DNA of 64,000 bases from Geosporobacter ferrireducens (GTDB lineage: Bacteria > Bacillota > Clostridia > Peptostreptococcales > Thermotaleaceae), in assembly GCF_001750685.1 (NCBI RefSeq), contig NZ_CP017269.1:1839416-1903415 (forward strand), written 5' to 3'. The notes below the pieces were generated by a model. That model made no database searches. It saw only the letters and a program-made list of their open reading frames with translations, and was not told where the DNA came from. A program made the translations under genes and the position numbers. This document shows positions 1 to 64,000 of the stretch, piece by piece. How positions within the stretch are numbered: the stretch's first letter is position 1; every line of letters starts with the position of its first letter.

Positions 1-737
1 TATTTAATTTGCCCTGGTTCGCTCTTGTCATGGAGAGGTAAGAATCCACCTTTTTTAAGCAATGCTTCATAGACCTTTTCGCTGTCTCCTTCCATCTGTT
101 TGTAGGCAGCTTTTCGAAGGGACAAGTCTAGTTTACCGTCTTCCCGGATTTCTTTGATTCTAACATTCACTTGGTCTCCATTACGCAGGTCCTCAAAGTA
201 TTCCTTCTGGGGGATCATCCCCTTATATTTGTTTTCTACGGCTATGAAAGCGCCTATATCTTTTACAATGCTGTAGACCGTTCCGTTTACCCAATCCCCC
301 TTTTTGAAAGGGCTATCGGTGGATAAATCCTTATCGATATCGGTAGTAGCACAAATTCTGCCGCTTTTATCAATATACAGCTTTACTAGATAGCTTCTTC
401 CTACCTGCACCTTATGTTTTTGCTCTTGAAAAGGCAAAAATACATCCTTTTCCAGCCCCCAATCCATAAATGCACCGATCTGCGTTGTCTGCACTACTTT
501 TAACATCGCCAACTCTCCCACCTGCGCCAGCGGTCGTTTCCTTGTGGCAATCAATCGATCCTTTGAATCTCTATAGATGAAAACCTCTAGTGTATCACCT
601 TCTTTGATATCCTCTGTTAACTGATTGTTGGGCAGCAAGATATTATCCTTCGGATTTCCCGTTTCTGCATCTAAATAAGCCCCAATTGCAGTTATTCCTG
701 CTACTTTCAATACATTGTATTTCCCTACTTCAATCAT
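1..737 (-). CDS. cvfB: CvfB-like S1 RNA-binding protein (partial, 3' end off window)
   Basis: The frame opens at ATG 737 (MIEVGKYNVLKVAG) and stays open to the left edge, giving 245 codons without a stop, so the C-terminus is missing. The N-terminal part (GITAIGAYLDAETG, then DNILLPNNQL) and the following repeats (QIGAFMDWGLEKDVFLPFQE; GAFIAVENKYKGMIP) are the tandem S1-like OB folds typical of the CvfB/YitL family, whose C-terminal winged helix would lie outside the window. Family members bind RNA and influence virulence factor or stress gene expression in Firmicutes; the direct target here is unknown. It is divergent from the kinase gene at 1042. Family assignment comes from reading the translation, not a search. 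Confidence 0.85.
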   Translation of the reverse strand, partial: MIEVGKYNVLKVAGITAIGAYLDAETGNPKDNILLPNNQLTEDIKEGDTLEVFIYRDSKDRLIATRKRPLAQVGELAMLKVVQTTQIGAFMDWGLEKDVFLPFQEQKHKVQVGRSYLVKLYIDKSGRICATTDIDKDLSTDSPFKKGDWVNGTVYSIVKDIGAFIAVENKYKGMIPQKEYFEDLRNGDQVNVRIKEIREDGKLDLSLRKAAYKQMEGDSEKVYEALLKKGGFLPLHDKSEPGQIK

Positions 738-1041
738 TTGCTCTCTTCACCTCTATAATTTCTGATATTCTTATTTTCTCCTGAAGCAAGTCCTTTCATC
801 ACTGCTTTCTGCAATTTATTTCATTGTATCATATACACTCGCTTCATCCTATTGATTTATGATAAAGCGAATATTTCTTTTGATTTTAGAAACGCATTGC
901 CGCAAATATCTCATAAAGATCGGATAACCCCTGCAACCCTATTTACCCTTGGGACAACTTATCGTATACTAGAATAAAGCCGCTGCTGCGGCTTATACAT
1001 TAATTGTCAAAATATCGAATAAATATTAAAGGAGAGCGGGG
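738..1041. other. divergent intergenic region cvfB / deoxynucleoside kinase
   Basis: These 304 bases separate two divergently read genes and must hold both promoters. I see AT-rich sequence and a GGAGAGCGGGG ribosome binding site just before 1042, but no convincing hairpin, small gene or consensus promoter pair. Confidence 0.5.
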
Positions 1042-1656
1042 ATGAACAAAGTGATTTGTATTGATGGTGTTGTAGGCAGTGGTAAGACAACCTTGGCAGA
1101 ATTACTGGAAAAGAAATTGAATCTAAAACTTTACAATGAACTAGCCAATCAGGATACAGAAATTTTACTCGATAAATTTTATCGAGACCGTCATCGCTGG
1201 GCCTTTACTATGCAAATCCATTTTCTAAATGAACGCTTTCGCATGATTAAAGAGGTTCATAAAAATAGAGGCGGATTACTGGATCGTTCCATTTTTGGAG
1301 ATAAAATTTTTGCCAGTATGCTTCATGAGGATGGCTACATGAGCCGGGAAGAATTTTTAACCTATTCTACATTATTAGACAATATGCTGGAGCATACACA
1401 GCCGCCTCTGCTGATGATCTATTTGAAGTGTTCTGTGGATAAGGCTGTTGAGAATATACAAAAAAGGGGTCGTGCCTATGAATTGATTGTACCCCGCATC
1501 TATTGGGAACGACCAAATGAAAAGTATACCCAATGGCATAAGGAATATCAGCTATCCCCCCTCTTAGCAATCGATGTGGATCACCTTGACATTCTATTGC
1601 AGCAGGATCTTATCCTTGAAATAATAGGGGATCAGATAAAAAAACTGGAGATATAA
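1042..1656 (+). CDS. deoxynucleoside kinase family protein (dGK/dAK type)
   Basis: A 204-residue soluble P-loop kinase. The Walker A motif GVVGSGKTT lies at residues 9-17 and the DRS motif (LLDRSIFGD) near residue 80, both hallmarks of the deoxynucleoside kinase family that phosphorylates deoxyadenosine, deoxyguanosine or related nucleosides for dNTP salvage. The lid-type arginine segment (IQKRGRAYE) is near residue 141, where family members hold the phosphate-binding LID. Length fits bacterial dNKs (about 200-220). The start has a GGAGAGCGGGG ribosome binding site. It is monocistronic, closed by the hairpin at 1684-1708. Which base is preferred cannot be decided from sequence. Confidence 0.85.
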   Translation: MNKVICIDGVVGSGKTTLAELLEKKLNLKLYNELANQDTEILLDKFYRDRHRWAFTMQIHFLNERFRMIKEVHKNRGGLLDRSIFGDKIFASMLHEDGYMSREEFLTYSTLLDNMLEHTQPPLLMIYLKCSVDKAVENIQKRGRAYELIVPRIYWERPNEKYTQWHKEYQLSPLLAIDVDHLDILLQQDLILEIIGDQIKKLEI

Positions 1657-1683
1657 AAGAATATTTTTTTCACTTAAATATTT

Positions 1684-1708
1684 ACCCCTTTGGACTTTCC
1701 AAAGGGGT
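1684..1708. terminator. bidirectional terminator
   Basis: A 10-bp perfect stem (ACCCCTTTGG / CCAAAGGGGT) with loop ACTTT lies between two convergent genes and is followed by a T-rich stretch on the plus side. Confidence 0.8.
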
Positions 1709-1715
1709 ATTTTCA

Positions 1716-2045
1716 TTAAAAATTATCTCGTATAAACTTCCCTGTAATAGGATAGGAATAGTCTATACCATCACAAACCTTTACAATAGCAATAATTGGT
1801 AAAATCAAAGTCCCTAAGGCCAGCGCCATTAACAAAGGAATCCCAATTAATACAATACTTAGAACGGCGAATATTGCTCCCAAAATAATGGCACCAATTT
1901 GAAAAGCCAAAGCTTCTTTTGCCTGATTTTTTACGAAGGAATCCCCCGCAAGCAGCATAATAATCAGAGGGGCTAATATCGGGGCTCCAACGACCCAACC
2001 CAGATGAGCTACTCCGCATAATAATTTTTGCTCTGTGGTTAGCAT
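1716..2045 (-). CDS. DUF4870 (Tic20-like) membrane protein
   Basis: A 109-residue protein of hydrophobic helices. The start MLTTEQKLLCG at 2045 is chosen because AGGAGAG sits 8 bases upstream; a longer frame begins 7 codons earlier with poor spacing. The pattern EQKLLCGVAHLGWVVG, then FVKNQAKEALAFQ, then three hydrophobic segments and a C-terminal YPITGKFI is that of the DUF4870 family, four-helix integral membrane proteins of unknown function common in Firmicutes. Nothing in the neighbourhood suggests a role. Confidence 0.8.
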   Translation of the reverse strand: MLTTEQKLLCGVAHLGWVVGAPILAPLIIMLLAGDSFVKNQAKEALAFQIGAIILGAIFAVLSIVLIGIPLLMALALGTLILPIIAIVKVCDGIDYSYPITGKFIRDNF

Positions 2046-2238
2046 ACAGAATCTCTCCTCATTCATCTTTTATTCTTATCTTATTATACTATATATACGA
2101 AAAAAAGCAGAAAAAGTATAATAAATCCATAAACCTTTTTAGATTTCTGATGCATGTAGAAAAATTTAAAACCCTATGGTATGATATTTAGAGAGGCTAA
2201 ATATTTTAAAATACATTACATAAAAGGAAGTTTTCTCT

Positions 2239-3633
2239 ATGAATCCCTTCTCCCCTTTAAAAGAAAAACTTAATATGGTACTATTTACACATCCCATTCG
2301 CAAGGATGTCACACGTATCGCCTGGCCAGTCTTGGCCGAAATGTTGTTGGGTTCTCTCTTCAGCATGATTGATATGATGATGTTGGGAAGAATGAAGGAC
2401 ACCGCCGCTGCTGCTGCTTCCGTTGCAGCCGTGGGAATTACAAATCAGCCGCTTTTTATTGGATTGGCCTTAGTACAATCCCTCAATGTAGGCGGAACAG
2501 CTATGGTAGCCAGATTCATCGGTTCTAAGCAGCTGCACAAAGTAGAAAATACGGTAAAGCATGTTATTCTCTTAAATCTTGTACTTTTTGCTATTCCCCT
2601 TTCCCTGTTAGGTTTCATATTTACGAATCAAATCATGACTTTTATGGGTGCTTATGCGGATACAGTGGAAATCGGCAATCTTTATTTTAAAATTATTATG
2701 CTTGGTTTCATCTTTCAAGCCCTCAACTTTTCTTTGGCTGCCTGTCTTAGAGGTGCAGGAGACACACGGCTCCCCATGAAAGTGAATCTGGGCGTTAATT
2801 TCCTTAATGTCTTCGGCAATGCCGTATTGATTTATGGCCTCTTTGGCTTTCCACAGCTTGGAATCATCGGTGCAGGCATCTCAACTTCCCTATCTCACCT
2901 ACTGGCTAGCTTTATTTTGTTTAGCTATATCTTTAAGGGGAAAAGCATCGTGTCTCTTTCCCTTTCGTCTTTCCAGTTCCGAAAAGACACAATGTATAAC
3001 CTTGCACGGATTGGTATTCCTGCTTCTTTAGAGCAAATTTCCTTGCGTTTGGGCATTGTTCTTTTCGCTAGAATTGTAGCCTCCCTTGGCACCGTTACCT
3101 TTGCTGCCCATCAGATTTGCCTAAGCATCCTTGGACTTTCCTTCAATCCCGGGCAGGCCTTCGGTATTGCCGCCTCTGCCTTGGTAGGCCAGAGTCTTGG
3201 TGCTGAAAAGCCCTCAAAAGCACAGGAATACGCCCAAGAAACAAGAAAAATAGGTTCCGTAGTATCTTCCTGTATTGCCTTGCTTTTTTTCCTTTTTGGC
3301 CCTCAGATTGTAGGCCTGTATACCAGAGATCCTGAAATTATTAGCAGCGCATCTCTGGCCCTGAAGGTTATTGCGTTGGTTCAACCCTTTCAATCTTCTC
3401 AGTTAATTCTCGCTGGTGGACTTCGTGGAGCAGGAGATACCTTTTGGCCTCTGGTGGCTACATTTATCGGTGTATTAGGGATTCGGGTCGTATTGTCCTA
3501 CGTATTTGTAGTCATTTTCGGCTTTGGATTAGTAGGTGCCTGGATGGCAGTATTTCTTGACCAATTGGCCCGTTGGTTTCTCGTTTATACACGATTTCAA
3601 ACAGGTAAATGGAAATACGTGGCTCTTCGGTAA
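2239..3633 (+). CDS. MATE family efflux transporter
   Basis: A 464-residue protein with about 12 membrane segments. The two-fold internal repeat is visible: AACLRGAGDTRLPMKVN near residue 170 and ILAGGLRGAGDTFWP near residue 395, the RGAGDT signature of MATE exporters (NorM/DinF/MepA clan). These use Na+ or H+ gradients to expel cationic compounds; substrate is unpredictable. The start ATG has AAAAGGAAG upstream. Length is normal. It is single and flanked by unrelated genes, with no regulator beside it. Confidence 0.92.
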   Translation: MNPFSPLKEKLNMVLFTHPIRKDVTRIAWPVLAEMLLGSLFSMIDMMMLGRMKDTAAAAASVAAVGITNQPLFIGLALVQSLNVGGTAMVARFIGSKQLHKVENTVKHVILLNLVLFAIPLSLLGFIFTNQIMTFMGAYADTVEIGNLYFKIIMLGFIFQALNFSLAACLRGAGDTRLPMKVNLGVNFLNVFGNAVLIYGLFGFPQLGIIGAGISTSLSHLLASFILFSYIFKGKSIVSLSLSSFQFRKDTMYNLARIGIPASLEQISLRLGIVLFARIVASLGTVTFAAHQICLSILGLSFNPGQAFGIAASALVGQSLGAEKPSKAQEYAQETRKIGSVVSSCIALLFFLFGPQIVGLYTRDPEIISSASLALKVIALVQPFQSSQLILAGGLRGAGDTFWPLVATFIGVLGIRVVLSYVFVVIFGFGLVGAWMAVFLDQLARWFLVYTRFQTGKWKYVALR

Positions 3634-3760
3634 AGTAGTTCCATCTACATGCTTCCCATTAGGGACATAGGCCTATTTTGCTCATTTCCAATGGTTTCCT
3701 ATTGCAAATTTTGTGGATTTTTATACAATATAAATATACATTTTTATGGGAGGCTATATC

Positions 3761-3925
3761 ATGAATGAACTTACAAAAGATGAACTGGATTTTTTGTTTC
3801 ACAAGACAGAAAAGCACTCTGGAAAAAACTGGATCCGCACAATTGTAAAAAATTTCTTTCGCGATTCGATCTTTCCTAAATTCTTTATTGTCCTCATTGT
3901 ACTAGAATTTATTCGGAATATATAG
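3761..3925 (+). CDS. small hypothetical membrane-anchored protein
   Basis: A 54-residue frame starting MNELTKDELDFLFHKTEK with a good ribosome binding site (GGGAGG) 7 bases or so upstream. The C-terminus (FPKFFIVLIVLEFIRNI) is one hydrophobic helix, so the product is probably a tail-anchored membrane miniprotein. I do not recognise a family. It stops 11 bases before the next small gene, suggesting co-transcription. Confidence 0.6.
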   Translation: MNELTKDELDFLFHKTEKHSGKNWIRTIVKNFFRDSIFPKFFIVLIVLEFIRNI

Positions 3926-3936
3926 AGTTCTTAACG

Positions 3937-4161
3937 ATGGAACGTGCAACTCTCATTAAACTGCTCATGACCGATGATCAAGCGGATTTTCAGTTGGTTC
4001 CTGAAGCAAAAGATCTTGAATTACCTTTACAGGAACTTCTTCATATGGATAAGAAATTTAAAAAGTTAATTCAACAGCTGCAGATTGAAAATCTGGTTGA
4101 GTATAAAAATATGCGGTATCAACTTACAAATATGGGCATATTTATGGCTAAGCTGTTATAA
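3937..4161 (+). CDS. hypothetical 74-residue protein, winged-helix-like
   Basis: Begins MERATLIKLLMTDDQADF and ends NLVEYKNMRYQLTNMGIFMA. The last part resembles the wing of small winged-helix proteins (helix, then a short strand pair such as LVEYKNMRYQLTNMG), but no family is recognised and there is no clear ribosome binding site, so expression may depend on coupling to the small gene 11 bases upstream. A hairpin with T-tract at 4187-4204 closes the unit. Confidence 0.5.
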   Translation: MERATLIKLLMTDDQADFQLVPEAKDLELPLQELLHMDKKFKKLIQQLQIENLVEYKNMRYQLTNMGIFMAKLL

Positions 4162-4186
4162 TTGTATCTGATGTAGAATACATTTT

Positions 4187-4204
4187 AATGAGAGAAATCT
4201 CATT
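4187..4204 (+). terminator. rho-independent terminator
   Basis: Stem AATGAGA / TCTCATT with a GAAA tetraloop, followed directly by TTTTTATTTTTAT. Confidence 0.75.
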
Positions 4205-4476
4205 TTTTTATTTTTATAAAGGATTTTTTCTATTTATGTAAAAATAATATAGTATACCTATCTCACCATACAGGTTCTCTAAGACGTGATCCGTCTTTCT
4301 TAGGCAGATTTTTCATCTGTTTAATTTCAACGATCCCTTTATTTGCTCCATTTAACCTTCATCAAGATATGGAAGGGAAAATGTATAAACCCCTAACCCT
4401 TTGTATATGCTTATACCTAGTAATAGTTGATCTCCATCTTCCTTCTCTATATATCTCTTGTCATTGGAGGTGAAAC
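4205..4476 (+). other. leader region of the antiporter operon with two small hairpins
   Basis: The 272 bases before the antiporter operon contain AAGACG-TGATC-CGTCTT (4281-4297) and CAGAT-TTTTC-ATCTG (4305-4319) followed by TTTAATTTC, which could be a weak attenuator. I cannot match a known riboswitch class by eye, although Na+-responsive leaders are known for some Na+ antiporter genes. Confidence 0.3.
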
Positions 4477-4971
4477 ATGAACAGACGGAGTTATTTAATC
4501 CGACTTATTATTTTATTAAGTATTTTCTGGCTAAGCCTTACCCAGAGCTTTTCACCAATCAATCTCGTGACAGGCTTTGTAGTCGTAATGCTGTCTGCAT
4601 ATTATTACAGTATGTTCAGCAGTGAAAACAAAATAACAGATATTTATCGCATAAATCCTTTGATTGTAATCTACTACTTTTTTTATCTGCTGTATTCTAT
4701 GTTTAGGGCTTCCTTTGTCATTATCTATCGAATGACGCAAGATCCCCCCTCTCCAGGGATGGTAATCATCCCAACAAAATTAAATGGAGCGCTCTCTATC
4801 GCTATATTGTCTATGTCCATTACCTTAACACCCGGAACCATTACTGTAGATTATCAAGAGGGAATGTTACATGTGCTGTGTATGTATTCCAACCAACCCA
4901 TGGAAATATTAGAACAGGAAGTATTAGGAAACTACGAAGAGATCTTATACCGTATAGAACAAAAGCAGTAA
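4477..4971 (+). CDS. Na+/H+ antiporter subunit E (MrpE/MbhA type)
   Basis: A 164-residue membrane protein, first gene of an eight-gene operon, with GGAGGTGAAAC before the ATG. The core FRASFVIIYRMTQDPPSPGMVIIPTKL, the stretch SITLTPGTITVDY and the C-terminal cytoplasmic part (LHVLCMYSN) are diagnostic of MrpE. In Mrp complexes E is a structural subunit with two N-terminal helices and a soluble tail. Gene order downstream matches mbhA-H of the membrane-bound hydrogenase antiporter module, so MbhA is an equally valid name. Confidence 0.9.
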   Translation: MNRRSYLIRLIILLSIFWLSLTQSFSPINLVTGFVVVMLSAYYYSMFSSENKITDIYRINPLIVIYYFFYLLYSMFRASFVIIYRMTQDPPSPGMVIIPTKLNGALSIAILSMSITLTPGTITVDYQEGMLHVLCMYSNQPMEILEQEVLGNYEEILYRIEQKQ

Positions 4972-5015
4972 AAGAAGTTTAAGTAATAAACAACTGTTTG
5001 AATAGGAGTAAGGAT

Positions 5016-5279
5016 ATGAATTTGTTGAATATTACCCTAATGATTGTGATGGCTGCCATTGCCTTCACCTGCATAAAATTTATTCTTGGCGACACGGTTT
5101 GGGAAAAATTGCTGGCTCTGAACATCATCTTCTCAAAAATACTCATGTGCATTTTGATCTATGCAGTGTTGCAAAATAACAGTCAATTTATTGATCTTGC
5201 CTTATCCTACAGCATAATGGGTTTTATTGGCATTCAATTAATCACTAAATTTATCCTAAGGGGAGGCAGAGAAAAATGA
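5016..5279 (+). CDS. Na+/H+ antiporter subunit F (MrpF/MbhB type)
   Basis: An 87-residue protein with three predicted helices. I place the start at ATG 5016 because AGGAG lies 7 bases upstream; a TTG at 4998 would overlap that site. KLLALNIIFSKILM and the end FIDLALSYSIMGFIGIQLITKFI correspond to the MrpF signature (D-R-x-x-A-x-N, then D-x-A-L-x-Y-x-x-x-G-F-I-G). It overlaps the next gene by 4 bases (ATGA), so translation is coupled. Confidence 0.88.
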   Translation: MNLLNITLMIVMAAIAFTCIKFILGDTVWEKLLALNIIFSKILMCILIYAVLQNNSQFIDLALSYSIMGFIGIQLITKFILRGGREK

Positions 5280-5566
5280 TTGTAAATCTTCTATTGATAT
5301 TGTGTTGGTTTTATATCGGCTGGGGAATCTATGGCCTATACCATTTACCTTCTATCTATTCCCGTTTTTTTGCCGCTGGTTTTATTGACACAATGGCTTT
5401 AATCACCCTTATTTTAGCGCTGATCCTGTATAGCGGCTTATCAGATTTTGCTTTTAGGCTGCTGTTGATCTTAGTCTTCGTAATGGTCACCAATCCTATT
5501 AGTACACACCTGATTGTACGCTCGGCCTACTTAGGAAAAGTACCATTAAAGGAGGATCCCTCATGA
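5276..5566 (+). CDS. Na+/H+ antiporter subunit G (MrpG/MbhC type)
   Basis: A 96-residue three-helix subunit. WGIYGLYHLPSIYSRFFAAG aligns with the MrpG pattern G-x-x-G-L-x-R-x-P-D-x-Y-x-R-x-H-A, and NPISTHLIVRSAYLG matches its conserved end N-P-x-S-x-H-x-I-x-R-A-A-Y. Start and stop overlap both neighbours by 4 bases. The canonical His after R-L is replaced by Phe (SRFFAAG), a mild divergence. Role: structural core of the antiporter complex in the cytoplasmic membrane. Confidence 0.88.
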   Translation: MIVNLLLILCWFYIGWGIYGLYHLPSIYSRFFAAGFIDTMALITLILALILYSGLSDFAFRLLLILVFVMVTNPISTHLIVRSAYLGKVPLKEDPS

Positions 5567-6111
5567 CCATTAGTATTTTTTTAGAAATTATCTTAATTGT
5601 TTTGGCACTAATCATTCTTCGAACAAAAAATTTATTGAAATCAATTATTTTATTAGGGGTTTTTTCCTTGATCATCTCCTTACTCTATTTCATTTTTCAT
5701 GCGCCTGATGTGGCACTGGCAGAGGCCGCTATCGGTAGTGCCATTTCTACTTTCTTATTTGTCATTGCCATCGAAAAGCAGAAGGAGTTTCTGGTAATCT
5801 CCCATATCCATACAGATTTTCTACATATAGGAGAAGATGGTGCTGCCTCAGGTGATGGTTATCATCTTCTGAAGGAGTTTTGCAACCACCTGGGCTTAAA
5901 GCTCAAGGTAGACTTTCGAGAAGGCGGAGACATTAAAGGAATTCTTAGGGACCGAAACATAGACCTCATCATCGATCGGGATGCTAAGAGTAAAAAGTAT
6001 CTGCTAAAAGCAAAAAAATCCAGCTTAATCACCCAACAGCTGATAAGCATTACTCAAGCCCATAGCCATATACGTGTGATTGCATTGGAGGATCGTGAAA
6101 CCGATGAGTAA
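5563..6111 (+). CDS. DUF4040/MbhD-type antiporter subunit with extra C-terminal domain
   Basis: A 182-residue protein. Residues 1-73 are three helices; FHAPDVALAEAAIGSAISTF is the diagnostic DUF4040 motif, equivalent to the last part of MrpA or to free-standing MbhD. About 110 further residues (from EKQKEFLVIS) are hydrophilic and contain YHLLKEFCNHLGLKLKVDF, then ILRDRNIDLIIDRD, which read like half of an alpha/beta ligand-binding fold (similar in pattern to solute-binding domain 3). I infer an added soluble domain; its ligand and side of the membrane are unknown. It overlaps both neighbours. Confidence 0.82.
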   Translation: MTISIFLEIILIVLALIILRTKNLLKSIILLGVFSLIISLLYFIFHAPDVALAEAAIGSAISTFLFVIAIEKQKEFLVISHIHTDFLHIGEDGAASGDGYHLLKEFCNHLGLKLKVDFREGGDIKGILRDRNIDLIIDRDAKSKKYLLKAKKSSLITQQLISITQAHSHIRVIALEDRETDE

Positions 6112-6364
6112 AAAAGTGATTGTTATCTTCATCTTAGCTTTTCTATTATATGCTTTTATCCTTGCACTGGAGGATTTTTCTCCCTTCTCTGGTGTAGATG
6201 ATGCAAAGACCTATTATCTCTCACGAGGTTTTAATGAAACAGGAGCCTCTAATCTGGTTACAGCCATTTATTTAGATTATAGACTTTATGATTCTATATT
6301 TGAGGCATCACTATTATTGGCCACCTCAGCAGGGATTCTCTTTTTGGCCAGAAAGGAGCTGTAA
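6104..6364 (+). CDS. MbhE-type antiporter subunit (MrpA C-terminal piece)
   Basis: An 86-residue protein. LSRGFNETGASNLVTAIYLD followed by YRLYDSIFEASLLL is the MbhE family signature (Y-x-x-R-x-x-E-E-T-G-A-x-N-x-V-T-A-x-L-x-D-Y-R-x-x-D-T-x-x-E), which in Mrp complexes is part of the C-terminus of MrpA or the N-terminus of MrpB. The start is ATG 6104 inside the end of the previous gene, with GGAGG 12 bases upstream; GTG 6095 is a less likely alternative because it is only 3 bases from that site. Confidence 0.85.
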   Translation: MSKKVIVIFILAFLLYAFILALEDFSPFSGVDDAKTYYLSRGFNETGASNLVTAIYLDYRLYDSIFEASLLLATSAGILFLARKEL

Positions 6365-6775
6365 ATGAAAGAATCAAGAATTGTGCAAACTGTTTTTCGC
6401 ATGTTGTTTCCTTTCATCATTCTCTTTGGTTTGTATATTATTTTTAATGGAGCTGTATCTCCCGGTGGCGGATTTCAAGGGGGAGCTGTGCTTGCTACCG
6501 CTTTGCTGGGTGTATATCTCATCACAGATTTAGAACCTAAAGATCTTCAGCGTTTTGTAGTACTGGAAAAATTTGTTTTTATCCTTCTCGTACTGGTTTC
6601 TTGTATGAGTATTTTTACAAGAGGTTTCCCTTTTACAAATTTTGCTTCCATAGATGCATCCATTTCTACTAAAAGGATTTTTCTTGCCTTGCTCAATATA
6701 TTGATCGGTATTAAGGTCGCCTTAGGCTTTGCAATTATCTTTTCAACCTTTTATGAGGAGGGAAAAAATGATTAA
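6365..6775 (+). CDS. Na+/H+ antiporter subunit B (MrpB/MbhF type)
   Basis: A 136-residue four-helix subunit. GAVSPGGGFQGGAVLATALLG is cut to its core PGGGFQGG, the invariant MrpB motif, here near residue 36. It begins one base after the upstream stop, preceded by AAAGGAG. MrpB lies beside the MrpA C-terminal region in solved complexes, which fits the preceding MbhE gene. Length is typical for short MrpB/MbhF. Confidence 0.9.
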   Translation: MKESRIVQTVFRMLFPFIILFGLYIIFNGAVSPGGGFQGGAVLATALLGVYLITDLEPKDLQRFVVLEKFVFILLVLVSCMSIFTRGFPFTNFASIDASISTKRIFLALLNILIGIKVALGFAIIFSTFYEEGKND

Positions 6776-7094
6776 TCAAATTTTATGCTTTATCTTACTG
6801 CTCATCGCCCTCTATGGTCTGTGCACACAAAAAAATATTATTAAATCTATTATTTTTCTCAATATTGCAGAGGTTTCAGTAATTTTATTAATATTGAGTT
6901 TTTCAAGCACCCCTGGTAAGGAGATTCCTATTTTACCCGGTGATATTGCTAATATGGTAGATCCTCTTCCGCAAGCACTGATGATCACTACAATTGTAGT
7001 GGGTTTAACCATTACAGCTTTGGCTTTGATGCTGGCCATAAAGCTCTTTCACTACTATGGCACTTTAAATTGGAATGAAATATTAGAAAGGTAA
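6768..7094 (+). CDS. Na+/H+ antiporter subunit C (MrpC/MbhG, NuoK-like)
   Basis: A 108-residue three-helix protein homologous to complex I NuoK. NIIKSIIFLNIAEVSVILLIL corresponds to the NuoK/MrpC region with the conserved membrane Glu (here Glu in NIAEVS), and DPLPQALMITTIVVGLTITA is the canonical D-P-L-P-Q-A-L-x-L-T-A-I-V-I motif. ATG 6768 has GAGGAGG upstream and overlaps the previous gene by 8 bases. The conserved Glu and the DPLPQAL loop are needed for ion movement in the family. Confidence 0.92.
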   Translation: MINQILCFILLLIALYGLCTQKNIIKSIIFLNIAEVSVILLILSFSSTPGKEIPILPGDIANMVDPLPQALMITTIVVGLTITALALMLAIKLFHYYGTLNWNEILER

Positions 7095-7101
7095 GATTTA
7101 T

Positions 7102-8697
7102 ATGAACCTAATCCCAATACTCTTTATTTTTCTTCCTTTTTTATCGGGAATTATCATTTTTGTATTCCACAATAAAATCTTGAACTATATGGCTTTGATC
7201 ATACAATTCTGTCTTGCTGCAATGCTTTTTTTCTATTATCCGCTTGTGGATATCGGTAAAACACACCAGATAGTTTTGGGAGGCTGGCCTGCCCATATCG
7301 GAATTACCTTAGCCAATGATAAGATTTCCTTGGCATTTATTACCCTGGGCATTATGATGTGGAGCATTTGTCTCATTTACGACTGGAACTACCGAAAAAC
7401 AGATGCTTCCTTTTTATTCTTTCTCTTGCTGCTAGAAGGGATCTTTTTTGGTATTATTCAAAGCAGAGACTTGTATACCTTGTTCTTATTCATTGAAATC
7501 AGTACCATTCTCTCAACGGTCTTGGTTGCCTACAAAAAAGATGGTTTCTCCCTGCGTGCTGCACTTTATTACCTGCTCTTTAACTCTGTGAGCATGATCC
7601 TTTTCTTACTTGGTGCCTTTATGTTATATAATTTAGCAGGAACCCTAAACATCGACTTGATTGCAGAGCGAACAGCAGGCCTTCGGAATCATTTCTCTTT
7701 TCACCTTTCTATAATCTTTATTTTAACCGCAGCCGGTGTTAAATCTGCTTTTTTTCCTGTATATAACTGGCTTCCTAAAGCTCATGGTGCTGCCCCTGCT
7801 TCTATTTCTGCCCTATTGTCCGGTCTTTTGGTCAAAAGTGGGGTTTATGTTTTCTTTCGGATAAATCAGACATTTCAGTTAACAGACTACTATCTTTTTT
7901 TCCTGATAATCGGCTTTATTACAGCTTTGAGTGGTGTCCTTTTTGCCATCAGCCAAAAGGATATCAAGCAAATCTTAGCATTTCATTCGGTTTCCCAGGT
8001 GGGGCTCATTATCATGGGGTTAAGTTATTTAGATACTGAATACTATTATGGCGGTTTAATTCATTTGATCAATCATGCTTTTTTCAAAGCCCTTCTCTTT
8101 CTAGGAGCCGGTGTGATTATTAACAAGTATAACGAACGTAATGTAACGCAAATTCGCGGTGTTTTGGCCCATTGTCCAGCGGTTTCAACTTTGATGATTA
8201 TTGCCATGCTCTCCATTACAGGTGTCCCTTTTCTCAATGGCTATATTGGCAAATCTCTCATTGCCTATGGCCTAACCGATAAAGGAGTTTTTTCTTTTTT
8301 AATTTATATTGTAAATATTGGAACTGCTACATCCTTTATCAAAATGTCTCAAATATTTTTCGGTAAGCAAAAGCGAAGTGAAGGACGAGACTTTCATAAT
8401 GTCTTTGCTATGTCTATATTGGCATTTTTGTGTATGTTTTTTGGTATTTTTTATGTGAACATTTTCTCTTTCCTCTTTGAACTGGATCTGTCTTATATCA
8501 CACTTTTTCAACTTGAAAAGTGGATACTTTATTTTGCTGTACTGTTTCTAGGTTATTTATCAAACCTGCATTTTGTTCAAAAAGAATCTGCTTTCTTAAA
8601 TCAGTTGCGCCATTTCAATCTTTCTTTTGAAAGCACGAATATTCTGTTCATCAGTTTTATCAGTATTCTATTATTGTGGCAGATGTATGTGCATTAG
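7102..8697 (+). CDS. Na+/H+ antiporter subunit D (MrpD/MbhH, NuoM-like)
   Basis: A 531-residue protein with about 14 helices, the ion-translocating antiporter-like subunit. The proton/ion channel motif SAFFPVYNWLPKAHGAAPAS with its Lys/His pair lies near residue 215, preceded by the conserved Glu in FLFIEISTILST (about 133), and HSVSQVGLIIMG plus the Lys-rich SQKDIKQILAFHS follow near 285. It is the only NuoL/M-like subunit in the operon; there is no MrpA N-terminal NuoL domain. It is the last gene and is followed by a strong hairpin. Confidence 0.92.
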   Translation: MNLIPILFIFLPFLSGIIIFVFHNKILNYMALIIQFCLAAMLFFYYPLVDIGKTHQIVLGGWPAHIGITLANDKISLAFITLGIMMWSICLIYDWNYRKTDASFLFFLLLLEGIFFGIIQSRDLYTLFLFIEISTILSTVLVAYKKDGFSLRAALYYLLFNSVSMILFLLGAFMLYNLAGTLNIDLIAERTAGLRNHFSFHLSIIFILTAAGVKSAFFPVYNWLPKAHGAAPASISALLSGLLVKSGVYVFFRINQTFQLTDYYLFFLIIGFITALSGVLFAISQKDIKQILAFHSVSQVGLIIMGLSYLDTEYYYGGLIHLINHAFFKALLFLGAGVIINKYNERNVTQIRGVLAHCPAVSTLMIIAMLSITGVPFLNGYIGKSLIAYGLTDKGVFSFLIYIVNIGTATSFIKMSQIFFGKQKRSEGRDFHNVFAMSILAFLCMFFGIFYVNIFSFLFELDLSYITLFQLEKWILYFAVLFLGYLSNLHFVQKESAFLNQLRHFNLSFESTNILFISFISILLLWQMYVH

Positions 8698-8718
8698 CAC
8701 TAGATGCATATAAAATAA

Positions 8719-8755
8719 GACGGGGTTTTCCAATAATTTTTTGGAAAACCCCGTC
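8719..8755. terminator. strong hairpin closing the antiporter operon
   Basis: A 14-bp perfect stem (GACGGGGTTTTCCA / TGGAAAACCCCGTC) with a short loop. There is no long T-tract after it, but its place 22 bases beyond the last antiporter gene makes termination the likely role. Confidence 0.7.
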
Positions 8756-9038
8756 ACTTGTTATAAGGACCGTATTGTATATTTCCATATTCAGTTTTGA
8801 TCAGACGGGTCTTCGCAATAGGACATTCCTCCGTATTCTAGCAGCGCATTCTTTTTTTCTCCAGTAAATTAAATTCATTCATTAGATCCTTGATGCGTTG
8901 GTCTACTTTGCAAATCTGTACTTGCAATCTATACCATCCTTATAACAATCTATATCAACCTCCCGCTGGAGGAGAATTGATATACTTCTATTATAGAATA
9001 TACCCCTTACTGCTTATTTAAACCTTTTATATAAAATT
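8756..9038. other. intergenic region with one imperfect inverted repeat
   Basis: Between convergent genes. TATATCAA-CCTCC (8951-8963) faces GGAGG-AGAA-TTGATATA (about 8968-8984), an imperfect hairpin that may end transcription of the minus-strand gene at 9039. A 29-codon frame on the minus strand (8838-8927) was judged too weak to call. Confidence 0.35.
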
Positions 9039-9410
9039 TTAATAATAATCTGCTTCATGAAAAAAAAGAGCTTCTTTGATTTCTACTTTTCCAAAGTCTG
9101 TGATCACATTTATTTCTTCAATCTCACCGTCAATCTCATAAACAATCTTTAAAGTATTGCTGTCAATCATTGACAATTCAAAAGTCTCCAAACCTTCTTT
9201 AAGTGCAAAATCCTCCATGATCCGCTCCCGGAGATTTCTTACCATAAATATATCAAAGACCTTTGCCTCACCAAGATATTCGGAGATGAATTGTCGCAAA
9301 CCTTCATTAATGACCTTTATGTTTCGAAAAAGGAAATCCCGTCTTAGATTTTCTACCGTCACAAAGATCAAAAAAGTAATCATCGCTGCAATAAAAACTG
9401 CACTTGTCAT
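9039..9410 (-). CDS. membrane-anchored hypothetical protein
   Basis: A 123-residue protein with a single N-terminal hydrophobic helix (SAVFIAAMITFLIFVTVENL) and a soluble acidic alpha/beta tail ending LFFHEADYY. I choose ATG 9410, which has AAGGTGG 7 bases upstream; ATG 9416 abuts that site. Topology suggests an N-terminal signal anchor. No family recognised. It is monocistronic and divergent from the HAD gene at 9617. Confidence 0.6.
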   Translation of the reverse strand: MTSAVFIAAMITFLIFVTVENLRRDFLFRNIKVINEGLRQFISEYLGEAKVFDIFMVRNLRERIMEDFALKEGLETFELSMIDSNTLKIVYEIDGEIEEINVITDFGKVEIKEALFFHEADYY

Positions 9411-9497
9411 ATTCATCCCACCTTTTCTATTTTCTTGCTTTATTTTTACCCCAAAAATTTTTTTGAAAACATTTTCTCTATTCTGTTAAAACTAAAG

Positions 9498-9525
9498 AGG
9501 ATTCTTTATAAAAATAAAGAATCCT
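9498..9525. other. 12-bp hairpin in a divergent promoter region
   Basis: Perfect arms AGGATTCTTTAT / ATAAAGAATCCT with an AAAA loop, between divergent genes at 9410 and 9617. It looks like a terminator but no gene ends into it; it may be a leader structure or protein site. Confidence 0.4.
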
Positions 9526-9616
9526 AACAATATATTTTTCTTATAGGGATATGGTACTATCATCCAAGCATACCGGCATATATTAAATAAATTTCTTATC
9601 AACTTGGGAGGGTGTT

Positions 9617-10342
9617 ATGAAGACAATTGCTGCTTTTTTTGATATCGACGGTACCCTTTATCGAGATTCCTTAATGGTCGAGCATTTTAAAAAACTGATG
9701 AAATATGAGGTCATTGATGCCACCCTTTGGCATCGTAATGCGAAACAAACTTATCAAAACTGGGATAAACGGCAGGGAAATTATGATGACTATTTGCTGG
9801 AGATTGCCAATATCTATATCGAATCAATGAAGGGGCTCAATAGCCAACAAATGGAGTTTATAACCAATCAAGTGATTAACCAAAAAGGAGACCGTGTCTA
9901 TCGCTATACAAGAGCCCGTATCGCCTGGCACAAATGTCATAACCATAAAATTCTTTTTATATCCGGCAGCCCATCCTATTTGGTCTCTAAAATGGCAAAA
10001 AAATATGAAGTCGAAGATTACAAAGGTACAGAGTATCTTATTGATGAAAATGGAAACTATACAGGCGAGATTATACAAATGTGGGACTCGGAAAACAAGC
10101 AAAAAGCCATTTTAGAATTTGTTGACCAATACCATATTGATTTAGCAAATAGTTATTCTTATGGAGATACCAATGGTGACCTGTCCATGCTGGCGATGGT
10201 AGGGCATCCGATTGCTATTAATCCTACAAAAGAGTTGCTTCAAAATATCCAGTTAAATGAAGAGCTCCGCAAAAAAGCATTGATTGTCGTAGAACGGAAA
10301 GACGTAATTTATAAACTAAACGCAGACGTGGAATTCTTATAA
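9617..10342 (+). CDS. HAD-IB family hydrolase (SerB-like phosphatase)
   Basis: A 241-residue soluble phosphatase. Motif I is FFDIDGTLYRDS (residues 8-19, nucleophile Asp in DxDGT), motif II ISGSPSYLV (near 115), and motif IV YGDTNGDLSMLAMVG (near 188) with the two metal-binding acidic residues. The order and cap type match HAD subfamily IB, which includes phosphoserine phosphatase and lipid or nucleotide phosphatases. GGGAGGGTGTT precedes the ATG. Substrate is not predictable; neighbours do not help. Confidence 0.85.
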   Translation: MKTIAAFFDIDGTLYRDSLMVEHFKKLMKYEVIDATLWHRNAKQTYQNWDKRQGNYDDYLLEIANIYIESMKGLNSQQMEFITNQVINQKGDRVYRYTRARIAWHKCHNHKILFISGSPSYLVSKMAKKYEVEDYKGTEYLIDENGNYTGEIIQMWDSENKQKAILEFVDQYHIDLANSYSYGDTNGDLSMLAMVGHPIAINPTKELLQNIQLNEELRKKALIVVERKDVIYKLNADVEFL

Positions 10343-10346
10343 AGCC

Positions 10347-10412
10347 GTAGGGGCGAACAGTGTTCGCCAGATACATTCATATCTTTTTCGGGCGACCACA
10401 GGCCGCCCCTAC
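10347..10412. repeat. GTAGGGGCG-type intergenic inverted repeat
   Basis: Outer arms GTAGGGGCG (10347-10355) and CGCCCCTAC (10404-10412) enclose GAACAGTGTTCG, itself a palindrome, and GGGCGACCACAGGCCG. Related elements occur near 53500, 59613 and 62760-63030. It lies exactly between the convergent HAD and gltB genes, so it may also end transcription. Confidence 0.7.
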
Positions 10413-10424
10413 AGATTCTATCCT

Positions 10425-13400
10425 CTATACTGCCTTATTCACAACTGCTTTGCTTCTTAATGCCTCTAAATAAGAAGGAGAACTTACGCGATGAATCTTG
10501 AGAGCATATTCCTGCCAATTTTCCAAAATCTTTTTTGCCTTCATGCTTTCTGTATATTGCACATGTCTCTGAAGCAGGTCTTTTACGGTCTGAACATCTT
10601 CTTCCGATAAACTTTCGATTACAACCATTTGTTGATTTACTTTCCCGGCAAGATCATCGTATTCGTCCAATACATAGGCAATACCGCCGCTCATGGCCGC
10701 CCCAAAGTTATCTCCCGTCTTACCCAATATAAGGACGGTCCCACCTGTCATATACTGACAACCATGGCTGCCAATTCCTTCTACTACTACCGTTGCACCA
10801 CTGTTTCTAACCGCAAATCGTCCTCCTGCCGCACCGCAGATATATACTTCCCCTAAAGTAGCTCCATAGAGCAGTGTATTCCCTGCAATGACGTTTTTCC
10901 CTGATGGAAAATTACTGCCTTTAGGCGGTGTTACAATAATTTTTCCTCCAGACAAGCCCTTTCCAAGATAATCATTGGCATCCCCCTCTAGCCGAAGCGT
11001 TAAGCCCTTTGCACAAAAAGCACCAAAGCTTTGTCCTGCTGAACCTACAAACTTAAGCTGAATCGTATCTTCCGGCAGCCCTTTATAACCATACTGTTTT
11101 GCGATGGCACCGCTAAGCATAGCTCCGATGGATCTATTCGTGTTGGCAACAGGCAGCGTATGTTCTACCGGGTTTTTGTTTAATAATGCATCTTCTGCAA
11201 TCTGAATTAACCCTCTATCCAATACATTTTCCGTCTGATTTTTCTGCCCGATGGTACATCTTCCTTCAATTTTAGACGGCAGATCCGGTCGGTATAGGAT
11301 TGGTGCGATATCCAAATGCTTGGCTTTATGGTTATTGACGATTCTTGGCTCTAATATATCGACCCTTCCAATCATTTCATCAACGGTCCTAAAACCTAAT
11401 TCTGCCATAATCTCACGTACTTCTTGAGCTACAAAGGTAAAGTAAGCAATAATGTGCTCCGGCTTGCCTTTAAAGCGTTCACGCAGCCTTGATTCCTGCG
11501 TTGCAATCCCTACAGGACATTTATTTAAATTGCACTTTCTGCATAGTATACATCCGCTGGCAATCAGACAAGCCGTTGAAAATCCGTATTCTTCAGCACC
11601 TAACAATGCAGCGATTACCACATCACGGCCGGTAGTCATTTTTCCATCTACTTGCAAGGTTACACGGCTCCGCAAATCATTTAACAATAGCGTCTGCTGG
11701 GTTTCTGCCAGTCCCAGCTCCCAAGGCATCCCCACATATTTCATAGAGCTAATGGGTGCAGCTCCTGTTCCCCCGTCATGACCACAGATTGTAATGGCAT
11801 CCGCATAACCCTTTGCTACGCCTGCAGCAATTGTTCCGATTCCCATGGTGGCAGCTAGTTTTATATTGATCCGTGCCATAGGATTGGCGTTTTTCAAATC
11901 AAATATTAATTGGGCTAGATCTTCTATAGAATAAATATCATGGTGGGGGGGTGGCGAAATCAAGTCTATCCCAGGAATGGCATGGCGTATCTTTGCAATT
12001 TCTGCAGTAACCTTTTTACCTGGCAGATGTCCGCCTTCTCCTGGTTTAGCCCCTTGAGCCATCTTGATTTGTATTTCATCACAGTTTATCAAGTAGTCAA
12101 TAGTTACACCGAAACGCCCTGATGCAATTTGTTTGACGGCACTTCTTCGAATATTTCCATTGATATCTGAATAATATCTTTTTGTATCCTCTCCCCCTTC
12201 TCCGCTATTGCTCGTTCCTCCCAAGCGATTCATTGCAACAGCTAAGGTCTCGTGGCACTCTTTGCTGATGGAGCCAAAGGATATGGCGCCTGATGTAAAA
12301 CGTTTCATAATATTCTCTATGGGTTCTACCTCATTTACTTCAATACTCTTTCGCGGCTTGAACTGTAATAACCCACGAATTGTTGCAATTCCTTCTCTCG
12401 GACTGTTCACTCCTTCTGCATATTCTTTATACATTTCAAAGCTATTATTTCTACATGCCTTTTGAAGCTTGTTAATGCGCTCCGGATTCAGAATATGATA
12501 TTCACCACCGGATTTCCAGAAGAATTCTCCGCCTTCCTCCAACTGCCTTCTGAAGCTCTTAAAGAGCCCATATGCCTCTGTATGTCTTATGATCACTTCT
12601 TCTGCAATCAGATCCAATCCAATGCCGGAAAGTCTGGAGGATGTTCCCGTAAAGTATTCTTCAATCACTTCTTTATGAATTCCCAACACTTCGAAGATCT
12701 GGGCTCCATGATAGCTTTGCAGTGTAGAAATCCCCATTTTGGATATGATTTTTAAAAGTCCCTGGGAAATGGCATTGCAATAGTTTTTATACCCTTCCTC
12801 CAGTTCCATTCCTTCAATATACTGTTTATTGTTCACCATATGCCGGATAGATTCCAGTGCCATATAAGGATTGACAGCCTTGGCACCATACCCGATTAGC
12901 AGGGCCACATGCATTACATCACGGGCATCACCGCATTCCATTACAATATCCACCTGGGTACGTAGTTTTTTTCGTATGAGATAGTGGTGGACAGCTCCTA
13001 ATGCCAATACGCTAGGAATTGGAGCATTGTATAAGTCCAGATTGGTGTCACTCAAAACCAGGATATTATATCCATTCTGAATATTTTCTTCCGCCCGTTT
13101 ACAGAGATTTTCCAAGGCCTTCTTCAATCCGTCTTTTCCTCCATCAATGGGAAAGGTAATCGGGAGGGTAATCGCTTTAAAATCCTCTGAATATAAATGT
13201 CTTAATCTTTCGAGTTCATCATTCTTCAGGATCGGTGTTTTCAATTCGATAAAATTCCTCTTTTTATCGATTTCTATTTCATCTAACAGTTGACCGTGCT
13301 TTCCAATATACTGCACCAGCGACATCACCACCTTCTCACGGATAGGATCAATGGGCGGATTGGTCACCTGTGCAAATTTCTGCTTAAAATAATTGAATAA

Positions 13401-14942
13401 AAGCTGTGGTTTACTAGACAGAATTGCAAGGGGCATATCAATCCCCATGGCACTAATCGGTTCTTCTCCGCTTTTTGCCATAGCTGCAATCACATGCTGC
13501 AATTCTTCCTCTGTATATCCGAAAACTTTTTGATGAGTCAGCAACACTTCCCGGTTCATCTTTCGAATCTCGTTATGAGCTTCTAAGCTTTCTAATGTTA
13601 ATTTATTTTGATCTATCCATTCGGCATAGGGTTTTCTGCCGGAAATTTCGCTTTTAATTTCTTCATCCTGGAAAATACATCCTTGCTGAATATCAATGAC
13701 AATCATCTCACTGGGTCTCAGACTGCCTTTTTGAAGGATATTATTCGGTGCTATATCAATTACGCCGGTTTCTGAGGCCATAATAACGAAGTCATCTTTC
13801 GTAATCGTATAGCGCAAAGGACGCAATCCATTCCGGTCCATTGTGGCGCCAATCTTATTCCCATCTGTAAACACAAGGGCTGCTGGTCCATCCCAGGATT
13901 CTAAGATTCTGGCGTGATATTCATAAAAGCCTCTGATCTGTCTGTCCATTCTGGTATTTTCCTGCCATGCTTCCGGAATCAACATCATCATTACATGCTC
14001 TAAAGGGTGTCCATTGGCCAGGAAAATCTCAAAAATATTATCCAAGCTGGAGGAATCACTCCCTTCCGGCTCAATGACTGGTAAGATCTTTTTAAAATCC
14101 TCTCCAAAACTTGTGGAATACATGATTCCTTCTCTGGCGTTCATCCAGTTAATATTCCCTCTTAGGGTATTGATTTCTCCATTATGGGCCACATACCGGA
14201 AAGGATGGGCAAGCTTCCAGGAAGGGAAGGTATTGGTACTATACCGTTCATGAACAACCGCAATAGCAGTTGTTACCGATTCATTCTGTAAATCTGTGTA
14301 AAAATCTTCAAGCATATAGCCTAAAATCTGTCCTTTATAAACAATGGTATCTAAGGATAAACTGCAAATATAGAAATTATCCGTATAAGGTCGATTATCC
14401 TTTCGAATTGCATTTTGTATGGCCTTTCGAACAACGAGCAGTTTTCTTTTAAACACCTCTGGAGTCTGATTTCCTCTAGCAATAAAAACTTGACTTACAA
14501 CAGGCCTGGTGGCTTTCGCCGAAATTCCGCAGGCATTCTCATTGATAGGTACTTCTCTCCAGCCAATGAGCTTTTGCCCCTCTTCTCTTAGAATTCGCTC
14601 AAAAATCCCCTCACAAAATAAACGGGCATTTGGCTCTTGGGGTAAAAATACCATTCCTACTGCATAATCCATTGGTTCTGGAAGGTCAAAGCCTATTTTT
14701 TTTGTCTCTTCTACAAAAAAATCATGGGGAATTTGGATAAGAATCCCCGCACCATCACCGGTACTGGCATCGGCACCTACCGCACCTCTATGCTTAAGCT
14801 TCTTTAGAATCTGAAGTCCCTGCAATAGAATATCATGGGTTTTTTTCCCCTTTACATGCGCTATAAAGCCTACTCCACAACTGTCTTTTTCCATTCCTGG
14901 GTCATAAAGGCCCTGGTCTACTGGCAAACCATTTTGTCCCAT
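10425..14942 (-). CDS. gltB: glutamate synthase, large subunit
   Basis: A 1505-residue enzyme that moves the glutamine amide to 2-oxoglutarate, giving two glutamates. The class II glutaminase nucleophile is Cys22 (MEKDSCGVGF) after a short propeptide that is normally removed. The FMN-binding synthase barrel holds CGHDGGTGAAP, and the 3Fe-4S cysteines are in CILCRKCNLNKCPVG; the C-terminal GXGXG beta-helix repeats follow (GGTVLILGKTGDNFGAAMSG). No small subunit gene gltD lies next to it, so electrons may come from ferredoxin or from GltD encoded elsewhere. The only in-frame start is ATG 14942. A promoter is seen at 15026-15054. Confidence 0.96.
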   Translation of the reverse strand: MGQNGLPVDQGLYDPGMEKDSCGVGFIAHVKGKKTHDILLQGLQILKKLKHRGAVGADASTGDGAGILIQIPHDFFVEETKKIGFDLPEPMDYAVGMVFLPQEPNARLFCEGIFERILREEGQKLIGWREVPINENACGISAKATRPVVSQVFIARGNQTPEVFKRKLLVVRKAIQNAIRKDNRPYTDNFYICSLSLDTIVYKGQILGYMLEDFYTDLQNESVTTAIAVVHERYSTNTFPSWKLAHPFRYVAHNGEINTLRGNINWMNAREGIMYSTSFGEDFKKILPVIEPEGSDSSSLDNIFEIFLANGHPLEHVMMMLIPEAWQENTRMDRQIRGFYEYHARILESWDGPAALVFTDGNKIGATMDRNGLRPLRYTITKDDFVIMASETGVIDIAPNNILQKGSLRPSEMIVIDIQQGCIFQDEEIKSEISGRKPYAEWIDQNKLTLESLEAHNEIRKMNREVLLTHQKVFGYTEEELQHVIAAMAKSGEEPISAMGIDMPLAILSSKPQLLFNYFKQKFAQVTNPPIDPIREKVVMSLVQYIGKHGQLLDEIEIDKKRNFIELKTPILKNDELERLRHLYSEDFKAITLPITFPIDGGKDGLKKALENLCKRAEENIQNGYNILVLSDTNLDLYNAPIPSVLALGAVHHYLIRKKLRTQVDIVMECGDARDVMHVALLIGYGAKAVNPYMALESIRHMVNNKQYIEGMELEEGYKNYCNAISQGLLKIISKMGISTLQSYHGAQIFEVLGIHKEVIEEYFTGTSSRLSGIGLDLIAEEVIIRHTEAYGLFKSFRRQLEEGGEFFWKSGGEYHILNPERINKLQKACRNNSFEMYKEYAEGVNSPREGIATIRGLLQFKPRKSIEVNEVEPIENIMKRFTSGAISFGSISKECHETLAVAMNRLGGTSNSGEGGEDTKRYYSDINGNIRRSAVKQIASGRFGVTIDYLINCDEIQIKMAQGAKPGEGGHLPGKKVTAEIAKIRHAIPGIDLISPPPHHDIYSIEDLAQLIFDLKNANPMARINIKLAATMGIGTIAAGVAKGYADAITICGHDGGTGAAPISSMKYVGMPWELGLAETQQTLLLNDLRSRVTLQVDGKMTTGRDVVIAALLGAEEYGFSTACLIASGCILCRKCNLNKCPVGIATQESRLRERFKGKPEHIIAYFTFVAQEVREIMAELGFRTVDEMIGRVDILEPRIVNNHKAKHLDIAPILYRPDLPSKIEGRCTIGQKNQTENVLDRGLIQIAEDALLNKNPVEHTLPVANTNRSIGAMLSGAIAKQYGYKGLPEDTIQLKFVGSAGQSFGAFCAKGLTLRLEGDANDYLGKGLSGGKIIVTPPKGSNFPSGKNVIAGNTLLYGATLGEVYICGAAGGRFAVRNSGATVVVEGIGSHGCQYMTGGTVLILGKTGDNFGAAMSGGIAYVLDEYDDLAGKVNQQMVVIESLSEEDVQTVKDLLQRHVQYTESMKAKKILENWQEYALKIHRVSSPSYLEALRSKAVVNKAV

Positions 14943-15025
14943 CCTTCATCAATCCTTTCTTAACTCAATTTCACGTTAAACTTTTTTGAATTTTTAGAAT
15001 TATGAATTTTTATAATGTAAAAACT

Positions 15026-15054
15026 ATTTTATCATCATTTTAACTTTATATCAA
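15026..15054 (-). promoter_or_regulatory. sigma-A type promoter of gltB
   Basis: On the minus strand TTGATA (15054-15049) is followed after 17 bases by TAAAAT (15031-15026), about 85 bases upstream of the gltB start. Confidence 0.6.
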
Positions 15055-15077
15055 TACCTCTTGAATTCCAATAAAAT

Positions 15078-15107
15078 AAAGGTTTTACCATTGTTAGGCA
15101 AACCTTT
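15078..15107. other. small inverted repeat upstream of the gltB promoter
   Basis: AAAGGTTT (15078-15085) and AAACCTTT (15100-15107) are inverted with a 14-base gap, just upstream of the -35 box of gltB. It could be a regulator site or chance in AT-rich DNA. Confidence 0.3.
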
Positions 15108-15214
15108 TCATTGTGATTTTTTGCAGGTTTCTTGATCATAATATTTCATTTTTCAGTATATATATAAACGTTTTCCTGATATTTTTTTCCTGATATTTTT
15201 GAAAAATTATTTTT

Positions 15215-15249
15215 AAAAAACCTTCCAAAATCAATTTGGAAGGTTTTTT
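15215..15249 (-). terminator. terminator of the RND efflux / YHS operon
   Basis: A 15-bp perfect stem from AAAAAACCTTCCAAA to TTTGGAAGGTTTTTT with a 5-base loop, 13 bases beyond the stop of the YHS gene; the minus-strand copy ends in a T run. Confidence 0.85.
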
Positions 15250-15261
15250 CTACAGTCTTTA

Positions 15262-15579
15262 TTATTCACTTTCATCCCGCACACTTAAAATAAACTTTTG
15301 CCTGCACTCCCAGCTGCAAAAATAGTGGGTTACATTGTCTCTGACCACTTGATAAGCCTTGTGCTTCGGAACATGAGCCCCGCAAATCATGTCCTGTACC
15401 ATTTCAATCTCTAAGACTTTTTCTTCTTTTTCTTCAGAAGCTTTTTCTACAGGTTTCGCTTCTATTTTATTGTCTTGAATTCTCATCTTGTTGGTTAGCA
15501 GTTTTAACACGGTGCCCATGATCCGAACAGCCAACAGGAAAACCATCATGGACCATAAAAACTCAGTCAGCATACCCAT
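15262..15579 (-). CDS. membrane-anchored YHS-domain protein
   Basis: A 105-residue protein with an N-terminal helix (FLWSMMVFLLAVRIMGTVL), a charged linker rich in Lys/Glu and a C-terminal YHS-like metal-binding module: MVQDMICGAHVPKHKAYQV, then THYFCSWECRQKF. Cys66, Cys89 and Cys93 or so are the ligands expected. GAGGAGG is 7 bases before the ATG. It is the last gene of the unit with TetR and RND efflux genes, so it could serve metal sensing or trafficking linked to the pump, which is inference only. Confidence 0.75.
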   Translation of the reverse strand: MGMLTEFLWSMMVFLLAVRIMGTVLKLLTNKMRIQDNKIEAKPVEKASEEKEEKVLEIEMVQDMICGAHVPKHKAYQVVRDNVTHYFCSWECRQKFILSVRDESE

Positions 15580-15607
15580 TTAATATCCTCCTCGATCCAA
15601 ATTCGAT

Positions 15608-16192
15608 CTAACGCAAAGCCCTCATTAAAAAGTCTACCAAAGGCTTGGGCTCAATCTCTTGAGATGTTCCTATATGCGTTCTTATTTCTTTCTCATAGTA
15701 TGAAAAGATTGAACCCAAGATGGATAATACTGCTATCTCTTTATCTACATCTTTTCTAATTTCTCCTCTAATTATTCCATCTTCAATCATTTTCTCCAGC
15801 AATTTCAAAATGTAATATTGCTGTTCCCTAATCCAAAGACGCATTTCTTTAGATACACCATTTGAATGATTTGGAGTAACTTCTGCCATCTCAATATATT
15901 CTTTTATAAATTTGCCATGTTCAATTGCCAAAGTATATATTTTTTCTTCAATATTACTTTCATTATATACATATACAATTTTTTGCACGATTTGACTATA
16001 TCTCTCTATGGTGTATTTGATCATCTCTTGGAACAGTTCCTGTTTACTGGAAAAGTATTGATAGACTGTTCCCTTTGCCACGCCTGCCGCATGGGCAATA
16101 TCATCAATCTTTGCATTGTGGAATCCCTGCTTCGAAAAGATTTTAACCGATGCTTGCAAAATCTCTGTTCTCCGGTCCTTTGCTGAAGCCAT
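15608..16192 (-). CDS. TetR family regulator of the RND operon
   Basis: A 194-residue regulator. The N-terminal helix-turn-helix reads ILQASVKIFSKQGFHNAKID followed by DIAHAAGVAKGTVYQYFSSK, the classic TetR signature; the C-terminal helical ligand domain is variable. It lies 11 bases after the RND gene in the same operon, which implies autoregulation. A 14-base palindrome with perfect 6-bp arms at 20517-20530, beside the -10 of the operon, is the likely operator. The inducer is unknown. Confidence 0.9.
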   Translation of the reverse strand: MASAKDRRTEILQASVKIFSKQGFHNAKIDDIAHAAGVAKGTVYQYFSSKQELFQEMIKYTIERYSQIVQKIVYVYNESNIEEKIYTLAIEHGKFIKEYIEMAEVTPNHSNGVSKEMRLWIREQQYYILKLLEKMIEDGIIRGEIRKDVDKEIAVLSILGSIFSYYEKEIRTHIGTSQEIEPKPLVDFLMRALR

Positions 16193-16203
16193 AGCCTTCC
16201 CCC

Positions 16204-19200
16204 TTATGCTTGAACTGGTTTTCTCCTCAATATCTTGCGCTTGATAAAATTCTTAAAATCATCGAGCAGTGTATACATCACAGGTACAAACACAAGGGTT
16301 AATAATGTTGATAATGCCAAGCCGCCAATTACTACCGTAGCCATAGGGGCCTGGGATTCTGCTCCTTCACCGATGCCAATAGCTAATGGCAATAGGCCTA
16401 GTACCGTTGTCAAGGTGGTCATCAGGATCGGTCGTAGACGAATAGGGCCTGCATTGATAATGGCTTCCCTTCTTTCTTCTCCTTCAGCTCTGCGGGTATT
16501 GATATAGTCTACCAGTACAATGGCATTGTTTACAACAATCCCTGATAGCATGATTACCCCGATCAGCGCCGTAACACTTAGGGTTCTTCCTGTAATGAAT
16601 AATCCTAAAGCCCCTCCGGAAAAAGCTAAGGGTACGGAAAACATAACGGTAAATGGATGGATTAGAGATTCAAACTGTGAAGCCATAATCATATACATGA
16701 TGACAATGGCCAGCCCCAATGCCAGCAGCAGGTTCTGAAATGCCTCTATCATTTGCTGATTGTCGCCGCCAAGCTCATAGGTATACCCGCTGGGCATTGG
16801 ATACTGGGCCAGCTTTGCCTGAATGTCCCGACTAATGCTTCCCAAATCTCTCCCGAAAACCTGGCTGTTTACCTGGGTAATTCGCACTTGATCCTCGCGG
16901 TTAATCGAAATAGGCCCTTGGACCACAGCAATTCGGGCAACTTGATTTAAAGGTACACTTCCCCTGCTGGAAGGAACGGATATCTGTCCAAGGTTTGAAA
17001 GGCTTTCTTGGAAAATGGAATCTCCTTTGATCACCACATCAATTTCCTCACCATTCATCCGGTATTTGGTAGCAGTCTGGCCGGCTACCGTCCCTTTCAC
17101 AGCCGATGCAATCTGGGCGGCTGTTAATCCATATTGGACAGCCACATCCCGGTTGACCTGAATTTCCACTTCAGGAATTCCTTCTTCCAGGCTATTTTTT
17201 ACTTCTCTTGTTCCTTCTACAGACATCACGATGTTCTTTATGTCCTCACCAATCTTCTTAAGGGTATCCAGATCATCCCCTTTAATTTTAATATTAACCG
17301 GAGACCCGCCACTAAAGGACATGGAATTGGATGCGCTTACGCCCAGTTTCGCCCCCGGAATATCTTTTATCATTTCCCTTATTTCATCAGCTACTTCTAT
17401 GGTTGATCGTTCCCGCTCTGCCATCTTTTTAAGCATTACGTAGACAGAGGCTTTATTGGATCCCCCACCTCTAAAGGAATTTCCTGAAGAACCGATATTT
17501 GAAAATATAGTCTCCACTTCCCCTATTCCTTCCAGCATTCCCTCTATCTTCGTAGTTAATTCATCTACGTTTTCTAATTCATAACCATTTGGCATTTCAA
17601 TAGAAATAGAAATCTGGCCTTCATCGGAGGCAGGAAAAAATTCCATACCGACTGCGGCAATGGAAGCCAAACTCCCTGCGAAAATTACAAATGCAACAAA
17701 AACAGTCGTCTTTCTGCGGTTCAACGCTCCCGCTAACAATTTTCTATACCCGCTTTCTACCTTTTCAAATCCCTTATCAAAGGCATCATATAGAAAATTG
17801 AACAATTTAAATCTTCCATGACGTCCCTTGCCCTCCGCCGTATCTACTTTCAGCAGTTTTGAAGAAAGCATAGGTACCAGGGTCAGCGATATGACAAGAG
17901 ATGCCCCCAAGGACATAGCTACAGTCAAAGACAATTCTTTAAATAAGATGGAAACCAGTCCCTCTACGAAGGCAATCGGCAGAAATACCGCCACTGTTGT
18001 CAAAGTAGAAGCTACAACAGCCATTCCAACCTCTTGTGCTCCTTTCACTGCCGCATCAACCCGAGAATATCCCATTTGCCTATATCGGTATATATTTTCC
18101 AGAACAACAATGGAGTTATCCACGAGCATTCCGACACCCAGAGAAAGTCCTCCTAAAGTCATCATATTAATGGTGATATCATTAAAGAAAAGCAAAATAA
18201 AAGTTGCAATAACAGAGACCGGTATGGCCACGCCGATAATAAAGGTGGTTCTTAAATTTCTTAAAAACATATAAAGAACGACAACGGCTAGGATTCCCCC
18301 CATCATTGCACTATTGCTCACATTGCCAATAGCATCTTTGATGTAGGTGGACTGATCCATAACGGTGACAATCTCAACCTCCGGAAATTCTTTTTTTAGT
18401 TTTTCCAACTCTTGGGCTATTTTATCCGCTACCGTTACCGTATTGGTACCGGATTGCTTCTGCATAGACACATTAATGCTTCTCTTTCCATTGGTTCTGG
18501 AAATAGAAGTCTCATCCTTGTATTTCATCGTAACGGTGGCAATATCCTCTAAGAGCACCTGGCTGCCTCCCGACAGGGAGACCGGAAGCTTTTGGATCGC
18601 CTCCAGGGATTTAAATTCACCGGTTGTCCGGATGGTTAATTTCTGTGCCCCGGTTTTAACTTCTCCTGTCGGCGCACTGTAGTTTTCGGTTCTCAGCACC
18701 TGGGCAATCTGATCTACCGTAAGACCATACCCGGTTAGCTTTTCTTGATTAATAGCAATCTCAATCTGATCCGTATATCCACCGGTTACACTGACAGAGG
18801 CCACCCCTGGCAATCTTTCCAATCGGGGCTTCACCGTATCCTCTGCAAAGGTCTGAAGCTTCGCCAGATCATCTCCGTCAGTCAAAGCCAGCTGGATAAT
18901 GGGCTGGGCATTGGGGTCAATTTTCATTACCATTGGCGTATTGGCATCGCTGGGAAGCATTCCCTTGACCATATCTACCTTTTCCCGCATTTCCAAGGCT
19001 ACATTATCCATATCCGTTCCAAAATCAAACTGGGCAATAACTAAAGAGCTTCCCTCCGTAGAGATCGATTGAAGGCTATCTATCCCACTGACGGTAGCCA
19101 CAGCATTTTCTAAAGGTCTTGTTATCAATTCTTCAATTTCCTGAGGGCCAACACCACTATAGGTGGTAGATACAATCGCTACCGGCACCTCTATTTTAGG

Positions 19201-19311
19201 CATCAAATCGATAGGAATTCTCGTCAAGGATATGACACCGAGCACAACCACGATCAGCGTCATCATGACAATAGTAACAGGTCTCTTAACAGAAATACTA
19301 GACAGATTCAT
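16204..19311 (-). CDS. RND efflux transporter (AcrB/HAE1-like)
   Basis: A 1035-residue inner membrane pump with 12 helices and two large extracytoplasmic loops. The start MNLSSISVKRPVTIVMMTLI, the motif GGLSLGVGMLVDNSIVVLEN (helix 4, with the Asp of the proton relay) and GVIMLSGIVVNNAIVLVDY (helix 10) are typical of HAE1 and related RND exporters. The stop of the adaptor overlaps the start by one base (TAATG). No outer membrane channel gene is present, as expected for a single-membrane Firmicute. Substrates may be antibiotics, lipids or other amphiphiles. Confidence 0.95.
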   Translation of the reverse strand: MNLSSISVKRPVTIVMMTLIVVVLGVISLTRIPIDLMPKIEVPVAIVSTTYSGVGPQEIEELITRPLENAVATVSGIDSLQSISTEGSSLVIAQFDFGTDMDNVALEMREKVDMVKGMLPSDANTPMVMKIDPNAQPIIQLALTDGDDLAKLQTFAEDTVKPRLERLPGVASVSVTGGYTDQIEIAINQEKLTGYGLTVDQIAQVLRTENYSAPTGEVKTGAQKLTIRTTGEFKSLEAIQKLPVSLSGGSQVLLEDIATVTMKYKDETSISRTNGKRSINVSMQKQSGTNTVTVADKIAQELEKLKKEFPEVEIVTVMDQSTYIKDAIGNVSNSAMMGGILAVVVLYMFLRNLRTTFIIGVAIPVSVIATFILLFFNDITINMMTLGGLSLGVGMLVDNSIVVLENIYRYRQMGYSRVDAAVKGAQEVGMAVVASTLTTVAVFLPIAFVEGLVSILFKELSLTVAMSLGASLVISLTLVPMLSSKLLKVDTAEGKGRHGRFKLFNFLYDAFDKGFEKVESGYRKLLAGALNRRKTTVFVAFVIFAGSLASIAAVGMEFFPASDEGQISISIEMPNGYELENVDELTTKIEGMLEGIGEVETIFSNIGSSGNSFRGGGSNKASVYVMLKKMAERERSTIEVADEIREMIKDIPGAKLGVSASNSMSFSGGSPVNIKIKGDDLDTLKKIGEDIKNIVMSVEGTREVKNSLEEGIPEVEIQVNRDVAVQYGLTAAQIASAVKGTVAGQTATKYRMNGEEIDVVIKGDSIFQESLSNLGQISVPSSRGSVPLNQVARIAVVQGPISINREDQVRITQVNSQVFGRDLGSISRDIQAKLAQYPMPSGYTYELGGDNQQMIEAFQNLLLALGLAIVIMYMIMASQFESLIHPFTVMFSVPLAFSGGALGLFITGRTLSVTALIGVIMLSGIVVNNAIVLVDYINTRRAEGEERREAIINAGPIRLRPILMTTLTTVLGLLPLAIGIGEGAESQAPMATVVIGGLALSTLLTLVFVPVMYTLLDDFKNFIKRKILRRKPVQA

Positions 19312-20450
19312 TATTGATCACTCCCTACGACTTTGACAATGGATCCTTCTTCTACATAGTGTTGTCCCTTCGTAATGACCTCATCTCCTGGCTTTAGGCC
19401 TTCAAGAATCTCAACAAAAACACCTGTATCGAATCCTTTTTTCACTTCTCTTTCCACGGCCTTTCCATCTACCACGATATAAGCAAGGCTTTTTTCTCCT
19501 CTTTGAACAATCGTCTCTCCCTTTACTGCAATCACATTTTCCTTCACGCGGGCATTCAACTGTATTTTTGCAAACATCCCCGGCTTGATTCTTTGTTCTT
19601 TATTCTCAATGTAAATCTGCACCGTGTATTGATTGGTTGTTGCATTAGCAATAGGACTAATGGTTTCTACCTTTCCTATGTACTTTTCCTCTGATGCAGA
19701 TGAAATTAGAATATCAACCGTTTGACCCAGCTTTACATCATTGATCATATTCTCCGGCACATCAATTTTTACAAAAAGTCTGCTCAAATCTACGATCACC
19801 ACTGCTGGCTGTGCAGTGGACGCCATTTCTCCCACTTCAATATTTACCGCTGAAACGGTTCCGCTAATCGGCGCAACCACGGATGCATCCTTTAAACTAT
19901 CCAAAGCCTGCTTATAGACTAATTCTGCCTGCTCTATTTGAACCCGTGCTGTCTCCAAAGGCTTTTCAGAAGCCGCCAATACCGCCTGTTCATATTGATT
20001 CAGGGGTACAGCTCCTTGCTCGTAAAGCTGCCTCGTTCTTTCTAAATTCACCTTTGCATTTTCTACTTGCTCCTCTGTCCGGGCATAATTTGCTTTGGCC
20101 GAGGCTATTGATATTTGAGCCTGATCCACTTGTTTTTGAATATCTTCCTGATTCAATACAAAAAGAGTAGTCCCTTGGCTCACTGTGGAACCTACTTTTG
20201 CCTGTACACTGGTTACCTTTCCCGGTGTTTTTGGTACTACACTGACCTCCCTGTTGGCTTCTACCTTTCCGCTAAAGCTGATTTCATTGGCAATTGTCTT
20301 AAGTTCTACCTTTTCTGTTTCTACAGGAATATAGTTTACTTCTTCTTTTATGGGAGCATCTGTTTCCTCCACCTTTTTTCCTTTGCAGCCAGTAAGAAGA
20401 CTCATCAGTAGTACTGTTGCCATAAGTATTGCAATTACTTTCTTTTTCAT
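19311..20450 (-). CDS. RND pump adaptor lipoprotein (HlyD/AcrA family)
   Basis: A 379-residue membrane fusion protein. I start at ATG 20450, with GAGGAGG well placed; the frame extends 17 codons upstream without a good site. The signal ends in the lipobox LLTGC (MKKKVIAILMATVLLMSLLTGC is split here), so it is a lipoprotein. Lipoyl-like halves (VVPKTPGKVTSVQAKVG and VVAPISGTVSAVNIEVGE) flank a coiled coil, then a beta-barrel (GQTVDILISSASEEKYIG). It is translationally coupled to the pump gene. Confidence 0.93.
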   Translation of the reverse strand: MKKKVIAILMATVLLMSLLTGCKGKKVEETDAPIKEEVNYIPVETEKVELKTIANEISFSGKVEANREVSVVPKTPGKVTSVQAKVGSTVSQGTTLFVLNQEDIQKQVDQAQISIASAKANYARTEEQVENAKVNLERTRQLYEQGAVPLNQYEQAVLAASEKPLETARVQIEQAELVYKQALDSLKDASVVAPISGTVSAVNIEVGEMASTAQPAVVIVDLSRLFVKIDVPENMINDVKLGQTVDILISSASEEKYIGKVETISPIANATTNQYTVQIYIENKEQRIKPGMFAKIQLNARVKENVIAVKGETIVQRGEKSLAYIVVDGKAVEREVKKGFDTGVFVEILEGLKPGDEVITKGQHYVEEGSIVKVVGSDQ

Positions 20451-20504
20451 GCTTTCCCTCCTCATATAAAATTCATCCGTTTCTGCATAATTAAATCCCA
20501 CAAT

Positions 20505-20530
20505 ATAGTATTTTGAACTGACTGGTCAGT
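20505..20530 (-). promoter_or_regulatory. candidate TetR operator and -10 of the RND operon
   Basis: ACTGAC-TG-GTCAGT (20517-20530) is a palindrome with perfect 6-bp arms, 7 bases from TACTAT read on the minus strand (20510-20505). It sits about 65 bases upstream of the adaptor start, as expected for repression by the operon's own TetR protein. Confidence 0.6.
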
Positions 20531-20706
20531 CATCACAATTTATTATATCTACTTTTTTCCTTTGTGTAAATAGAAAACAATTTGTCTTTTTAGAATTTTT
20601 TTCTATTTACCAACCAAGTGATCAGGCCATTTCTCCTACAGCAGGAATCCTTTCCTTCTATATCGAATACTATTCTTAATATTTATGCACTATAGGAGGA
20701 ATCTTT

Positions 20707-22332
20707 ATGAAATCTGAAATATATACCCGATTGTTAAAACTTACTTCTTGTCCCAGTATTACCGAAACGCAAGGGGAACAAGACATGGCCATAGGCATTT
20801 ATGAAATGCTTAGGGAGAACCCCTATTTTCAATCTCACCCTGACCATTTGCTGCTGCACTCTATTGAAAAGTATAACCTATATGGCGTGATGGCATTACT
20901 GAAGCATCCAAAATCAACGAATAAGACGGTGATCCTCATCAGTCATTTTGATGTAGTGGGTGTAGAAGAATTCGGTTTTTTAAAGGATTATGCTTTCGAT
21001 GCAGAAGCTTACACAGAAAAATTAAAAGAAGTCAAACTTCCTCCCGAAGTACAGGAGGATCTGCATTCTGGTCAATGGCTTTTCGGCAGGGGGACCATGG
21101 ATATGAAATGCGGCCTTGCTATTCACATGGAACTGCTTAAACATTATTCAAGTAATTTTGAAGCTTTGGATTGCAACCTGCTGCTCCTCACCGTCCCCGA
21201 TGAAGAAGGAAATTCAAAAGGAATGTTGGGCTGTGCGCCTAAATTGGCCGAATGGGCAGCCCAATACGAACTGGATTATCAAGTGGTAATTAATACAGAG
21301 CCTTTCTTTCCTCTATATACAGGAGATACCCGCAAGTATCTTTATACTGGTTCTGTAGGTAAACTTCTGCCAATGTTTTTCTGTGTAGGAAAGGAAACAC
21401 ATGTAGGCGAACCCTATTCCGGTTTCAATCCGAATCTAATCCTCTCTGAGATTCACCGTTTATTAGAAGTAAATCCTGAATATTGTGAAAAACTAGGAGA
21501 TTTTGTCAGTCCTCCACCAACCTGTTTAAAGCACAAAGATTTAAAGGATGCTTATTCCGTTCAGATTCCTAGAACTGCAGTAGCCTACTATAACTGGATT
21601 GTATTGCAGGATGGTCCTGAAGCAGTATTAGAAAAAATGAAGAAGATTGCATATGATGCTGCTGCTACGGTTCTAAAAGAACGACAGGACCGGCTAACGC
21701 AATTTAAACAGCTATCCAGCTATCGGATTAAGGACTCCAAGTGGCAGATTGATGTAAAAACCTTTGCTGAAGTTTTTCAGATTGTATTGGATACTCACGG
21801 CAATCACTTCCAACACCATCTTGACCATCAGATTTCCCAATGGATGGCTAGCGGCATTCGGGATGAGCGTGAGCTGACCATTAGAATCGTAGATGAAACC
21901 TATAGCTATTATCCTGATAAAAATCCTCTGATTATCTTACTTTTTGCCCCGCCCTACTACCCCAGTGCATTAAACGAGAATAATACTGAAAAGGAAAAGA
22001 AGGTATTGCAAGAAATTCAAGACCTCATCCAATACAGCAAAGATCAATTTGGTGTTGAATTCTTCTGCTGTCCAACATTCCCAGGTTTATCGGACAACAG
22101 CTACTTTGGCATCAAAAATGGGACAAAAATAACAGAAGCCTTAAAACCCAATATGCCCGTTTGGGGAATTTCTTATGATTTGCCTGCAGAAGCCTTAGAA
22201 CAACTGAATGTACCCGTCATCAATATTGGTGTCTTAGGAAAAGATGCACATAAATACACTGAACGTCTTCATCTGCCTTTTTCATTAGAGGTTACACCCA
22301 AGCTGCTGATGTATTATCTGGAGCGTTTGTAG
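20707..22332 (+). CDS. M20 family peptidase, RocB-like
   Basis: A 541-residue metallopeptidase-fold protein resembling RocB of arginine utilisation. Zinc-site motifs are ISHFDVVGV (near 79), GRGTMDMKCG (near 130, with the bridging Asp) and VPDEEGNSKG (near 164, catalytic Glu pair). The C-terminal half is longer than classic M20 enzymes, as in RocB. TAGGAGG is 8 bases upstream of the ATG. The biochemical role of RocB is not settled; I infer an amino-acid or peptide amidohydrolase. No roc genes flank it. Confidence 0.85.
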   Translation: MKSEIYTRLLKLTSCPSITETQGEQDMAIGIYEMLRENPYFQSHPDHLLLHSIEKYNLYGVMALLKHPKSTNKTVILISHFDVVGVEEFGFLKDYAFDAEAYTEKLKEVKLPPEVQEDLHSGQWLFGRGTMDMKCGLAIHMELLKHYSSNFEALDCNLLLLTVPDEEGNSKGMLGCAPKLAEWAAQYELDYQVVINTEPFFPLYTGDTRKYLYTGSVGKLLPMFFCVGKETHVGEPYSGFNPNLILSEIHRLLEVNPEYCEKLGDFVSPPPTCLKHKDLKDAYSVQIPRTAVAYYNWIVLQDGPEAVLEKMKKIAYDAAATVLKERQDRLTQFKQLSSYRIKDSKWQIDVKTFAEVFQIVLDTHGNHFQHHLDHQISQWMASGIRDERELTIRIVDETYSYYPDKNPLIILLFAPPYYPSALNENNTEKEKKVLQEIQDLIQYSKDQFGVEFFCCPTFPGLSDNSYFGIKNGTKITEALKPNMPVWGISYDLPAEALEQLNVPVINIGVLGKDAHKYTERLHLPFSLEVTPKLLMYYLERL

Positions 22333-22410
22333 GTATGGGATTAAAGATCCTGACTTCTATTGGAATAGCACATTTATAACATAGCAAAGAAGAAACCCTC
22401 TGCTTGTGTT

Positions 22411-22728
22411 ATGGATAAACTTATAAATAAGGATGCTCAGCTAACTTTAACGGATGGTACCTATCAAGGAAAAGGAAGAGGCTTTATGGGTGATCTTCTT
22501 GTAGAGATAAAAGTAGAACAGGGCAAGATCACCGATCTTCAAGTTCTGACGCATCAGGATACACCAGATATTGCAGATAGTGCACTGTCCCATTTATGCA
22601 ACCTTATTTTAGATCAGCAAAATTTAGATATTGATGTAGTTTCCGGTGCTACTTATACCAGTGAAGGCTTTATTCATGCCCTTCTGAATGCATTGCAGGA
22701 TCAAGTTGTGATCGCAAAATTAAATTAA
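22411..22728 (+). CDS. stand-alone FMN-binding domain protein
   Basis: A 105-residue protein made almost entirely of one FMN_bind domain: TYQGKGRGFMGDLLVEIKVE, then DVVSGATYTSEGFIHAL near residues 75-91, where D-x-x-S-G-A-T is the flavinylation motif to which ApbE links FMN through the last Thr. No signal peptide or membrane helix is seen, which is unusual because ApbE acts outside the membrane in many bacteria. The ribosome binding site is weak. It follows the RocB-like gene by 78 bases and ends in a shared terminator. Confidence 0.75.
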   Translation: MDKLINKDAQLTLTDGTYQGKGRGFMGDLLVEIKVEQGKITDLQVLTHQDTPDIADSALSHLCNLILDQQNLDIDVVSGATYTSEGFIHALLNALQDQVVIAKLN

Positions 22729-22730
22729 AT

Positions 22731-22780
22731 AACAAGTCATAAAAAAAGAGAGGTTGGCCTCTTTTTTTTTATGACTTGTT
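22731..22780. terminator. long bidirectional terminator
   Basis: Arms of about 20 bases (AACAAGTCATAAAAAAAGAG and its complement ending ATGACTTGTT) with a GGCC-type centre, between convergent genes. Confidence 0.85.
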
Positions 22781-22781
22781 A

Positions 22782-23678
22782 TCAATAATCCGCCAATGTT
22801 TCGCAGATCTCATCAATTTCATGAAAATTCTTTAACTGATAAACCCATATGGCAGGCAAAGTAGCGTAACCGTAGTGAACGCCTGCAATCGCACCGGTTA
22901 CAGCCCCAATAGTATCTGCATCTCCCCCCATATTGACGGCTGTTACTACCGCATCGTAGAAGTCTCCGGTGTTCAGTAATGCATAAATACTGCACCGCAG
23001 GGTATCCACAGCAAAGCCGCTGGGTTTTAACTGCTGATAGGTCACGGTTCTTTCAATGCAATCTTGATAGCGTTTTTCTGAATCATACTGTTCCAGCGCT
23101 GATAAAATGCTCTCCTCTAACCCCTTGCCGCGGAACAACTCCCATAGAATATGGTTATTGATACAGCATGCCTCTATGCCAAGAGGGTCTATATGGGTCA
23201 TTCGTGACTGCATTTTAGTTACTTCAACCATCTTTTCATAGTCATCCTTATAAAAAAAAGCCACTGGGGCACAGCGCATAAGGGCTCCATTTCCTGCTGA
23301 CTTCTCATCACTGGCACGATGTGCAGCTTCACCAGCCTTCATCCAGTTTTTATGGCTTTGATAAGCCTCTAAAGCATGCCTCGTAGTAATTCCAATATCC
23401 TTTGGATTCGATGCATACCATTGTATAAAATGATTTCCAATGGATTCTATAGGATCTCCGGGTTTTTCCAATATTCCTTTTACCACACACAACATCATTG
23501 CAGTATCATCGGTTGTTTCTCCAGGTTCCAGATCTAGCCATCCACCACCCATCATATCTTCTACAATTCCAAACTTCCAGCGAATGTCCTCCTGTTTCAT
23601 AAACTCCAGAGGCCCTCCCAATGCATCCCCTAAAGCTAACCCAAACAACATGCCTCTGATTTTGTCTTCCAAATCCAT
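22782..23678 (-). CDS. ADP-ribosylglycohydrolase family protein
   Basis: A 298-residue protein. The start MDLEDKIRGMLFG at 23678 has AGGAGGAAGG upstream. GMLFGLALGDALGGPLEF, then GETTDDTAMMLCV and AVNMGGDADTIGAVTGAIAG contain the two Mg2+-binding acidic clusters of the DraG/ARH family, which remove ADP-ribose from proteins or small molecules. Length is typical. The partner ADP-ribosyltransferase is not in view and no nitrogenase context is present, so the substrate is open. Confidence 0.92.
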   Translation of the reverse strand: MDLEDKIRGMLFGLALGDALGGPLEFMKQEDIRWKFGIVEDMMGGGWLDLEPGETTDDTAMMLCVVKGILEKPGDPIESIGNHFIQWYASNPKDIGITTRHALEAYQSHKNWMKAGEAAHRASDEKSAGNGALMRCAPVAFFYKDDYEKMVEVTKMQSRMTHIDPLGIEACCINNHILWELFRGKGLEESILSALEQYDSEKRYQDCIERTVTYQQLKPSGFAVDTLRCSIYALLNTGDFYDAVVTAVNMGGDADTIGAVTGAIAGVHYGYATLPAIWVYQLKNFHEIDEICETLADY

Positions 23679-23733
23679 ATCCTTCCTCCTGTGATCCACC
23701 AAAAGTTTTCTATTTCTTATTATATACCAGTAT

Positions 23734-24297
23734 CTATTTTGGAGATATGGTGTTTGAGTCCCTGATCTTCATTTGATATGTATCTTTTAGCTGTCCCCGG
23801 TCTTTTTTTACACATTTACTGCAGAAAATTCTTCGGTGTATCTTTCTCGTACTCTTGTAAACCGATCCACAACTTTGACAATAGTAATGATAACGATAAA
23901 TCTCTTCATTATATTTTGCCTCAATACAGTTACTTTTAAATATATCTTTTAAAGTTTTTACAAACTCGCTGCTGTGACCATGCTTCCATTTTTTCCTTTT
24001 ATAAAGATAATAATGGGTTAGTTCATGCTTTAATATTTCTATCAGTTCTTCTTTTCCAAATTTTTTAACATAAGCACGATTAATTTGTATTCGTGCATTT
24101 TCTTTTTCTCTGTTGTACCGTATATTGGCACCTGAGGTTTTCAAACGGTTAGACCACTTCACATCTCCCAAAAACGATTCTCGTGTATAGTGGCAGTAAA
24201 TTTGACTTGTTATTCTATAAAGTTCTGTTTCTTCCAATAAGTCTTCATTTGTGATCTCTGCACATAGTTTTTCAATAAAAGGCTCTTGATGGCTCAT
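23734..24297 (-). CDS. SprT-like zinc metalloprotein
   Basis: A 187-residue protein with the zinc-binding motif HELTHYYLYKRKKWKHGHS (H-E-x-x-H plus a third His) near residue 90, and a C-terminal zinc ribbon: YYCQSCGSVYKSTRKI, then IFCSKC. This is the SprT/SprT-like (YdcK) architecture, related to the catalytic domain of the DNA-protein crosslink protease Spartan; bacterial function is not well defined. The start has CAGGAGTG upstream. Confidence 0.85.
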   Translation of the reverse strand: MSHQEPFIEKLCAEITNEDLLEETELYRITSQIYCHYTRESFLGDVKWSNRLKTSGANIRYNREKENARIQINRAYVKKFGKEELIEILKHELTHYYLYKRKKWKHGHSSEFVKTLKDIFKSNCIEAKYNEEIYRYHYYCQSCGSVYKSTRKIHRRIFCSKCVKKDRGQLKDTYQMKIRDSNTISPK

Positions 24298-24413
24298 TTT
24301 TCACTCCTGGTTTCTGGTTTTAAGTATGTTTCTTTTTCCCTTGCACATAATACTATTATACGCTATGACTGAACAAAGCAACATTACTTTATTAAATTAA
24401 AGGGAGGATTGGC

Positions 24414-24575
24414 ATGACAAGAAAAACCAAAAAGGGAATTGTAGGGAAGAAAATTCCTACCTCCTTAGAACAGGAAAAGGTTGGCGTAGGTATTAGTTTT
24501 ACACAAGAGCATGTATATGACGGAGACGAAATCGAAGCCCTTGTGCGAAAAAAGAAGGCAGAACAAGATTTGTAA
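24414..24575 (+). CDS. small hypothetical basic protein
   Basis: A 53-residue frame, MTRKTKKGIVGKKIPTSLE at the start and ALVRKKKAEQDL at the end, with a strong AGGGAGGATT ribosome binding site 7 bases from ATG. It is soluble, Lys-rich at both ends, with an acidic middle. No family recognised. A hairpin follows directly. Confidence 0.6.
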   Translation: MTRKTKKGIVGKKIPTSLEQEKVGVGISFTQEHVYDGDEIEALVRKKKAEQDL

Positions 24576-24582
24576 AAAAATT

Positions 24583-24648
24583 GGGCACCTGAGCGGTGCC
24601 CCATTCCATAGCAGTTTCCGAACTTGAAAGAAAGGAGTAGTTTCTTTC
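24583..24648 (+). terminator. two hairpins after the small gene
   Basis: GGGCACC / GGTGCCC (24583-24589 and 24595-24601) and GAAAGAAA / TTTCTTTC (24626-24633 and 24641-24648) follow the stop at 24575. Neither has a long T-tract; the first is the likelier terminator. Confidence 0.45.
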
Positions 24649-24739
24649 ATGCTATAACTTATTCTACGAGGCTATAAAAAATCCTGCTGTATTTTAAAAA
24701 ATAATCTGAATATTTTAACCCATACTTGGAGGCCCTGAT

Positions 24740-26173
24740 ATGGAACAACCATTGGTTCATAATTGTAAGCTTTTTTTTCTCCACCCCTTTATTTATGAAG
24801 ACTCGAAGCATCGTCAAATCGTTCAATCTCTACTATCTCCCCAAAGCCAATGGCAGCTAAAAGTATACCACTCCGTAAAAGAAGAGGACCGGCTCCGCAC
24901 AGAATATTTTCTTCCCCATATTATTAAATTTCTATTTCCCACAATGTATTGCAGTTCGACTGAATATAAGGCAATCAGCCAGCTATCCGTCGCTACCCTG
25001 CAAGAGCTGTCTAGTCTGGATTTTATTATTAAACCGACGATTCTTGACAAATATAGAAACCTTCATCTAAGCAGCCAAAGCTGTCATTATGACTTAATCT
25101 TAAAAAACATCTATCTGAAAGTCTTTACCGGAGGTGTAGGATTTCTTTACTTTGAAGCAGCGCTGGATACTGAAAGCATTACCCTCAATGATGTAATTAC
25201 TGTAAATCAATTATTCCGCCCTATTCGGCCCTTATATCAAGGCTTTTCCATGCCCGATTTAATTCTTAAAAACAGCCATCACCCCATCAGCATCAAGGCT
25301 CTATTGGACGAATTGCTGGCAGAAATCTATCACTCCAAAATATATAGCAGCACTTATAATATTTATATGGACCGTCTACTATATTACACCTATATCTGTT
25401 TAGAGCAAGATTCATTAACTGATAATCAATGGATCTATGAGCGTTTGGATCTTTTAGAAGCCTTGAGAAGTTTGAATCATTTTTACCCGAATCAAGAAAG
25501 TACTCATGTTTTATCTTCCCAGGAACAGGATACAATTTATTATTCAAGACACAAATCCTCAATCTATGGTTTTAGTAAAGAAGGAGGAGTACTGCTGGCA
25601 TCAGACCGTGATCCTTCTGGTAAAATCATTACTGCCAATATAAATGAAGCTTATATCCCAAACTATTTTTCCACCTATTACCTGGATACTTTCCTCCTAG
25701 CTCTTTATCAGCGGATTTCATTGATCAACTATTGTCGCAAGCTCAGTATGATAAAATCTATTCTAAATGATAAAAACCAAATTGAGCATATCCGCTTTGA
25801 GATCTTAAAATTTACGAACACTGCATGGTTCACTCAGATTACCAATGCTGAACTAGGTATGAGTATCTGGAAACACTGGTTTCATCTCTTTGATAATGAT
25901 ATTCTTTATATAGAGGTAAAGCAAGGACTAGATGAGTTAGATGATTTTCTGGAGAACAAGCGTCAAGGTCGCTTTTCCCTCAAACTAGGAATCGTAACCG
26001 CATTGACGATCCCACCCACTCTGATTTTTAGCTATGTAGGCAATCAATTTGAGGATATTCGGCTGCAAAACCTTCTCCATCCGCGATTTATCATCAGTTC
26101 TTTTCTGATTTTTTGCGGCATGATGGGAATTCTTTATATGGTAGATCATTTCTACAGCAGGCCCTATAAATAG
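24740..26173 (+). CDS. CorA-shaped membrane protein of unknown family
   Basis: A 477-residue protein with a long soluble N-terminal part (about 415 residues, helical at its end: YIEVKQGLDELDDFLENKRQ) and two C-terminal membrane helices (LGIVTALTIPPTLIFSYV and IISSFLIFCGMMGILYMV). That layout is CorA-like, but the invariant G-M-N after the first helix is missing (SYVGNQFED instead). I cannot name a family. GGAGG lies 6-8 bases upstream of the ATG. It is monocistronic with its own terminator. Possible roles are a divergent ion channel or a membrane sensor. Confidence 0.6.
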   Translation: MEQPLVHNCKLFFLHPFIYEDSKHRQIVQSLLSPQSQWQLKVYHSVKEEDRLRTEYFLPHIIKFLFPTMYCSSTEYKAISQLSVATLQELSSLDFIIKPTILDKYRNLHLSSQSCHYDLILKNIYLKVFTGGVGFLYFEAALDTESITLNDVITVNQLFRPIRPLYQGFSMPDLILKNSHHPISIKALLDELLAEIYHSKIYSSTYNIYMDRLLYYTYICLEQDSLTDNQWIYERLDLLEALRSLNHFYPNQESTHVLSSQEQDTIYYSRHKSSIYGFSKEGGVLLASDRDPSGKIITANINEAYIPNYFSTYYLDTFLLALYQRISLINYCRKLSMIKSILNDKNQIEHIRFEILKFTNTAWFTQITNAELGMSIWKHWFHLFDNDILYIEVKQGLDELDDFLENKRQGRFSLKLGIVTALTIPPTLIFSYVGNQFEDIRLQNLLHPRFIISSFLIFCGMMGILYMVDHFYSRPYK

Positions 26174-26191
26174 TTCGACCAATTAAAAAGC

Positions 26192-26219
26192 TTGAGGCAG
26201 TTCACAAGGACTGCCTCAA
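26192..26219 (+). terminator. rho-independent terminator
   Basis: A 10-bp stem TTGAGGCAGT / ACTGCCTCAA with an 8-base loop, followed by CGATTATTTTT, 18 bases after the CorA-like gene. Confidence 0.8.
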
Positions 26220-26263
26220 CGATTATTTTTCCATAACATTTCATTGATTTATTCGTGTACCTC

Positions 26264-27988
26264 TTATTCTATGCCATACTTCCATAACCGTTCATAAAGA
26301 CTCGACCGACTAATCTTCAATATTTTTGCCGTTTCAGACCGATTGCCGCCCGTCTGATGCAAACAGTCTAAAATCGCATCTCGCTCGGCATCTGCCAATA
26401 TCTCCTTCAAGTCTTTCCCTTGCTGTGAAAATCGACTCTTCTCTGCCTTTCGCAGATACATAGGCAGGTGTGTCTCTTTGATTTCTCCAGCATAATCCAC
26501 TAAAATAATCGTTCTCTCTAAAACATTCTCCAATTCCCGAACATTTCCTGGCCAATTATATTGACCCAAACGATTCATTGCATCTTGAGAAATACCTGAT
26601 ACATAATTTCCTACTTGTTCTGATATTTTTTCCAGCAAATGTCGGACAATCATTGGGATATCTTCCGGCCTTTCCCGCAGCGAAGGAATTTGGATATTCA
26701 TTACATTCAACCGGTAGTAGAGATCTTCTCGAAACTCTCCTTTTTCAACCATTTCTTCAAGATTTCTATGGGTAGCAGCAATAATCCGAACATCTACCTC
26801 AATATTCTTGACTCCGCCTACTCGCTCAATCTCCTTCTCTTGCAGCACACGCAGCAGTTTTGCCTGCATAGCTAAAGGCATGTCTCCAATCTCATCAAGA
26901 AAGATACTGCCGCCATTGGCAGATTCAAATTTTCCAATTTTTCCGCCTCTCCTTGCACCAGTGAAGGCACCCTCTTCATAGCCAAACAATTCCGATTCTA
27001 GCAGTTCTGCAGGAATTGCAGCACAGTTTATTTTTACAAAGGGCTTTGGCGACCGATAGCTGCAACTATGGATTGCATGGGCAAATAACTCTTTCCCTGT
27101 TCCACTTTCTCCGCGAATCAACACATTCGAATTGGTATGAGCAGCCTTTTCTGCTAAATATTTTGATTCCTGCAATTTTTCGCTAATACCTATAATGTTG
27201 CTGAAACTGTACCGGGCGCTGCTTGCCTGCCCGAGGGCATCCTTATAATAATTTAATTCCTTTTCAATTTTAGTAATTTTAGAAGCCAGTACACTGACTT
27301 CTTTTGGATCCTTAAACATAATTTTTCCAATAGCTCCAGAAACTTGTCCATTCTTTAAAATTGGCATACGCATAACTACGATGTTTTTCCCCCGTATCCG
27401 TTGGATATCTCCTATCTCCTGTTTTCCTGTTGCTGCAACAATATGAAGTCGTGTCCCATCGATAATTTCTGTTACATGCTTTCCAATCACTTCCTCTTTT
27501 TTCACGCCTAAAAATTCTGCATAGGGTTCATTCATCATCGTGATGTAGCCTTTTTTATCTGTAACTACAATCCCTTCATGGGCAAAATCTAAGATCGCTG
27601 CCAGTTCATTGGCAAGCAACTGCTGTTTTTCAAAATAATCTTTAAGCATTTTGGATTTGTCTAAGATCCCTATAAATTGATTGTTTCTATCTATAATCAA
27701 AATCGGTTTTTCGTAGTGCTCTATGGCTTTATCAATCGTATCTTCTTTTGACAAAACAACATAATCTTTAGACGAAAATTCTCCAACTTTCTTATCTATG
27801 CAATAACCCCGGGCTTTTTGAAAAGCAGCCATCATTTGTGCAGAAATAATACCCACAGGCTTATTGGTTTCATCCAGTACAGTGATGAAATCCAGGTTAT
27901 CTTGGCTTAATAAATCAAAAATATCATCTATTTTTTCTTTTTCTTGGACAGTCTGCGATTTCTTGCCAAGATAATCTTTCATTTTCAC
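26264..27988 (-). CDS. sigma-54-dependent activator with CBS pair and PAS domain
   Basis: A 574-residue activator. I start at GTG 27988 (AGGAGG 8 bases upstream); ATG 27982 would be 14 bases away. Residues 1-120 are two CBS repeats ([36 protein letters not shown]), 132-230 a PAS domain ([20 protein letters not shown]), 260-490 the AAA+ domain with Walker A GESGTGKE at 293 and GAFTGA (340-345), which contacts sigma-54, and a Fis-type helix-turn-helix at the end ([20 protein letters not shown]). CBS pairs often bind adenosine nucleotides, so it may sense energy state. Its target promoter was not found in the window. Confidence 0.93.
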
Positions 27989-28255
27989 GACACTAGCCTC
28001 CTCAAATTCATAAATTTTTTTGATATACTCTATTATACCATAACACTTTTTTCTTATAACACGAGAGAAGTTTTGATCTGCAACAAATGTTGTCAATATT
28101 TGCAAAAGCTAATAAAAACTGTTTCAATAGTTTCATCGGAAAGTGCGAATAATAAAATATAACAAAAGGATTTAATAAGAATTATTATACAGATGAATGC
28201 CCTATAAGTTGATGGGTATACGACCATGGCTTTTATATAAAAAGGAGAGATTATT

Positions 28256-28408
28256 ATGAAAAAGCTGCAGAATAGTATTCTCACACTACTTCTGATAGGC
28301 GTTGTGATCGGTGGCGGTGCGGCTAAAGCTTATACCCATAGTAATGAAAAAGATTTTGTATGCCATCCGCAACTTCCTGCATTTTCTTTAGAATATTGCT
28401 GCCGTTAA
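28256..28408 (+). CDS. small secreted peptide, 50 residues
   Basis: The frame starts MKKLQNSILTLLLIGVVIGG with AAAGGAGAG 7 bases upstream. It has a signal-like hydrophobic core followed by GGAAKAYTHS, where cleavage after an Ala-x-Ala-like site is plausible, leaving about 25 residues with Cys36, Cys48 and Cys49 (ending LEYCCR). No family recognised. It is monocistronic, closed by the 25-bp hairpin before the feo promoter; a link with iron uptake is positional only. Confidence 0.55.
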   Translation: MKKLQNSILTLLLIGVVIGGGAAKAYTHSNEKDFVCHPQLPAFSLEYCCR

Positions 28409-28465
28409 ATCTTATTTGCACTTAAATATTATCCCTGCCTTTTATGACATCTCTGGAAAAGAAGA

Positions 28466-28525
28466 CAATATAAATAATAAAAATATCCTGAATTTTAGCA
28501 CAGGATATTTTTATTATTTATATTG
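28466..28525 (+). terminator. 25-bp perfect hairpin terminator
   Basis: Perfect 25-base arms (28466-28490 and 28501-28525) around a 10-base loop. The right arm runs into the -35 box of the feo promoter at 28523, so termination and initiation signals overlap. Confidence 0.8.
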
Positions 28526-28605
28526 ACAATCATTCTCAATGGGTGTATGCTATTATTGAAACAATGGAAAGTTAAATTTTGCCGTATTGACGAGAATGAT
28601 TTTCA
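28523..28605 (+). promoter_or_regulatory. feo promoter with two Fur-like boxes
   Basis: TTGACA (28523-28528), 17 bases, TATGCT (28546-28551). TGACAATCATTCTCA (28524-28538) matches the 7-1-7 Fur inverted repeat TGATAAT-n-ATTATCA with one mismatch per half and overlaps the -35. A second, weaker copy CGAGAATGATTTTCA is at 28591-28605 in the leader. Iron-dependent repression is the natural reading. Confidence 0.75.
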
Positions 28606-28654
28606 TTTTAATATCATATTAATTATTATTGTTATAGTGAAAGGGGTAAACAAA

Positions 28655-28873
28655 ATGACATTAGACTTAGCAGTAAAAGGTCAGAAAATTGAAGTGATCA
28701 CAATTCCTGATGAAAATATTCGGGCTCAGGCCATAAGATTAGGTATTTATGAAGGCGCAAAGCTGGTCTGCTCAGAAAAACTACCGGCAGGTCCTGTAAT
28801 TCTTCAAAACAGAATGCAGGAAATCGCCATTGGCAGAAATTTAGCAAAAAAAATTGCAATCAAAACAATCTAG
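28655..28873 (+). CDS. feoA: ferrous iron transport protein A
   Basis: A 72-residue SH3-like FeoA domain protein. ATG 28655 has AAAGGGG 9 bases upstream; the open frame extends further left but runs through the promoter. The pattern GQKIEVITIPDENIRAQAIR, then LGIYEGAKLVCSEK and IAIGRNLAKKIAI is that of FeoA, which assists the FeoB transporter at the cytoplasmic face. It is the first gene of feoA-feoB-Cys-rich protein, 25 bases before feoB, with Fur-type control upstream. Confidence 0.92.
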   Translation: MTLDLAVKGQKIEVITIPDENIRAQAIRLGIYEGAKLVCSEKLPAGPVILQNRMQEIAIGRNLAKKIAIKTI

Positions 28874-28898
28874 GAACGATACATAAGGAGGCCCAGCA

Positions 28899-30758
28899 AT
28901 GCATTGTCATAATCCAGTTTGCAATATACCCATCCCGGAAGGAGCACGGAAAATTGTTTTAGCAGGTAATCCTAACGTTGGAAAATCCGTGTTTTTTAAT
29001 GCCCTGACCGGCATGTATGTAGATGTATCAAACTTTCCTGGTACCACCGTCGATATTAGTGTTGGTAGATTTCAAAATGATGTAGTTATGGATACTCCTG
29101 GTGTCTATGGCGTCTCTTCCTTCAATGATGAAGAACGTGTAGCAAGAGATGTGATTCTATATGCAGATGTCATCTTAAATGTAGTAGATGCCGTACACTT
29201 AGAGCGCGACCTGTTTCTGACTCAGCAGCTTATTGATATGGGGATTCCCGTTGTGGTTGCTCTAAATATGATGGATGAAGTTAAGCGAAATGGTCTTCGG
29301 ATTGATATCATAAAATTGTCCCAAGAATTAGGGGTAGAGGTCATTCCTACTACAGCCATCAAAAAGGAAGGTTTTGAAAATATTAAGAAGGCTTTTGATC
29401 GAGCAAAACCAGGAAATGCAATTCCTGATATAAAAGCCTTGGTCAGTACCGTTTCACACCGTGTAGATATCAATGCTGAAGCCCTTCTGGTAGTAGAAGA
29501 AGATGAAAATATACTTGAAAGACACCAGCTTAAAAACGAATACGGCCAACGAGAATATATTTATAAATTGCGTAGAAATCGTATTGATCAAATCGTTGAC
29601 AAGGTAGTTTCGCAGACAAATCAAGGTGCATCTTTTAAAACAAAGCTTGGGCGTTGGATGCTGCAGCCTCTAACGGCTATTCCTATTTTGTTTGTGGCAC
29701 TCTATCTGACCTACCAGTTAATCGGGGTTTTTGTAGCTCAGACGGTCGTAGGCATCACAGAAGAAGTTATTATGGGTGAGTATTATTATAACTTTGTCAT
29801 GGATCTCATGACGCGCTTCGTCGATGAATCTTCCTTCCTAGGAGAATTGCTCATCGGTGAATTTGGTGTACTGACCATGGCTCCCATTTATCTCTTTGGT
29901 CTACTCCTTCCACTGGTAGCAGGATTTTATTTTATCCTCTCCATTATGGAAGACTCAGGTTATTTGCCGAGAATTGCGGCCCTCGTAGATCGCTTGTTAA
30001 CGAATCTTGGGCTGAATGGAAGAGCGATTATTCCAATGATTCTAGGTTTTGGATGTGTTACGATGGCTACGATTACCACCCGATTATTGGGGTCTAAAAG
30101 GGAGCGTTTTATTGCCACCATGCTTTTAGGTCTTGCGATCCCCTGCTCTGCTCAATTGGGTGTTATCATTGGATTGATCGCTCCGCTAGGCGGTAAAATG
30201 GTTTTATTATATAGTATTACAATTTTTATTGTGTTTGTCTTGACTGGAACAATTTTGAATAAACTTATGCCTGGAGAGTCAACTGATCTTTTGATTGACC
30301 TTCCGCCTTTAAGAGTACCCTTGGCTTCAAATGTTTTGAAAAAAACCTATATCAAGTCAAAAATGTTTATCGCTGAAGCTGGTCCACTTTTTGTAGTAGG
30401 CGCTGTTATCGTAACAATTCTACAGTATACCGGTGCCTTAGACAGGATATCTGACTCTTTTGCACCCGTTACTGTAGGCTTTTTGAAACTGCCAAAGGAA
30501 GTAGCGCAAACCTTTATCATGGGCATCATCCGTCGAGATTTTGGCGCTGCTGGTTTAAATGATTTGGCTTCTCAAGGTATTTTAAATCCACTGCAGGTGA
30601 TTGTCTCCCTTGTAGCGATTACACTCTTTGTGCCTTGTATTGCGGCGATCATGGTTATCTTTAAAGAAAGAAGCTGGCAGGAATCTGCTTTGATCTGGGT
30701 AGGAAGCTTTGTAATTTCTTTTCTAACAGCAGGAATATTAGCACAGCTTGTGATGTAA
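28899..30758 (+). CDS. feoB: ferrous iron transport protein B
   Basis: A 619-residue Fe2+ transporter with N-terminal GTPase. G1 is GNPNVGKSVFFNALTG (near 24), G2 lies in SNFPGTTVD, G3 is DTPGVYG and G4 NMMD. The membrane part has two Gate-type repeats (GLNGRAIIPMILGFGCVTMA; IPCSAQLGVIIG), with the conserved Cys in FGCV. Unusually, the N-terminus carries a short Cys/His stretch, MHCHNPVCNIPIPEG, before the GTPase. It is shorter than E. coli FeoB (773), which is normal for clostridial forms. GGAGG precedes the ATG. Confidence 0.95.
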   Translation: MHCHNPVCNIPIPEGARKIVLAGNPNVGKSVFFNALTGMYVDVSNFPGTTVDISVGRFQNDVVMDTPGVYGVSSFNDEERVARDVILYADVILNVVDAVHLERDLFLTQQLIDMGIPVVVALNMMDEVKRNGLRIDIIKLSQELGVEVIPTTAIKKEGFENIKKAFDRAKPGNAIPDIKALVSTVSHRVDINAEALLVVEEDENILERHQLKNEYGQREYIYKLRRNRIDQIVDKVVSQTNQGASFKTKLGRWMLQPLTAIPILFVALYLTYQLIGVFVAQTVVGITEEVIMGEYYYNFVMDLMTRFVDESSFLGELLIGEFGVLTMAPIYLFGLLLPLVAGFYFILSIMEDSGYLPRIAALVDRLLTNLGLNGRAIIPMILGFGCVTMATITTRLLGSKRERFIATMLLGLAIPCSAQLGVIIGLIAPLGGKMVLLYSITIFIVFVLTGTILNKLMPGESTDLLIDLPPLRVPLASNVLKKTYIKSKMFIAEAGPLFVVGAVIVTILQYTGALDRISDSFAPVTVGFLKLPKEVAQTFIMGIIRRDFGAAGLNDLASQGILNPLQVIVSLVAITLFVPCIAAIMVIFKERSWQESALIWVGSFVISFLTAGILAQLVM

Positions 30759-30799
30759 AATAAAATCACATACCTATTCATAGTGGAGGCGTAGTTTCT

Positions 30800-30958
30800 A
30801 TGGAGGTCATTTGTCCTATCTGCGGAAATAAAGTATCTGATGCAGCAAAACAACCGAGATGTCCAAGATGCCATACGATTCTCAAAGAAATTCCTCAATG
30901 CAGTGACTGTAAATCAGGCTGCAACATCAATATGAAAATTACAATTGATGAAAACTAA
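30800..30958 (+). CDS. Cys-rich zinc-ribbon miniprotein of the feo operon
   Basis: A 52-residue frame 41 bases after feoB. It has seven cysteines: CPIC (5-8), CPRC (21-24) plus His25, and CSDCKSGC (34-41). The first two pairs look like a rubredoxin/zinc ribbon knuckle pair; the last group could bind zinc, iron or a cluster. GTGGAGG lies 10 bases before ATG. Small proteins such as FeoC occur after feoB in other bacteria, but this is not a winged-helix FeoC; a similar helper role is inference. The terminator stem begins at its stop codon. Confidence 0.7.
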   Translation: MEVICPICGNKVSDAAKQPRCPRCHTILKEIPQCSDCKSGCNINMKITIDEN

Positions 30959-30986
30959 AGGTTCTGCCCTTCACGGCAGAACCTTT
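30957..30986 (+). terminator. terminator of the feo operon
   Basis: Stem AAAGGTTCTGCC / GGCAGAACCTTT, 12 bp, loop CTTCAC, then TATATTTTTT. The opposite strand can also serve the convergent gene at 30995. Confidence 0.85.
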
Positions 30987-30994
30987 TATATTTT

Positions 30995-32368
30995 TTATCG
31001 TCTTTTTATATTCCAGTATAACACTAAAATGAGGATAACAACACCTCCATTGAATAATAAGAAGGAAGGAAAGAAAAAGGCCTTTGGACCACGGACGCCA
31101 CTTTCATTCTGGATTTCTGATTGGTCTTTCGTTATAGGCGCTTCTGCAGAAGGCAGTTGCATCAATTCATAACTTTCTTTTATTCTTGCAGGCAGGCGAT
31201 TGATTTCACCTAGTCCCCAGAGTCGTAAACTGTTTTGTCCGTTTTCCCGGCGGATAATCTTCTTTAATGTCTGAATGTATTGATCCAATTCACCCGCCTG
31301 CCGATAAACATTTGCCAGTTCATACAAATTGTAATCCTCGGATAAGCCATTGAGTTTTAAGTAGTAAGCAGCGCCTTTATAGTCTCCCTGTTGCTTTAAA
31401 ATCATTCCACGGTAATAGTCCAACAAATTGGCTACCTCAAGGGCATAGGATGCAACTTCAGCATTTTGGCTTTCCTTATACTGATTTGCCTTTTTAATGG
31501 CATCCATAGCTTTTTCATAATCCCCTTTTTCATATGCTTCTATAGCTGCTAAACCCAACTGTCGCAGATGCTGCCCTTCTTTATGCTCCTTAGGCAGATA
31601 ATCCTGATAAAGCAGTACTTCTATTCCCCGGCGCTGCCACTCCTGTCGATAGAGGCCTATATCAAAATCTGGTTCCAATCTATAGAATTCCCAGATAAAG
31701 GACTTGTCTTCCGGATGAATAAACACTTGGACATTTTTATTGCTCTGATAAAGCTCATAATCTAAAATACTAAAATTCTGAGGTGAAACAGGGTCATCAA
31801 AGACAATCGTAATTTTTCCATACTCGATTTCCCCCTTCCAGGTAGCCCCCGTTTTAAGAACATACTGAATCGTTTCTCCTCCGGTGGAGTCATAGGTATT
31901 ATGCATCCAATAGCTATTCACTACCTTCTTGATTTCACCTTTCTTTATTTCCATTTCCCAAACATACCAATTCGGATAGTAAAGCGGATCCACATTATTG
32001 CCTTTCTGCTGTAAACCCTTTCGGACCTCTACGCCTACTTCCTTTTCATCTATATAGGACTTGAACGCATATAAACCAACATCATCATCAAAAGCTTCCC
32101 GGCCTTCTCGTGGCGGAAGGGTTCCATATGCAGGAAATCCCATCAGTAGTTTCTCTGTTTCTCCAGTATTATGAAATAAAAAAGTACACTGAACATAGGA
32201 TTTTCCATCCCTTACATGAATGTCCACCTGCTCACTCATCATTTTTACGTTGGTGTCAAATATAGGATATACTGTCTGCCCGGTGCCCCCCAGTACCGTA
32301 TCATCTGCATAGGCACTGAGCGTACTATGAATCAGTATTAGAAAAAAAAATAGTATGCCCCGTTTCAT
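30995..32368 (-). CDS. secreted, membrane-anchored protein with beta domain and TPR-like repeats
   Basis: A 457-residue protein with a signal peptide (ILFFFLILIHSTLSAYA), an extracytoplasmic beta-rich region (VDIHVRDGKSYVQCTFLFHN and KITIVFDDPVSPQNF), a helical repeat part resembling TPRs (GLAAIEAYEKGDYEKAMDAI; GDYKGAAYYLKL; LANVYRQAGELDQYIQ) and a C-terminal helix (GGVVILILVLYWNIKRR). The tail is type I: outside domain, inside RR. Family not certain (DUF4424-like in layout). It is followed upstream by another envelope protein gene but a hairpin lies between them. Confidence 0.6.
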   Translation of the reverse strand: MKRGILFFFLILIHSTLSAYADDTVLGGTGQTVYPIFDTNVKMMSEQVDIHVRDGKSYVQCTFLFHNTGETEKLLMGFPAYGTLPPREGREAFDDDVGLYAFKSYIDEKEVGVEVRKGLQQKGNNVDPLYYPNWYVWEMEIKKGEIKKVVNSYWMHNTYDSTGGETIQYVLKTGATWKGEIEYGKITIVFDDPVSPQNFSILDYELYQSNKNVQVFIHPEDKSFIWEFYRLEPDFDIGLYRQEWQRRGIEVLLYQDYLPKEHKEGQHLRQLGLAAIEAYEKGDYEKAMDAIKKANQYKESQNAEVASYALEVANLLDYYRGMILKQQGDYKGAAYYLKLNGLSEDYNLYELANVYRQAGELDQYIQTLKKIIRRENGQNSLRLWGLGEINRLPARIKESYELMQLPSAEAPITKDQSEIQNESGVRGPKAFFFPSFLLFNGGVVILILVLYWNIKRR

Positions 32369-32411
32369 TCTTATCTTCCCCTCTCCGCGCTACTAGTCAT
32401 CTTTATAAAAA

Positions 32412-32434
32412 AAGAACCTGATCACCCGGTTCTT
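32412..32434 (-). terminator. small terminator hairpin
   Basis: AAGAACC / GGTTCTT, 7-bp stem with a 9-base loop, overlapping the stop codon of the minus-strand gene at 32433 and followed by a T run on that strand. Confidence 0.65.
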
Positions 32435-33020
32435 ATTGGCTAAATTGAGCAGCAAAATACCACTTGTTATTTTCTTTTACCAGCTTCAATCGATAGCTGT
32501 TATTTCCATTGCTATACATCTCCGTTATATCTATAAGAGCCAGTTCTTCCCCATCCAGTATCGGCTTAGAGAATTGAATCGCTTCAAAGGAACCCAGTCC
32601 TTGATCCGAAATTCCCTTTATCCGCAAAGGTCCATATCCCTCCGGTATATTTCTACGGTATCCTTCGCTAGCCAACTGATAAACCATCTTGGATGCCTCT
32701 TTTGGCGAAATGCTTCCTCTGCAGCTCTTTTCAATCAGTGTTCCCCATGTTTCCATGAAAACTTCTACATTATGTATTTCCGGGATAGAAAAAGGTTCTT
32801 CTGCAATTGCTTCCTCCATATCGGGAGTTACAGCGTTCTCCACAGCATCTTCCTGTGACGCTGAATCTGCTTGTATGGAAGCGTCCTCCGCTACAGTCCG
32901 AATACTTTCAGCACTAGCCCTGTTACTTAAATAATATCCTCCAAAAATTCCTACCGCACCACCCAGCACAATTACCGTTGCAATAACAATGATTCCTACA
33001 GCAGCCTTTTCACCTTTCAT
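32433..33020 (-). CDS. membrane-anchored hypothetical protein
   Basis: A 195-residue protein starting MKGEKAAVGIIVIATVIVLG at 33020, chosen for AGAGGAG 6 bases upstream. One N-terminal helix is followed by an acidic low-complexity linker (ASIQADSASQEDAVENAV) and a compact C-terminal domain (MYSNGNNSYRLKLVKENNKW ends in YFAAQFSQ) that resembles the NTF2-like/DUF4878 pattern of lipoprotein-associated domains. Extracytoplasmic; function unknown. Confidence 0.6.
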   Translation of the reverse strand: MKGEKAAVGIIVIATVIVLGGAVGIFGGYYLSNRASAESIRTVAEDASIQADSASQEDAVENAVTPDMEEAIAEEPFSIPEIHNVEVFMETWGTLIEKSCRGSISPKEASKMVYQLASEGYRRNIPEGYGPLRIKGISDQGLGSFEAIQFSKPILDGEELALIDITEMYSNGNNSYRLKLVKENNKWYFAAQFSQ

Positions 33021-33187
33021 GACAGTCTCCTCTTCTGATGGATAATGATTCATTTTTTATATGTACGCGAGATTTTGGCTACATATATTCTTATTGTAAC
33101 ATGGGTTTTATAGTATTTTCATCTGTTTCTTTTTAAAAAAGTTGAATTTTTTAAGAATAGGTATTCTCTCCTATGTCAAAAAAAGAA

Positions 33188-33210
33188 ACATCGGGGCATA
33201 ACCCCGATGT
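33188..33210 (-). terminator. rho-independent terminator
   Basis: ACATCGGGG / CCCCGATGT, 9-bp stem, loop CATAA, just beyond the holin-like gene stop; the minus strand continues TTTCTTTTTTT. Confidence 0.85.
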
Positions 33211-33215
33211 CTTGA

Positions 33216-33581
33216 TTACATCACTTGTCTTCCCGGAATAATCATATTGATAATTCCGATGGCTAATGCTGCAAGGACTGCTCCAAGCCAATTTACGAAT
33301 ACTCCTTGAATCAAAACGCCAGTTAAATAAATAATCAGTGCGGATACAAGGAATCCTGTAATTCCTCTACCAAAAGGTGTCGCGTCAAAGCCTGTAAACC
33401 ATTCGATCAAATAATCAATAACACCTATGGCAATTGCCGCAAACAACAGCGGTACAAAGCCTGTTATGGAGAAATAAGGTGTGAAAAATGCTGCTACTGC
33501 CAGCACAATCATCGATACCAAAATTCTAATGACCATGCCGCCAAAACCTATTTCTCGTCGTTCTCTTCTTTTCTCTTCCAT
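33216..33581 (-). CDS. small four-helix membrane protein (holin-4/YvlD-like)
   Basis: A 121-residue protein; start MEEKRRERREIGFGG at 33581 with GGAGG upstream (the frame extends 38 codons further without support). After a charged N-terminus come four hydrophobic segments with the sequence AIAIGVIDYLIEWFTG, GFLVSALIIYLTG and GIINMIIPGRQVM, resembling the phage holin family 4 superfamily (PF04020/YvlD), which despite its name is mostly chromosomal. No phage genes are near. Confidence 0.65.
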   Translation of the reverse strand: MEEKRRERREIGFGGMVIRILVSMIVLAVAAFFTPYFSITGFVPLLFAAIAIGVIDYLIEWFTGFDATPFGRGITGFLVSALIIYLTGVLIQGVFVNWLGAVLAALAIGIINMIIPGRQVM

Positions 33582-33767
33582 TCTAAACACCTCCAATTTC
33601 CTTATGATTACATTATTTACAATCAAAGGTGGTTTTATGTATGCAATCTTATATTTTGATAGATTTAGAGAATTTGTAGATACTAAGACTATCAAATTAT
33701 TTGATTAGTAACGCAGCTCTGGTGGTACATATAGGATAGACAGAGCTAATTTTAGGGAGTGATTATA

Positions 33768-35504
33768 TTGGCAGAAAAGATCACAATCGTGTTCGGCGGC
33801 ATACAGGGTGAAGGGGTGGTGAGTACAGGTGACACACTGATTAAGGCCCTTTCAAGATCTGGATATTTTGCCTACGGCTATCGTACTTTTTCCTCCAGAA
33901 TTAAGGGAGGCCATACCAACTATGCAATTGAAATCAGTACCAAAAGGGTTCTAAGCTGCAGCGAAGCATTAGATGTCCTGGTAGCCTTCGATCAGGATTC
34001 TATTGATATTCATTATAATAAGCTAAAGGAAGGCGGACTTTTAATTTACGATGATATTATACTGGTTAAGGAGCTTCAACGTACACTTACAGATAAAAAA
34101 ATCACATGGCTTGCTGCCCCCTTAACAAAGAGTGCAAAAGCCTATGGTTCTACAGTAATGAAAAATACAGCAATTATTGGACTTTTAGGAAAGCTTTTTC
34201 AACTTCCTTTTTCTAACGTGCAAGGGATTATTCAACAAACTTTTCAAAAAAAAGGCGAAGAAATTGTTGCTAAAAACTTGTCTGTTTTACAGGAGAGTTA
34301 CGATTCCCCTCTTATCGAAGCATTAGAAGTCTCTAGATATGCACTTTCTCCTTCTGAGACTCCTAGCACGAGGGCTTCAATGATCGGAAATGAAGCCCTC
34401 GCATTAGGAGCGCTGGCAGCCGGCTGTCGTTTTATGGCGGCCTATCCCATTACCCCAGCTTCAGAAATCATGGAGTACCTAACAAAGAAATTTACACAGT
34501 TAAATGGTGTAATGGTTCAAACAGAAGATGAAATCTCCGCAGTTACGATGACCATCGGTGCTTCCTATGCCGGAGTCAGAAGCATGACAGCAACTTCTGG
34601 TCCAGGCATATCTCTAATGATGGAAGGCATTGGACTTGCAGGAATGGCAGAGATTCCACTGGTGGTTGTAGATGCACAGCGAGGAGGGCCCAGTACTGGA
34701 TTGCCCACCAAACATGAACAAAGTGATATTGACTGCCTCTATCATGGCCCCCATGGAGAGATTCCTGCTATCATATTGTCTCCATATTCCGCAGAAGAAT
34801 GCTTCTATCAAGCAATGGAAGCTTTCAATCTTGCTGAAAAATATCAGTGTCCCGTGTTTCTGATGAGTGACTTAAATCTTAGTCTTTCAAGACAAACCAT
34901 TGACCCGTTGGATGTTCACAGAATTTCAATTGACCGCGGCAAAATAACAGAAGTCCCCGATCATGGCCCAGCCGGTGCACAGGCTTACAAGCGCTTCCGC
35001 TTTACAGAAGACGGCATATCTCCCAGGGCTTATCCTGGTATGCCTAACCATATGCACCCTTTGACAGGTATTGAACATCAAGAAACTGGACGCCCGGATG
35101 AAAGCAGCAAAAACCGCAGTCAGATGATGGAAAAACGTATGAATAAACTAAACTCATTAAAGGTTCTGCCTGGGGTAGATGTATTTGGAAATCCTCATAG
35201 TGAGCTGCTGGTTTTATCTATGGGCTCTAACTATGGCATTATTAAGGATGCTGTTGAATCCTTTAATATTCCCGTAGCTTTTGGCATGATCAAGCGAATC
35301 AAGCCTCTGCCGGTGAATCAGTTAACCCAGCTGTTCCAGCAATATCCTAAGATATTGGTTATAGAAAATAACTATACAGGACAATTGACCAATATCTTAA
35401 AACAGGAAATAGGGTATCATCATCAAATTCATAGTTTGGTAAGGTATGACGGATTACCCTTTATCCATAAGGATATTCGAATGAAAATAGAGGAGTTGAT
35501 ATAA
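33768..35504 (+). CDS. korA: 2-oxoacid:ferredoxin oxidoreductase, fused gamma-alpha subunit
   Basis: A 578-residue subunit. TTG 33768 (MAEKITIVFGGIQGEG) is preferred: AGGGAG lies 8 bases upstream, while GTG 33759 overlaps it. Residues 1-180 are the gamma domain (GGIQGEGVVSTGDTLIKALS), and from GNEALALGALAAGCRFMAAY the alpha pyrimidine-binding and domain II regions (QTEDEISAVTMTIGASYAG). The enzyme converts a 2-oxoacid and CoA to acyl-CoA, CO2 and reduced ferredoxin; 2-oxoglutarate is the usual substrate for this gene arrangement, but substrate is inference. It abuts korB directly. No ferredoxin-like delta gene is present. Confidence 0.93.
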   Translation: MAEKITIVFGGIQGEGVVSTGDTLIKALSRSGYFAYGYRTFSSRIKGGHTNYAIEISTKRVLSCSEALDVLVAFDQDSIDIHYNKLKEGGLLIYDDIILVKELQRTLTDKKITWLAAPLTKSAKAYGSTVMKNTAIIGLLGKLFQLPFSNVQGIIQQTFQKKGEEIVAKNLSVLQESYDSPLIEALEVSRYALSPSETPSTRASMIGNEALALGALAAGCRFMAAYPITPASEIMEYLTKKFTQLNGVMVQTEDEISAVTMTIGASYAGVRSMTATSGPGISLMMEGIGLAGMAEIPLVVVDAQRGGPSTGLPTKHEQSDIDCLYHGPHGEIPAIILSPYSAEECFYQAMEAFNLAEKYQCPVFLMSDLNLSLSRQTIDPLDVHRISIDRGKITEVPDHGPAGAQAYKRFRFTEDGISPRAYPGMPNHMHPLTGIEHQETGRPDESSKNRSQMMEKRMNKLNSLKVLPGVDVFGNPHSELLVLSMGSNYGIIKDAVESFNIPVAFGMIKRIKPLPVNQLTQLFQQYPKILVIENNYTGQLTNILKQEIGYHHQIHSLVRYDGLPFIHKDIRMKIEELI

Positions 35505-36365
35505 ATGCCTAATGCAATGGATTATAGTAACAATTCTACCCCCACCTGGTGTCCCGGATGTGGTGATTTCTCTGTTCTGCGTTCCATTCAGACAGCTGCA
35601 GCACACCTTGCCATTGCCCCTCATCAAATGGCGGTAATTTCCGGCATTGGCTGTTCAGGCAGGATTTCCGGTTACTTAAATGTCTATGGTTTTCACAGCA
35701 TTCATGGCCGTGCTTTACCGGTTGCACAAGGTATTAAGCTAGTCAACCCTGAACTGACTGTCATTGCTGCCGGTGGGGACGGGGACGGTTTCGCCATTGG
35801 TACAGCCCATACGGTTCATGCCATTCGAAGAAATATCGATATGACTTATGTAGTCATGAACAATCAAATCTATGGTTTAACCAAAGGACATACTTCACCC
35901 TTGAGTACTACAGGATTTGTCACAAAAAGTACCCCTTATGGCTCCATAGAGGCACCCATCAAACCCGGCATGATTGCATTGGCCTCTGGTGCTACCTTTG
36001 TGGCTCAAGGCTTTTCCGCCTATCAAGAGCAGTTGGTTGAAATATTAACCAGGGCAATTCTACATAAGGGTTTTTCCTTTGTAAATGTATTCAGTCCCTG
36101 TGTCACTTTTAACAAAACCAATACGTATCAATGGTTCAGAGAACATCTCGTTAACCTTGATGAAATGAACAGCCATGATCCTCATGACTTTCAATCAGCA
36201 ATCAATCGCTATATCTCTACCGATGGCTTATTTACAGGCATCCTTTATGAAAATGACGATCCTGACTACTACAGCAAGCTTCCTGGGGAACGCGGCACTT
36301 CTGTTGTCCATCAGGACTTAGATATCTCAAATCAGTTTGATACCCTGATGCAGGATTTTATATAA
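35505..36365 (+). CDS. korB: 2-oxoacid:ferredoxin oxidoreductase, beta subunit
   Basis: A 286-residue thiamine-diphosphate subunit. TPTWCPGCGDFSVLRSIQTA near residue 12 has the first cluster cysteines, GIGCSGRISGYLN the next, and GDGDGFAIGTAHTVHAIRRN is the ThDP/Mg2+ motif (G-D-G, then N in VVMNNQIYGLTKG). Begins one base after korA, so it is coupled. Together they make an alpha-beta enzyme supplying or using reduced ferredoxin. A Rnf or ferredoxin gene is not in the window. Confidence 0.95.
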   Translation: MPNAMDYSNNSTPTWCPGCGDFSVLRSIQTAAAHLAIAPHQMAVISGIGCSGRISGYLNVYGFHSIHGRALPVAQGIKLVNPELTVIAAGGDGDGFAIGTAHTVHAIRRNIDMTYVVMNNQIYGLTKGHTSPLSTTGFVTKSTPYGSIEAPIKPGMIALASGATFVAQGFSAYQEQLVEILTRAILHKGFSFVNVFSPCVTFNKTNTYQWFREHLVNLDEMNSHDPHDFQSAINRYISTDGLFTGILYENDDPDYYSKLPGERGTSVVHQDLDISNQFDTLMQDFI

Positions 36366-36434
36366 ACTCCATTGGATGGGTATTATTAAAGCATTCCTAT
36401 CCTATTTACACCAGGCTTATCTTTTACGCTTTTA

Positions 36435-36465
36435 AAAATAATTTGCAGCATTTCAGTAAATACTA
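36435..36465 (+). promoter_or_regulatory. possible forespore (sigma-G-like) promoter
   Basis: AAAATA (36435-36440), 18 bases, AATACTA (36459-36465) resembles the sigma-G pattern (-35 TGAATA, -10 CATACTA) and lies 39 bases before the SASP-like gene. Weak evidence alone; the context makes it plausible. Confidence 0.35.
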
Positions 36466-36503
36466 AAGACTAGAGATTTTTAAAATTAGGGGAGGTACTA
36501 TAA

Positions 36504-36731
36504 ATGATAAATCAAGGTGCTGCAACAGAAGCGAGAATTGCAATGAATCAGTTTCGGGAAGAAATCGCAGGAGAATTAAGTGCAATGACTGATTTGAACC
36601 TAGGTACTACTACGCCCAGAAGAGTCGGCCTGGCTGGTGGACAGGTTGATGATACGATGAATGATACCTTAATGCAAAATGCCTCCAATGGAATGGTTTC
36701 TACCAATGAGCTACCTCAGGATTTAGACTAA
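36504..36731 (+). CDS. divergent alpha/beta-type small acid-soluble spore protein
   Basis: A 75-residue protein. EARIAMNQFREEIAGELS matches the first half of alpha/beta SASPs (A-x-x-A-L-x-x-x-K-x-E-I-A-x-E-L-G), including the E-I-A germination-protease site. The second half (RRVGLAGGQVDDTMNDTLMQ) keeps the V-G-G-like turn but lacks the usual basic K-R-L-V. SASPs coat spore DNA in the A form and set up spore photoproduct chemistry, repaired by SplB encoded 2 kb away. GGGGAGG precedes the ATG. Divergence leaves some doubt. Confidence 0.65.
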   Translation: MINQGAATEARIAMNQFREEIAGELSAMTDLNLGTTTPRRVGLAGGQVDDTMNDTLMQNASNGMVSTNELPQDLD

Positions 36732-36786
36732 GACATAGATTTCTTAATTCTCCTTAATATTTTTTGGTATATTTTGAAACCTTTTT

Positions 36787-36827
36787 ACCCCCTGATACGT
36801 CTTAATAATGGGTGAGACTCAGGGGGT
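36787..36827 (+). promoter_or_regulatory. hairpin that covers the ribosome binding site of the next gene
   Basis: ACCCCCTGA (36787-36795) pairs with TCAGGGGGT (36819-36827). The right arm is the purine-rich ribosome binding site of the lipoprotein gene at 36836, so the structure could block translation or act as a terminator for the SASP gene. Confidence 0.45.
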
Positions 36828-36835
36828 ATTATTAT

Positions 36836-37246
36836 ATGAAAAAGTTTTTTATTATTTTTTTAGTTGGACTTATAGGAACAGTATCCTTGATTGGCTGTAC
36901 AGATACAAAAATTGCTTGTGAATTAAGTGGTTTTCACATCATTGAGGATACATCCACCTTAGATCAGGAAATCCTCGACTGGATTCATGAAACGAAACCC
37001 AGTACCGGACTTTACAAAAACAATTTTGACTCGGGAAACTATCTCCTCATTACTTTGGGCGAGCATAAGAATTATGCGATAAAAAAGGTTGAAGTAAAAG
37101 AGGATAATTATGGTTATATTTTCAATATCACAGTCCGTGAAGGAGAATCTGAAGACCGGGGCTTCAATAAGGTTTTAACTTCTCCTATTTTAGTTAAGAC
37201 GGATTATGCAGATGCTAATTACGATATTCGTATCATTTATCGATAA
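36836..37246 (+). CDS. small lipoprotein of unknown function
   Basis: A 136-residue protein; MKKFFIIFLVGLIGTVSLIG ends at lipobox Cys (LIGC), so the mature form is anchored by lipid outside the membrane. The rest is a compact acidic beta-rich domain (NYLLITLGEHKNYAIKKVEV). ATG 36836 is chosen over GTG 36812, which lies inside the hairpin. No family recognised. The start site is partly hidden by the hairpin at 36787-36827. Position after a spore gene is not proof of a spore role. Confidence 0.6.
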   Translation: MKKFFIIFLVGLIGTVSLIGCTDTKIACELSGFHIIEDTSTLDQEILDWIHETKPSTGLYKNNFDSGNYLLITLGEHKNYAIKKVEVKEDNYGYIFNITVREGESEDRGFNKVLTSPILVKTDYADANYDIRIIYR

Positions 37247-37328
37247 TACAATACCTAAGTTTAAACCTGTTTCATCCTTTCTTTATATACTTAAGGATAA
37301 ACTTTCTATTAGATTAGATTGGATTTAA

Positions 37329-37835
37329 CTAGATTAATTTACTTACTGTTGCAATTCCCCTGATTTTCCAAGTTCCTTTCTCCTGAATAAATAAGAAATC
37401 TTCCATAAGCCTCTTGGAAATTTTTTCTCCTTGGATTTCCTGCCCGTATTGTTTTTCCATCCTTACCAGAATTCCCTGTGCTGTAGGATAAATTAATTGA
37501 ATCTTATAGTCTAATTGTACATACCCCTGATTGTTGAGTTCCGCCTTAATCGTACTTTCCAGTAATTGATAATCCCTTGTCTGGTCATCTCTATACTCCC
37601 TAGAAATCTGCTGCATCAACATCGGTGCATCTTTTTTCAGCATACTGTCGGTATATTGGTCTATCACAGTCTGAATCTGCTGACGAACTTTCATAGAATA
37701 TGCCTCATCTTCTATAGCTTTTAAATAAATCGGTGCTTTTTCATCTCGTTCCGGATATAGCTTTTCTACATCAACCTGCATTCCCATATAGATGATCAAA
37801 ATCACACTGGCTAGCATTAAAATAAACTTCTTCAT
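37329..37835 (-). CDS. exported hypothetical protein
   Basis: A 168-residue protein starting MKKFILMLASVILIIYMGMQ at 37835 (TTGGAG 7-8 bases upstream), with a signal peptide or anchor. The body has helices (AYSMKVRQQIQTVIDQYTD) and ends with LIYPTAQGILVRMEKQYGQE and KGTWKIRGIATVSK, similar to NTF2-like/TcaA-type extracytoplasmic domains. No family assigned. Monocistronic. Confidence 0.5.
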   Translation of the reverse strand: MKKFILMLASVILIIYMGMQVDVEKLYPERDEKAPIYLKAIEDEAYSMKVRQQIQTVIDQYTDSMLKKDAPMLMQQISREYRDDQTRDYQLLESTIKAELNNQGYVQLDYKIQLIYPTAQGILVRMEKQYGQEIQGEKISKRLMEDFLFIQEKGTWKIRGIATVSKLI

Positions 37836-37891
37836 TATTATCACTCCAACTTGGATCTAAACGTCTTATTTCTAGCTTTCCCGTAAAAATA

Positions 37892-37936
37892 AAAAACTAT
37901 AAGACACTGATTATTTTCAGCAGTCTTATAGTTTTT
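37892..37936 (-). terminator. terminator with nested stem
   Basis: AAAAACTATAAGAC / GTCTTATAGTTTTT, 14-bp perfect arms, just beyond the stop of the minus-strand gene at 37949. Confidence 0.85.
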
Positions 37937-37948
37937 CATTTCAGTTCA

Positions 37949-38374
37949 TTAATCTCCAACAACAGTAATCAGGCGGTTTCCCACTTCACGAAGTTTTAGT
38001 TCTCCTAATTCATCGGAAGAAACTACTAAAATCGTTTTTATCACACCCTCATCCTCATCGTATTCATAGGCATAATAATAAGCCAACAGATCTTCCGGAA
38101 GATTCTCCTCAATCTCTACTGCATATTCATCTGCCTTATTCATTAATTCTGAAATATAGGCTTCTTCGTCAGATTCAATATCTATCTCTAAATCCTCTGC
38201 TTCTATGTCTTGTTTTAATGCGTCTGCATCACACTGTAGAATAAAGGCTAAAACGTCCTCTCGTTTTGTTCGCGTAGAAATATCTGTCGTCACATCGAAT
38301 TCTGTAGTCTCTTGTATTATTTTTTTAATATCTTCATCCACTACTTTTCTATTCCCACTAAATATGTAGCTCAT
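37949..38374 (-). CDS. acidic hypothetical protein
   Basis: A 141-residue soluble, strongly acidic protein (IEAEDLEIDIESDEEAYISE; EYDEDEGVIKTILVVS). AAAGGAGG lies upstream of ATG 38374 and a perfect terminator follows. No motif, signal peptide or membrane helix seen, and no family recognised. It lies next to splB but is separately terminated. Confidence 0.55.
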   Translation of the reverse strand: MSYIFSGNRKVVDEDIKKIIQETTEFDVTTDISTRTKREDVLAFILQCDADALKQDIEAEDLEIDIESDEEAYISELMNKADEYAVEIEENLPEDLLAYYYAYEYDEDEGVIKTILVVSSDELGELKLREVGNRLITVVGD

Positions 38375-38467
38375 CTTTGTTCCTCCTTTTATCTCAAATT
38401 ATCAGCAAGCCTCTTCGTAGACATTTTTATTTTAACACAACAGGATAAATGGCACAAATCTTCTCAA

Positions 38468-39493
38468 TCAAGTAAAGTATTGGATATGTGCATTAGGAAA
38501 ATGACTGCGTATTAAGTAAGATAAATATTCCTTCATTTCCAGCGCCTCATCTTTTGGATAAACATACTTAACACGTCCATACTTTCCAAACTTTCTTATT
38601 CTCTCTTCTTCATTCATGTTTAACTTTGTATTTGGATAGCGTTCTTGAATGATTTTCTTTGCATTTCTTGTGAAGCGATGCTGAATCAGTTCAAAGGTAA
38701 TATGGCTTTTGCCGTGAAATACCTTATAGTGATCCAACGCCTGGATCATATGGGCATATTCGTCCTTCCAATTCTCATGCCTCATAATCGGAGCAATAAT
38801 AAAGCCCAAGGGGTACCCTGCTCTGGCAACTTTCTCTGCTGCTTGTAATCGATTGAAAAGCTCCTCGGTGTTATGCTCAAATTGACTAATCACATAGTTC
38901 GTATTGATAGAGAATCGAAATCTTGTATGTCCTTGATGATTTGCATTCAGCAGACTTTCTACATTAGAAAATTTGGTTACAATGCGCAATCTCCCTTTTT
39001 CCAAGCTTCCAAAATATTCAATTGTTTTTTTCAATGCACCGGTTATATGTTCAACTGCCAGTGGATCACCTGTGCTGGCTGCTTCAAACAGTGTGGTTTG
39101 AGGCAGCCTATTTTCGATATGCTTTTCAATGGATTGAAAAATTTCTTCTAGATTTACATATACTCTCACATAGGGTTTCTTTCCCTGGGTAGTAAATAGA
39201 TAGCAGTATTCACAGTTTCCAGGGCAATTAGTCATTAGAGAAAACTGATAGTGTGCTGAAGGTTTGCAGACATCCAGTTTCATTGCTTTTTTTACTCCCA
39301 CAACCAGTGTTTTTCTTGCATTGGCGTACCTGGCTTTTTCTGTCTCTCCGGGAATTCCCCGCACTTGATTGTGAGAAGTTGTCTGCAATATAGGTATCTC
39401 CTTTTCTTTGCAATAATTGTAAATTTGCTTTCCCATAGGATAGTCTAAAGCTGAGGGCTCAAAGTACACACGCTGGGGCATCCACAATCTCAT
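38468..39493 (-). CDS. splB: spore photoproduct lyase
   Basis: A 341-residue radical SAM repair enzyme that reverses 5-thyminyl-5,6-dihydrothymine in UV-damaged spore DNA during germination. The start MRLWMPQRVYFEPSALDYP and the cluster motif CPGNCEYCYL (Cys90, Cys94, Cys97) match SplB positions. The residue equal to the H-donor Cys140/141 of Bacillus enzymes is Ser here (FEAASTGDP, Ser140); Cys76 (LDVCKPSAH) may substitute, as in clostridial forms. AGAGGTGG precedes the start. Confirms a spore former. Confidence 0.95.
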   Translation of the reverse strand: MRLWMPQRVYFEPSALDYPMGKQIYNYCKEKEIPILQTTSHNQVRGIPGETEKARYANARKTLVVGVKKAMKLDVCKPSAHYQFSLMTNCPGNCEYCYLFTTQGKKPYVRVYVNLEEIFQSIEKHIENRLPQTTLFEAASTGDPLAVEHITGALKKTIEYFGSLEKGRLRIVTKFSNVESLLNANHQGHTRFRFSINTNYVISQFEHNTEELFNRLQAAEKVARAGYPLGFIIAPIMRHENWKDEYAHMIQALDHYKVFHGKSHITFELIQHRFTRNAKKIIQERYPNTKLNMNEEERIRKFGKYGRVKYVYPKDEALEMKEYLSYLIRSHFPNAHIQYFT

Positions 39494-39562
39494 TTTTAAC
39501 CACCTCTCTTCGCTTTTTATTTTTTACAGTTTTACCCAAACTATACTGTATCTATATTATTT

Positions 39563-39602
39563 AATAAGAAAAGAGCAGCACTTCGGCTGCTCTTTTCTTA
39601 TT
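39563..39602. other. 17-bp hairpin in the splB / chemoreceptor divergent region
   Basis: AATAAGAAAAGAGCAGC pairs with GCTGCTCTTTTCTTATT around ACTTCG, a CTTCG-type loop. It has the shape of a terminator, but both flanking genes point away from it. It may end a short transcript or be a leader of splB. Confidence 0.55.
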
Positions 39603-39739
39603 GATGAGTTGTGGGTGGGAATAAGGTGTATTTAAAAGTCATAATAGACTTTTAAACCATAACTTGTTTCATTATCTAATTTTCCCATTATTAAACTTTT
39701 TATTCATATTTTTATTATTTTTTCAGCTTTATAACTTTA

Positions 39740-39768
39740 TTGTCATAATATGTCTAATATAATATAAT
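39740..39768 (+). promoter_or_regulatory. promoter of the H-NOX chemoreceptor
   Basis: TTGTCA (39740-39745), 17 bases, TATAAT (39763-39768), 47 bases upstream of the start codon, with TAGGAGG between. The rest of the 39494-39815 gap holds only the hairpin at 39563-39602. Confidence 0.65.
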
Positions 39769-39815
39769 GAGTTTATAATAAGTAAGAATATTCGCACCCT
39801 AGGAGGAAAATACAT

Positions 39816-41630
39816 ATGAAAGGTACTGTCGTATCTACTTGGATTAAAAGTCTGGAAAAGCTTTACGGGAAAGAAATTATTGACCGGGCTGTTGCCAAGG
39901 CCGGTTGGGAAACAGACCGGGTGATTACCCCTCTTGAAGACGTTCCCGATCAAGAACCTATGGCAATTATCCGTGAAGTAGCTTCCGCTGTTGGACTGTC
40001 TACGGAAAAGGTCTGGAGAGAAATTGGCAAGAGTAATATTGAAACCTTTCGCACATGGTTTCCTTCCTACTTTGAACGCTTTAGTTTAAAAAGCTTTCTA
40101 ATGATGATGGACGATGTGCATAGTCAATTAACGAAAATGATTAAAGGCGCAAATCCGCCTCGGCTGATTGCCAGGGAAATAGGTGAAAAAACTATAGAAA
40201 TTCTCTACGAATCAAAGCGAGGTATGTTTGATTATTTTCTTGGTCTTCTAGAAGGCAGTGCTGCTTTTTTCCAAGAGCAGATCGAAACAGAAATCTTAGA
40301 AAAGGGTATGCATCAGGATGGCAGGCATTTTATGCGTATAAAAATTCGTCTGGAAAAGGATACCCGGACAACGATACAATATCCCCTCAGCCGGATACTC
40401 TCTTTTGGCATCATCCGCAATTTGCCTTTCAAAATCACTGTTTCTGTTACAATACTTTCTGCAATGCTGCTGTTCATCCTCTTTGGAAGAGACCAGGCGA
40501 TACAGGTACTTCTATCAACAGGGTTCATTTTTGGTACAACTTTGCTCTTTAGCCGTATTGTATTGGCTCCCTTCCAGAAAATTCAAGATCAGCTGAGCAA
40601 ATTATCGGATATGGATTTTGAAGGAAACCTCTCTATTCGGACGGGAGACCATCTGGAAGATTATATGGCCGATCTAAATGTTATCAAAGAAAAAATGAAA
40701 AAAGATTTTCTGTTCCTCAAAGGCGGTACCGATGATATGCACAATTTTACCATGAAATTCTCTCAGGTTGCGCAAGACATGAAAGAAGTATCTCAAGGCA
40801 TATCAGACTTAGTACAAGAAGTTGCCAGCGGTGCTGTGCATCAAGCCGAGGAAACAGAGAAATCCGTATATGTTTTGAATGAAAATATTGACAACTTAAA
40901 TCGATTGGCAGAAGAAGAAGTCCTAAGTCAAAAGCAATTAGAAAACGCTGTAGCTGATATTCGAAAATCTTTTGGTCAGATTCAGACCATCGCTGCTACA
41001 TTACTAGAGATCAAAGATGACTTTTCTAGAGTAAATCAGCAAGGTGAAGATCTGTCAAAACGGGCCCATGGCATCATGGAGATCGTCACAACCGTGGCAC
41101 AGATTTCTGACCAAACAAATCTATTGGCCTTGAATGCCGCCATTGAAGCTGCACGGGCAGGTGAAATGGGTAAAGGCTTTACGGTGGTAGCCCAAGAGAT
41201 CAGAAATCTAGCTGAGGACTCAAAAAATGCAGTAAGTACGATTCACGAGGGTCTATTATCATTTATTGCGGACGTAACAAAAATGATTGAGCAGGTGGCC
41301 AATCAATTCCAGCGGTTGGAGAATAGCAATAAAACCTTAGGTACAGTGGCAAAGGACAATGAGAAAGCTACTACGGAAATTACTGATGTTGCTAAAAAAA
41401 TTATTGAACTGGTAGACGCACTCTCCTTTGAAGCACAAAAAATATCCGATGTGTTCCAAAACATTCATTCGCTTGCAGCAATTGCAGAAGAAAATTCCGC
41501 AGCATCTCAAGAAATGAGTGCCAATGTTATTCAATATTCCAGCCGTATCAGCGATTTGATTGACTATATTCAGCAGTTGGATAGTCTAACCGGCAATCTA
41601 AAACTTGAATTAAAAAAATACAGAATATAG
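39816..41630 (+). CDS. H-NOX heme sensor fused to methyl-accepting chemotaxis protein
   Basis: A 604-residue chemoreceptor. Residues 1-185 are an H-NOX domain: proximal heme ligand His102 (MMDDVHSQL), the YxSxR heme-propionate motif at 131-135 (YESKR) and Pro115. Trp9, Asn74 and Tyr140, the distal triad that binds O2 in Thermoanaerobacter H-NOX, are all at the same numbers, so it likely senses O2. Two helices follow (about 208-226 and 233-252), then a HAMP-like segment and the signalling hairpin (NLLALNAAIEAARAGEMGKG). It reports to CheA/CheW, not in this window. TAGGAGG precedes the start; terminator at 41625-41650. Confidence 0.95.
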   Translation: MKGTVVSTWIKSLEKLYGKEIIDRAVAKAGWETDRVITPLEDVPDQEPMAIIREVASAVGLSTEKVWREIGKSNIETFRTWFPSYFERFSLKSFLMMMDDVHSQLTKMIKGANPPRLIAREIGEKTIEILYESKRGMFDYFLGLLEGSAAFFQEQIETEILEKGMHQDGRHFMRIKIRLEKDTRTTIQYPLSRILSFGIIRNLPFKITVSVTILSAMLLFILFGRDQAIQVLLSTGFIFGTTLLFSRIVLAPFQKIQDQLSKLSDMDFEGNLSIRTGDHLEDYMADLNVIKEKMKKDFLFLKGGTDDMHNFTMKFSQVAQDMKEVSQGISDLVQEVASGAVHQAEETEKSVYVLNENIDNLNRLAEEEVLSQKQLENAVADIRKSFGQIQTIAATLLEIKDDFSRVNQQGEDLSKRAHGIMEIVTTVAQISDQTNLLALNAAIEAARAGEMGKGFTVVAQEIRNLAEDSKNAVSTIHEGLLSFIADVTKMIEQVANQFQRLENSNKTLGTVAKDNEKATTEITDVAKKIIELVDALSFEAQKISDVFQNIHSLAAIAEENSAASQEMSANVIQYSSRISDLIDYIQQLDSLTGNLKLELKKYRI

Positions 41631-41650
41631 TGTGGATGATCACACTATAT
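41625..41650 (+). terminator. terminator of the H-NOX chemoreceptor
   Basis: ATATAGTGTG / CACACTATAT, 10-bp perfect stem overlapping the TAG stop codon, loop GATGAT, followed by TTTT. Confidence 0.8.
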
Positions 41651-41747
41651 TTTTCCATTTATGGTAATATATGAAATCTCCTCCTGATGTTCTTTAGTAA
41701 ATTTTTAAAAATGCCCCGGTAATACTATTACTGAGGTGATGAAAAAA

Positions 41748-42488
41748 ATGAAAAAAACAATAGGGATATTGGCCCTTTTGCTGCTGTTTGCCACGGCCTG
41801 TGCACCAGTCCAACCCCAGCAGCGCCCCATGCTTGATCCACAAGCCTCTTCTATTTTTCAAAAAGGTGCTGTACAACAAATTCGAATCATAAACAACAAT
41901 GCCCCATTGCGTTCCGGACACAGTGTCAATTCCCCTGTCATTGCCAGCCTTCCACAAGATAGTATTTATAATGTTGTAGGAGAATCCAACAACTGGTATG
42001 TTATTGAAGGCGATCAAGGACAAATCGGAGCTGTAGAGCCCAAAGATGCCCAGCCCCATATTGAAGTTCCCAGTATGGTTGGACAAACTGAAAATATTGC
42101 AAGGCTTACCCCCAATGAGGAAGAACTGCTTCGAATGCTGAATGCAGAAAGAGTGAAAAAAGGACTAAATCCCTTAAAGGTTGATATGGAAATAACCAAG
42201 GTAGCAAGATTGAAATCTCAGGATATGATTGACAACAATTATTTCAGTCACAATTCTCCTACTTATGGCGGTCCCTTTGATATGATGAAACAATTTGGCA
42301 TCCACTACATTTACGCAGGAGAAAACCTTGCAGGAAATCCTTCGATACAAGGCGCCCATACTTCACTGATGAACTCACAAGGGCACCGTGACAACATTCT
42401 CAATCCAAACTTTACCCATGTTGGCATCGGCGTTCGAGAAGGTTCTCAATACGGTAAATTGGCTACTCAAATGTTCGTAGGAAGATAG
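41748..42488 (+). CDS. CAP-domain lipoprotein with SH3-like region
   Basis: A 246-residue protein. ATG 41748 has GAGGTGAT 7 bases upstream. Signal MKKTIGILALLLLFATAC ends in a lipobox Cys. Residues 45-95 resemble a bacterial SH3 domain (NNAPLRSGHSVNSPVIASLP), and 120-246 is a CAP/SCP domain (YFSHNSPTYGGPFDMM; IYAGENLAG; GHRDNILNPNFTHVGIGV) as in YkwD. Bacterial CAP proteins are extracellular; several are tied to sporulation or envelope, but activity is not known. It is 11 bases upstream of a small gene. Confidence 0.88.
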   Translation: MKKTIGILALLLLFATACAPVQPQQRPMLDPQASSIFQKGAVQQIRIINNNAPLRSGHSVNSPVIASLPQDSIYNVVGESNNWYVIEGDQGQIGAVEPKDAQPHIEVPSMVGQTENIARLTPNEEELLRMLNAERVKKGLNPLKVDMEITKVARLKSQDMIDNNYFSHNSPTYGGPFDMMKQFGIHYIYAGENLAGNPSIQGAHTSLMNSQGHRDNILNPNFTHVGIGVREGSQYGKLATQMFVGR

Positions 42489-42499
42489 GAGCGGATAAA

Positions 42500-42844
42500 A
42501 TGAAGCATGAAATCGATGATCAAAAGCATTACCATAACCTTACAAAAACCATTGAAGGCACAGCATGGATTCTTTGCGATGCCATTCATACTATGGCAGA
42601 AAACAAAATCGTACCAGATGATGAAACAGGGAGTGATCTAACCTCCCGCTTGGCTCAACATCTCGCTGAGATTTTCGAGGTAATCTCAGAGTGTGAGGAA
42701 CCAGTAATCATTGATTTTGCAGCAGATAAAATGCTGGAAGCTGCGGGCAGTCACCAGGAGCAGCTGCTTCAATACCTGAAAAATTATATGGGAGATAATC
42801 TGCTGTATAAAAGAATCTATGAAAGCTATTATAAAAAGCAGTAA
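42500..42844 (+). CDS. hypothetical helical protein
   Basis: A 114-residue soluble, mostly helical, acidic protein (TIEGTAWILCDAIHTMAENK). GGAGCGG precedes the ATG 11 bases after the CAP lipoprotein gene, so it is probably co-transcribed. No family recognised. It ends inside the stem of the terminator that follows. Confidence 0.55.
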   Translation: MKHEIDDQKHYHNLTKTIEGTAWILCDAIHTMAENKIVPDDETGSDLTSRLAQHLAEIFEVISECEEPVIIDFAADKMLEAAGSHQEQLLQYLKNYMGDNLLYKRIYESYYKKQ

Positions 42845-42875
42845 AACCCGGAAAATCCGGGTTTTACTGCTTTTT
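42833..42875. terminator. 20-bp bidirectional terminator
   Basis: AAAAAGCAGTAAAACCCGGA pairs with its complement (42856-42875) around AAA. The stops of both convergent genes (42844 and 42874) lie within the stem. Confidence 0.9.
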
Positions 42876-43917
42876 ATAACATCACAACATCTAAAATTTG
42901 TATGTTTTTATTCTCTGTTAAGTCTACAAAGCTATCTTTTGTCCGAATAACAGGCCGGGTTAGGTGATTGTTATGAATAAAGATTACCTCCCCTACTTTT
43001 CCATTGCTTAGTGAAACGCGATTGCCAATATAGAAGTTAACCATATTTTTAACAAACAATAAAGCTAACCCATGATCTATCTTCTGGAATCTCGCATCTA
43101 AAATATACTCTAACGCTTCAAAGTAGCCGTATAGCTTCCCATTTCTTCCTGAAATGAGATTATCATATAAATCCGCAATGGCAACAATTCTAGAGAAAGG
43201 ATGAATATTGCCGACCTTAATTTTCAAGGGATACCCGCTGCCATCCATGGCCTCATGGTGCTGTAATGCAATCAAAGCCACATCTTTTGAAAGTCCGTAA
43301 ACCTCTGACAGCAACTGATAACCATACACACTATGCTTTTTTATCTTCATTTCTTCATCACGATCTAATCGATAACCGCTATGATAGGTTTTTTCAATTA
43401 AATAGTCTCCTATCTTTGTCATTCCGATATCATGAAAAAGCGCACCATAAGCAATTCGCTTTATTTCTTCATCGGATAAATTCAACCATTTAGCTATCAA
43501 AACAGATGTAACGGCAACATTTGCAGAATGAAAGAAGAGTCCTTCATCTTTTTTATCGATTACTTTTAAACAAGCCATCAAATTATTGCTCTTAACCAAC
43601 TCTTCAATAAGCTGGTCAATGTTCAGATCTAGTTCATCTGCAATATATTTTTGACCAAAACGAAGAGTTCGGAAGGTATATTTTAGCTTTTGAACTAAGT
43701 TGCCATATCGAATCTTCAATTTATTATAGTCAATAGCAGCAGTAGCATCTATTTCTTCATGAATATACACATATTCAATTTCTAAGTTTCTTAGCCGGTT
43801 AATGGTAAATTGGTTAACTTCTGTACCTGCTGCAATTAAAAGAATTCCTGTTGGCGATGCGATTTCCCTTGCAATCCGCATTCCATCTTTTAGATTTGTA
43901 ACGGCCATTCTCTTCAT
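42874..43917 (-). CDS. HD-GYP domain protein
   Basis: A 347-residue protein with a variable N-terminal region and an HD-GYP core, expected to degrade cyclic-di-GMP. Seen: HSANVAVTS (first His), LFHDIGMTKIGDYLIEK (HD), KKHSVYGYQLL (next His), LIALQHHEAMDGSGYPL (HHE...GYP) and IVAIADLYDNLISGR. The canonical H-D-I-G-K has Met for Lys (HDIGM), which may alter activity. GGGAGGG precedes ATG 43917. No GGDEF partner is near. Confidence 0.92.
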   Translation of the reverse strand: MKRMAVTNLKDGMRIAREIASPTGILLIAAGTEVNQFTINRLRNLEIEYVYIHEEIDATAAIDYNKLKIRYGNLVQKLKYTFRTLRFGQKYIADELDLNIDQLIEELVKSNNLMACLKVIDKKDEGLFFHSANVAVTSVLIAKWLNLSDEEIKRIAYGALFHDIGMTKIGDYLIEKTYHSGYRLDRDEEMKIKKHSVYGYQLLSEVYGLSKDVALIALQHHEAMDGSGYPLKIKVGNIHPFSRIVAIADLYDNLISGRNGKLYGYFEALEYILDARFQKIDHGLALLFVKNMVNFYIGNRVSLSNGKVGEVIFIHNNHLTRPVIRTKDSFVDLTENKNIQILDVVML

Positions 43918-44103
43918 CCTATGTCCCTCCCCCTGGTCCTGATCCTACTCTTATATTTCCTATCAAGTTAAAAAGTATATTTATAAGTTTACAATAATTC
44001 TGCATCGATTCCTAGCCTATCAGAACAATTTCGTACGAGATGACTAGAACAATACAGACCTGATTGGTGCGCAAGTCCTATAGGCTTTCTTCAAATAAAA
44101 AAA

Positions 44104-44121
44104 GAGATGCAAATGCATCTC
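44104..44121 (-). terminator. terminator of the NSS transporter operon
   Basis: GAGATGCA / TGCATCTC with a tight AA loop (the inner pairs probably open), surrounded by A and T runs, 18 bases beyond the MetS-like stop. Confidence 0.6.
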
Positions 44122-44138
44122 CTTTTTCGTTCCGTATT

Positions 44139-44234
44139 CTATTTATCTTTGAGGGCTTTGCTCAATGTAAAAGCCAATCCTCCCCATAGTACTACTGCAC
44201 CAAACAAGAAAAATATAATGGATGTTGCACTCAT
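44139..44234 (-). CDS. MetS-type small subunit of NSS transporter
   Basis: A 31-residue protein, MSATSIIFFLFGAVVLWGGL then AFTLSKALKDK: a single membrane helix with a short basic tail. It starts 1 base after the NSS transporter stop and its GGAGGTGAAATAGT ribosome site lies in the end of that gene. This matches the MetS family known beside MetP-type NSS amino acid transporters, where the small subunit is needed for transport. Very short but context is strong. Confidence 0.8.
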   Translation of the reverse strand: MSATSIIFFLFGAVVLWGGLAFTLSKALKDK

Positions 44235-44235
44235 A

Positions 44236-45741
44236 CTATTTCACCTCCTCGGCGTTATAAGACAATGCGCCTTCCTTCCAAGGTTTTGACGATACATAGA
44301 AGGATATTGCAATAATTACTGCTACTACACCCCAGCCAAATAACAACAATGCAGATGTTGGATATCCTTCATAAGGTGCTTTCATTTCTAGTACAAAGTT
44401 AGAAATCAACATATACACCAACACGGCTGGTGTTACAAACTTAACCATAACATCCCACCACTTGCCAACGGGATAGATAGAAATTGGATTCGCATGTTCT
44501 CTGATTTTGTGTGCACCGTATACCCATCCAATCAACACCGCTTCAGCTAATCCAACGGAAACAATACCATAAGAGTTGATAAAGTGGTCAATGATATCCA
44601 GGAAATACAAACCAGCACCTGTTGCGAATAGGATCCCTACTAAATACCCGATTCCAATCGTATAATTAACTACTTTCTTTCTGCTGGCCCCTGTTTTATC
44701 AATTACTGCTGATGCAAAGGCTTCAACCATGGATACAGAAGAGGTTATACCTGCAAAAACAAGGCAAGTAAAGAAGATTACGCCGAATACTACACCTAAA
44801 GGTCCCATCAGTCCAAATACTTTAGGGAACGCTACGAAAGCAAGCCCGATACTAGCTGTAACAACTTCTTCTACAGGTACCCCCTGGCTTGTTGCCATAA
44901 ATCCTAGAATACCAAATACCCCGATAGCTGCCAAGAATTCAAATCCACTGTTTGCAAATGCAGTCATAAAAGCACTGTTTACAATATCTGTTTTCTCCGG
45001 CAAATAACTGGAATACGTTATCATAACCCCCATGGCCAAACTCAAAGAGAAGAAGATTTGTCCATAAGCAGCAATCCATACCTTTGGATCCATCACTTTA
45101 GCCCAATCAGGAGTAAATAATTTGTTTAAACCTACAACTGCACCTGGTAATGTAATTCCTCTGATTACGATCAGCACCATCATACCAATAAGGGTTGGCA
45201 GTAATACTTTGTTCACTTTTTCAATACCACCGGAAACACCACGGTAGCAAATAAACCAGTTAATAAACCATATTAAAGAAATACCGAAGAATATCGGCCA
45301 TTTGATTCCGCCGAGTTCAAAAGGACCACTGGATAAGCTTAAGAATTCACCAAAGAAGAATCCATTTGGATCAGAACCCCACGCTTGTGTAAAGGCTAGG
45401 AACAAGTAATTCACTGCCCAACCTAAAATCATAGAATAATAAGTTAAAATAACGATAGAGTTAAAACTCGGCCACCAGCCCAGCCATTCCCATTTTTTAT
45501 TGGCTCTTGCTAAGGCCAAAGGCGTGGACCCCTTAAACTTGTGTCCAAAGCTGTATTCAAGAATCATCAGAGGAATACCCGCTGTAAATAATGCAAAGAA
45601 ATAAGGAACTAAGAATGCGCCTCCACCACTGGAGTAAAGTAAGTATGGGTATCTCCAAATATTTCCTAATCCTACTGCTGAACCAACTGCTGCAAGAATA
45701 AAACCTATTTTGGAACCCCATTGATCTCTGTTTTGAGACAT
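44236..45741 (-). CDS. sodium-dependent NSS family transporter
   Basis: A 501-residue transporter with 12 helices, LeuT fold. WGSKIGFILAAVGSAVGLGN then IWRYPYLLYSSGGGAFLVPY is the NSS signature of helix 1-2, with the Na+ and substrate site. It carries amino acids (perhaps methionine or alanine, as for MetP) with Na+, fitting the sodium economy suggested by the antiporter operon. Two mini-proteins flank it: a MetS-like subunit downstream and an unusual small frame upstream (45769-45870). Confidence 0.93.
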   Translation of the reverse strand: MSQNRDQWGSKIGFILAAVGSAVGLGNIWRYPYLLYSSGGGAFLVPYFFALFTAGIPLMILEYSFGHKFKGSTPLALARANKKWEWLGWWPSFNSIVILTYYSMILGWAVNYLFLAFTQAWGSDPNGFFFGEFLSLSSGPFELGGIKWPIFFGISLIWFINWFICYRGVSGGIEKVNKVLLPTLIGMMVLIVIRGITLPGAVVGLNKLFTPDWAKVMDPKVWIAAYGQIFFSLSLAMGVMITYSSYLPEKTDIVNSAFMTAFANSGFEFLAAIGVFGILGFMATSQGVPVEEVVTASIGLAFVAFPKVFGLMGPLGVVFGVIFFTCLVFAGITSSVSMVEAFASAVIDKTGASRKKVVNYTIGIGYLVGILFATGAGLYFLDIIDHFINSYGIVSVGLAEAVLIGWVYGAHKIREHANPISIYPVGKWWDVMVKFVTPAVLVYMLISNFVLEMKAPYEGYPTSALLLFGWGVVAVIIAISFYVSSKPWKEGALSYNAEEVK

Positions 45742-45768
45742 AATTTCACCCTTTCTTATTTTATTTTA

Positions 45769-45870
45769 TTAAGCTTGGAATAAATTTGACAGCATCCCAA
45801 TCGCCAAAATAATAGTTATAATTGAATAAATAAATCCCCTAAACATATCGCTCTTCTGACGATGGATGAT
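45769..45870 (-). CDS. possible 33-residue membrane miniprotein with ATC start
   Basis: A frame ending MFRGFIYSIITIILAIGMLS and NLFQA, 27 bases upstream of the NSS gene. ATG 45846 would give 25 residues but has only a weak site (GAAGAG). A perfect AAGGAGG (45885-45879) lies 8 bases before an ATC at 45870 in the same frame, which would give 33 residues (first part IHRQKSD). ATC is a rare start codon. The product would be a single membrane helix, like the MetS mini-subunit downstream. Could be a leader peptide or degenerate gene. Confidence 0.4.
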   Translation of the reverse strand: MIHRQKSDMFRGFIYSIITIILAIGMLSNLFQA

Positions 45871-45885
45871 TCTCTAAACCTCCTT

Positions 45886-46147
45886 CCTTAAAATATTACA
45901 AAAATGTAAAAACTATTATATGTTATTATATTACGAACAAAAAAATGTATCAATTTTCAGATTTTTATCAATAGTTCCAAAATATATCTATTTTTTGCTA
46001 TTTTGCTCTTTTATCTTCCGATTCCTTTTATTCACTAAATATAGATCTAATTTTTTTCATATTTCATTTTCGTTTCCCGACTTTGCAAAGACACTTTTAA
46101 ATTTCTAAACATAAAAAATTCTTTTACTTATTTCTCTTAACAGCAAA
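45886..46147. other. AT-rich intergenic region upstream of the NSS operon
   Basis: About 260 bases of very AT-rich sequence between the NSS unit and the histidine kinase stop. It should hold the NSS promoter. I looked for S-box (SAM) or other riboswitch patterns and saw none. Confidence 0.4.
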
Positions 46148-46171
46148 GCCACCTGATTTTTCACAGGTGGC
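46148..46171 (-). terminator. terminator of the macA-two-component operon
   Basis: GCCACCTG / CAGGTGGC, 8-bp stem, 30 bases beyond the histidine kinase stop; only a modest T-tract follows on the minus strand. Confidence 0.65.
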
Positions 46172-46200
46172 GATTCTTCACACTTCATTTGATTTTTTCT

Positions 46201-47661
46201 TTAAATTAATTCGGGGCTGGGCATTTCTATCCAAACCACAGTTCCCTTATTTACTTCACTTTCTATTCCAAATGGAAATTTATGGGCTTGCAGTATGTTT
46301 TTCACGATTGCCATCCCTAGCCCCGTACCGCTGCTGTCTCGCTTTCTTGATTTATCTACCTTGTAGAATCTATCCCATATATACGGCAAGTCTTCTTTAG
46401 GAATTCCTTTTCCATTATCAATAACCTCAACCCGCATCACATCATCCTTCTCACAGATTTTGATGATTATTCTTCCATGATTATAAGAATGGTGGATCGC
46501 ATTATCGATAATATTGTAGAAAACTTGATAGATTTTATTCTTGTCTGCATAGATCAGAAGATTTTGACTTTCCATTTCTAAAACAATCTCAATATCATTT
46601 TTTGATGCAAAATAAGAGAGTTTCTCAATAATATAATCTAAAATTTCTTGTAATGAAAATTTTTCATATACTAAATCTGAGTATCCGGATTCCATTTTTG
46701 ATAAATAGAGAATATCTTCCACCATATTATTTAACCGGTCAGATTCATCGATAATTACTTGGAGGTATTGTTCTTTATCCTCTGCATCGAAATTATCCAC
46801 ATCCTTTACCACCTCAGCATAAGCTTTGATTAAACTAATAGGCGTCTTTAGCTCGTGAGACACATTGGCAATAAAGTCTTTTCTCAGTTGTTCAATTTTA
46901 TCCAGCTGTCTTGCCAAATCATTAATGGTTTCCCCCAACACTCCGATTTCATCATTGGAGGAATGGAGGATCTCTACTGAAAAATCTCCCTTGGCGATCC
47001 GCTTTGAAGCATCAATAATATTCACAATGGGCTTAGCAAAAAACTTCGCCAGCGACAAAGCTAATACAGTCCCTATACACAATGAAAAAATCGTAATAAT
47101 GGATAATTGTTTTTTCAGAATACTTGTAGCTTCTTCGATCGGTGCTAAAGCTGTGAAGATCACAACATTTCCCACCAGTTCCTCTGCCCGAAAAACAGGC
47201 ACACCTACAATTACAGACCCTTCCGGGGATCTAGAATGCATTTTTTGAATCACAAAAGGCTCTCCCTGTGCAATATAGCGCTCGATTGTCTTATCACCCA
47301 AAACCGGGGCAAGGAATCTCCGGTCATTTTTATCTGGTTCTCTATTATTGATAAAGATGCGGCCAGGAGTATTTACAAATAAGATATCCTTCTTTTTATC
47401 AACAATCATAACAATCGCATTAATAGAAGTTGTAAAGTGCTGAATCTCTTCCAGCATTTCCTGAGATATTGCGCTGCTATCATCAGATTCCAGCATCAAT
47501 GACCTTAGCTTTTGTGCTTCATTCAGCAGAATGCTTTTTCTTTCCCTAATATAAAATTCATTTAAAAAACTAATCTGAAACAACCAAATGATTAATAATA
47601 TGAGCAATACTACAGCCGTAATACCGAACCATAATTTACTCAGTATGCTTTTCATTTTCAT
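46201..47661 (-). CDS. sensor histidine kinase
   Basis: A 486-residue membrane kinase. ATG 47661 overlaps the regulator gene by 26 bases and has AAGGTGGG upstream. Helices at about 10-31 and 186-206 enclose an extracytoplasmic sensor domain of roughly 150 residues; HAMP follows (207-258, KPIVNIIDASKRIAKGDFSV), then His269 in ANVSHELKTPISL and the ATPase domain (IIDNAIHHS; GTGLGMAIVKNIL). Co-operonic with the regulator, exporter and lipoprotein, so it likely senses an envelope or antimicrobial signal. Confidence 0.95.
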   Translation of the reverse strand: MKMKSILSKLWFGITAVVLLILLIIWLFQISFLNEFYIRERKSILLNEAQKLRSLMLESDDSSAISQEMLEEIQHFTTSINAIVMIVDKKKDILFVNTPGRIFINNREPDKNDRRFLAPVLGDKTIERYIAQGEPFVIQKMHSRSPEGSVIVGVPVFRAEELVGNVVIFTALAPIEEATSILKKQLSIITIFSLCIGTVLALSLAKFFAKPIVNIIDASKRIAKGDFSVEILHSSNDEIGVLGETINDLARQLDKIEQLRKDFIANVSHELKTPISLIKAYAEVVKDVDNFDAEDKEQYLQVIIDESDRLNNMVEDILYLSKMESGYSDLVYEKFSLQEILDYIIEKLSYFASKNDIEIVLEMESQNLLIYADKNKIYQVFYNIIDNAIHHSYNHGRIIIKICEKDDVMRVEVIDNGKGIPKEDLPYIWDRFYKVDKSRKRDSSGTGLGMAIVKNILQAHKFPFGIESEVNKGTVVWIEMPSPELI

Positions 47662-48340
47662 AACCCACCTTAAACTTATACCCGGTTCCCCAAACGGTCT
47701 GTATATATTTCTTATACTCACCTAATTTCTCTCTCAACTGCTTAATGTGCGTATCCACGGTTCTCGCATCTCCGATAAAATCATAACCCCAGACATGATT
47801 TAAAAGTTGCTCCCTTGAATAAACAATCTGTGGACTTCTTGCAAGAAAATAAAGCAGTTCGTATTCTTTAGGTGTTAATAAAACTTCCTGACTTTCTAAT
47901 AAGACTTGTTTATACATGGCTTTGATTTGTAAAGCCCCGGCCTTTATATCTTTCTGCTGCTTTCCATTTGGTTCCAAATAGCGTTTTAATACAGCCCGTA
48001 CTCTCACGGCCATTTCTTTTAAACTAAAAGGTTTTGTCAGATAGTCATCTGCACCCAAATCAAAACCAAAAATTTTTTCGTATTCCTCACCTCTTGCAGT
48101 AAGCAATATAATGGGAATTGTTGATTCCTGACGTATTTTTCTGCAAACTGTCCACCCATCAATTTCAGGCATCATAACATCCAGCAATATGAGGTCGTAT
48201 TTTCCTTCATCCACCTTTTCCAAGGCCTCTCTGCCATTGGCTGCTGTCTCAATCGCATATCCTTCCTTAGACAAATAAAGCTGAATCACATGACGCATTT
48301 TTTCTTCATCATCTACCACAAGAATTCTTGCCTCATTCAT
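47636..48340 (-). CDS. OmpR/PhoB-family response regulator
   Basis: A 234-residue regulator. ATG 48340 has GGGGAGG 6-7 bases upstream. Receiver: DD at 10-11, phospho-acceptor Asp54 (DLILLDVMMPEIDGW), Lys in YLTKPF. The C-terminal winged helix (VLLTPKEYELLYFLARSPQI; DARTVDTHIKQLREKLG) binds tandem direct repeats in this family. Such repeats with an 11-base period are seen at the macA promoter (52264-52283) and at the secreted repeat-protein promoter (53327-53346), so both are proposed targets. Confidence 0.95.
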   Translation of the reverse strand: MNEARILVVDDEEKMRHVIQLYLSKEGYAIETAANGREALEKVDEGKYDLILLDVMMPEIDGWTVCRKIRQESTIPIILLTARGEEYEKIFGFDLGADDYLTKPFSLKEMAVRVRAVLKRYLEPNGKQQKDIKAGALQIKAMYKQVLLESQEVLLTPKEYELLYFLARSPQIVYSREQLLNHVWGYDFIGDARTVDTHIKQLREKLGEYKKYIQTVWGTGYKFKVGYENEKHTE

Positions 48341-48394
48341 ATGGTTCCTCCCCAATATAGAATTGCCTGTATCAGATGGATTGTTTATCCATAG

Positions 48395-49078
48395 CTATTC
48401 TTCAACAATCTTTCCATCTTTTACACGAACAATCCTTTTTGCCTCTTTTGCTACACCTAAATCATGGGTAATCATTACGATCGTATTTCCTTCCCTGCTT
48501 AATTCCGAAAACATATCAATTATTTCTCTGCCTGTTTTTGAATCAAGTGCTCCCGTTGGCTCATCAGCCAATAATAATCTGGGTTCACCGGAAAGAGCCC
48601 GGGCAATGGATACTCTCTGCTGCTCCCCGCCCGATAATTCCAGAGGTTTATGCTTCATTCTGCCGCCTAATCCAACCTTTTCTAATAGCAGCGTTGCTCT
48701 TTCATATGCCTTTTCTTTATTTATACCGCGAAGAAGGAGTGGAAATGCTACATTATGAATCGCTGTATATTTAGGCAGAAGATTAAATCTTTGAAAAATA
48801 AATCCAATTTCCCGGTTTCGAACATGGGCCAGTTCATCATCGTTTCTCGCTTTAATGTTCTGTCCCCCTAGTATGTATTCCCCAGAGTCTGCCACATCAA
48901 TGCATCCAATGATATTCATAAGCGTTGATTTTCCCGAACCGGAAGGCCCTAATACGGCAACAAATTCTCCTGCTGTCACTTCTAAAGATACTTCTTTCAG
49001 TACTGTCAATTTATTTTTACCCAGCTTGTAGGATTTGACAATATCCTTCATATAAATTATATTATTCTCCATATCCAT
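48395..49078 (-). CDS. MacB-type ABC transporter ATP-binding protein
   Basis: A 227-residue ATPase. Walker A GPSGSGKST (near 43), signature LSGGEQQRVSIARAL (near 143), Walker B RLLLADEPTGALD and the H-loop MITHDLG are all present. The sequence is of the LolD/MacB mechanotransmission type, which works with the FtsX-like permease encoded upstream. It sits 5 bases after the lipoprotein gene and before the two-component genes. In E. coli MacB the ATPase and permease are one chain; here they are separate. Confidence 0.94.
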   Translation of the reverse strand: MDMENNIIYMKDIVKSYKLGKNKLTVLKEVSLEVTAGEFVAVLGPSGSGKSTLMNIIGCIDVADSGEYILGGQNIKARNDDELAHVRNREIGFIFQRFNLLPKYTAIHNVAFPLLLRGINKEKAYERATLLLEKVGLGGRMKHKPLELSGGEQQRVSIARALSGEPRLLLADEPTGALDSKTGREIIDMFSELSREGNTIVMITHDLGVAKEAKRIVRVKDGKIVEE

Positions 49079-49083
49079 ATCTT

Positions 49084-49689
49084 CTACCTTCCCTGCATCA
49101 CACGAACCTGGGTAATCATTTCTTTATCATTTTGATCTAGCCAGATTTGCATTATCATTCCTTGATAAATATCTGCCAGATCCAGTTCTTTCTGTGTGTT
49201 TTGGCCAATCGTCATAATTGGAACCCCCACAGGAATTAAGATTGTTTTCGTTTCTCCTGTAAGGTTAAGCTCTCTATTGGTTCTCTGCTGCCCGCCACCG
49301 CCGGGTCCTTGCATTCCAGGTGCAGCGCCGCCAGCAGGCATTCCACCAGCAGGCATTCCACTTCCACCACTTGCCTGGCGCTCGGGTGTTTGCTGTGCGG
49401 TACTGCCTTGCTGTGCTCCATTGCCTCTTTCCGGCATCTCCATCAATTCCAGTACAACTTCATTTCCTACAATACTCTTTACCCGTCCACTTATATCTGC
49501 TCTTTGGAATTCCTGCCTGCCATTATTATTCTGCCCATTACTGCCTTGCTGATTTGCTGCCTGCTGACTTTGTGTCTCATTATTGTCCTGTGTAGGTTTA
49601 TCCACTGCTGCATCCGTTTTATTGCACGCAGAAAGCAATAAAGAAATCCCGATAATCCCTGTAATCATAAAAACATATTTATTCTTCAT
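49084..49689 (-). CDS. low-complexity lipoprotein within the MacAB operon
   Basis: A 201-residue lipoprotein: signal ITGIIGISLLLSAC with lipobox Cys, then a Gln/Asn-rich linker, an OB-like strand part (ISGRVKSIVGNEVVLELMEM), a Gly/Pro/Met run with the repeat GMPAGGMPAGG, and a C-terminal part (TKTILIPVGVPIMTIGQN). AAGGAGTCG is upstream. It lies between the permease and ATPase genes of the exporter, so it probably works with them outside the membrane, but no activity is known. Confidence 0.75.
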   Translation of the reverse strand: MKNKYVFMITGIIGISLLLSACNKTDAAVDKPTQDNNETQSQQAANQQGSNGQNNNGRQEFQRADISGRVKSIVGNEVVLELMEMPERGNGAQQGSTAQQTPERQASGGSGMPAGGMPAGGAAPGMQGPGGGGQQRTNRELNLTGETKTILIPVGVPIMTIGQNTQKELDLADIYQGMIMQIWLDQNDKEMITQVRVMQGR

Positions 49690-49752
49690 GTCATCGACTC
49701 CTTTGCATAATTTGGTAAAATTTCTACAATGCCCCTTTTATCCGTCTTCCCT

Positions 49753-50943
49753 TTATTCATAATTTAGCGCATCAATTGGCTTTAGCGCTGCAGCCCTGGA
49801 AGCGGGATAATATCCAAAAAAGGTTCCTATCCCCACGGAGAATCCAAATGCAAGCAGGTAGGCAAATGTTGTAGGGATGGCTCTAACTTGAAAGTAATTC
49901 ATAACCGGCATTGCCAGAATGCTGCCTAGTATACCCAATACGCCTCCTACTGCACTGATGATAATCGCTTCTAACAAAAACATCAGTAATATATCCTTTT
50001 TTCTTGCCCCGATGGCTTTTAAAATTCCGATTTCTTTGGTTCTTTCTTTTACAGAAACAAACAATACATTCATAATCCCAATACCGCCAACTACCAATAC
50101 TACCACAGCTACTGCAAGAAGCATCAATGTCATGGTTCGGGCTGAATTCTTTGCAGACTGCAGCCTGTTTCCTGCGTCAACAATCCTGAATTGATCACTC
50201 CGGTTACGATATACCTCTTGTAATACGAGATTGATTTCCTCAATGGCTGATTCTACATGATTGATATCCTTTGCCAAGGCAATGATGCTGGGTCTTGCGA
50301 ATCTCCCTACTATGTATTTTTCTGCCACTTTATAGGGTACAAATACTGCACTGTCAGGAGAAATCCCCCCCATTGAAGAATCTCCCATGCGCTTTAAAAT
50401 ACCCGTAACTTCATACCGTCTTCCAAATATGGTTATCCTCGCACCTATTGCATCTCTGATTTCATCTCCGAAGAGCTCCTGTGCAATATCTGAACCGATA
50501 ACAGCTACCCGCTCTGCATCTTCATTCTGCTCTGCAGTAATAAACTCTCCATAGGCTAATTCCAGATTGTTAATCGTTTTTAAATCTTCCGCAACACCCC
50601 CTATGGAGGCTGAAGCTGAAGTGGTTGAATAGCTAACGTCACCCCTGCTGGCAAGAATCATGGAGATATTTTTAATGGAAGGGGCTTCGACCCTAATCTT
50701 TTCTGCCAACTCCGAAGTTAATCTTTCTGTAGACCGTGCGCCAAAGTTGGCCATAATTTGAAGCGTACCTACATTTAAACTCTTAAACTGTTCTTCTACA
50801 CTGGCTTGACTGCCGTTTCCAATAGAAATAACCACGACAATCGTCAATGCCCCAACAATAATTCCTAAGGTGGTAAGGAAAACTTTCGTTTTATTTCCTT
50901 GAATATTCATAAAAACCGCTCTGAGAATTTCAATTAAACTCAT
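49753..50943 (-). CDS. MacB-like ABC permease (FtsX family)
   Basis: A 396-residue permease with four helices. ATG 50943 is chosen (TAGGTG 6 bases upstream); GTG 50952 is in the ribosome site. Helix 1 is TTLGIIVGALTIVVVISIGN, followed by a large extracytoplasmic MacB core (residues 45-270), then three helices in the FtsX pattern (VGGIGIMNVLFVSVKERTKE; IGILKAIGARKKDILLMFLL). Such permeases do not carry substrate through themselves but drive an outside adaptor, here MacA-like, by mechanotransmission. Confidence 0.94.
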   Translation of the reverse strand: MSLIEILRAVFMNIQGNKTKVFLTTLGIIVGALTIVVVISIGNGSQASVEEQFKSLNVGTLQIMANFGARSTERLTSELAEKIRVEAPSIKNISMILASRGDVSYSTTSASASIGGVAEDLKTINNLELAYGEFITAEQNEDAERVAVIGSDIAQELFGDEIRDAIGARITIFGRRYEVTGILKRMGDSSMGGISPDSAVFVPYKVAEKYIVGRFARPSIIALAKDINHVESAIEEINLVLQEVYRNRSDQFRIVDAGNRLQSAKNSARTMTLMLLAVAVVVLVVGGIGIMNVLFVSVKERTKEIGILKAIGARKKDILLMFLLEAIIISAVGGVLGILGSILAMPVMNYFQVRAIPTTFAYLLAFGFSVGIGTFFGYYPASRAAALKPIDALNYE

Positions 50944-50958
50944 CTGCTTCACCTACGC

Positions 50959-52203
50959 TTATTTCTTATTTTCTATCAATACTACTTCTCCTACATTTAA
51001 GCCTTCCGTTATTTCAACATTTTTCCCATCGGTTAATCCTGTCTTAATGTTTCTGCTCTCTATATTTCCATTCTGTGTTTTCACTTTTACGGTTTGCTTT
51101 CCATCTACCATTTTCACAGCTTTATTTGGAATAATCAATACATCTTTACGCTGTTTCAGTATAAAGGATACAGAACATGTCATGCCGGATTTGATTTGAT
51201 CGAAGCCGCTATCCAGTTCAATCTTAACATCATAGGTAACTAAACTGTTTTGATCTACCTTGTGGAGGGATGCAATAGATATTACCTTTCCTGTGAAAAT
51301 TTGTCTCTCCATTGCCTCAAATGTAACCTCTACCGTTTGCCCAACCGCTACATTCGATAAATCCAATTCAGAAACAGGGACAATTACCTCAATCTTTTTG
51401 GCATCAGATACGACTAAAAAATGAGTGGTATCTGCTGTAATTTCTCCAGAACTGTTTGGCGTTGTAATATTCTCCCCTGGTTTATAGGCAACATTCAGTA
51501 CCTTAGCATTTACATCGGAGCGCAGGACTGTATTATTCAGCTCATCCTGGGCTGTTTCCAGTGTAATTTTAGCCGTTTCCACGTTTGCTTTTTCCAGTTC
51601 TAAATCCAGATCTGAGTTTAATAAGACATTATACCTTTCCTGCTGGACTGTGTAGGCAGCTTTCGCGCTCTCATAGGACATTTTTTTCAATTCCAGCTCT
51701 TGCTTGGAATAATAATTTGTCATCTCCAACATAGGCAAATATTCCATTTCAATTTGATCCAGCTTCGCTTTTAAATCTTCTAGCTGCTGCTTCTCATTTA
51801 CAAGAGACAAATTGGTATTCTGTTTTTTCTGCTCTAAATTCAGCACAGCTCTGTCATAGTTTATTTGGGCCGTTTTTAGTTTTTTTATGTATTCTGAATC
51901 ATCCAACTTCGCTAATATTTGTCCTGACTGTATCTCGTCATCTTCCTTTACATATAATTCCTTAAGCTTTCCCGATAAGTTAAAATTCAGATTTACCGTT
52001 GGAATTCTAGACCTCCCGTCCCCTGCAAACGCAATGGTCAAATCACCTCTTCTTACACTTTCTTCTGTTACTGAAACGGTTTCTCCCGATGCTGCAGGTG
52101 TCGTTTTATCAAGCATTTTAAAGCCATAGAATCCACCGCCTGCTAAAATGGAAAGAATCATTCCTATTCTAATAACCTTGTTTTGAAATATTTTTTTCAG
52201 CAA
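50959..52203 (-). CDS. MacA-like adaptor protein
   Basis: A 414-residue membrane fusion protein. Start TTG 52203 (LKKIFQNKVIRIGMILSILA) with AAAAGGAGG 9 bases upstream. An N-terminal helix anchors it; lipoyl-like parts (GKLKELYVKEDDEIQSGQIL; VLRSDVNAKVLNVAYKPG) flank a long coiled coil (about 95-185), followed by a beta-barrel and a membrane-proximal domain (KAVKMVDGKQTVKVKTQNGN). First gene of the exporter/two-component operon, 6-16 bases before the permease. Promoter with direct repeats upstream. Confidence 0.93.
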   Translation of the reverse strand: MLKKIFQNKVIRIGMILSILAGGGFYGFKMLDKTTPAASGETVSVTEESVRRGDLTIAFAGDGRSRIPTVNLNFNLSGKLKELYVKEDDEIQSGQILAKLDDSEYIKKLKTAQINYDRAVLNLEQKKQNTNLSLVNEKQQLEDLKAKLDQIEMEYLPMLEMTNYYSKQELELKKMSYESAKAAYTVQQERYNVLLNSDLDLELEKANVETAKITLETAQDELNNTVLRSDVNAKVLNVAYKPGENITTPNSSGEITADTTHFLVVSDAKKIEVIVPVSELDLSNVAVGQTVEVTFEAMERQIFTGKVISIASLHKVDQNSLVTYDVKIELDSGFDQIKSGMTCSVSFILKQRKDVLIIPNKAVKMVDGKQTVKVKTQNGNIESRNIKTGLTDGKNVEITEGLNVGEVVLIENKK

Positions 52204-52250
52204 CCCCTATTACCTCCTTTTATTAAATCCATCATCTCATGCTAAACTGT

Positions 52251-52283
52251 ATTATATTGCTTAATTGTGATGAATTTGTGATG
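52251..52283 (-). promoter_or_regulatory. macA promoter with tandem response-regulator boxes
   Basis: Plus-strand ATTGTGATG (52264-52272) and TTTGTGATG (52275-52283) are direct repeats 11 bases apart. On the minus strand they end 7 bases before TATAAT (52256-52251), where a -35 box should be but is not recognisable. The same arrangement occurs at 53314-53346. Confidence 0.65.
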
Positions 52284-52342
52284 ACATTAGCAAATCTTTA
52301 TGAATTCTGGATTTTCATATCCACTTTTACTGAAAAAATTTG

Positions 52343-52365
52343 AGCCCTCGCAATATGCAAGGGCT
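52343..52365 (-). terminator. terminator of the secreted repeat-protein gene
   Basis: AGCCCT-C-GC / GC-A-AGGGCT with a short loop; on the minus strand the mismatch becomes a G-U pair and the stem is followed by CAAATTTTTT. Confidence 0.7.
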
Positions 52366-52454
52366 TCTTATTATTTACATTTACTATTTTTTAGATTGTT
52401 TTTCTGTAGCACTAGGGGGTGCTTTCGGCAATTATTTATTTCTACACTTCAGGA

Positions 52455-53264
52455 TTAAGCATCGTTCTTTTCTTTAGACGGTCTTGTCTTTAATGCTTTT
52501 AAGTTCTCTGCTTCCTCTTTGGTGAGTATACCATCCTCTACCAATTGGTCAAAGATATTTTTTCGCTCTATTTTATTTTCTTCAAAATATTTCTGTCTCT
52601 CTTCCTTCGTCATGTTTTTCAGCTCTTCAAACTGTGCCTTTTTCGCTTCTGCTTTTTTCTCAAAATATGCCTTTAAAGCTTCAGCCTTTTCCTCTGTTAG
52701 CTTACCTTCTTCTACAAGCTTGCCAATAAGCACGGACATGTCTTTTCCATAGCCTCTCTTGCCTAGACCTTGCGGCATCATTTCTTTCATTTTCGCTTTT
52801 ATTTGTTCTTCCTGAGCTTCTGTAATTACGCCATCTTTAACCAATTGCTCTATGAAATCGACTCTCTCTGTTTTATTCGCTTTATTTTCCTCAAAATATT
52901 TTTGGCGCTCTTCCTCGGTCAAATCTTTTATTTTTTCAAATTCTGCCTTTTTTGCTTCCATTTTTTCTTCAAGATATTTTTTTACTTCCTCAACCTTTTC
53001 TTTTGAAAGGGTTCCTTCTTCAGCAAGCTTGTCTAGAACTGCCTCCAAGCCTTTTCCTGGTACTTGACTCTTTAAAGCAAAACCGTTCTCTTTTTTAAGT
53101 TCACTTCCTGCCTTAAATTTCTGCATGATCTTTGTGTTTTTTTCAGCGGCTGCATCGGCAGTTCCCTCTGTCTCTTTTGCAAATACAGCACCTCCCATTG
53201 TAAACATCATGCTGCTGACCAATACACCAGAAAGCATTTTCTTCATGAATAGTCTTTTCTCCAT
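52455..53264 (-). CDS. secreted charged helical-repeat protein (DUF2680-like)
   Basis: A 269-residue exported protein. ATG 53264 has GAAGGAGGG upstream. Signal MKKMLSGVLVSSMMFTMGGA ends AVFA-KE. The mature part is Lys/Glu-rich and holds an internal duplication: KLAEEGTLSKEKVEEVKKYL with EERQKYFEENK and QLVKDGVITEAQEEQIKAKM (about 75-165), repeated as KLVEEGKLTEEKAEALKAYF, EERQKYFEENK and QLVEDGILTKEEAENLKAL (185-260). The D-G-V-I-T-x-E-Q units resemble DUF2680/YckD. It shares promoter boxes with the exporter operon, suggesting a role in the same envelope response. Confidence 0.8.
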   Translation of the reverse strand: MEKRLFMKKMLSGVLVSSMMFTMGGAVFAKETEGTADAAAEKNTKIMQKFKAGSELKKENGFALKSQVPGKGLEAVLDKLAEEGTLSKEKVEEVKKYLEEKMEAKKAEFEKIKDLTEEERQKYFEENKANKTERVDFIEQLVKDGVITEAQEEQIKAKMKEMMPQGLGKRGYGKDMSVLIGKLVEEGKLTEEKAEALKAYFEKKAEAKKAQFEELKNMTKEERQKYFEENKIERKNIFDQLVEDGILTKEEAENLKALKTRPSKEKNDA

Positions 53265-53313
53265 TGCTATTCTCCCTCCTTCAAAATTTATTGTCATTCG
53301 TTCTGACAGTACT

Positions 53314-53346
53314 ATTATGTACAAACTTTGTGAGGGTTTTGTGAGG
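53314..53346 (-). promoter_or_regulatory. promoter with tandem response-regulator boxes
   Basis: Plus-strand TTTGTGAGG at 53327-53335 and again at 53338-53346: direct repeats 11 bases apart, ending 7 bases before CATAAT (53319-53314) read on the minus strand. Spacing and period are identical to the macA promoter. Confidence 0.65.
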
Positions 53347-53441
53347 ATCTCATGGGAAAATTTTAAAATTTTTGTGATAAAAAAGCAAAATCCAGCAAAA
53401 ATTTTTATCCCTATTTATATGAAGTATCTTAATTATACCTC

Positions 53442-53587
53442 TATAGATGTGTGACTAATATATTTAACATTCAACCCGATTTTATTCCAAATCCTGGTAG
53501 GTGGGGACCTGTGTGTCCTCCCGAAAATGCAGCGGGCAGACACAAGGACTGCCCCTACGACCTTAGATGGATAAATAAGCTTTCTCA
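53442..53587. repeat. 146-base intergenic repeat, copy A
   Basis: Starts TATAGATGTGTGACT and ends AAGCTTTCTCA; includes GTAGGTGGGGACC, the exact shared block CTCCCGAAAATGCAGCGGGC and the arm TGCCCCTAC. It is the same length and largely the same sequence as copy B at 62913-63058. It lies between the secreted repeat-protein promoter and topB stop. No open frame. Confidence 0.8.
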
Positions 53588-53602
53588 ATGATGTCCCTGA
53601 CA

Positions 53603-55759
53603 TCATGTCTGTTTTTCCTGTTTTTCAAAATCAAAGGACCAACCCCAATAGCCTGATTCCAGTTGTTTCAGTTTAATTTTTGCGTCAAATTTCCCTCCTT
53701 TTGGAGATACGACACCTTTTAGAAGAGCTTCACCCTTTTGAATCAGTTGTTTAACAATTGTCTTACTCATCTTTTTTCTATATCTGGCCATAAGTTTATC
53801 CTGCTTGAATAAACCAAACTTGCAGCCCTGTTTATAATTACTGCAGTAAAAGTTTTTGCTTCCTTCAAGGATTTCTCCAACCTTACAGGCAGGGCAAATC
53901 CCCAACTTTTCTTGAGCCGTAGCTGAAGCTGCCGCTTGACTTCCTTTTCTTCCTGTTTTTTTTCTTTCTCGTTCAAATGCAATCCTTGTTTCTCTTTCAT
54001 AGGCATCTTTCACCAGAAAAGCAGTAAATCTCCCAATTCCTTCCATGAATCTCTTCTCATCCATTTTTCCCTTTGCAATTCGATTCAATGCTCTTTCCCA
54101 TTTTCCTGTCAGCTCTGGCGAAGATAGTTCTTCTGGCACAATGGCAATCAGATTTTTTCCCTTTTCTGTAGGAATCAAATTTTTACCCTCTCTAAGTACA
54201 TAACCTACCTCAATTAATCGCTCAATAATGGATGCCCGAGTAGCTGGGGTTCCAATCCCACTCTCCTTTAACTGCTCCCTGAGGTCCTCATCTTCTATAA
54301 ACTTCCCCGCATTCTCCATGGCTGATAGCAATGCAGCCTCCGTATAGCGTTTTGGCGGCTGGGTTTGTTTGTCCTCAATGGAAGTCCCTTTAACAAGGAT
54401 TTCCTGTCCTTTCATAACTTTCGGAATATTATCTTTGCATCCATCTTCATCACGGTATAGGCTTTGCCATCCCAGTTGCATTATCTGCTGCCCTGTGGTT
54501 TTAAACCATTCTTCCATTACTTCTGATATTACCGTGGTGCTATTATAGATATAATCTGGGAAAAACACAGACAAAAACCGTTGGGCAATTAAATAAAATA
54601 TGTTTTTTTCCTCTTGTGAAAACTTACTCACGTCTGCTTTCTTATCCGTAGGAATAATCGCATGATGGTCGCTTACCTTGCTGTCATCAACAATCTTTTT
54701 ACTAATCGGCAGCTTTTCCAGTTTTAACAAGTATTCACAAAACTCTTTATACTGTCCATCGCGCAGGTTTTCAATCTTCTTTTGAAGTCCTTTTATGAGG
54801 TCCTTTGATAAATATTTGCTATCTGTCCTTGGATAAGTAATCACCTTACGTTTTTCATAGAGTCCTTGTGCAATGGTTAAGGTCCTTTCCGCCGTATAAC
54901 CATAGCGTTTGTTTGCATCTCGCTGTAACTCTGTTAAATCATAAAGCAGTGGTGGTTTTTTAACAATTTTCTTAGATTCAATATCTTTCACAAATCCTGA
55001 CTGGTTCAAAACCTTCTTTGCCAATGCCTCTGCCTTTTCCCGGGAATCAATCCGGCTTTCCTTGTTCTCTTTATCTATCCAAATTCCTTTATAGCTGCCA
55101 AAATCTCCATTTAATTCCCAATAAGCCTGAGGAATAAATGCTTCAATTTCCTTTTCGCGCTTTACAAGAATCGCTAAGGTTGGTGTCTGAACCCTGCCGA
55201 TGGTTAACAGACTGTTATATTTTACCGTATAGGCTCTGGTAGCGTTAATTCCAACCAGCCAGTCACTTTCACTCCGACATTTTGCAGATAAGTAGAGGGC
55301 ATCATAATCCTTTCCATCTTTCAAATTTTCAAATCCCTCTTTGATGGCTTCATCGGTTAAGGATGAAATCCAGAGTCTTTTCACCGGCTTGCTGCATCGA
55401 GCTAAGCTGTAGATATATCTAAATATCAGTTCTCCTTCTCGTCCTGCATCCGTAGCACAGATCAGCATAGATACGTCTTTATCTGCCAATAAAGTTTTGA
55501 TGATTTTATACTGTTGATAAGTCCTTTTAATAGGCTTTAGCTTCATTTCCTCCGGAATTACAGGAAGTGTCCGCATATCCCACCGCTTATATTTTAAATC
55601 GTATTCCTCCGGATCACATAATGCTACCAGATGTCCGATAGCCCATGTCACAACATACCCATTTCCTTCCAGATATCCTTCACCCTTTGTTTTCGCCCCC
55701 AATACCTTGGCAATATCCCGGGCAACGCTAGGTTTTTCCGCAATAACAAGTTTTTTCAT
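53603..55759 (-). CDS. topB: DNA topoisomerase III
   Basis: A 718-residue type IA topoisomerase that relaxes and decatenates DNA through a 5'-phosphotyrosine bond. ATG 55759 has GGGG at suitable spacing. TOPRIM: MKKLVIAEKPSVARDIAKVL with the acidic site DAGREGELIFRY (near 105); the catalytic Tyr is in KVITYPRTDSKYL (near 310). A C-terminal zinc ribbon-like tail is visible (LGICPACKVGEILEG; FYCSNYKQGCKFG). Length fits Firmicute TopB. It lies 81 bases after the ABC exporter operon and may be read from it. Confidence 0.95.
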   Translation of the reverse strand: MKKLVIAEKPSVARDIAKVLGAKTKGEGYLEGNGYVVTWAIGHLVALCDPEEYDLKYKRWDMRTLPVIPEEMKLKPIKRTYQQYKIIKTLLADKDVSMLICATDAGREGELIFRYIYSLARCSKPVKRLWISSLTDEAIKEGFENLKDGKDYDALYLSAKCRSESDWLVGINATRAYTVKYNSLLTIGRVQTPTLAILVKREKEIEAFIPQAYWELNGDFGSYKGIWIDKENKESRIDSREKAEALAKKVLNQSGFVKDIESKKIVKKPPLLYDLTELQRDANKRYGYTAERTLTIAQGLYEKRKVITYPRTDSKYLSKDLIKGLQKKIENLRDGQYKEFCEYLLKLEKLPISKKIVDDSKVSDHHAIIPTDKKADVSKFSQEEKNIFYLIAQRFLSVFFPDYIYNSTTVISEVMEEWFKTTGQQIMQLGWQSLYRDEDGCKDNIPKVMKGQEILVKGTSIEDKQTQPPKRYTEAALLSAMENAGKFIEDEDLREQLKESGIGTPATRASIIERLIEVGYVLREGKNLIPTEKGKNLIAIVPEELSSPELTGKWERALNRIAKGKMDEKRFMEGIGRFTAFLVKDAYERETRIAFERERKKTGRKGSQAAASATAQEKLGICPACKVGEILEGSKNFYCSNYKQGCKFGLFKQDKLMARYRKKMSKTIVKQLIQKGEALLKGVVSPKGGKFDAKIKLKQLESGYWGWSFDFEKQEKQT

Positions 55760-55840
55760 GTGTTTCCCCACTTCATTTTCAAATGTTTATATATAGTTTA
55801 TCATATATAAACACAAATCCAAAGCTTCATCCCCGCCTGC

Positions 55841-56974
55841 CTAATCCAACCGCTTTTTAAAACGCAGTACTGCAATAAAAACCAGCAAAAGTGTAAAGAA
55901 AAGTAATAAGCCGATCTGCCATGTCAGCGCTGCTGCACCAACCCCTTTTAATACAATCCCGCGGATAATCTGCAGATAATAGGTTAATGGCATTGCAAAA
56001 CCCATCCAATAGATCGGTTTGGGCATTGTTTCCCTTGGAAATACAAACCCAGAAAGTAGAACACTGGGCAACAGCAGTAACAATGCCATCTGCATGGCCT
56101 GCAGTTGGGTTTTTGCAACGGTTGAAATGATCATTCCCATAGCCAAAGCACAAACCACAAAGCAGGCTGAGAACAGCAGCAACAGCAGCATACTGCCTCT
56201 TACCTCCATATGGAAAACGACCATTGCCAGAATCATAACCAGAAAGAAGTCAAAAAATCCAATGAGAATATACGGAACCAGCTTCCCTAAAATCAATTCT
56301 ATGGGACGCACAGGGGTAATAATCAATTGTTCCAGTGTCCCCCGCTCCCTTTCACGAACAAGAGAGAACGCCGTTAAAATAATTGTAATATTTTGTATGA
56401 CCAGTCCAATCAATCCAGGTATGGTAAATTTAATACTTTCCATGGCCGGATTATAAAGAATTCTCGGCTGTGCCAAAACACCGCCGGCCTTCAGGCCCAT
56501 AGTCCCGGCTTTCATGAGGGTCTGCTCCCTTATCTTTCTGCCAAAGTCAGAAGATAGAAGCACCGTACTGGAAAGTGCGGTTCTTGCCGTTGTGGCATCA
56601 CTGCCATCTATCAAAAATTGTACCTGTGCTTCTTTTCGTCTTTTTATCTGCCTTTCAAAATCCGGCGGAATGATTAATCCAACTTTGACGGTTCCTCTAT
56701 CAATCATTTCCATGATTTCACGATCACTACCGGCATAATACCGGTCGATAAAATAGTCTGTATGCTTTAGTTTTTGGATGAGCTCCCTGCTAAGGGTACT
56801 GCGGTCCTGATCAAATACAGCCATATCTACCCGCTCAATTTCCAGCTTTACGGCATAACCAAACAAAAACAGCATCATCAACGGTGCAATCAGAGCAATT
56901 GCCATGCTGGCCTTGTCTCTTCGAATATGAATAAATTCCTTTTTTACAATAGCCATAAAACGTTGTACACTCAT
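55841..56974 (-). CDS. ABC-2 type permease (YbhS/YbhR-like)
   Basis: A 377-residue permease. ATG 56974 has GGGGGATAAAG upstream. The first helix (SMAIALIAPLMMLFLFGYAV) is followed by an extracytoplasmic domain of about 130 residues (VDMAVFDQDRSTLSRELIQK) and five helices, with the cytoplasmic coupling motif SLVRERERGTLEQLIITPVR. This is the ABC2_membrane_3 type found in YbhFSR-like multidrug exporters. Works with the ATPase and adaptor genes upstream; probably acts as a homodimer since only one permease gene exists. Confidence 0.93.
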   Translation of the reverse strand: MSVQRFMAIVKKEFIHIRRDKASMAIALIAPLMMLFLFGYAVKLEIERVDMAVFDQDRSTLSRELIQKLKHTDYFIDRYYAGSDREIMEMIDRGTVKVGLIIPPDFERQIKRRKEAQVQFLIDGSDATTARTALSSTVLLSSDFGRKIREQTLMKAGTMGLKAGGVLAQPRILYNPAMESIKFTIPGLIGLVIQNITIILTAFSLVRERERGTLEQLIITPVRPIELILGKLVPYILIGFFDFFLVMILAMVVFHMEVRGSMLLLLLFSACFVVCALAMGMIISTVAKTQLQAMQMALLLLLPSVLLSGFVFPRETMPKPIYWMGFAMPLTYYLQIIRGIVLKGVGAAALTWQIGLLLFFTLLLVFIAVLRFKKRLD

Positions 56975-56984
56975 CTTTATCCCC

Positions 56985-57764
56985 CTAATCCAGATGATTC
57001 TTAATTTCCATAAAAGATCCGCTAACCTTGATATCACTCATCCGTTCTACATAGGAGATAAAAATATCCTCTATGCTTTGTCGGCCCTCCTGCTGTCGGA
57101 TTTCTTCTACAGTTCCTAATTGCATCAATTTTCCCCGGTAAATAAATCCCAATAAATCGCAGCTCTCTGCCTCATCCATGTAATGGGTTGTCACCAGAAT
57201 GGTAATGCCCGATTTTGCCAGTTGATGAATAACGCCCCAGAAGACTCTTCGAGATACAGGGTCCACTCCTGCAGTGGGTTCATCTAATATCAGCAGTTTA
57301 GGCTGGTGCAATAGTGAGCATCCTAGTGCTAGTCGCTGCTTCCACCCCCCTGAGAGTACACCTGCTAATACACTTTCTTTTTCCTGCAGTCCGCATAGCT
57401 CTATGGTATCTTGAATTCGTATTTTTTTCTCTCTTCGGGGAATTCCATAAATAGAAGCAAAAAAATCCAGATTTTCTTTGATCGTTAAATCCTCATAGAG
57501 TCCAAATTTCTGAGACATATACCCAATGCTCTGCTTTATTTGCTCTGCCTCTTTTAAAATATCTAAACCAAGTACAATTCCCGAACCTGAGGTTGGTGTC
57601 AGCACACCGCAAAGCATCCGGATGGTAGTAGACTTTCCTGATCCATTCGGCCCCAAAAAACCAAAAATCTTTCCTTTTGGAATGGAGAAACTGATATTAT
57701 CAACAGCAGTAAATTCTCCAAAGCTTTTAGTAATATTCTTTATTTCTATAGCATATTCCATCAT
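56985..57764 (-). CDS. ABC transporter ATPase (YbhF-like, single domain)
   Basis: A 259-residue ATPase. ATG 57764 has GGAGAGGG 4-5 bases upstream, with a second ATG directly after. Walker A GPNGSGKST (near 41), signature LSGGWKQRLALGCSLLH, Walker B LLILDEPTAGVDP and TTHYMDEAE (H-loop) are intact. E. coli YbhF has two such domains; here one. Between the adaptor (13 bases) and permease (10 bases), so the three form one exporter. Confidence 0.94.
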   Translation of the reverse strand: MMEYAIEIKNITKSFGEFTAVDNISFSIPKGKIFGFLGPNGSGKSTTIRMLCGVLTPTSGSGIVLGLDILKEAEQIKQSIGYMSQKFGLYEDLTIKENLDFFASIYGIPRREKKIRIQDTIELCGLQEKESVLAGVLSGGWKQRLALGCSLLHQPKLLILDEPTAGVDPVSRRVFWGVIHQLAKSGITILVTTHYMDEAESCDLLGFIYRGKLMQLGTVEEIRQQEGRQSIEDIFISYVERMSDIKVSGSFMEIKNHLD

Positions 57765-57777
57765 TGCACCCTCTCCG

Positions 57778-58770
57778 TTATAGTTCAACGTCCAACATCA
57801 TTCCAGGATTTAGCTGTGCTTGTCCTTCCAGAATCTTTATCTTCACTTCATGTACCCGATTGTGGCGATCTTCTTTCGTTGTCACATTTGAAGGAGTAAA
57901 CTCACTTTTAGGGGAGATAAAGATGATTTCTCCCTGAATGTCATCGTTCTTAAGGATATCCGAAATAAGTTTTACCTGCTGTCCTAAAGCAATGCGATGC
58001 AGTTCTTTTTCCGGTATATAGACCTTTATCCAGAGATCCTGCAGATTTACTAATGTCACAAGGGGCGCCCCCAGAGGTAAAAATTCACCTTGTTGAAAAT
58101 TTTTATATAAAACCATACCTTTGGCAGGGGATGTCACAATAGCTTTCTCCTGCTGCAGCTTAGCCTCTTTATAGGCTGTTTTGGACTGTTCTGCAAGATG
58201 CCTCTGTGCTTTAACTTGATCTTCTCTTACACCCTTCTCCAACAGCTTTACTCTGGTTAATGCTGTATTTATCGCTTCCCTGGCATTTTCCATCGTGGTG
58301 CTGGCTTGATCCAGCGAAAGCTTAGCATCTTTCAATTGTTGTTCTGGTACAGCTTCCTTTTCAAACAATTCCTTTGCCGTCTCATAAAGATCCTTTCTAT
58401 ATAAATAGGTCTCTTCAGCCGTTATAAATGCCTGCTCCGCCGTATTAACCTGCTGATAGGCCATATCAATTTCTTCCTCACGCGTTCCTTTTTTAAGATC
58501 CTTTAGCTGAGCTTCCTGTGCTTGATATGCCGATTCCCGTTGAAGTGCAGACAGTTCTAATGAGGTATCATCCAACATTGCAAGCAACTGTCCTTCTGTT
58601 ACTTGATCCCCTTCAGAAATACTGATTTCTCTTATAATGCCGCTTAACTCCGCTGAAACATCTATTTGTGTTGCTTCTACTGTACCGGTATACCTCAAAT
58701 TTGTCTCGACTTTTGTACAGCCTGAAATAAGTATTGCAATGCCTAACAATAAAACCAGTTTTCTTTTCAC
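57778..58770 (-). CDS. HlyD-family adaptor lipoprotein of ABC exporter
   Basis: A 330-residue membrane fusion protein. GTG 58770 (VKRKLVLLLGIAILISGCTK) has AAAAAGGGGGG upstream; lipobox LISGC marks it as a lipoprotein. Lipoyl halves (VDVSAELSGIIREISISEG type; GMVLYKNFQQGEFLPLGAPL) enclose a coiled coil (about 75-190) rich in Glu/Ala. The family is YbhG-like. It follows its TetR regulator by 16 bases. Confidence 0.92.
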   Translation of the reverse strand: MKRKLVLLLGIAILISGCTKVETNLRYTGTVEATQIDVSAELSGIIREISISEGDQVTEGQLLAMLDDTSLELSALQRESAYQAQEAQLKDLKKGTREEEIDMAYQQVNTAEQAFITAEETYLYRKDLYETAKELFEKEAVPEQQLKDAKLSLDQASTTMENAREAINTALTRVKLLEKGVREDQVKAQRHLAEQSKTAYKEAKLQQEKAIVTSPAKGMVLYKNFQQGEFLPLGAPLVTLVNLQDLWIKVYIPEKELHRIALGQQVKLISDILKNDDIQGEIIFISPKSEFTPSNVTTKEDRHNRVHEVKIKILEGQAQLNPGMMLDVEL

Positions 58771-58786
58771 AGAAATGCCCCCCTTT

Positions 58787-59398
58787 TTATTTTTTTGCAA
58801 TTCCATTCAATAAAACATCAGCCATTTGTTCTATAATTTCTTCCTTCGTCAAACCTTCAGCTAGATCTTCATAACGCTGCAGGAGAATACTCATGATAGC
58901 TGCACCTACCATTATTCCAGTAAGGATAGACGGGTGATATTGCCGGAATCGCCCTTTCCTCATTCCTTCAGCAAAGAATCTATCAATAATTCCCTTAATA
59001 GGAGGAATAATTTTTTGAAACCAAAGGTCTTCAATATCAGAGTGGTATTGCACCTCATTCAATATAACCTTGATAATAGAAAAATGCTGTTGGATCATTT
59101 CCAATCTATTTTTCATAAAGGTAATCAATATTTCGCGATCACTTTTTTCAACATTATGATCGAAAATTTCTACTATACCATGTCCTGCAATCTTGGGTAC
59201 CATTACTTCAATGGCTTTGTATAGAATTCCATGCAGTAAATCCTGCTTTTTAGGAAAGTATCGGAAAATAGTCCCCTCTGCAACACCTGCTTTCACTGCA
59301 ATTTCTTTCGTCGTTGTGCCATTGTATCCTTTTTGAGCAAAAATTTCGATGGCAGCCTGTATGATTCTCTCCTCTGTGGTTTCTAATTTTGTATCCAC
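58787..59398 (-). CDS. TetR family regulator of ABC exporter
   Basis: A 203-residue regulator. GTG 59398 (MDTKLETTEERIIQAAIEIF) has TTAGGAGG 8 bases upstream; GTG 59407 is too close to it. Helix-turn-helix: FAQKGYNGTTTKEIAVKAGV, AEGTIFRYFPKKQDLLH. First gene of the exporter operon; the palindrome at 59417-59432 between its -10 and ribosome site is the likely operator, so it should repress itself and the exporter. Confidence 0.93.
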   Translation of the reverse strand: MDTKLETTEERIIQAAIEIFAQKGYNGTTTKEIAVKAGVAEGTIFRYFPKKQDLLHGILYKAIEVMVPKIAGHGIVEIFDHNVEKSDREILITFMKNRLEMIQQHFSIIKVILNEVQYHSDIEDLWFQKIIPPIKGIIDRFFAEGMRKGRFRQYHPSILTGIMVGAAIMSILLQRYEDLAEGLTKEEIIEQMADVLLNGIAKK

Positions 59399-59416
59399 AA
59401 TATACACCTCCTAAAT

Positions 59417-59466
59417 GAGTGATTACTCACTCCTATTATTTTATACCTTTTAAATATTTTATGCAA
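59417..59466 (-). promoter_or_regulatory. promoter and TetR operator of the ABC exporter operon
   Basis: Minus strand: TTGCAT (59466-59461), 17 bases, TAAAAT (59443-59438), then the palindrome GAGTGA-TTAC-TCACTC (59417-59432) directly downstream of the -10, a classic repressor position. Confidence 0.75.
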
Positions 59467-59523
59467 TCATCCATTTCAAAAAATATTTTTGTCATTTTCC
59501 CGGGAAATATTGCAGCAAATGAC

Positions 59524-59567
59524 AAAGTCCCCTGAAATATAATGGTTTTTATATTTCAGGGGACTTT
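59524..59567. terminator. 17-bp hairpin terminator
   Basis: AAAGTCCCCTGAAATAT pairs with ATATTTCAGGGGACTTT around a 10-base loop, downstream of the minus-strand GH18 gene. Confidence 0.75.
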
Positions 59568-59612
59568 ATCATTTATATTTTTTGTAGGATTGATAAAAAT
59601 GAGACGTAATGC

Positions 59613-59636
59613 GGACGAACACTGTTCGTCCCTACC
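59613..59636. repeat. short copy of the GTAGGG intergenic repeat
   Basis: GGACGAAC-ACT-GTTCGTCC followed by CTACC; the reverse complement GGTAGGGACGAACAGTGTTC matches the element at 10347 closely. A stunted copy. Confidence 0.6.
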
Positions 59637-59687
59637 AGTCTCACGTCACATGATTCAACAAATACGAAACATAACTCATAGGCAGTC

Positions 59688-61397
59688 CTAAAAAGGATTG
59701 TGAAATACTAATGCCTTATGGTCTTTACCCTCTTTTATCATCTCCTGCAATACAGGCCAGACTGCCCTATCCTCAAAGCCTCTTCTCCATGCTGCAGTTC
59801 CTGCCAGTTGATATTTGCTTACTAAACTGGCTTTTAATGCAATCGATCTGGGGTCCTCCAGCCAGATTTTGAATATGCCCTCATCCTCTTCGTATTTAGC
59901 GAAGTATTGGCCTGCAGCTTCATCCCAAAGGACATCGGCTTTTTTCTCAAGAATGATCTCCTTTGCACGCACCATGGAGATCGCTTTCGATTCTACCTTA
60001 TTCTTTCCATTTTCATCTTTATATTCACGCCATACCCTCGTATAAAAAGGCAATCCAATGAGCATTTTTTCTTCCGGAATGAATTCTAAGCTTCTTTGAA
60101 TTCCCCGTTCTACCCATCCGATAGATGCTACAGAACCGCTGACGGGACTGGAAGCCCAGTGTTCATCATAGGTCATTACTGCCACATAATCGACAATACT
60201 TGCCAAAGCTTTCCGGTCATATACCTTTGACCACTGCTCACTGGTAGAAGGTACCGTTACGTCTACCGAAAGCACCAGGCTCTGTAGTTTGATTTGCGTT
60301 TTTAGCTCCTCCATAAAAGTTACAAAGGCTGCTTGATCTGCATAATACATATTTTCAAAATCTACATTGATTCCATCAAGATTATATAGGCTGGCATAAA
60401 ATACCAACTGCCCGATCACCTTACTTCTTATATCTTTGTTGTTTAGAACCTTAGAGGTCAGATCTGGGTCAAAGCTGTTATCTACCAAGGCCCACACCTG
60501 ATACCCCTTTTTATGGGCCTCTTCCACGTAACTTTTATCAGCCTTGTTCAGTACCGTCCCTTCCTCATCCATTACACTAAACCAAGTGGGTGCAATGACA
60601 TCCAGTGCTTCAATCTTCTCTTCTTCTGAAAGCTTCGGAGATTTTTCATGGACATATTCCCATGCCAGATTAATTTGTTTTCCACGATCGTTAAAATCTT
60701 CCCTTTTTATATTCATCTGATAATCCGTGGTATTTTTCTCATAAATCTCACTGACATATTTTTTCTCTAAATATCCAAAGTTCCCTTCTTGACTGCGTAC
60801 GCGAACCCAGCCATTCTCCTCTTCCAGAATACGAACCTGGCTGCCGTTGTTCAATCTCTCCACTGCAAACGTAAAAAAGGTTCTTTTTGGGGTTAAACGC
60901 AGCGGATTTCCCGTTACAATTCCCCACTGCTCTTTTTCTGAAAATTCATCAACAAAAACTGTCCTTCTATTTTCAGACAGACTTATATTAAATCCCTCGA
61001 TTTTTTGCAGCAATTCCACAGGCACATAAATTTGACCCTCTAGATTCTTGGTAGGTATATTGATACTGATTTCATTATCCTGAATCATCCGGGTCAGTTT
61101 TAAATCTTCCAGTTGTATTGCCTTATCCTTTAAAGGAATAAATACCCGTTTTTGATCCTCTGACAGGGATATCCCTTCACTTATATGCTGCTGCACTACA
61201 GCAAAAGGCAAATAAATTTCCGTATCATCGATGTAGGGCTCTTCTATATCTTCAATTTCCACATTACCGATTACCAGCTTTATATGATTATTTAAAAATG
61301 CAGGATTTGTTTCCTTCCATTCTATTACACTAAAAACAGCTCCTATCAGTACGAACAGGAGTATCGCAGCAGTAATCATCCATCCTTTTCCTCTCAT
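59688..61397 (-). CDS. membrane-anchored GH18 protein with stalk and SH3 domains
   Basis: A 569-residue protein; ATG 61397 (MRGKGWMITAAILLFVLIGA) has GGGAGAG upstream and one N-terminal helix. Residues 40-150 hold copper amine oxidase N-terminal-like strands (EIYLPFAVVQQHIS; QIYVPVELLQKI), 165-215 an SH3-like domain (GSQVRILEEENGWVRVRSQE), and 250-560 a GH18 barrel with the catalytic line LDGINVDFENMYY (Asp and Glu kept). Similar proteins are spore-cortex or cell-wall hydrolases such as YaaH/SleL relatives; the exact substrate is not clear. Confidence 0.88.
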   Translation of the reverse strand: MRGKGWMITAAILLFVLIGAVFSVIEWKETNPAFLNNHIKLVIGNVEIEDIEEPYIDDTEIYLPFAVVQQHISEGISLSEDQKRVFIPLKDKAIQLEDLKLTRMIQDNEISINIPTKNLEGQIYVPVELLQKIEGFNISLSENRRTVFVDEFSEKEQWGIVTGNPLRLTPKRTFFTFAVERLNNGSQVRILEEENGWVRVRSQEGNFGYLEKKYVSEIYEKNTTDYQMNIKREDFNDRGKQINLAWEYVHEKSPKLSEEEKIEALDVIAPTWFSVMDEEGTVLNKADKSYVEEAHKKGYQVWALVDNSFDPDLTSKVLNNKDIRSKVIGQLVFYASLYNLDGINVDFENMYYADQAAFVTFMEELKTQIKLQSLVLSVDVTVPSTSEQWSKVYDRKALASIVDYVAVMTYDEHWASSPVSGSVASIGWVERGIQRSLEFIPEEKMLIGLPFYTRVWREYKDENGKNKVESKAISMVRAKEIILEKKADVLWDEAAGQYFAKYEEDEGIFKIWLEDPRSIALKASLVSKYQLAGTAAWRRGFEDRAVWPVLQEMIKEGKDHKALVFHNPF

Positions 61398-61544
61398 AGC
61401 CTCTCTCCCTTGTCCTTCATTTCTTATTCTATTGTACCATACTGACACAGCTTCTCTTGTGGTAATATCAGTAAGAATATCCGGATAATCTCCCCTGCAA
61501 ACCTTAATGCCCGATGTTTTCTAACATACCGGACACAACAAAGA

Positions 61545-61572
61545 AAACCGCACTTTCTAAAAAGCACGGCTT
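61545..61572 (-). terminator. terminator of the chromate transporter genes
   Basis: AAACCGCACTT (61545-61555) and AAGCACGGCTT (61562-61572) form an 11-pair stem on the minus-strand RNA including G-U pairs, followed by TTTTCTTT. Confidence 0.7.
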
Positions 61573-61580
61573 AACTATCG

Positions 61581-62102
61581 TTAATAAAGCAATATACCCA
61601 ATGCGCCAGCACCCAGGATGCTTAAAATTGGATGCAGCTTCAATTTATGAATACTAAAAAGCACCAGCAGTGCAATCAACACACTTTTATAATCGATAAA
61701 AGCTGTCCGACCAACGGAAATCCCTGCACTTAGAATCATCCCCAATACCGCTGGACGAATTCCTTCAAATACAGCCTTGGTCTCTTTTGCATCTTTAATT
61801 TTTAGGAAGTATCTTGCTACTAGAATAACCAGCATAAAAGATATAATGGTTACACCAATGCTTCCTGCCAGCGCGCCGGGATAACCGGCTACCTTATAGC
61901 CTACGAAGGTAGACGTATTAATCGCAATCGGCCCCGGAGTCATTTCCGCTATAGCAATGATGTCTACAAATTCTTTTGCAGTCAACCACTGATGATTGAT
62001 TACTACTTCCTTCTCAATCAGGGGAAGCATTGCGAGTCCGCCGCCAAAGCTGAACCCTCCGATTTTCATGAATGTAATAAATATCTCTAATATTGTATTC
62101 AT
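61581..62102 (-). CDS. short-chain chromate transporter family protein, second half
   Basis: A 173-residue single CHR domain. FSFGGGLAMLPLIEKEVV and IIAIAEMTPGPIAINTSTFV with GYKVAGYPGALAGSIG are the CHR signatures (F-G-G-G, P-G-P). ATG overlaps the stop of the partner gene by 4 bases. Short-chain CHR pairs act as heterodimers equal to one full ChrA. Chromate export is shown for some family members only; the natural substrate in anaerobes is unclear. Confidence 0.92.
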   Translation of the reverse strand: MNTILEIFITFMKIGGFSFGGGLAMLPLIEKEVVINHQWLTAKEFVDIIAIAEMTPGPIAINTSTFVGYKVAGYPGALAGSIGVTIISFMLVILVARYFLKIKDAKETKAVFEGIRPAVLGMILSAGISVGRTAFIDYKSVLIALLVLFSIHKLKLHPILSILGAGALGILLY

Positions 62103-62638
62103 AGCCCCCGCTCCCTTCGATAAAGAACAAAACCCAGCAATCCTGACCCTATAATGATGGGAATGGGATGTATATGAAAGTAGGCAATCAAAACAACCAC
62201 AATAAGAATCCAGGTAAGATTCTTTGCTGTTCTAGGGAGATTCTTTCCAAGTTTTAATACAGCACCTATAATTAATGCAACCACCGCAGGACGAATTCCC
62301 TTAAAAACTGCCTCTACAGCAGGCATTTGATGAAACTGTACAAAGAATACGGCAATCAATAAGATCATCAGGATAGAAGGCAAAATTGTAGCTGTACACG
62401 CCAATAAAGCACCTTTGAAACCAAACATTCTATAGCCTACATAGGTGGAAGCATTGATTGCCAATGCTCCCGGAATCGTCTGGGAAAGTGCAATTACATC
62501 CATAAATTCGTCTTCTTCAATCCACTTGTTTTTTTCCACAATTTCTTCCTGGATTAGAGGGATCATGGCATAGCCACCCCCAAGGGTAAAGGCACCTATC
62601 CGAAAAAATATGGAAAACATTTTTATTAAATCCTTCAT
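62099..62638 (-). CDS. short-chain chromate transporter family protein, first half
   Basis: A 179-residue CHR domain protein. ATG 62638 (MKDLIKMFSIFFRIGAFTLG) has AGAAAGGA 9 bases upstream; the longer frame lacks support. FTLGGGYAMIPLIQEEIVEK and VIALSQTIPGALAINASTYV with GYRMFGFKGALLACTA are present; the second Pro of P-G-P is Ala here (IPGAL), common in one partner of such pairs. First gene of the two, from a good promoter at 62704-62732. Confidence 0.92.
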   Translation of the reverse strand: MKDLIKMFSIFFRIGAFTLGGGYAMIPLIQEEIVEKNKWIEEDEFMDVIALSQTIPGALAINASTYVGYRMFGFKGALLACTATILPSILMILLIAVFFVQFHQMPAVEAVFKGIRPAVVALIIGAVLKLGKNLPRTAKNLTWILIVVVLIAYFHIHPIPIIIGSGLLGFVLYRRERGL

Positions 62639-62703
62639 AGGCTGCATTCCTTTCTTCATACCCGGCAAGGAGAATTGGAAAATACTTCATCGGTTCTCTA
62701 CAA

Positions 62704-62732
62704 ATTTTATATGATTTACTTTTTTTTGTCAA
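62704..62732 (-). promoter_or_regulatory. sigma-A type promoter of the chromate transporter pair
   Basis: Minus strand TTGACA (62732-62727), 17 bases, TAAAAT (62709-62704): exact -35 and near-consensus -10, about 70 bases before the start at 62638. Confidence 0.75.
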
Positions 62733-62755
62733 ATACTATACTGTTGAATGTATTT

Positions 62756-62896
62756 TTTACGGGCAGACACAAGGCCTGCTCCTACAGAAACCGGGTATTG
62801 CAGGGAACGGCCTCATGCCCTCACCGCTCTCTACATAAATCTAAAACAGGAATGTAGGGATCAACGCCCTCGCCGGTACACCTATAAATAAGGATT
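62756..62896. repeat. degenerate repeat fragments
   Basis: ACGGGCAGACACAAGGCCTG then CTCCTAC matches part of the 146-base repeat, and TGTAGGGATCAACGCCCTCG resembles the GTAGGGGCG arm. The stretch reads as broken copies of the same family placed side by side. No gene seen. Confidence 0.55.
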
Positions 62897-62930
62897 CCCA
62901 GTCACACATCTATATAGATGTGTGACTGGG
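62897..62930. repeat. 34-base perfect palindrome
   Basis: CCCAGTCACACATCTAT is followed without a gap by its own reverse complement. Its right half begins copy B of the 146-base repeat, so it may be the end of the element or the result of inverted junction formation. Confidence 0.75.
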
Positions 62931-63058
62931 ACATTTAACATTCAACCCGATTTAAGTCCTAGATCCTGGTAGGGGAGGATCTGTGGTCCTCCCGAAAATG
63001 CAGCGGGCAGACACAAGGCCTGCCCCTACGGTCTTGGATGGATAAGTAAGCTTTCTCA
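62913..63058. repeat. 146-base intergenic repeat, copy B
   Basis: Same borders (TATAGATGTGTGACT ... AAGCTTTCTCA) and same length as copy A at 53442-53587, with scattered base changes; the pair GTAGGGGAGGATCTG and CCTGCCCCTAC are the inner arms. It lies just downstream of the aminopeptidase stop. Confidence 0.8.
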
Positions 63059-63094
63059 GTCACAGATCTCTATGCAGCTCCATTATTCTATTAT

Positions 63095-64000
63095 TTATTT
63101 TAAGTTTTCTGGATTTAGACATTCCAGCTCAGGAATCACAAAAATGCCGTCCTTACGAACCAGCTTACCGTCAAAATAGATTTCTCCTCCGCCATATTCG
63201 GGAGTCTGGATGCACACCAAATCCCAATGAATAGCTGAGCCATTGCCATTGCTGGCATCATCATAGCTTTGACCCGGTGTGAAATGAAAGCTTCCCATAA
63301 TCTTTTCGTCAAACAATGTATCCTTCATAGGTTTTAGGATATAAGGGTTAACACCGATAGCAAACTCTCCGATATATCTGGCCCCCTCATCGGTATCAAA
63401 AACCTCGTTGAGTTTTTTTGTATCATTGGCAGTAGCTTTAATAATCTTACCTGCTTCGAACTCCAAACGAATGTTCTCATAGGTAAAGCCCTGGAATACC
63501 GCCGGACAATTATAGGAAAGCACACCATTAACCGAATTCTTAACCGGTGCTGTAAACACCTCTCCATCAGGGATGTTTAATTTTCCATCGCATTTAATCA
63601 CAGGAATTCCTTTAATAGAGAAGGTTAGATCGGTTCCCGCACCTTTGATATGTACTTCATCGGTCTTTTCCATTAATGCTACCAGGCTGTCCATTGCCTT
63701 TGACATTTTGCTGTAATCTAAATTGCATACGTCAAAATAAAAATCTTCAAAGTTCTCTAAGCTGGTATTGGCCAATTGTGCCATTCCCGCATTTGGGTAC
63801 CGCAATACTACCCATTTTGTATGATTTACCCTTTGCTCAGAATGGACAGGTTTTTGAAATAGTTCCGAATACAGCTTCATCTTACTTCCTGGTACGTCAC
63901 TGAGCTCATTTGCATTTTGTCCTGCCCGTATACCTATGTATGCATCCATATCCTTCATTCTTTCCAATTCATAGCGCGCCATCCTCTTCAGCTGCTCTTC
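63095..64000 (-). CDS. M29 family aminopeptidase (partial, 5' end off window)
   Basis: The frame runs to the right edge without a start being needed (codons before Met 63982 read EEQLKR), so 301 C-terminal residues are visible of about 370-410. GIRAGQNANELSDVPG, LSYNCPAVFQGFTYENIRLE, FAIGVNPYI, GSFHFTPGQSYDDASNGNGS and AIHWDLVCI carry the metal ligands (Glu, Glu, His, His, Asp) of the thermophilic aminopeptidase family (AmpS/PepS/AmpT). These are cytoplasmic exopeptidases with two metal ions. It is followed by repeat copy B. Confidence 0.93.
   Translation of the reverse strand, partial: EEQLKRMARYELERMKDMDAYIGIRAGQNANELSDVPGSKMKLYSELFQKPVHSEQRVNHTKWVVLRYPNAGMAQLANTSLENFEDFYFDVCNLDYSKMSKAMDSLVALMEKTDEVHIKGAGTDLTFSIKGIPVIKCDGKLNIPDGEVFTAPVKNSVNGVLSYNCPAVFQGFTYENIRLEFEAGKIIKATANDTKKLNEVFDTDEGARYIGEFAIGVNPYILKPMKDTLFDEKIMGSFHFTPGQSYDDASNGNGSAIHWDLVCIQTPEYGGGEIYFDGKLVRKDGIFVIPELECLNPENLK

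Follow-up and report, generated by a model that had tools for sequence, protein, structure and literature searches.

Tandem TCACAA repeats shared by the promoters of a MacAB-type exporter operon and of a gene for a secreted DUF2680 protein in Geosporobacter ferrireducens, and their probable control by an operon-encoded PhoB-type regulator

Known tandem operators and the two promoters of the window

The pho box, which is the operator of PhoB in Escherichia coli, stands in for the -35 element. In the Cpx and Bae envelope responses of Gram-negative bacteria, with CpxP and Spy, efflux and a small helical protein that is exported are under the joint control of a two-component system. The likeness of these responses to the system presented here is an analogy of how they work.

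Tandem binding as a dimer has been described for regulators of the OmpR/PhoB family (PMC4832192, PMC4415409). The PhoP box of Mycobacterium tuberculosis, TCACAGC-N4-TCACAGC, shares with the box of this study the TCACA core and the arrangement as a head-to-tail direct repeat with a period of 11 bp, and PhoP, a member of the OmpR/PhoB family like the regulator found here, reads its motif with the recognition helix (PMC4832192). The two systems differ in the bases following TCACA and in the helix residues, and the targets as well as the organism are unrelated. The pho box of E. coli, CTGTCAT-N4-CTGTCAT, likewise consists of two 11-bp repeats read by a regulator of this family, but it carries a G before TCA at the place of A or C, and it is connected to phosphate genes and not to an exporter and a secreted protein (PMC4415409 and PMC4832192). 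The third system, RR_1586 of Clostridioides difficile, is a clostridial OmpR-family regulator with a direct repeat of an 11-bp motif, and its regulon was likewise predicted by comparative genomics; it differs by a TTAAG-type motif and by its targets, which are phosphate and polyamine transport as well as sporulation genes (PMC6222199).

In the open-licence literature, no report of the box described below or of regulated DUF2680 genes was found, and what appears to be new is that, throughout an order, this clade of regulators is linked to exporters of the MacA type and to DUF2680 proteins.

The window, a stretch of 64,000 nucleotides from the genome of G. ferrireducens (contig NZ_CP017269.1), contains the repeats ATTGTGATGAATTTGTGATG at 52264-52283 and TTTGTGAGGGTTTTGTGAGG at 53327-53346, as read on the plus strand. 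Both downstream genes, macA and a gene coding for a secreted DUF2680 protein, are located on the minus strand (Table 1). Read on this strand, the macA promoter has the form CATCACAAA-TT-CATCACAAT-N7-TATAAT and the promoter of the secreted protein the form CCTCACAAA-AC-CCTCACAAA-N7-CATAAT, with TCACAA-N5-TCACAA-N8-(T/C)ATAAT as the form common to both. All four half-sites carry A or C before TCACA, and the head-to-tail direct repeat with its period of 11 and the 7-base gap to the -10 is exact in both promoters. A scan for the sigma-70 consensus, which needs a -35 element, called no promoter at either box, and the best TTGACA match at a spacing of 15-19 bp averages 2.0 of 6 positions compared to 3.0 in shuffled spacers. 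The repeats, their period, the gap to the -10 and the lack of a -35 had been described in a sequence-only reading of this DNA and were all borne out by the sequence and the scans. Its further proposal of a PhoB/OmpR-type tandem box, which is common to both promoters and replaces the -35, is supported by this lack and by the fixed register of box and -10 in the orthologues described below.

A palindromic operator as for CRP/FNR, Rex or similar regulators, considered because the repeats resemble the TGTGA/TCACA motifs of these regulators, was ruled out, since the repeats are direct and not inverted. The motif of ResD is TTTGTGAAT.

Table 1. Features of the two promoters and of the exporter operon in the window.
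Feature	Position	Strand	Remarks
DUF2680-gene extra TCACAA	53372..53377	-	precedes the first DUF2680 half-site by 33 bp (3 x 11)
DUF2680-gene promoter box	53314..53344	-	TCACAA 53344-53339 and 53333-53328, -10 CATAAT 53319-53314; Geosporobacter subterraneus has the same core
Secreted DUF2680 protein, 269 aa	52455..53264	-	Pfam DUF2680; signal peptide-like start (by eye); two Lys/Glu-rich repeats of about 90 aa
Terminator-like stem, 10 pairs	52343..52365	-	separates the DUF2680 gene from the macA promoter
Distal half-site TCATAA	52298..52303	-	precedes the first macA half-site by exactly 22 bp
macA promoter box	52251..52281	-	TCACAA 52281-52276 and 52270-52265, -10 TATAAT 52256-52251; kept in 13/13 macA orthologues, own included
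MacA-like membrane-fusion (HlyD-type) adaptor, TTG start	50959..52203	-	Pfam HlyD_D23 and Biotin_lipoyl_2 above cut-off
MacB-like permease	49753..50952	-	Pfam MacB_PCD and FtsX
Putative lipoprotein, conserved in operon	49084..49689	-	lipobox-like LLLSAC (by eye)
ABC ATPase, separate from permease	48395..49078	-	Pfam ABC_tran
PhoB/OmpR-type response regulator P0001	47636..48340	-	recognition helix RTVDTHIKQLREK; Pfam Response_reg and Trans_reg_C; Gln clade
Sensor histidine kinase with HAMP domain	46201..47661	-	Pfam HisKA, HATPase_c, HAMP
Terminator-like stem after kinase gene	46148..46171	-	stem prediction; probable operon end

The genes for MacA, MacB, the lipoprotein, the ATPase, the response regulator and the kinase form an apparent operon on the minus strand (52203-46201), which is preceded by the DUF2680 gene and a stem; a single further stem of the terminator type, a weaker one, falls within the kinase gene (47062-47042). 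Homologues of the lipoprotein were found in 11 of the 31 loci of relatives that were compared. With an HlyD-type adaptor, a permease with MacB_PCD and FtsX domains and an ABC ATPase (Pfam), the exporter is MacAB-like in the wide sense. The strict equivalogs for macrolide MacAB were rejected, the scores being 63.7 against 342 for MacA as well as 183.9 (permease) and 258.7 (ATPase) against 966 for MacB, and the ATPase is encoded by a separate gene and is not fused to the permease.

The secreted protein, previously read as DUF2680-like, turned out to be a full member of DUF2680 (PF10925) with 49.4 bits at a gathering cut-off of 25. DUF2680 is a family of unknown function, for which the box, the likely regulator and the partner exporter provide a testable regulatory context. 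The AlphaFold2 model, built with nine sequences, is all-helical and of low confidence (pLDDT 61.8, pTM 0.33); a Foldseek search with it returned 13 matches, none at E 0.001 or better. One PDB entry matches the protein by sequence (8fjg, E 0.0014), and the CpxP/Spy (LTXXQ) family is not among its eight Pfam matches at E 0.01.

Conservation of the box upstream of macA and DUF2680 genes

The MacA search covered 148 genomes, the own genome included, and identified 13 macA orthologues, consisting of 11 full-length genes of relatives with at least 46% identity, a fragment in genome G003, and the macA of the window. The box is present before all 13, some 30-100 bases upstream of the start codon, and its register to the -10 is fixed in every case. 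When each box in turn is left out and scored by a matrix trained on the twelve remaining ones, the values are 21.0-31.8, compared to 6.2-11.8 for the best of 200 shuffles per region. In addition, TCAYA is located exactly 22 bp upstream of the box in 10 of the 13 promoters; within the 30 bases scanned, only one other offset carries TCAYA, and this in a single promoter. Conservation in orthologous promoters had been named in the sequence-only reading as a check of its proposal, and the repeats were found to be kept.

A further macA orthologue, which was held out of the matrix and met twice as the same site (L173 and L125, from two collections and perhaps from the same organism), has a box with a score of 26.6. 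A macA homologue with 36% identity (L174) has no box. Among 14 more distant MacA homologues that were scored, the value of 17 is reached by L039, L040, L041 and L052 and missed by the ten others, and none of the scored homologues from other phyla (L128-L141) reaches this value. A set of 25 loci was collected for their similarity to MacA (L039-L056 except L045, and L120-L127), and 16 of their 157 ORF upstream regions have a score of at least 17. Twelve are located before MacA-like genes, seven of them training members of the matrix, three before DUF2680-like genes and one before an ORF of 144 amino acids.

In a comparison of the window with the same-genus genome G001 (G. subterraneus), the box is conserved together with the -10 and the near flanks, whereas much of the other intergenic DNA drifts. 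The macA box of G001 carries ACCCTCACAAA, a repeat which is also found in DUF2680 boxes, and may be regarded as a bridge between the two kinds of box.

The macA gene of G003 (L118:3169-5774, G003:C1) is cut after 110 codons and its box is intact; the ORFs following the cut look, by eye, like an inserted transposon.

Using the matrix trained on macA promoters, the DUF2680 promoter is the sole other match in the window (score 24.6). At a threshold of 17, the two promoters are the only window matches, and none were obtained in 619 kb of background strands. A DUF2680 alignment was searched against 16 chosen genomes, comprising the own genome, 12 with macA, and G005, G011 and G012. Boxed close homologues with a score of at least 17 were found in 12 of these 16, namely G000, G001, G003, G005, G009, G010, G011, G012, G013, G014, G015 and G067, a count for which the weaker matches in those genomes were examined in part. 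Their alignment E values are 2e-26 or better, except for one of the three genes of G013 (E 1.9e-20). Among the others, G056 gave no match to the alignment, the two matches fetched from G077 have no box, the two DUF2680 genes of G081, which lie behind transporter genes, score -7.4 and 12.8, and a weak match in G042 (E 1.3e-5) scores 18.1 but has G before TCACA, i.e., a G-type box.

In G005 and G011, the boxed DUF2680 gene is divergent from a regulator which is 63% and 65% identical to that of the window and has the same helix; no macA orthologue was found in these two genomes, their best MacA matches being 26-28% identical. A or C precedes TCACA in 27 of the 28 half-sites of 14 boxed DUF2680-like genes, three of which were read directly from the sequence (C and C in G000, C and C in G001, A and A in G067); the box of G009 has T at one half-site. 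The extra TCACAA upstream of the DUF2680 box is found at the same place in G001, and not in G003 and G010.

Of 42 DUF2680 Pfam matches, 12 have a site with at most one mismatch in the 600 bp preceding them on their own strand, and 30 have none. Thirty loci (about 3 kb each) near DUF2680 Pfam matches were compared for the presence of a regulator, which is found in eight, compared to 4 of 41 hand-picked control loci averaging about 7 kb, so the closeness of two-component genes to DUF2680 genes is suggestive only. The own genome has a second DUF2680 gene (C1:4345990), which is accompanied by a divergent regulator of another clade. Its box is of a related kind, in which each half-site is preceded by T and the second one reads CCACA.

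A further DUF2680 paralogue of the own genome (G000:C1:97672-98478, L331) has a divergently oriented regulator beside it, the helix of which contains Arg. With the macA matrix, no box above background was found for this gene.

The regulator, its predicted action and the alternatives

P0001 is a member of the OmpR/PhoB family with a receiver domain (PF00072, 114.9 bits) and a winged-helix domain (Trans_reg_C, PF00486, 99.6 bits). An identity as the phosphate regulator PhoB was rejected, since its scores are below both NCBIfam PhoB cut-offs (233.2 against 270 and 228.5 against 296.2), and so was that of a pst-linked PhoB, the regulator (370530-371213) near pstB (367748-368488) being a different gene.

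In a tree of 76 regulator rows, from which the helix columns had been left out, P0001 belongs to a 15-row clade with a support of 100/94, in which P0001 itself is represented a second time. All of these rows have Gln at the position of R201 of PhoB, and the members of the clade are the regulators of macA and DUF2680 loci. This position presumably equals R201 of PhoB and Tyr220 of M. tuberculosis PhoP, as aligned by eye. Tyr220 contacts bases towards the 5' end of TCACAGC (PMC4832192). The own genome contains 39 regulator matches at E 1e-25; among the 30 that were fetched, only the window regulator has Gln, and none of the promoters of the 29 others reaches a score of 17.

The helix residue was compared with the base before the second TCACA in 39 distinct pairs, for which a regulator was combined with every site no more than 6 kb away in its fetched locus; a few of them are probably not cognate, e.g., that of the second regulator of L113. 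Arg occurs with G in 14 of 15 pairs, Gln with A or C in 9 of 9, Met with A in 4 of 4 and Asn with T in 4 of 6. Among the helix positions tried, the R201 position gives the highest shuffle z-scores with the base before TCACA (10.7 and 10.6, the next being 10.3); the raw mutual information of a neighbouring position is slightly higher (1.32 against 1.30). Exceptions are L202, which has Arg with T, the own regulator adjacent to htrA, which has Arg while the box before htrA has T, and the single T half-site of G009. Because the clades move together, leaving one or two independent contrasts on supported branches and hence no possible significance, the covariation is consistent with this assignment and does not serve as independent proof. 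The half-site variants and the matching helix residues are natural material for a specificity code in a very large response-regulator family.

Based on these comparisons, the two repeats are probably operators of one regulon, in which the operon-encoded PhoB-type regulator co-controls the MacAB-type exporter and the DUF2680 protein; co-regulation of both promoters by a PhoB-like regulator is well supported. The regulator would be phosphorylated by the neighbouring kinase, possibly upon an extracytoplasmic signal, and is predicted to occupy the two TCACAA half-sites in tandem, in the form of a head-to-tail dimer; at macA, a second dimer might perhaps be seated on the half-site located 22 bp further upstream. 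Once bound, it would sit at the place of the -35 and recruit RNA polymerase to the -10 seven bases downstream, so that the exporter operon and the secreted protein would be expressed together. The secreted protein could act as a chaperone, as a buffer or in feedback on the kinase, by analogy only with CpxP/Spy. The signal may be envelope stress, and the protein might serve as a sensor, a decoy or a shield, as suggested in the sequence-only reading.

This action would include positive feedback in G. ferrireducens, as the two-component genes lie within the operon, which is not the case in several relatives. In the window as well as in the relatives' loci L112, L114, L115, L118 and L119, they are placed behind the transporter genes in the same orientation, which would entail autoregulation there. 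In seven loci (L093, L106, L109, L110, L111, L113 and L116), the regulator gene is transcribed separately and the best score upstream of it is below 2 in every case, which suggests that the conserved part of the regulon is the exporter and the DUF2680 protein. From the earlier claim that the regulator controls its own operon, the shared box and the operon-encoded regulator as its likely binder were retained, whereas autoregulation through the box is not a conserved trait.

The boxes might instead belong to another PhoB-like regulator, such as the true phosphate regulator or another DUF2680-linked paralogue, with the neighbour as a bystander. The many regulators of the own genome would fit this, as would the fact that a TCACA core with an 11-bp period is common to several regulator clades in these genomes, the separately transcribed regulator genes without a box of their own, and the macA locus of G081 (L127), which has a box and no regulator match within the 17 kb covered. 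It is nevertheless unlikely, as the box variant with A or C before TCACA tracks the clade of the regulator, its helix residue is found in none of the 29 other own-genome regulators examined, the pstB-adjacent regulator is a different gene, and the orthologue directly adjoins the boxed DUF2680 gene in G005 and G011.

Alternatively, the regulator may bind the boxes and repress, or do both, and the shared control would be derepression. This would fit the overlap of the box with the -35 region, as a protein bound there can also obstruct the polymerase; PhoB is described as able to activate or repress depending on the position of the site (PMC10294691), and RR_1586 of C. difficile repressed reporters through direct repeats (PMC6222199). 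Such derepression is quite unlikely in view of the missing -35 and of the fixed register of box and -10, which is expected of an activator touching the polymerase. Activation of both promoters by P0001 is the preferred reading because of this box/-10 geometry.

Occurrence of the box in the own genome and in other genomes

Allowing up to three mismatches, the pattern of the sequence-only reading, which had been fitted to the two sites themselves, gives two matches in the window, and at least two in 4 of 100 dinucleotide shuffles; the match within the window is by itself only moderately unlikely. The exact form TCACAA-N5-TCACAA occurs three times in the 5.8-Mb genome, two of these being the window promoters. 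With one mismatch allowed, the own genome has no excess of tandem sites (26 compared to 28 for the reversed pattern), and a wider pattern with two mismatches gives 67 matches compared to 40 reversed, so that weak boxes in the own genome are mostly noise. The case beyond chance is made by the conservation in the orthologues, i.e., the 13 macA promoters and the held-out L173/L125. Across 146 genomes, the own included, TCACA-N6-TCACA-N9-TATAAT with one mismatch was found 149 times and the reversed pattern 10 times. Despite the shuffle result and the lack of an excess of one-mismatch tandems, a resemblance by chance or as a general promoter feature of AT-rich genomes is highly improbable, as it is contradicted by the conservation, by these 149 against 10 sites and by the identities of the targets, MacA-like and DUF2680 genes.

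Of the 149 sites, 141 were read, three own-genome sites being treated separately and five not fetched. An ORF starts within 300 bases of 103 sites, and 38 are without one. The 103 downstream proteins include 20 with DUF2680, 14 with Biotin_lipoyl_2 (MacA/HlyD-type adaptors) and 10 response regulators; the rest is mixed. As a tentative and somewhat doubtful generalization, DUF2680 proteins could be the regular product of a whole clan of two-component systems of the PhoB-like kind in this clostridial order, in which each clade (Q, R, N and M), with its own variant of the TCACA box, would drive its own DUF2680 protein, often together with a MacA-type exporter. This would make it a Gram-positive counterpart of Cpx-CpxP/Spy, with the secreted protein buffering or feeding back on the kinase.

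Several further boxes were observed. Locus L090 (G013:C37:17500-21413) contains three near-identical boxes within 1.2 kb, located before a PilZ-like gene (by eye), before a kinase-like gene and after another kinase-like gene. In L101, L105, L107, L229, L237, L248, L250 and L251, TGTCACA or CATCACA boxes go along with small exported-looking proteins of 115-158 amino acids, and an Arg-type regulator is close by in six of these eight loci.

The third exact box of the own genome (G000:C1:2590134-2590164, L057:3635) has A and C before its half-sites and a score of 24.9. It is located between a G5/3D-type gene and tatD, and its core is kept in G. subterraneus (L094:674 in G001, score 20.3). No gene was seen downstream of this box, which may be the promoter of a short RNA.

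The promoter design of the window recurs as a variant at G000:C1:2544466-2544507 (L058, L256), where TTCAYAA repeats and a TATAAT are located before an HtrA-like protease gene adjoining its own regulator and kinase.

Finally, four boxes of the type ATCTCCATA/ATCTCCACAT were found at G000:C1:1176602, 1181000, 1187713 and 1193179 (L277, L257, L278 and L279), within 17 kb around a regulator at 1189267. They have one or two mismatches, each being weak alone, and they precede an ORF of 11 codons as well as genes which, as named by eye, code for small membrane-like proteins and a radical-SAM-like protein. The four boxes perhaps constitute another two-component regulon.
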